A stretch of 9,563 nt of DNA from an uncultured Beijerinckiaceae bacterium. GTDB taxonomy: Bacteria; Pseudomonadota; Alphaproteobacteria; Rhizobiales; Beijerinckiaceae. Positions 1 through 9,563 of the stretch are shown here, piece by piece. Each line of letters opens with the position of its first letter. Position 1 is the first letter of the stretch. The translations under genes and the position numbers were made by a program. The stretch spans positions 1 through 9,563 of the forward strand of contig CALMGA010000328.1 of the NCBI GenBank assembly GCA_937863205.1, read 5' to 3'. The notes beneath the pieces were generated by a model. The model saw only the letters and a program-made list of their open reading frames with translations. It was not told the origin of the DNA and did no database searches.

Positions 1-51
1 ACGCGCGAATCAGCGATGGATCCAACCGGTTCCAATCAACTTGCCAAAGTA
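1..51. other. Unidentified sequence that interrupts the hybrid kinase gene
   Basis: Reading leftwards on the minus strand, HPt-domain similarity runs to a GAG GCA codon pair (an Arg-His-Glu-Ala motif) ending near base 53. It then stops exactly where the phosphorylatable histidine of an HPt domain is expected. The remaining bases to the left edge do not continue the HPt helix in any minus-strand frame, and the plus-strand frames contain early stops. The sharp end of similarity suggests a junction with foreign DNA such as an insertion sequence end, but no family or inverted repeat was recognised. The boundary is good to a few bases only. Confidence 0.35.
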
Positions 52-190
52 GTGCCTCGTGACGCAAACGCGCGGGATCAAGCGTATCGTTCGTGAAGCG
101 CGCGAGAAGATCGCGTCGAAGCCTCGCCGTGAGCTGTAAAGCCGTCTCGTGTCCGACAAGCTCGACGAGGAAGCCGTACTCGTCGCGATC
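52..190 (-). pseudogene. HPt (histidine phosphotransfer) domain fragment, 3' part of the hybrid kinase
   Basis: The minus-strand frame with codons starting at 190, 187 and so on encodes a helix pair typical of HPt domains in alphaproteobacterial hybrid kinases: a Leu-Val-Glu-Leu-Val-Gly-His-Glu-Thr-Ala stretch, then Ala-Arg-Leu-Arg-Arg-Asp-Leu-Leu-Ala-Arg-Phe, then Leu-Arg-His-Glu-Ala. In the family the next residue is the phosphorylated His, followed by Leu-Val-Ser-x-Ala-Gly. Here the match stops at that point. The frame has no start codon of its own and differs from the REC frame just upstream, so it is not a separate gene. The best reading is the remains of a REC-HPt kinase tail joined to the REC by a deletion. 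Without its histidine the piece cannot relay phosphate. The family assignment is from memory of the HPt pattern. Confidence 0.5.
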
Positions 191-3100
191 GGCAGGCGCG
201 CCGCCGGACCCGGCAGTTTGCGGATCAGGCGCGTCGCCGCCATGCCGTCCATGCCGGGCATCTGCACGTCCATCAGCACGAGATCGTAGGTCTTGTCCTG
301 AACCGCTCGAACCGCGGCAGCGCCGTCCCCGACCACCTCGACCGCGTGACCGAGATCGCCCAGCACGGCGCGGGCCAGCTCCCGGTTGATCTCGATGTCG
401 TCGACGAGCAGCAAGCGGCCGCGACGGCGAGCGGGCTGAGCGGCGACGGCAGGGGCCGCCTCCGCGGATGATCCCCGCATCAGGGTGACGGTGAACCAGA
501 AGGTCGCGCCGCAGCCTTTTTCGGAGAAGACCCCGATTTCGCCGCCCATCAGTTCGACCAACCGCTTCGAAATGACGAGCCCCAATCCGGTTCCCCCGAA
601 ATCACGGCTGATCGGACCGTCGGCTTGGCTGAAGCGCTGGAACAGTCGGTGCTGCTTGTCCCCGGCGATGCCGATCCCCGTATCGATCACGGAGAAGCGA
701 AGCCGCTCGCCCGTGGACCCGGAACCGTCGTGGCGCAGGATCAACGAAACCGATCCCTGCTTGGTGAACTTGATCGCGTTGTTGAGGAGGTTGAGGAGGA
801 TCTGACGAAGGCGGACCTCGTCGCCCAGCAGCAGCTCCGGAATGGATCCGTCGATTTGCGAGCTCATCTGTAGCGACTTGGAGATGGCGGCGCCCCGCGT
901 GATCGACAGGCAATCCTCGATGAGGACGGACGGCGCGAAGGACACCGGCTCCAGTTCCACGGCGCCCGCCTCAACCTTGGAGAAATCCAGGATGTCGTTC
1001 ACCAAAGTGAGCAGGGCCGACCCGGACGAGCGCACGATGTCGGCGTACTTCCGCAACTCGGGCGCAAGCGCACCCGATTGGGCCAGCAGTTCGCCGAAGC
1101 CGATGACGGCATTGAGTGGCGTGCGGATCTCGTGGCTCATCGCGGCGAGGAAGTCGGTCTTGGCGTGACTTGCCTGCTCGGCGGCCGCCTGCGCCAGTTC
1201 GGCCGACTGCTTCGCGATCTTAAGCTCCAGTGTGCGCGCTTGGCGTTCGGACACGTCGCGAAGGCAGGAAACGATCGAGGTCGGCCGCCCGCTCGCCTCA
1301 TCGAGAACCAGCTTCATGCCGGCTTCGATCCACACCCGGCGGCCGGAGCGGTGCCGTAGACGGTAGGTCGCGACCGCGCCCTCCGTGCCATGCTCGCCGG
1401 CAACGAGCCTGCGCACGAGGCCTGCGATCAGTGGCACATCGTCGGGATGCATGGGCGCATGGGGCGAGCTACCGAGAAGGTCCTCGGGGTCGTAGCCGAG
1501 CAGCCCGCGGCAGGCCGGGGAGACGTATTCCCGTTCCAACGACAGGTCGAGGCGCACCACCACGTCGCTCATGTTTTCGGCGAGCAGCCTGTAGCGAGCT
1601 TCGGCCGCGCGAGCCTGGGCGTCGGCCTTCCGGCGCGCCGTCATGTCGGTGAACGTCTGAACGGCACCTCCGGTCGGCAGGCATACGCGGCGCAGTTCGA
1701 GCACCGTCCCGTTGGGTCGCGTCCATTCGTGCGTACCGGCGCTGCCGCCCTGCAATGGCGCTCCCGGGCAATCGATCCCTGAATCCCCGCTGGCTCGCAC
1801 GCCGCGTCCTCCCAAATCCCGTATTCGCCATGGCGCTGCTGAAAGGCGGCAACCTCGCTCAACTGCGGCTGCGAGGCCATCAGCGCGGCCGGCAGGCCGA
1901 GCAGGTCGAGGGCGCGCCGGTTGAAGACCCGCACGCGCCCGTCGGGGTCGGACATGACGAGACCCTGGTCCATGCTGTCGAGCGTCACCTTGAGCATCGC
2001 GGCGTTGTCGCGCAGCAGGGCCTCCGCGCGACGCAACTCCGTCACGTCCATCATGACGCCGAACAGCGACCGTCGGCCGTTCGCCTCCTCCTGAAGGAAG
2101 CCCCGCAGCACGACGCTGCGCACCTCGCCATCGGGGCGCACGATGCGGGCGGTGAAATCGAGATAGCCTCTGATGTCCAGGGCTTGCCGCAGCTGGCGCT
2201 CGACCAGCGTGCGGTCTTCGGGATGGCAAGCCTCGATGCCGTCGGCCAGGGTCGGCCGGTGACCGGCCTTGTCCAGCCCGTGGATGCGGTAGACCTCATC
2301 CGACCAGAACACGCTTTCCTCGGGGTACCCGACGCGCCAATGGCCGACGTGCGCCACCCCTTCCGCGACGCGCAGCATACGGTTGGCTTCGCGGGCGTTG
2401 GCTTCCGCCGTGCGGAAGTGCGTGATGTCGCGAGAGCTTCGCAGCACCCGAACGATGCGCGACGTTTCGTCGGCGAGCGGAACGCAGGTGATCTCGAGAA
2501 CGGTCCGCTCGCCGGCGACATCGACCCGGTCGTCCTCGGTCCTGACGATCTCGCCGATGGCGGCGGCGCGCTTGACGTCCTCAAGGTCGTGAAGGGCGTT
2601 GGGCACCGCGCCCTCAGCCGCATTGCATATTTCAACCACCGGCTCGCCATCGCTCGGGATCCGATAAACGAGCTGTTGTTCGGGAAGCTGGTCGAAAAGA
2701 CCGCGGAACAAGCGCTCAGCCGCCTTGAGGTCCGCTTCGCGGGCAGCCAGGCGCGCCCCTGCTCCATCGAGCGCGTCGCCGACGAGTTTGAGCTCGCCGG
2801 CGATGTTGGGAAGGCTCAAACGGGCGTCGAACCCACCCTCGCCGAGCTGCACCGCCGCTTCGACCAGGCGCCGGATCCAGCGCAGCAGGAACGCCTCGGC
2901 CGCGACCCAAGCGAGAACGCCCGCAGCGACGGAAAGGACGCCGAGTTGAAGGAGTTCCCGTCGAAGCTCGGCGTCGATGGCGGCCAGCACAACCGTCCTG
3001 GGCCGCCCCACGAACAGCTTGGCGTTCGATCCCGGTACCGTTGCGAATGCCCCGATGCGAACGATGCCATCGGCGAAGCTGCCTTCGAACGCGCCCTCCA

Positions 3101-3851
3101 GGCCGCCCAGTCCATTCATGCCCGTCGGCTTGCCCGCGAGAAAGGATCCGATCCATTGGGCGGCATCCTTTGATCCGGCGAGCACCGTGCCGTGGCGGTC
3201 GGTGAGCACGACGAGCGCATCCGGGTTTCGCTTGTTCGCCTCGACCAGCCCGGCGAGCCATTTAAGATCGATCGTCACCGCCGCCACCGACGAGATCCTG
3301 CCCTGCTCGTCCCGGATCGCGCGCGCCAGAGTCATGGCGGGGTGACGATCCTTGCGCGTCACGAGGAAATCGCTGATCGCCACCTGGTCCGCGGCGACGG
3401 CCTCGCGGAAGTAGGGCCGGTCGGCGACGTTGACGCCGGTTCCATCCCCGTCGCTCCAGCACCGCACTTCGCCGTCGAGGCGCGCCATGAAGATCCGGGC
3501 CGCCCAAGGCGTGCCGGCCGCGATGCGGTGCAACAAAGCCGGACACCCGGCGGCGTTCGGGTCCGCGTCGCCCCCGAGTTCCGCGACGAGCGTTAGCAGC
3601 GTCACGGCTTGGTCGATCAGGCCGCGCTGCTCGACGGCGCCCTGGCGCACCGCGGCGAGCGCATCGCGCTTGGCCTGGGCGACGTAGCCGTCGCGCGCCG
3701 CGAGGATGGCGTAGGCGCGCAGTCCGGCGACGGGGAACAGCAGCACCAGCATCACCGCGATCAACTGTCCCCTGACGCCGAGAAGCCGCGTTCCGCCAAC
3801 GCGGGCCGCGCGCCGCGGGACCGATGAAGACTGCGTCGCCGCCGCGCTCAT
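52..3851 (-). pseudogene. Membrane hybrid sensor histidine kinase (Cache-HAMP-PAS x4-HisKA-HATPase-REC), broken
   Basis: A sensor that would autophosphorylate a histidine and pass the phosphate to its own receiver domain. Part one is open from the ATG at 3851: a membrane span at residues 28-50, a periplasmic Cache-like sensor to about 300, a second span at 301-325, HAMP, and PAS domains at about 380-480, 490-605 and from 612. Similarity leaves this frame between about 1800 and 1735, although the frame stays open to a stop at 1641. It resumes in another frame: the end of the third PAS, a fourth PAS, then HisKA with Ser-His-Glu-Ile-Arg-Thr-Pro-Leu-Asn (His codon 1134-1132). The HATPase follows, with an Asn box, Asp-Thr-Gly-Ile-Gly and Gly-Thr-Gly-Leu-Gly-Leu. 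The REC has Val-Asp-Asp and a phosphoacceptor Asp at 270-268 (Met-Asp-Val-Gln-Met-Pro-Gly). The REC breaks off near 190, before its conserved Lys; this frame runs on to a stop at 10. The start overlaps the previous kinase's stop (ATGA). A shift of one lost base (or two gained) explains the PAS break. It is a pseudogene, or a sequencing artefact at the PAS site. Confidence 0.85.
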
Positions 3852-4984
3852 GCGGCAGCCCTTCTCGCCGGCTGGACGTTCGGCATGCCGATCACGAAGC
3901 GAGCGCCTTCAGCCTGTGTTTCATCCAGCGCCAAGGTCCAACCGTGCAGGTCGGCGATCTTGCGGCAGAGCGCGAGGCCGAGACCCACGCCGTCCGGGCC
4001 GTTGCGACGGGGCACGCGCACGAAGCTGCCGAAGATGGCCTGCGCGAACGAGGGCGGCACACCGACGCCGTTGTCGCTCACGGCGACCTCGCAGGCGGCC
4101 GCTCGCTGGGCGGCGGTGATCGTGATGCGGGGAACGCGGCCTGGCGAGCGGTAGCGCAGGCTGTTGCCGATAAGATTCTGGAACAGGTTGACGACCAGCG
4201 CGGGTGCCGCGGTGATCTCGGGAAGAATGCCGACCTCGATGACGGCGCCGCAGTCCGAAACGTCGGCAGACAGGTTGCGGCACGCTTCGGCGACCGCGTC
4301 GGCAAGGACGAAGGGCTCGAGATGGATCTCCCGCGAGCTGAGGCGGGCATGGTCGAGCAGGCCCGAGATCATCCGCGTCAGCCGAGCGGCACATCCCTCG
4401 ATGGTTTCGATGCAATCGATCGCCTGCGCGGGGTCGTTGGCGAGCGTGCCCCTCAGGATCGCCGCGAACGAGGCGATCTGCCGAAGCGGCGCTTGCAGAT
4501 CATGCGCGGCGATGGACGTGAACTCACGTAGGTCCTGGTTCTTGCGCTCGATCTCGCGCGAAGCGGCCAGGAGTTTTTCCTCCAGGAGTCGCTGCTCGCG
4601 TTTCTGCATGAGGAACCAGTGGTCGATCGGACGATCGACCTGGTCGACGGTCGTCAGCACCGCATGCTCGCCCACGGCCGCTTCCCAGGAAATGGTGATG
4701 TGGCAGCGCCGCGACGGGATCTGACCAGCAAGACGCACGGCGGGCAGCACGAGGGGTTCGCCCGCCGCGACCCGCAGCTCCTCGAAGTCCTCGTCGAGGC
4801 CGGAAAGCACGGGGCTGTCGAAGCAGGAGTGCCCCACCTCGGGGAGCCAGCCGCTCAGTGCGCCTTGCCGCGAGCGCACGACTCCATCGGGCCCGATCGT
4901 CGCGACGCCGGCGAGGCCAGCCTTCATGAAATGCGAGAACGCACCTGCGCCGATCGGCGGGAGTGGGTCACGGCAGGCGGTCAT
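3848..4984 (-). CDS. Soluble PAS-containing sensor histidine kinase
   Basis: An intact 378-residue kinase. Residues about 15-115 form a PAS-like input domain with no membrane span. A short coiled linker (126-155) leads to the HisKA helix, Ala-Ala-His-Asp-Leu-Gln-Ala-Pro-Leu-Arg, with the phosphorylated residue at His161. The HATPase has an Asn box at 270-274 (Asn-Leu-Ile-Gly-Asn), Asp-Asn-Gly-Val-Gly at 304-308 and Gly-Val-Gly-Leu-Gly-Leu-Ala at 332-338, so it should be active. It has no receiver, so its phosphate probably goes to a REC domain elsewhere in the operon; that pairing is inferred. The open frame extends 29 codons upstream, but those lie in the GTPase gene. The ATG at 4984 is preferred because GGAG sits 8 bases ahead and the GTPase stop is 1 base away. 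The stop overlaps the start of the hybrid kinase (ATGA), suggesting coupled translation. Confidence 0.9.
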   Translation of the reverse strand: MTACRDPLPPIGAGAFSHFMKAGLAGVATIGPDGVVRSRQGALSGWLPEVGHSCFDSPVLSGLDEDFEELRVAAGEPLVLPAVRLAGQIPSRRCHITISWEAAVGEHAVLTTVDQVDRPIDHWFLMQKREQRLLEEKLLAASREIERKNQDLREFTSIAAHDLQAPLRQIASFAAILRGTLANDPAQAIDCIETIEGCAARLTRMISGLLDHARLSSREIHLEPFVLADAVAEACRNLSADVSDCGAVIEVGILPEITAAPALVVNLFQNLIGNSLRYRSPGRVPRITITAAQRAAACEVAVSDNGVGVPPSFAQAIFGSFVRVPRRNGPDGVGLGLALCRKIADLHGWTLALDETQAEGARFVIGMPNVQPARRAAA

Positions 4985-4985
4985 A

Positions 4986-5484
4986 TCAAGGGCTCCGACG
5001 CTCGATGGTCGCGGCGAGGGCGATGAAGAGGTCGCGCACCCCGGCGCCGGTGCGCGCGCTGGTGAAGGCAATGGCGTCGGCCGCCTGCAGGCCCGGCGGT
5101 TCGGGCCCGCGCTCGCCCGCTCCGAGAAGGTCGCACTTGTTGATCACGGCCGTGCAAGGTCGTCCGGGAAGAGCATCCCGGAAGCCCTCGACCAGAACCG
5201 CCATCTGCTCGATCGATGCCGGGCGCGTCGCCCACGATCAGCGCGCCGCTCGCGCCCTTGATGTAGACCGTTCGGAAGATCGCCATCCCGAAGTCACCGT
5301 CCGTGTCCCACAAGGTGAGCTGCGTCGGCTTGGTCTTTCCCGGCAGCAGAACGGTTGTCGTGTAGATGTCGACGCCGATCGTCGCCTTGTAGCTCGTCTC
5401 GAAACGCTCGAAGGCGAGGCGGTTGGCAAGCGACGTCTTGCCGACGCCGATCGCACCGAGGATCATGATCTTGCGCGCGGCCAT
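4986..5484 (-). pseudogene. Rab/Ras-like small GTPase, frame broken once
   Basis: A small GTP-binding switch of the prokaryotic Ras-superfamily type, about 165 residues once the frame is restored. The start is the ATG at 5484 (Met-Ala-Ala-Arg-Lys-Ile-Met). The P-loop is Gly-Ala-Ile-Gly-Val-Gly-Lys-Thr-Ser at residues 10-18. The G2 Thr is residue 35, in Lys-Ala-Thr-Ile-Gly-Val-Asp, which is very Rab-like. G3 is Trp-Asp-Thr-Asp-Gly-Asp at 59-64, where Rab proteins have Asp-Thr-Ala-Gly-Gln. After Val-Gly-Asp-Ala (near residue 87) the protein continues in another frame with Ser-Ile-Glu-Gln-Met-Ala-Val-Leu, then G4 Asn-Lys-Cys-Asp and a G5-like Thr-Ser-Ala-Arg. The shift lies at about 5219-5228, in a GC-rich run, and fits one extra base or two missing. 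It is in frame with the upstream OmpA gene, with no stop between. The stop at 4986 is 1 base from the downstream kinase start. It may be truncated in the cell at the G4 half, or intact if the shift is an error. Confidence 0.85.
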
Positions 5485-7257
5485 TCCCGAACATTCGCCG
5501 GCATAAGCGAGTTCGAAGACGACCCGACGGTTGGCCGCCGCGGCGACGGCATCGCTGATCGGCGAGGGGGCGCGCGTCGAGACGACCGCGAGGCGCGAAG
5601 CGGGCAGTCCGAGGTGCCGCAGGACGTTGGCGACCCGTTCAGCCCGATCGCGCGCGGCCTCGGTGTTGCCCTTGGGCGTGCCCGCGCCGTCCCCGAAGCC
5701 GACGATGCGCAACCTCGCGCCGTCCGTCGCCGCCAGCAGGCGGGCAAGCCTGTCGAGGTCGCGCTCGCCGCCTCGGGATCGCGGAAGTCCGCTCCGGCCG
5801 CGAAGAAAACGGACGTTTGGCGGGCTGCCTCGTCGAGGCGGCGCATCGGCGTGTCGAGACGGGCGCCCAGCGCCGCCAGTTCTCCCCGCAGCCCATCGAG
5901 ACCGGATCGAAGAGCCGAAGACGCGGCTTGCTGCCGACGATCAAGCTCGGACAGGACGCGGCCGGCCGCCTGCTCCGCTTGCGTGCGATCGACCATCTCC
6001 GTCTTGAGCTGCGCCTGCAAGGCGGAAAGGCGGTCTGCGAGGCTTTCCGCGCGCTCCACGTCGGCGCGCAGTGCCCGGTCCAACGCCTGGGCCTGTGTCG
6101 TTTCCGAGAGCACGGCGAGGCGCGCCTCCACTCTCGCAGCCGGAAAGGCGCGGGCGAGTTCCGAGGCGAGCGCCTGCGACGCGGCACGGTCGGCCAGGAC
6201 GCCGGTCGCATGGATCACGCCGGCGCCATGATCGAACGCGAGTTGGACGGGATAAAGCGCAAGCCCCGGCATCCGCCCGATGGCTGCAAGGGTGCGATCG
6301 TCGCGCGCCTGTTCGCGGGCGTGAAGAACGGATCGGACGGCGAGGGTCGTCGCGCCCAAGGCCAGAACCGCCGGAATCGCCACGGGCGGCGATACGCGCT
6401 TTTTGCCGGACGCGACGGGCGCGGTCCGCTCGACGATGCCGGCATGGAGCGAGGCGATCGCATCGGCGAAGACGGCCTCGCCCGCCGTGACGCCGGGAAG
6501 GAACGACAGGAATGCCGCGTCGACTGCCGCCGACAGCGCGGCGGGGATCGCACCGCTTCCGAAGACCGCCGCCACGATGAAACTCGGCGATGCGCGCAGC
6601 AGCACGGCCTGCCCGCCGAGGTCGATCTGGCGCAGGTCGCCACCGCTCTCGCTCAGGGCATGTCGAGCAAACTCGACGATGGCTGACACGAGGCCGCCGA
6701 GAAGGTTAAGGCTTCCATCGGCGGCGTCACGCGTTTCGCCCGGTCCGGTGGCGGCGAGGACGGCACCGCTCGTCCGCTCGATGAGAATGAGGCGTTCGAG
6801 CCGGGCTCGACCAGCTTCGGCCAGAAATCAGTTCCCCGATCGGCCGGCGGGTGACCATCGCCTTGATCCGCAGCTGGACGCGCTTGGGCGAGAGCGCGGC
6901 TTCCAGCTTGCCGTTGATGTCCTCCGACAGCTGCTTGAACATCGCGCCGATGCCGGCGGCGACCATGCGGCCGGCGATGGGGTAGAGCGTTTCGACCATC
7001 ATGTCGCGCGATTGCTCGATCTCGCGGCGGATAGCCGAAATGACGAGCGGCGCCATTGCCGCAGCAAGGTCGCGATGGCTTTCGATCTCGGCGACCTTCA
7101 GAGCCACGACCAGGCTGTCGGCGACCGAGCGAGGAAACCGGGCCTCCGACCCGACCCTCAGCTCCAGCTGGGCGACGTCGCCGCGCAAGGCTTCGAGCGC
7201 CTGCCTGTCCTCGACGAGAAGCAGGCGCCTGAGCTGACCAAGGTCGGTGTCGAGCAT
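5485..7257 (-). pseudogene. OmpA-family membrane protein with cytoplasmic helical and longin-like domains, frame broken twice
   Basis: A large envelope protein, about 590 residues if repaired. From the ATG at 7257 the first ~143 residues are helical and match the N-terminal region I recall from OmpA proteins next to bacterial Rab-like GTPases (Leu-Ser-x-Lys-Arg, then Thr-Arg-Arg-Pro-Ile-Gly-Glu-Leu-Ile). Similarity jumps frame at about 6825 and continues Leu-Ala-Glu-Ala-Gly-Arg-Ala-Arg-Leu, then Ile-Leu-Ile-Glu-Arg-Thr-Ser-Gly-Ala-Val-Leu. This alpha/beta region to about residue 255 resembles a longin/roadblock-type fold. One membrane span follows (Pro-Pro-Val-Ala-Ile-Pro-Ala-Val-Leu-Ala, bases about 6392-6327), then a BON-like stretch and a ~100-residue coiled coil. 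A second shift at about 5758-5772 leads into the OmpA C-terminal domain (Gly-Phe-Gly-Asp-Gly-Ala-Gly-Thr, ending Asn-Arg-Arg-Val-Val-Phe-Glu-Leu). The first shift fits one extra T, the second one lost base. There is no signal peptide, so the N-terminus is probably cytoplasmic and the C-terminus periplasmic. No stop separates it from the GTPase, so its end is nominal. Confidence 0.8.
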
Positions 7258-7267
7258 CGCGAACGGC

Positions 7268-7627
7268 TCAGAAACTCTTCTGTTCGGCGCCGCGGTCACG
7301 GATCTCGCCCATCGCCGTGATCTGACGGCCCATGTCCACGATGCTGCCGCCGATCGCGCGGACCGAATTGCCGTGCTCCTGCCGCAGCGCGCGCCCCAGC
7401 GCGTCGATCGTCGCCTGCATTTCTTCCAAGCGCTTCAGCATCCGCTGTTCGAGCGCATGCACCTCGTCCTGCGCGGTTTCGAGGCGACGATCATGTCGAC
7501 GAAGCGCATCGCCGTAGAGGAGTTCGCGCACCTGCTCCAAGGTGTCGGGCACAGGTCCGCCGGTCGCGGGGACGGGTGCGGCCTCGTCTCCGAGACTGGG
7601 CGTGAGCAGCTTCACATGTCCGGCCAT
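7268..7627 (-). CDS. Small coiled-coil protein of the GTPase/OmpA operon
   Basis: A 119-residue protein with no membrane span or signal peptide. Residues 1-28 are Pro- and Gly-rich and look disordered. Residues about 29-85 form a charged heptad-rich helix (Leu-Glu-Gln-Val-Arg-Glu-Leu-Leu-Tyr-Gly, then Val-His-Ala-Leu-Glu-Gln-Arg-Met). Residues 88-119 are a short second segment. The open frame reaches 7681, but the ATG at 7627 has GAGGA nine bases upstream and opens with a plausible sequence, so it is preferred. The stop is 10 bases before the OmpA-protein start. The Leu-Arg-x-Leu-Leu helix resembles the first helix of that protein, so the two may interact or share an ancestor. Function is otherwise unknown; an adaptor or scaffold role is a guess. 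Confidence 0.75.
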   Translation of the reverse strand: MAGHVKLLTPSLGDEAAPVPATGGPVPDTLEQVRELLYGDALRRHDRRLETAQDEVHALEQRMLKRLEEMQATIDALGRALRQEHGNSVRAIGGSIVDMGRQITAMGEIRDRGAEQKSF

Positions 7628-7691
7628 GATGTCACGTCCTCGCGGCGATGTAACGGGTCCCACCGGGCGCCGCCGATCCACGGTGATCCGT

Positions 7692-8711
7692 TCATTGAAG
7701 ATTCGCCGGCGCTCGACGGGGCAGCCGCAACTGGACTGCGAAGCCCGGACCTTGGCGACAGCTCGTTACGGCGGACATCGAGCCGTCGAGGTCCGCGAGC
7801 AGTTCCTCGAAGAGCGGACCATAACCGACGGGATCGGGCTGTCCGGCGAGGCGACCATCGAGCTGGATGCAGACCCCCTCCGCCTCGTCGATCATCGAAA
7901 CCTCGATCAGGCTGTCGCCGGCGCTTTGCGCGCTGGCACGGCAAACGAACTCGTGAACGAGGAAGAGCAGCGGCACCGGATGGCTGATCGCGGCAGGCAA
8001 TCCATCGATGTCGGAGGTCACCAGCGTCTGCCCCCGGCTCGTCAGGGTCGCGGCGGCGATCTCGAAGGCGTGGGCGATGACCGTCTCAAGGCTCGCAAAG
8101 GGGAGCGCGTGCCCGCCTTGCTCGGGCTGGCTCGCGACCAGCCACTCGAAAAGCGCGAAGCGGGCTGTTTCCGACATGTTGGCCAAGCCTGCGAGCCTGT
8201 CGCGGGCTTGCGCCCTCCGCTCGAAAGCTTCGTAGGCTTGCGCCTGAGACAAACGCCCGAGGACCGACGTTTCGAGCAGGTCGCGGAGGCTCGCAAGGTG
8301 GCCGGCGCTGCAACTCCTCCGCCCGGTCGCTCGCTCGGCGAGCGCTTGGAGGATTGCGTTGCGCAGCGAGACTGCGTCGAGGCGCTCCTTGCCGATGAAA
8401 CGCCTGGCCCCGGCAAGCCGGCACAGGTCGCCGATATCGGGCGTGCTCAGGCTGGTGAGCACCACGGCTGGCAGTTGCAGGGGTGCCACGTCCAGATCGG
8501 CGAGCAGGCGCAGGCTGGTTTCGCATCCCAGCCAGAAATCGAGGATGCAGATATCGAAGGTGCACTCTGCGAGGAGCTGCCGGCCGGCCTCCGCCGACAC
8601 CACGCGCGTGAGCACCAGCTTCGGCTCCGCCATCGCGGCTGCATGGAAGCCGATAAGTTTGGCATCGACGTCGTCGTCTTCGACCAGAAGGACGCGCACC
8701 ACGTCCGGCAC
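7692..8711 (-). CDS. Response regulator: REC domain with degenerate HATPase-like output
   Basis: An intact 339-residue protein, first gene of the operon. Residues 5-118 are a receiver: acidic pocket at Glu11-Asp12-Asp13-Asp14, phosphoacceptor Asp58 (Ile-Leu-Asp-Phe-Trp), Thr86 (Val-Val-Leu-Thr-Ser) and Lys108 (Phe-Ile-Gly-Lys). All key residues are present, so it should accept phosphate. Residues about 130-200 are helical, without a His-box. Residues about 205-330 follow the outline of a histidine-kinase ATPase domain: Leu-Val-His-Glu-Phe-Val-Cys-Arg-Ala where the Asn box should be, and Gly-Pro-Gly-Phe-Ala-Val-Gln-Leu-Arg-Leu at the end. The Asn and the glycine-rich boxes are missing, so it probably does not bind ATP and may act as a docking domain. 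It lacks any DNA-binding domain. The start is GTG at 8711 with GAGG four bases ahead; no ATG or GTG lies in frame nearby upstream. A 64-base gap follows before the coiled-coil gene. Confidence 0.85.
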   Translation of the reverse strand: MPDVVRVLLVEDDDVDAKLIGFHAAAMAEPKLVLTRVVSAEAGRQLLAECTFDICILDFWLGCETSLRLLADLDVAPLQLPAVVLTSLSTPDIGDLCRLAGARRFIGKERLDAVSLRNAILQALAERATGRRSCSAGHLASLRDLLETSVLGRLSQAQAYEAFERRAQARDRLAGLANMSETARFALFEWLVASQPEQGGHALPFASLETVIAHAFEIAAATLTSRGQTLVTSDIDGLPAAISHPVPLLFLVHEFVCRASAQSAGDSLIEVSMIDEAEGVCIQLDGRLAGQPDPVGYGPLFEELLADLDGSMSAVTSCRQGPGFAVQLRLPRRAPANLQ

Positions 8712-8724
8712 ACCGCCTCGCGAT

Positions 8725-8740
8725 GGAAGGAAGGGATAGG
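8725..8740 (+). promoter_or_regulatory. Purine-rich ribosome binding region before the 8741 ATG
   Basis: The sequence GGAAGGAAGGGATAGG lies directly ahead of the ATG at 8741 and offers several Shine-Dalgarno-like cores (AAGGAAGG, AGGG) at 3 to 12 bases spacing. It supports translation starting at 8741 even though the encoded protein looks like only the C-terminal part of its family. It lies in the 29-base gap between two divergent genes, where a promoter for either direction would be cramped; none was recognised. Confidence 0.5.
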
Positions 8741-8869
8741 ATGACGCTGCAAATCCTCGTCGGCAAGGTGCGGCGCAAGGACTTCGCCGCAGCGGTCAAG
8801 TGGGCTGCCGAACCCGTGAACCACGCCGCCCTCATCGCCGAATGGAGCAGGCTCAATGAGCACGACTGA
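8741..8869 (+). CDS. Short DUF4160-like protein, C-terminal part only
   Basis: A 42-residue reading frame beginning Met-Thr-Leu-Gln-Ile-Leu-Val-Gly-Lys-Val and ending in a Trp-Ser-Arg-Leu-Asn-Glu helix. It resembles the last third of DUF4160 proteins, where a Thr-Leu-Glu-x-Leu-x-Gly strand is followed by an Arg-Arg helix and a final Ala-x-Leu-x-x-x-Trp helix. DUF4160 proteins are usually about 80-100 residues and their N-terminal part, with a conserved His-Pro-Pro-His-x-His-like motif, is absent. It overlaps the DUF2442 gene by 14 bases, the usual neighbour of this family. The N-terminal part was probably lost when the divergent operon was joined here, leaving a start that happens to have a good ribosome binding site. 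Whether the short product is made or works is unknown. Confidence 0.55.
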   Translation: MTLQILVGKVRRKDFAAAVKWAAEPVNHAALIAEWSRLNEHD

Positions 8870-9170
8870 CGACTTCATCACAGTCGGGCGGCCCTTCCCG
8901 CAGATCGAAGCCGTGGCGCCGCCGATGGGGTTCGTGATCTTGGCGAAGTGGAAGGGCGGCAAGCAGGTCGCCGTCGACCTCGGCCCGACGCTGCACCGCT
9001 TCAAGGTCTACGCGCCGCTCAGGACCGACCGCACGCTCTTCGAAACGGTCCACGTCGCGAACGGCTCGACGATCGCCTGGGGCAACGACGACGCGATCGA
9101 CATGCACGTCTCGGAAATCGAGCGCCTCGCCGGAGAGGTGATGGAAGCCGCCGACTCAGGGCCTGGATGA
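8856..9170 (+). CDS. DUF2442 domain protein
   Basis: A 104-residue protein matching the DUF2442 pattern: a strand region Phe-Val-Ile-Leu-Ala-Lys-Trp-Lys-Gly-Gly, a Val-Asp-Leu-Gly-Pro segment, Tyr-Ala-Pro-Leu-Arg, Leu-Phe-Glu-Thr-Val-His-Val, and the signature Ile-Ala-Trp-Gly-Asn-Asp-Asp-Ala-Ile-Asp. The family is small and soluble and commonly lies next to DUF4160, as here; the pair has been suspected of toxin-antitoxin-like or regulatory roles, but I know of no established biochemical function. The ATG lies inside the preceding gene, which suggests coupled translation. The stop overlaps the ATG of the next gene (ATGA). In many relatives the DUF2442 domain is followed in the same protein by a helix-turn-helix, so the split here may be a frameshift. 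Confidence 0.85.
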   Translation: MSTTDDFITVGRPFPQIEAVAPPMGFVILAKWKGGKQVAVDLGPTLHRFKVYAPLRTDRTLFETVHVANGSTIAWGNDDAIDMHVSEIERLAGEVMEAADSGPG

Positions 9171-9358
9171 AGGATCTCGGCTTGACGCTCGACAGCGCCG
9201 CGGCCTTGCTCGGGATGAGCCGGCGGACCATCGCCTACTATGCCGGCGGGCAGGAAATCCCCCGCTACGTCGCGCTCGCCTGCGCTCATCTCGCGAACAT
9301 GCGAAACGGCAGGGTCGGTTCTGCGAAAGACCGTAGCGCATCAGTGCTGCATGGGTAG
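9167..9358 (+). CDS. Small helix-turn-helix protein, possibly the C-terminal half of a DUF2442-HTH protein
   Basis: A 63-residue frame beginning Met-Lys-Asp-Leu-Gly-Leu-Thr-Leu-Asp-Ser-Ala-Ala. It contains a Xre-type helix-turn-helix: Ala-Ala-Ala-Leu-Leu-Gly-Met-Ser-Arg-Arg-Thr-Ile-Ala-Tyr-Tyr (residues 11-25), followed by Glu-Ile-Pro-Arg-Tyr-Val-Ala-Leu-Ala-Cys. This is the usual C-terminal DNA-binding part of DUF2442-HTH fusions. The codons just before its ATG, in the same frame, read Leu-Arg-Ala-Trp, which also fits the fused form (Arg-x-Trp-Met). So it is either a separate gene coupled by ATGA, or the second half of one protein broken by a single shift near 9155-9165. The last 15 or so residues are not conserved in appearance. 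It probably represses its own cluster; that is an inference. Confidence 0.7.
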   Translation: MKDLGLTLDSAAALLGMSRRTIAYYAGGQEIPRYVALACAHLANMRNGRVGSAKDRSASVLHG

Positions 9359-9450
9359 GAGCGCCGGCTAGCCCGCACCCCTTCCGTCACAATGGACAAC
9401 GGGGACACGTCGCGCCCTCGAGCTGCGACCGAGACATCGGGCAGGTATGG

Positions 9451-9466
9451 TTAAGAAAACCTTAAC
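9451..9466 (+). promoter_or_regulatory. CtrA-type binding site (TTAA-N7-TTAAC)
   Basis: The bases read TTAA-GAAAACC-TTAAC, an exact match to the full CtrA consensus of alphaproteobacteria. With the flanking G it is also a near-perfect inverted repeat (GTTAAG, 5 bases, CTTAAC), so the minus strand shows the same consensus. It stands out as an AT-rich island in GC-rich DNA. It lies 92 bases beyond the HTH gene and about 50 bases before the apparent insertion sequence end, so it probably served a gene to the right that is now displaced or interrupted. It is a sequence match only; binding is not shown. Confidence 0.6.
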
Positions 9467-9493
9467 GCGACACGTTCGGTCACCTTCTGCAGC

Positions 9494-9514
9494 GACCTAG
9501 ATCACCTGACCTAG
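9494..9514. repeat. Direct repeat GACCTAG x2
   Basis: GACCTAG occurs at 9494-9500 and again at 9508-9514, separated by 7 bases. The second copy, ending in CTAG, directly abuts the apparent insertion sequence end. It could be part of a target site, an operator, or chance. Confidence 0.35.
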
Positions 9515-9563
9515 CAGGCCGCTGAAAAAGGCTGTGAGTTTTGAGCAGTCCATGATTCACTCT
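9515..9563. mobile_element. Probable insertion sequence end, cut by the window edge
   Basis: The bases from 9515 begin CAGGCCGCTGAAAAAGGC, which resembles terminal inverted repeats of IS1182-like elements as I remember them (CTAG followed by CAGGC-GCTG or CAGGCTG-TTGAAAAA). A less GC-rich run, different from the rest of the window, continues to the edge. CTAG immediately precedes it, which would fit a palindromic target. No transposase is visible because the element runs out of the window, so the family is tentative. Confidence 0.4.

What the first reader, a model, noticed from the sequence alone, without database searches (positions are those of the whole stretch)
3848..8711. Operon linking a Rab-like GTPase, an OmpA envelope protein and a phosphorelay
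In one direction and with tight spacing lie a REC protein, a coiled-coil protein, an OmpA protein with a cytoplasmic N-terminal region, a Rab-like GTPase, and two histidine kinases. OmpA plus Rab-like GTPase is a neighbourhood I recall from several bacterial groups. Its coupling to a REC protein and two kinases suggests that envelope state is passed through a GTPase switch to a phosphorelay. None of the genes has a DNA-binding output, so the target may be a protein complex or motility or polarity machinery. The functional link is inferred from position.
Basis: partly seen in the sequence, partly recalled or inferred. Interest (0 to 1): 0.8.

Follow-up and report, generated by a model that had tools for sequence, protein, structure and literature searches.

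The report
Rab-like GTPase with membrane longin partner
A bacterial operon pairs a Rab-like molecular switch with a wall-anchored membrane protein whose inner domain is predicted to have the fold of proteins that control Rab switches in our own cells, and with a kinase that probably reads the switch; the gene set was noticed in 2014 in other bacteria, but the fold of the membrane protein and the way kinase and regulator are matched look new.

Summary
The observation largely holds: REC, coiled-coil, OmpA, Rab-like GTPase and kinase genes lie in one direction. In this record OmpA and GTPase are broken by frame shifts; relatives are intact. The second kinase (HK1) lies outside the coordinates and is not conserved. 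Coiled-coil, OmpA and GTPase genes stand together in 58 of 58 well-covered related loci; in 398 Pseudomonadota genomes OmpA domain and GTPase co-occur in 48, each alone in 2. This is the 'Group 1 Rup' neighbourhood of PMC4316618 (2014), as an alphaproteobacterial variant. New here: (1) the OmpA protein's 'domain of unknown function' is predicted to be a longin/roadblock fold, nearest to TRAPP, Mon1-Ccz1 and MglB, while Robl_LC7 genes are missing from 10 of 10 genomes; (2) the kinase starts with a dedicated PAS-fold domain, one copy per genome in 37 of 39; (3) 44 of 44 HisKA_3 kinases have a NarL-type regulator nearby, 16 HisKA-like ones show none in the sequence held. Proposed flow: wall state, longin domain, GTPase, PAS kinase, regulator. 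No binding or biochemistry was tested; direction is inferred.

The parts
7692..8711 (-). REC protein (339 aa): receiver domain plus about 200 aa C-terminal part without a Pfam match
   Evidence: ORF; Response_reg 25.5 bits, below the curated cut-off; residues 4-128 match REC-only genes at the same place in L001-L003, 46-48% identity; one relative covers 93% at 37% (P0124)
7268..7627 (-). coiled-coil protein (119 aa)
   Evidence: ORF; homologues near the GTPase in 74 of 80 loci (only 27-41 bits in the four Rhodoblastus loci L038, L045, L062, L069)
5486..7257 (-). OmpA fusion protein: helical plus longin/roadblock-like N-terminal region, membrane helix, periplasmic part, OmpA domain; in three frames in this record (shifts near 6830 and near 5770)
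   Evidence: frames; OmpA Pfam on the 5712 piece; relatives L001-L003 unbroken; fold of the N region modelled on L002
6400..6810 (-). stretch of the OmpA gene that encodes the longin/roadblock-like domain (approximate)
   Evidence: by likeness to L002 residues 154-297
4986..5484 (-). Rab-like GTPase; G3 motif WDTDGDFG lacks the catalytic Gln; in two frames in this record (shift near 5220)
   Evidence: Roc/Ras Pfam on the N half; alignment A1; Rab matches of the family profile
3848..4984 (-). HK2: PAS-fold N-terminal domain (about 1-115) + HisKA with acceptor His + HATPase_c
10..3851 (-). HK1: dCache/PAS/HisKA/HATPase/REC hybrid kinase; start overlaps the HK2 stop by 4 bases; frame break between about 1650 and 1850; not part of the conserved set
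   Evidence: no match of its first 736 aa in 80 loci

Best explanation
It is an alphaproteobacterial variant of the Group 1 Rup signalling system. The OmpA protein is anchored to the cell wall and crosses the inner membrane; in the cytoplasm it carries a longin/roadblock-like domain that, I propose, is the docking platform and nucleotide-state regulator (GAP or GEF) of the neighbouring Rab-like GTPase, which lacks the usual catalytic Gln. The nucleotide state of the GTPase is then read by the PAS-fold N-terminal domain of the dedicated kinase HK2, which passes the signal to a partner regulator: the REC protein in the window and Methylobacterium, a NarL-type DNA-binding regulator in most other loci. 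Shown: gene linkage, co-occurrence, residue patterns. Predicted: the two folds (AlphaFold2 models). Inferred: membrane topology, wall binding, direct binding between the parts, GAP versus GEF, direction of flow, stimulus, and the role of the coiled-coil protein.
Against: No binding was tested and no complex was predicted (the tool takes one chain). Longin domains also serve without GTPases, so fold alone shows no function. Pfam does not see the domain in L001 or L011 and a profile search of PDB sequences gave only chance hits, so the claim rests on one predicted structure of a relative, not of the window's own broken gene; TM-score over the whole 309-residue query is low (0.32 for the best row). 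The invariant Gln of the 2014 hypothesis is not conserved in the alphaproteobacterial kinase domain. The kinase domain is not near the GTPase gene in 5 of 37 genomes. L063 and L068 have a GTPase without OmpA or coiled-coil gene despite 2.3 and 5.1 kb upstream. hhalign did not show the alpha PAS-fold domain to be homologous to the N domain of distant outputs (probability 1%, E 0.053).
Confidence: 0.45

Rival explanations
1. The flow is reversed, as posited for actinobacterial conservons: the PAS kinase senses a cytoplasmic signal and controls the GTPase, and the GTPase through the longin domain changes the OmpA protein's grip on the wall (GTPase as output).
For: Conservons were posited to end in the GTPase. 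Of the 16 HisKA-like kinases 8 have another residue at the acceptor-His place, 7 have His, 1 is unclear, and none shows a NarL regulator in the sequence held, which fits a use without phosphotransfer.
Against: 44 of 44 HisKA_3 kinases have a NarL-type regulator near, and other loci put cyclases or GGDEF-EAL enzymes after the GTPase: outputs that make sense downstream of it. The window's HK2 keeps its His.
Confidence: 0.2
2. The longin-like domain is an effector or plain scaffold that gathers GTPase, coiled coil and kinase at wall-attached sites; the GAP or GEF is an unknown protein.
For: Longin and roadblock dimers are described as platforms (passages). In alignment A2 no Arg or Gln of the domain (residue 154 on) is conserved at 90% or more.
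Against: Nearest folds are from GEF/GAP complexes; no other Robl_LC7 candidate in 10 genomes; MglB acts on MglA as GAP and GEF (abstract of PMC11016934).
Confidence: 0.25
3. In the window itself the locus is a decaying copy and no longer works.
For: Frame shifts in OmpA (two), GTPase (one) and HK1 (at least one) within 9.6 kb.
Against: Coding likeness continues on both sides of the breaks, and REC, coiled-coil and HK2 genes are unbroken; breaks spread over several genes fit read errors in an unpolished contig. No whole genome is held, so this could not be tested.
Confidence: 0.15

Closest known systems
Group 1 Rup GTPase neighbourhood (Wuichet and Sogaard-Andersen 2014, PMC4316618; sections 16-18 read, further passages)
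   Same: Ras-superfamily GTPase without the G3 Gln; coiled-coil gene; unknown domain + membrane helix + OmpA gene; signalling enzyme with a conserved N-terminal region
   Different: Alphaproteobacteria are listed for Rup as a whole but not for Group 1 in that text; here the unknown domain is predicted as longin/roadblock; the kinase N domain is PAS-like and lacks an invariant Gln; NarL or REC partner genes; cyclase outputs in other loci
MglA/MglB of Myxococcus and Thermus
   Same: small GTPase with a roadblock-fold partner, linked to two-component proteins
   Different: partner domain is inside a membrane OmpA protein, not a separate Robl_LC7 gene; the GTPase keeps the G3 Asp that MglA lacks and matches Rabs
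Eukaryotic Rab with longin GEFs (TRAPP Trs23/Bet5, Mon1-Ccz1)
   Same: Rab-type GTPase and longin-type partner fold
   Different: bacterial, tied to an OmpA domain and a kinase; GEF activity untested
Actinobacterial conservons (CvnA-D)
   Same: histidine kinase + roadblock fold + GTPase in one gene cluster
   Different: the roadblock-like fold is not a separate CvnB gene; OmpA protein present; kinase starts with a PAS-fold domain; a counterpart of CvnC was not searched for

Membership tests
Group 1 Rup system | small Ras-superfamily GTPase of the Rup/Rab side, not MglA | tested here: met
   family profile matches Rabs best; G3 Asp present
Group 1 Rup system | G3 motif lacks the catalytic Gln | tested here: met
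   W59 to G66 (WDTDGDFG) invariant in the 19 rows of A1; in the 18 further Pseudomonadota GTPases printed whole, WDxxG is followed by E, I, R, A or N, not Q. The 80 loci were found partly by this motif and are no independent proof
Group 1 Rup system | adjacent coiled-coil gene | tested here: met
   74 of 80 loci
Group 1 Rup system | adjacent unknown-domain + TM + OmpA gene | tested here: met
   74 of 80 loci; 48/2/2/346 in 398 genomes
Group 1 Rup system | output enzyme whose N-terminal region has an invariant Gln | tested here: not met
   kinase present, but the invariant columns of 34 aligned N domains are only G62 and R129; a Gln is 15 of 15 in distant outputs
Group 1 Rup system | falls in the Group 1 clade of the 2014 tree | not tested
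   the paper's sequences were not fetched
Longin/roadblock superfamily | beta-beta-alpha-beta-beta-beta-alpha fold | tested here: met
   predicted model of a relative only
Longin/roadblock superfamily | recognised by sequence profile (PF03259 or PDB longin chains) | tested here: not met
MglA/MglB system | separate MglB-type Robl_LC7 gene | tested here: not met
   0 of 10 genomes
PAS domain (HK2 N-terminus) | PAS fold | tested here: met

The most novel reading that the evidence does not exclude
Bacteria have a complete Rab-longin pair: the wall-anchored OmpA longin protein is a true catalytic GAP or GEF for the Rup GTPase, turning wall or envelope state into a GTP switch, and a PAS-fold domain is a new type of GTPase effector that lets the same switch drive kinases, cyclases or c-di-GMP enzymes. 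The pair could also be a bacterial sister, or even a source, of the eukaryotic Rab/longin pairing, which is thought to be archaeal.
Probability: 0.3. Interest if true: 0.85.

Novelty: new variant of a known kind. Interest (0 to 1): 0.62.

Why it matters
The regulator of Group 1 Rup GTPases, close bacterial kin of eukaryotic Ras/Rab switches, was called unknown in 2014. A longin/roadblock-like domain in the gene next door is a concrete candidate that can be tested in vitro at once. It would tie the cell wall to a Rab-like switch and to interchangeable outputs, and bears on where the Rab-longin partnership came from.

Tried and rejected
Rejected: 'all six genes conserved' (HK1 and the window's REC family are not); a separate MglB-type gene (none in 10 genomes); the invariant-Gln-in-trans idea for this clade; a natural OmpA-GTPase fusion in the window (no stop stands between them in the ORF 4981-5712, but in L001 and L002 they are two genes 4 bases apart, and the record has other frame breaks).

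Tried without result: profile search of PDB sequences with the OmpA N region (5 chance hits, best E 0.064); hhalign of the alpha PAS domain against distant output N domains, probability 1%, E 0.053; likeness of the coiled-coil protein to the start of the OmpA protein, hhalign probability 69.9% against 27.0% for an unrelated coiled coil of the same protein and at most 1.2% in 20 column shuffles, left open. Literature: longin + roadblock + OmpA + bacteria (0 papers), Rab-like GTPase + OmpA + bacteria (0), Rab family GTPase + OmpA + Alphaproteobacteria (0), Rab family GTPase + Methylobacterium (0), Rup GTPases (only the 2014 paper). None of the listed papers describes this domain as far as titles, abstract starts and the passages read (PMC4316618, PMC7159879, PMC10933270, PMC9090330) show. 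Most subscription journals are not in the library.

Limits of counts: the 398-genome searches scored only the best 5, 9 or 10 candidates per genome, so misses are possible. In one search, 128 genomes had a match at E up to 1e-3; I kept the 50 with best E up to 1.7e-26, a cut set after seeing that the next best genome stands at 1.3e-11. Related loci are not independent (many Bradyrhizobium and Mesorhizobium), so the Fisher p values printed overstate. One search kept the best 80 of 101 loci. One search printed 33 of 37 near; L062 was removed because one search shows no such domain in that locus, leaving 32. One search's GTPase query was translated in a wrong frame and its column is void; GTPase positions come. 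One search covers 60 called kinases: L070 and L072 were dropped (their clustered kinase is a Cache kinase), L022, whose called kinase is cut short, was set to HisKA_3 by hand, and kinases not called as genes (for example L049, L052) are not in it. Of its 16 HisKA-like loci only 7 (L001, L002, L003, L026, L061, L073, L080) have 8 kb on both sides of the GTPase, so a missing NarL regulator is proven less firmly than its presence. Of the 45 regulators counted in the 58 well-covered loci two (L070, L072) are weak (28-29 bits). In L070 and L072 the OmpA and coiled-coil genes are on the other strand.
Full report
What is in the window. On the minus strand, in order: a REC protein (8711-7692), a coiled-coil protein (7627-7268), an OmpA fusion protein (7257 to about 5490), a Rab-like GTPase (5484-4986), a kinase HK2 (4984-3848) and a hybrid kinase HK1 (3851 to near the left edge). 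Spacing is 64 bases, 10 bases, not definable between OmpA and GTPase (no stop between them in this record), 1 base, and a 4-base overlap. The OmpA gene lies in three frames, the GTPase in two, HK1 in at least two. Coding likeness runs on through the breaks, so read errors are the likelier cause, but no whole genome is held for the window and I could not test it. The fold of the OmpA region was therefore modelled on a relative.

Conservation. One scan of species genomes with the GTPase profile found 101 relatives; the best 80 loci were kept, named ones mostly Bradyrhizobium, Mesorhizobium, Methylobacterium, Methylocystis, Rhodoblastus and other Hyphomicrobiales. Within 8 kb of the GTPase, and above 20 bits, the OmpA N region is found in 74 of 80, the coiled-coil gene in 74, the HK2 N-terminal domain in 62 and a NarL-type regulator in 52, two of these only at 28-29 bits. 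Of the 6 loci without OmpA, 4 end within 1 kb upstream; L063 and L068 have none despite 2.3 and 5.1 kb. In the 58 loci with at least 7 kb upstream and 4 kb downstream the counts are 58, 58, 50 and 45. In a sample of 398 Pseudomonadota genomes 50 have the OmpA domain and 50 a GTPase at E up to 1.7e-26 (128 at E up to 1e-3, the weaker ones at 1.3e-11 and above, most inside longer open frames); 48 have both, 2 only OmpA, 2 only GTPase, 346 neither, and the genes lie within 3 kb in 46 of 48, the other two being on different contigs. The order REC, coiled coil, OmpA, GTPase, HK2 is the same in 3 of 3 Methylobacterium loci. HK1 has no counterpart in the 80 loci by its first 736 aa.

What the GTPase is. 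The best solved relatives of its family profile are eukaryotic Rabs. The G3 motif WDTDGDFG is invariant among 19 aligned sequences and has Asp where Ras-type enzymes have the catalytic Gln, so slow turnover without a helper is expected (inference).

Mechanism proposed. A wall-anchored membrane protein presents a longin/roadblock-like platform to a Rab-like GTPase that cannot easily hydrolyse GTP alone; wall or envelope state changes the platform, hence the nucleotide state; the PAS-fold domain of the dedicated signalling enzyme reads it. Shown: linkage, co-occurrence, residue patterns. Predicted: folds. Inferred: topology, binding, catalytic role, direction, stimulus. The reverse direction (kinase drives GTPase) and a pure scaffold role are the main rivals.

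What is known. PMC4316618 (sections 16-18 read; passages) described Group 1 Rup GTPases with a coiled-coil gene, an unknown domain + TM + OmpA gene and a GGDEF-EAL or kinase gene, and called the GAP unknown. It lists Group 1 in Bacteroidetes, Chloroflexi, Cyanobacteria and gamma-Proteobacteria. It suggests an invariant Gln in the output N domain as the Gln given in trans. I see a 15 of 15 Gln in distant outputs but none invariant in the alphaproteobacterial kinases, where G62 and R129 are invariant. Because that feature fails, I file the window as a variant of the system, not a plain member. PMC10933270 (passages) states that roadblock/longin dimers bind small GTPases in a conserved orientation and are thought to be of archaeal origin. 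In the searches named under Tried and rejected I found no paper that puts a longin or roadblock domain in the Rup-linked OmpA protein.

Verdict. The added value is a testable identity for the missing GTPase regulator and a clean kinase/regulator pairing behind one shared PAS-fold input domain.

Noticed in passing
window about 6830, 5770, 5220 and 1850-1640 (minus strand): Frame breaks in the OmpA gene (two), the GTPase gene and HK1; intact copies of OmpA and GTPase exist in relatives. Read errors or decay not decided.
   Followed up: partly
window 4981-5712: No stop between the OmpA end and the GTPase start in this record; in L001 and L002 they are two genes 4 bases apart.
   Followed up: partly
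L112, L114-L117, L121, L127, L128 (downstream of the GTPase): The output enzyme has a class III nucleotide cyclase domain (8 of 10 typed), a type not named in the sections of the 2014 paper that I read.
   Followed up: yes
L007, L010, L012, L016, L026, L042, L071, L073 kinases: HisKA-like kinases with Asn, Asp, Glu or Lys at the acceptor-His place, yet with HATPase_c: possible pseudokinases.
   Followed up: partly
start of coiled-coil and OmpA proteins, e.g. L010, L044, L077: Both proteins begin with a similar (Q/K)(V/L)(R/K)xLLF stretch; hhalign 69.9% against 27.0% for a coiled-coil control. Perhaps a shared docking site.
   Followed up: partly
G024:C26:164702-165190, G032:C1:593070-593549: Second Rup-like GTPase copies away from the OmpA gene.
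   Followed up: no
window 7692-8320: C-terminal 200 aa of the REC protein has no Pfam match; by eye it resembles a degenerate kinase ATPase domain. One relative covers nearly the whole protein (P0124).
   Followed up: partly
window 8856-9358 (plus strand): Divergent overlapping pair: DUF2442-like protein (21.4 bits, below the cut-off) and a helix-turn-helix protein, possibly a toxin-antitoxin type module (function recalled).
   Followed up: no
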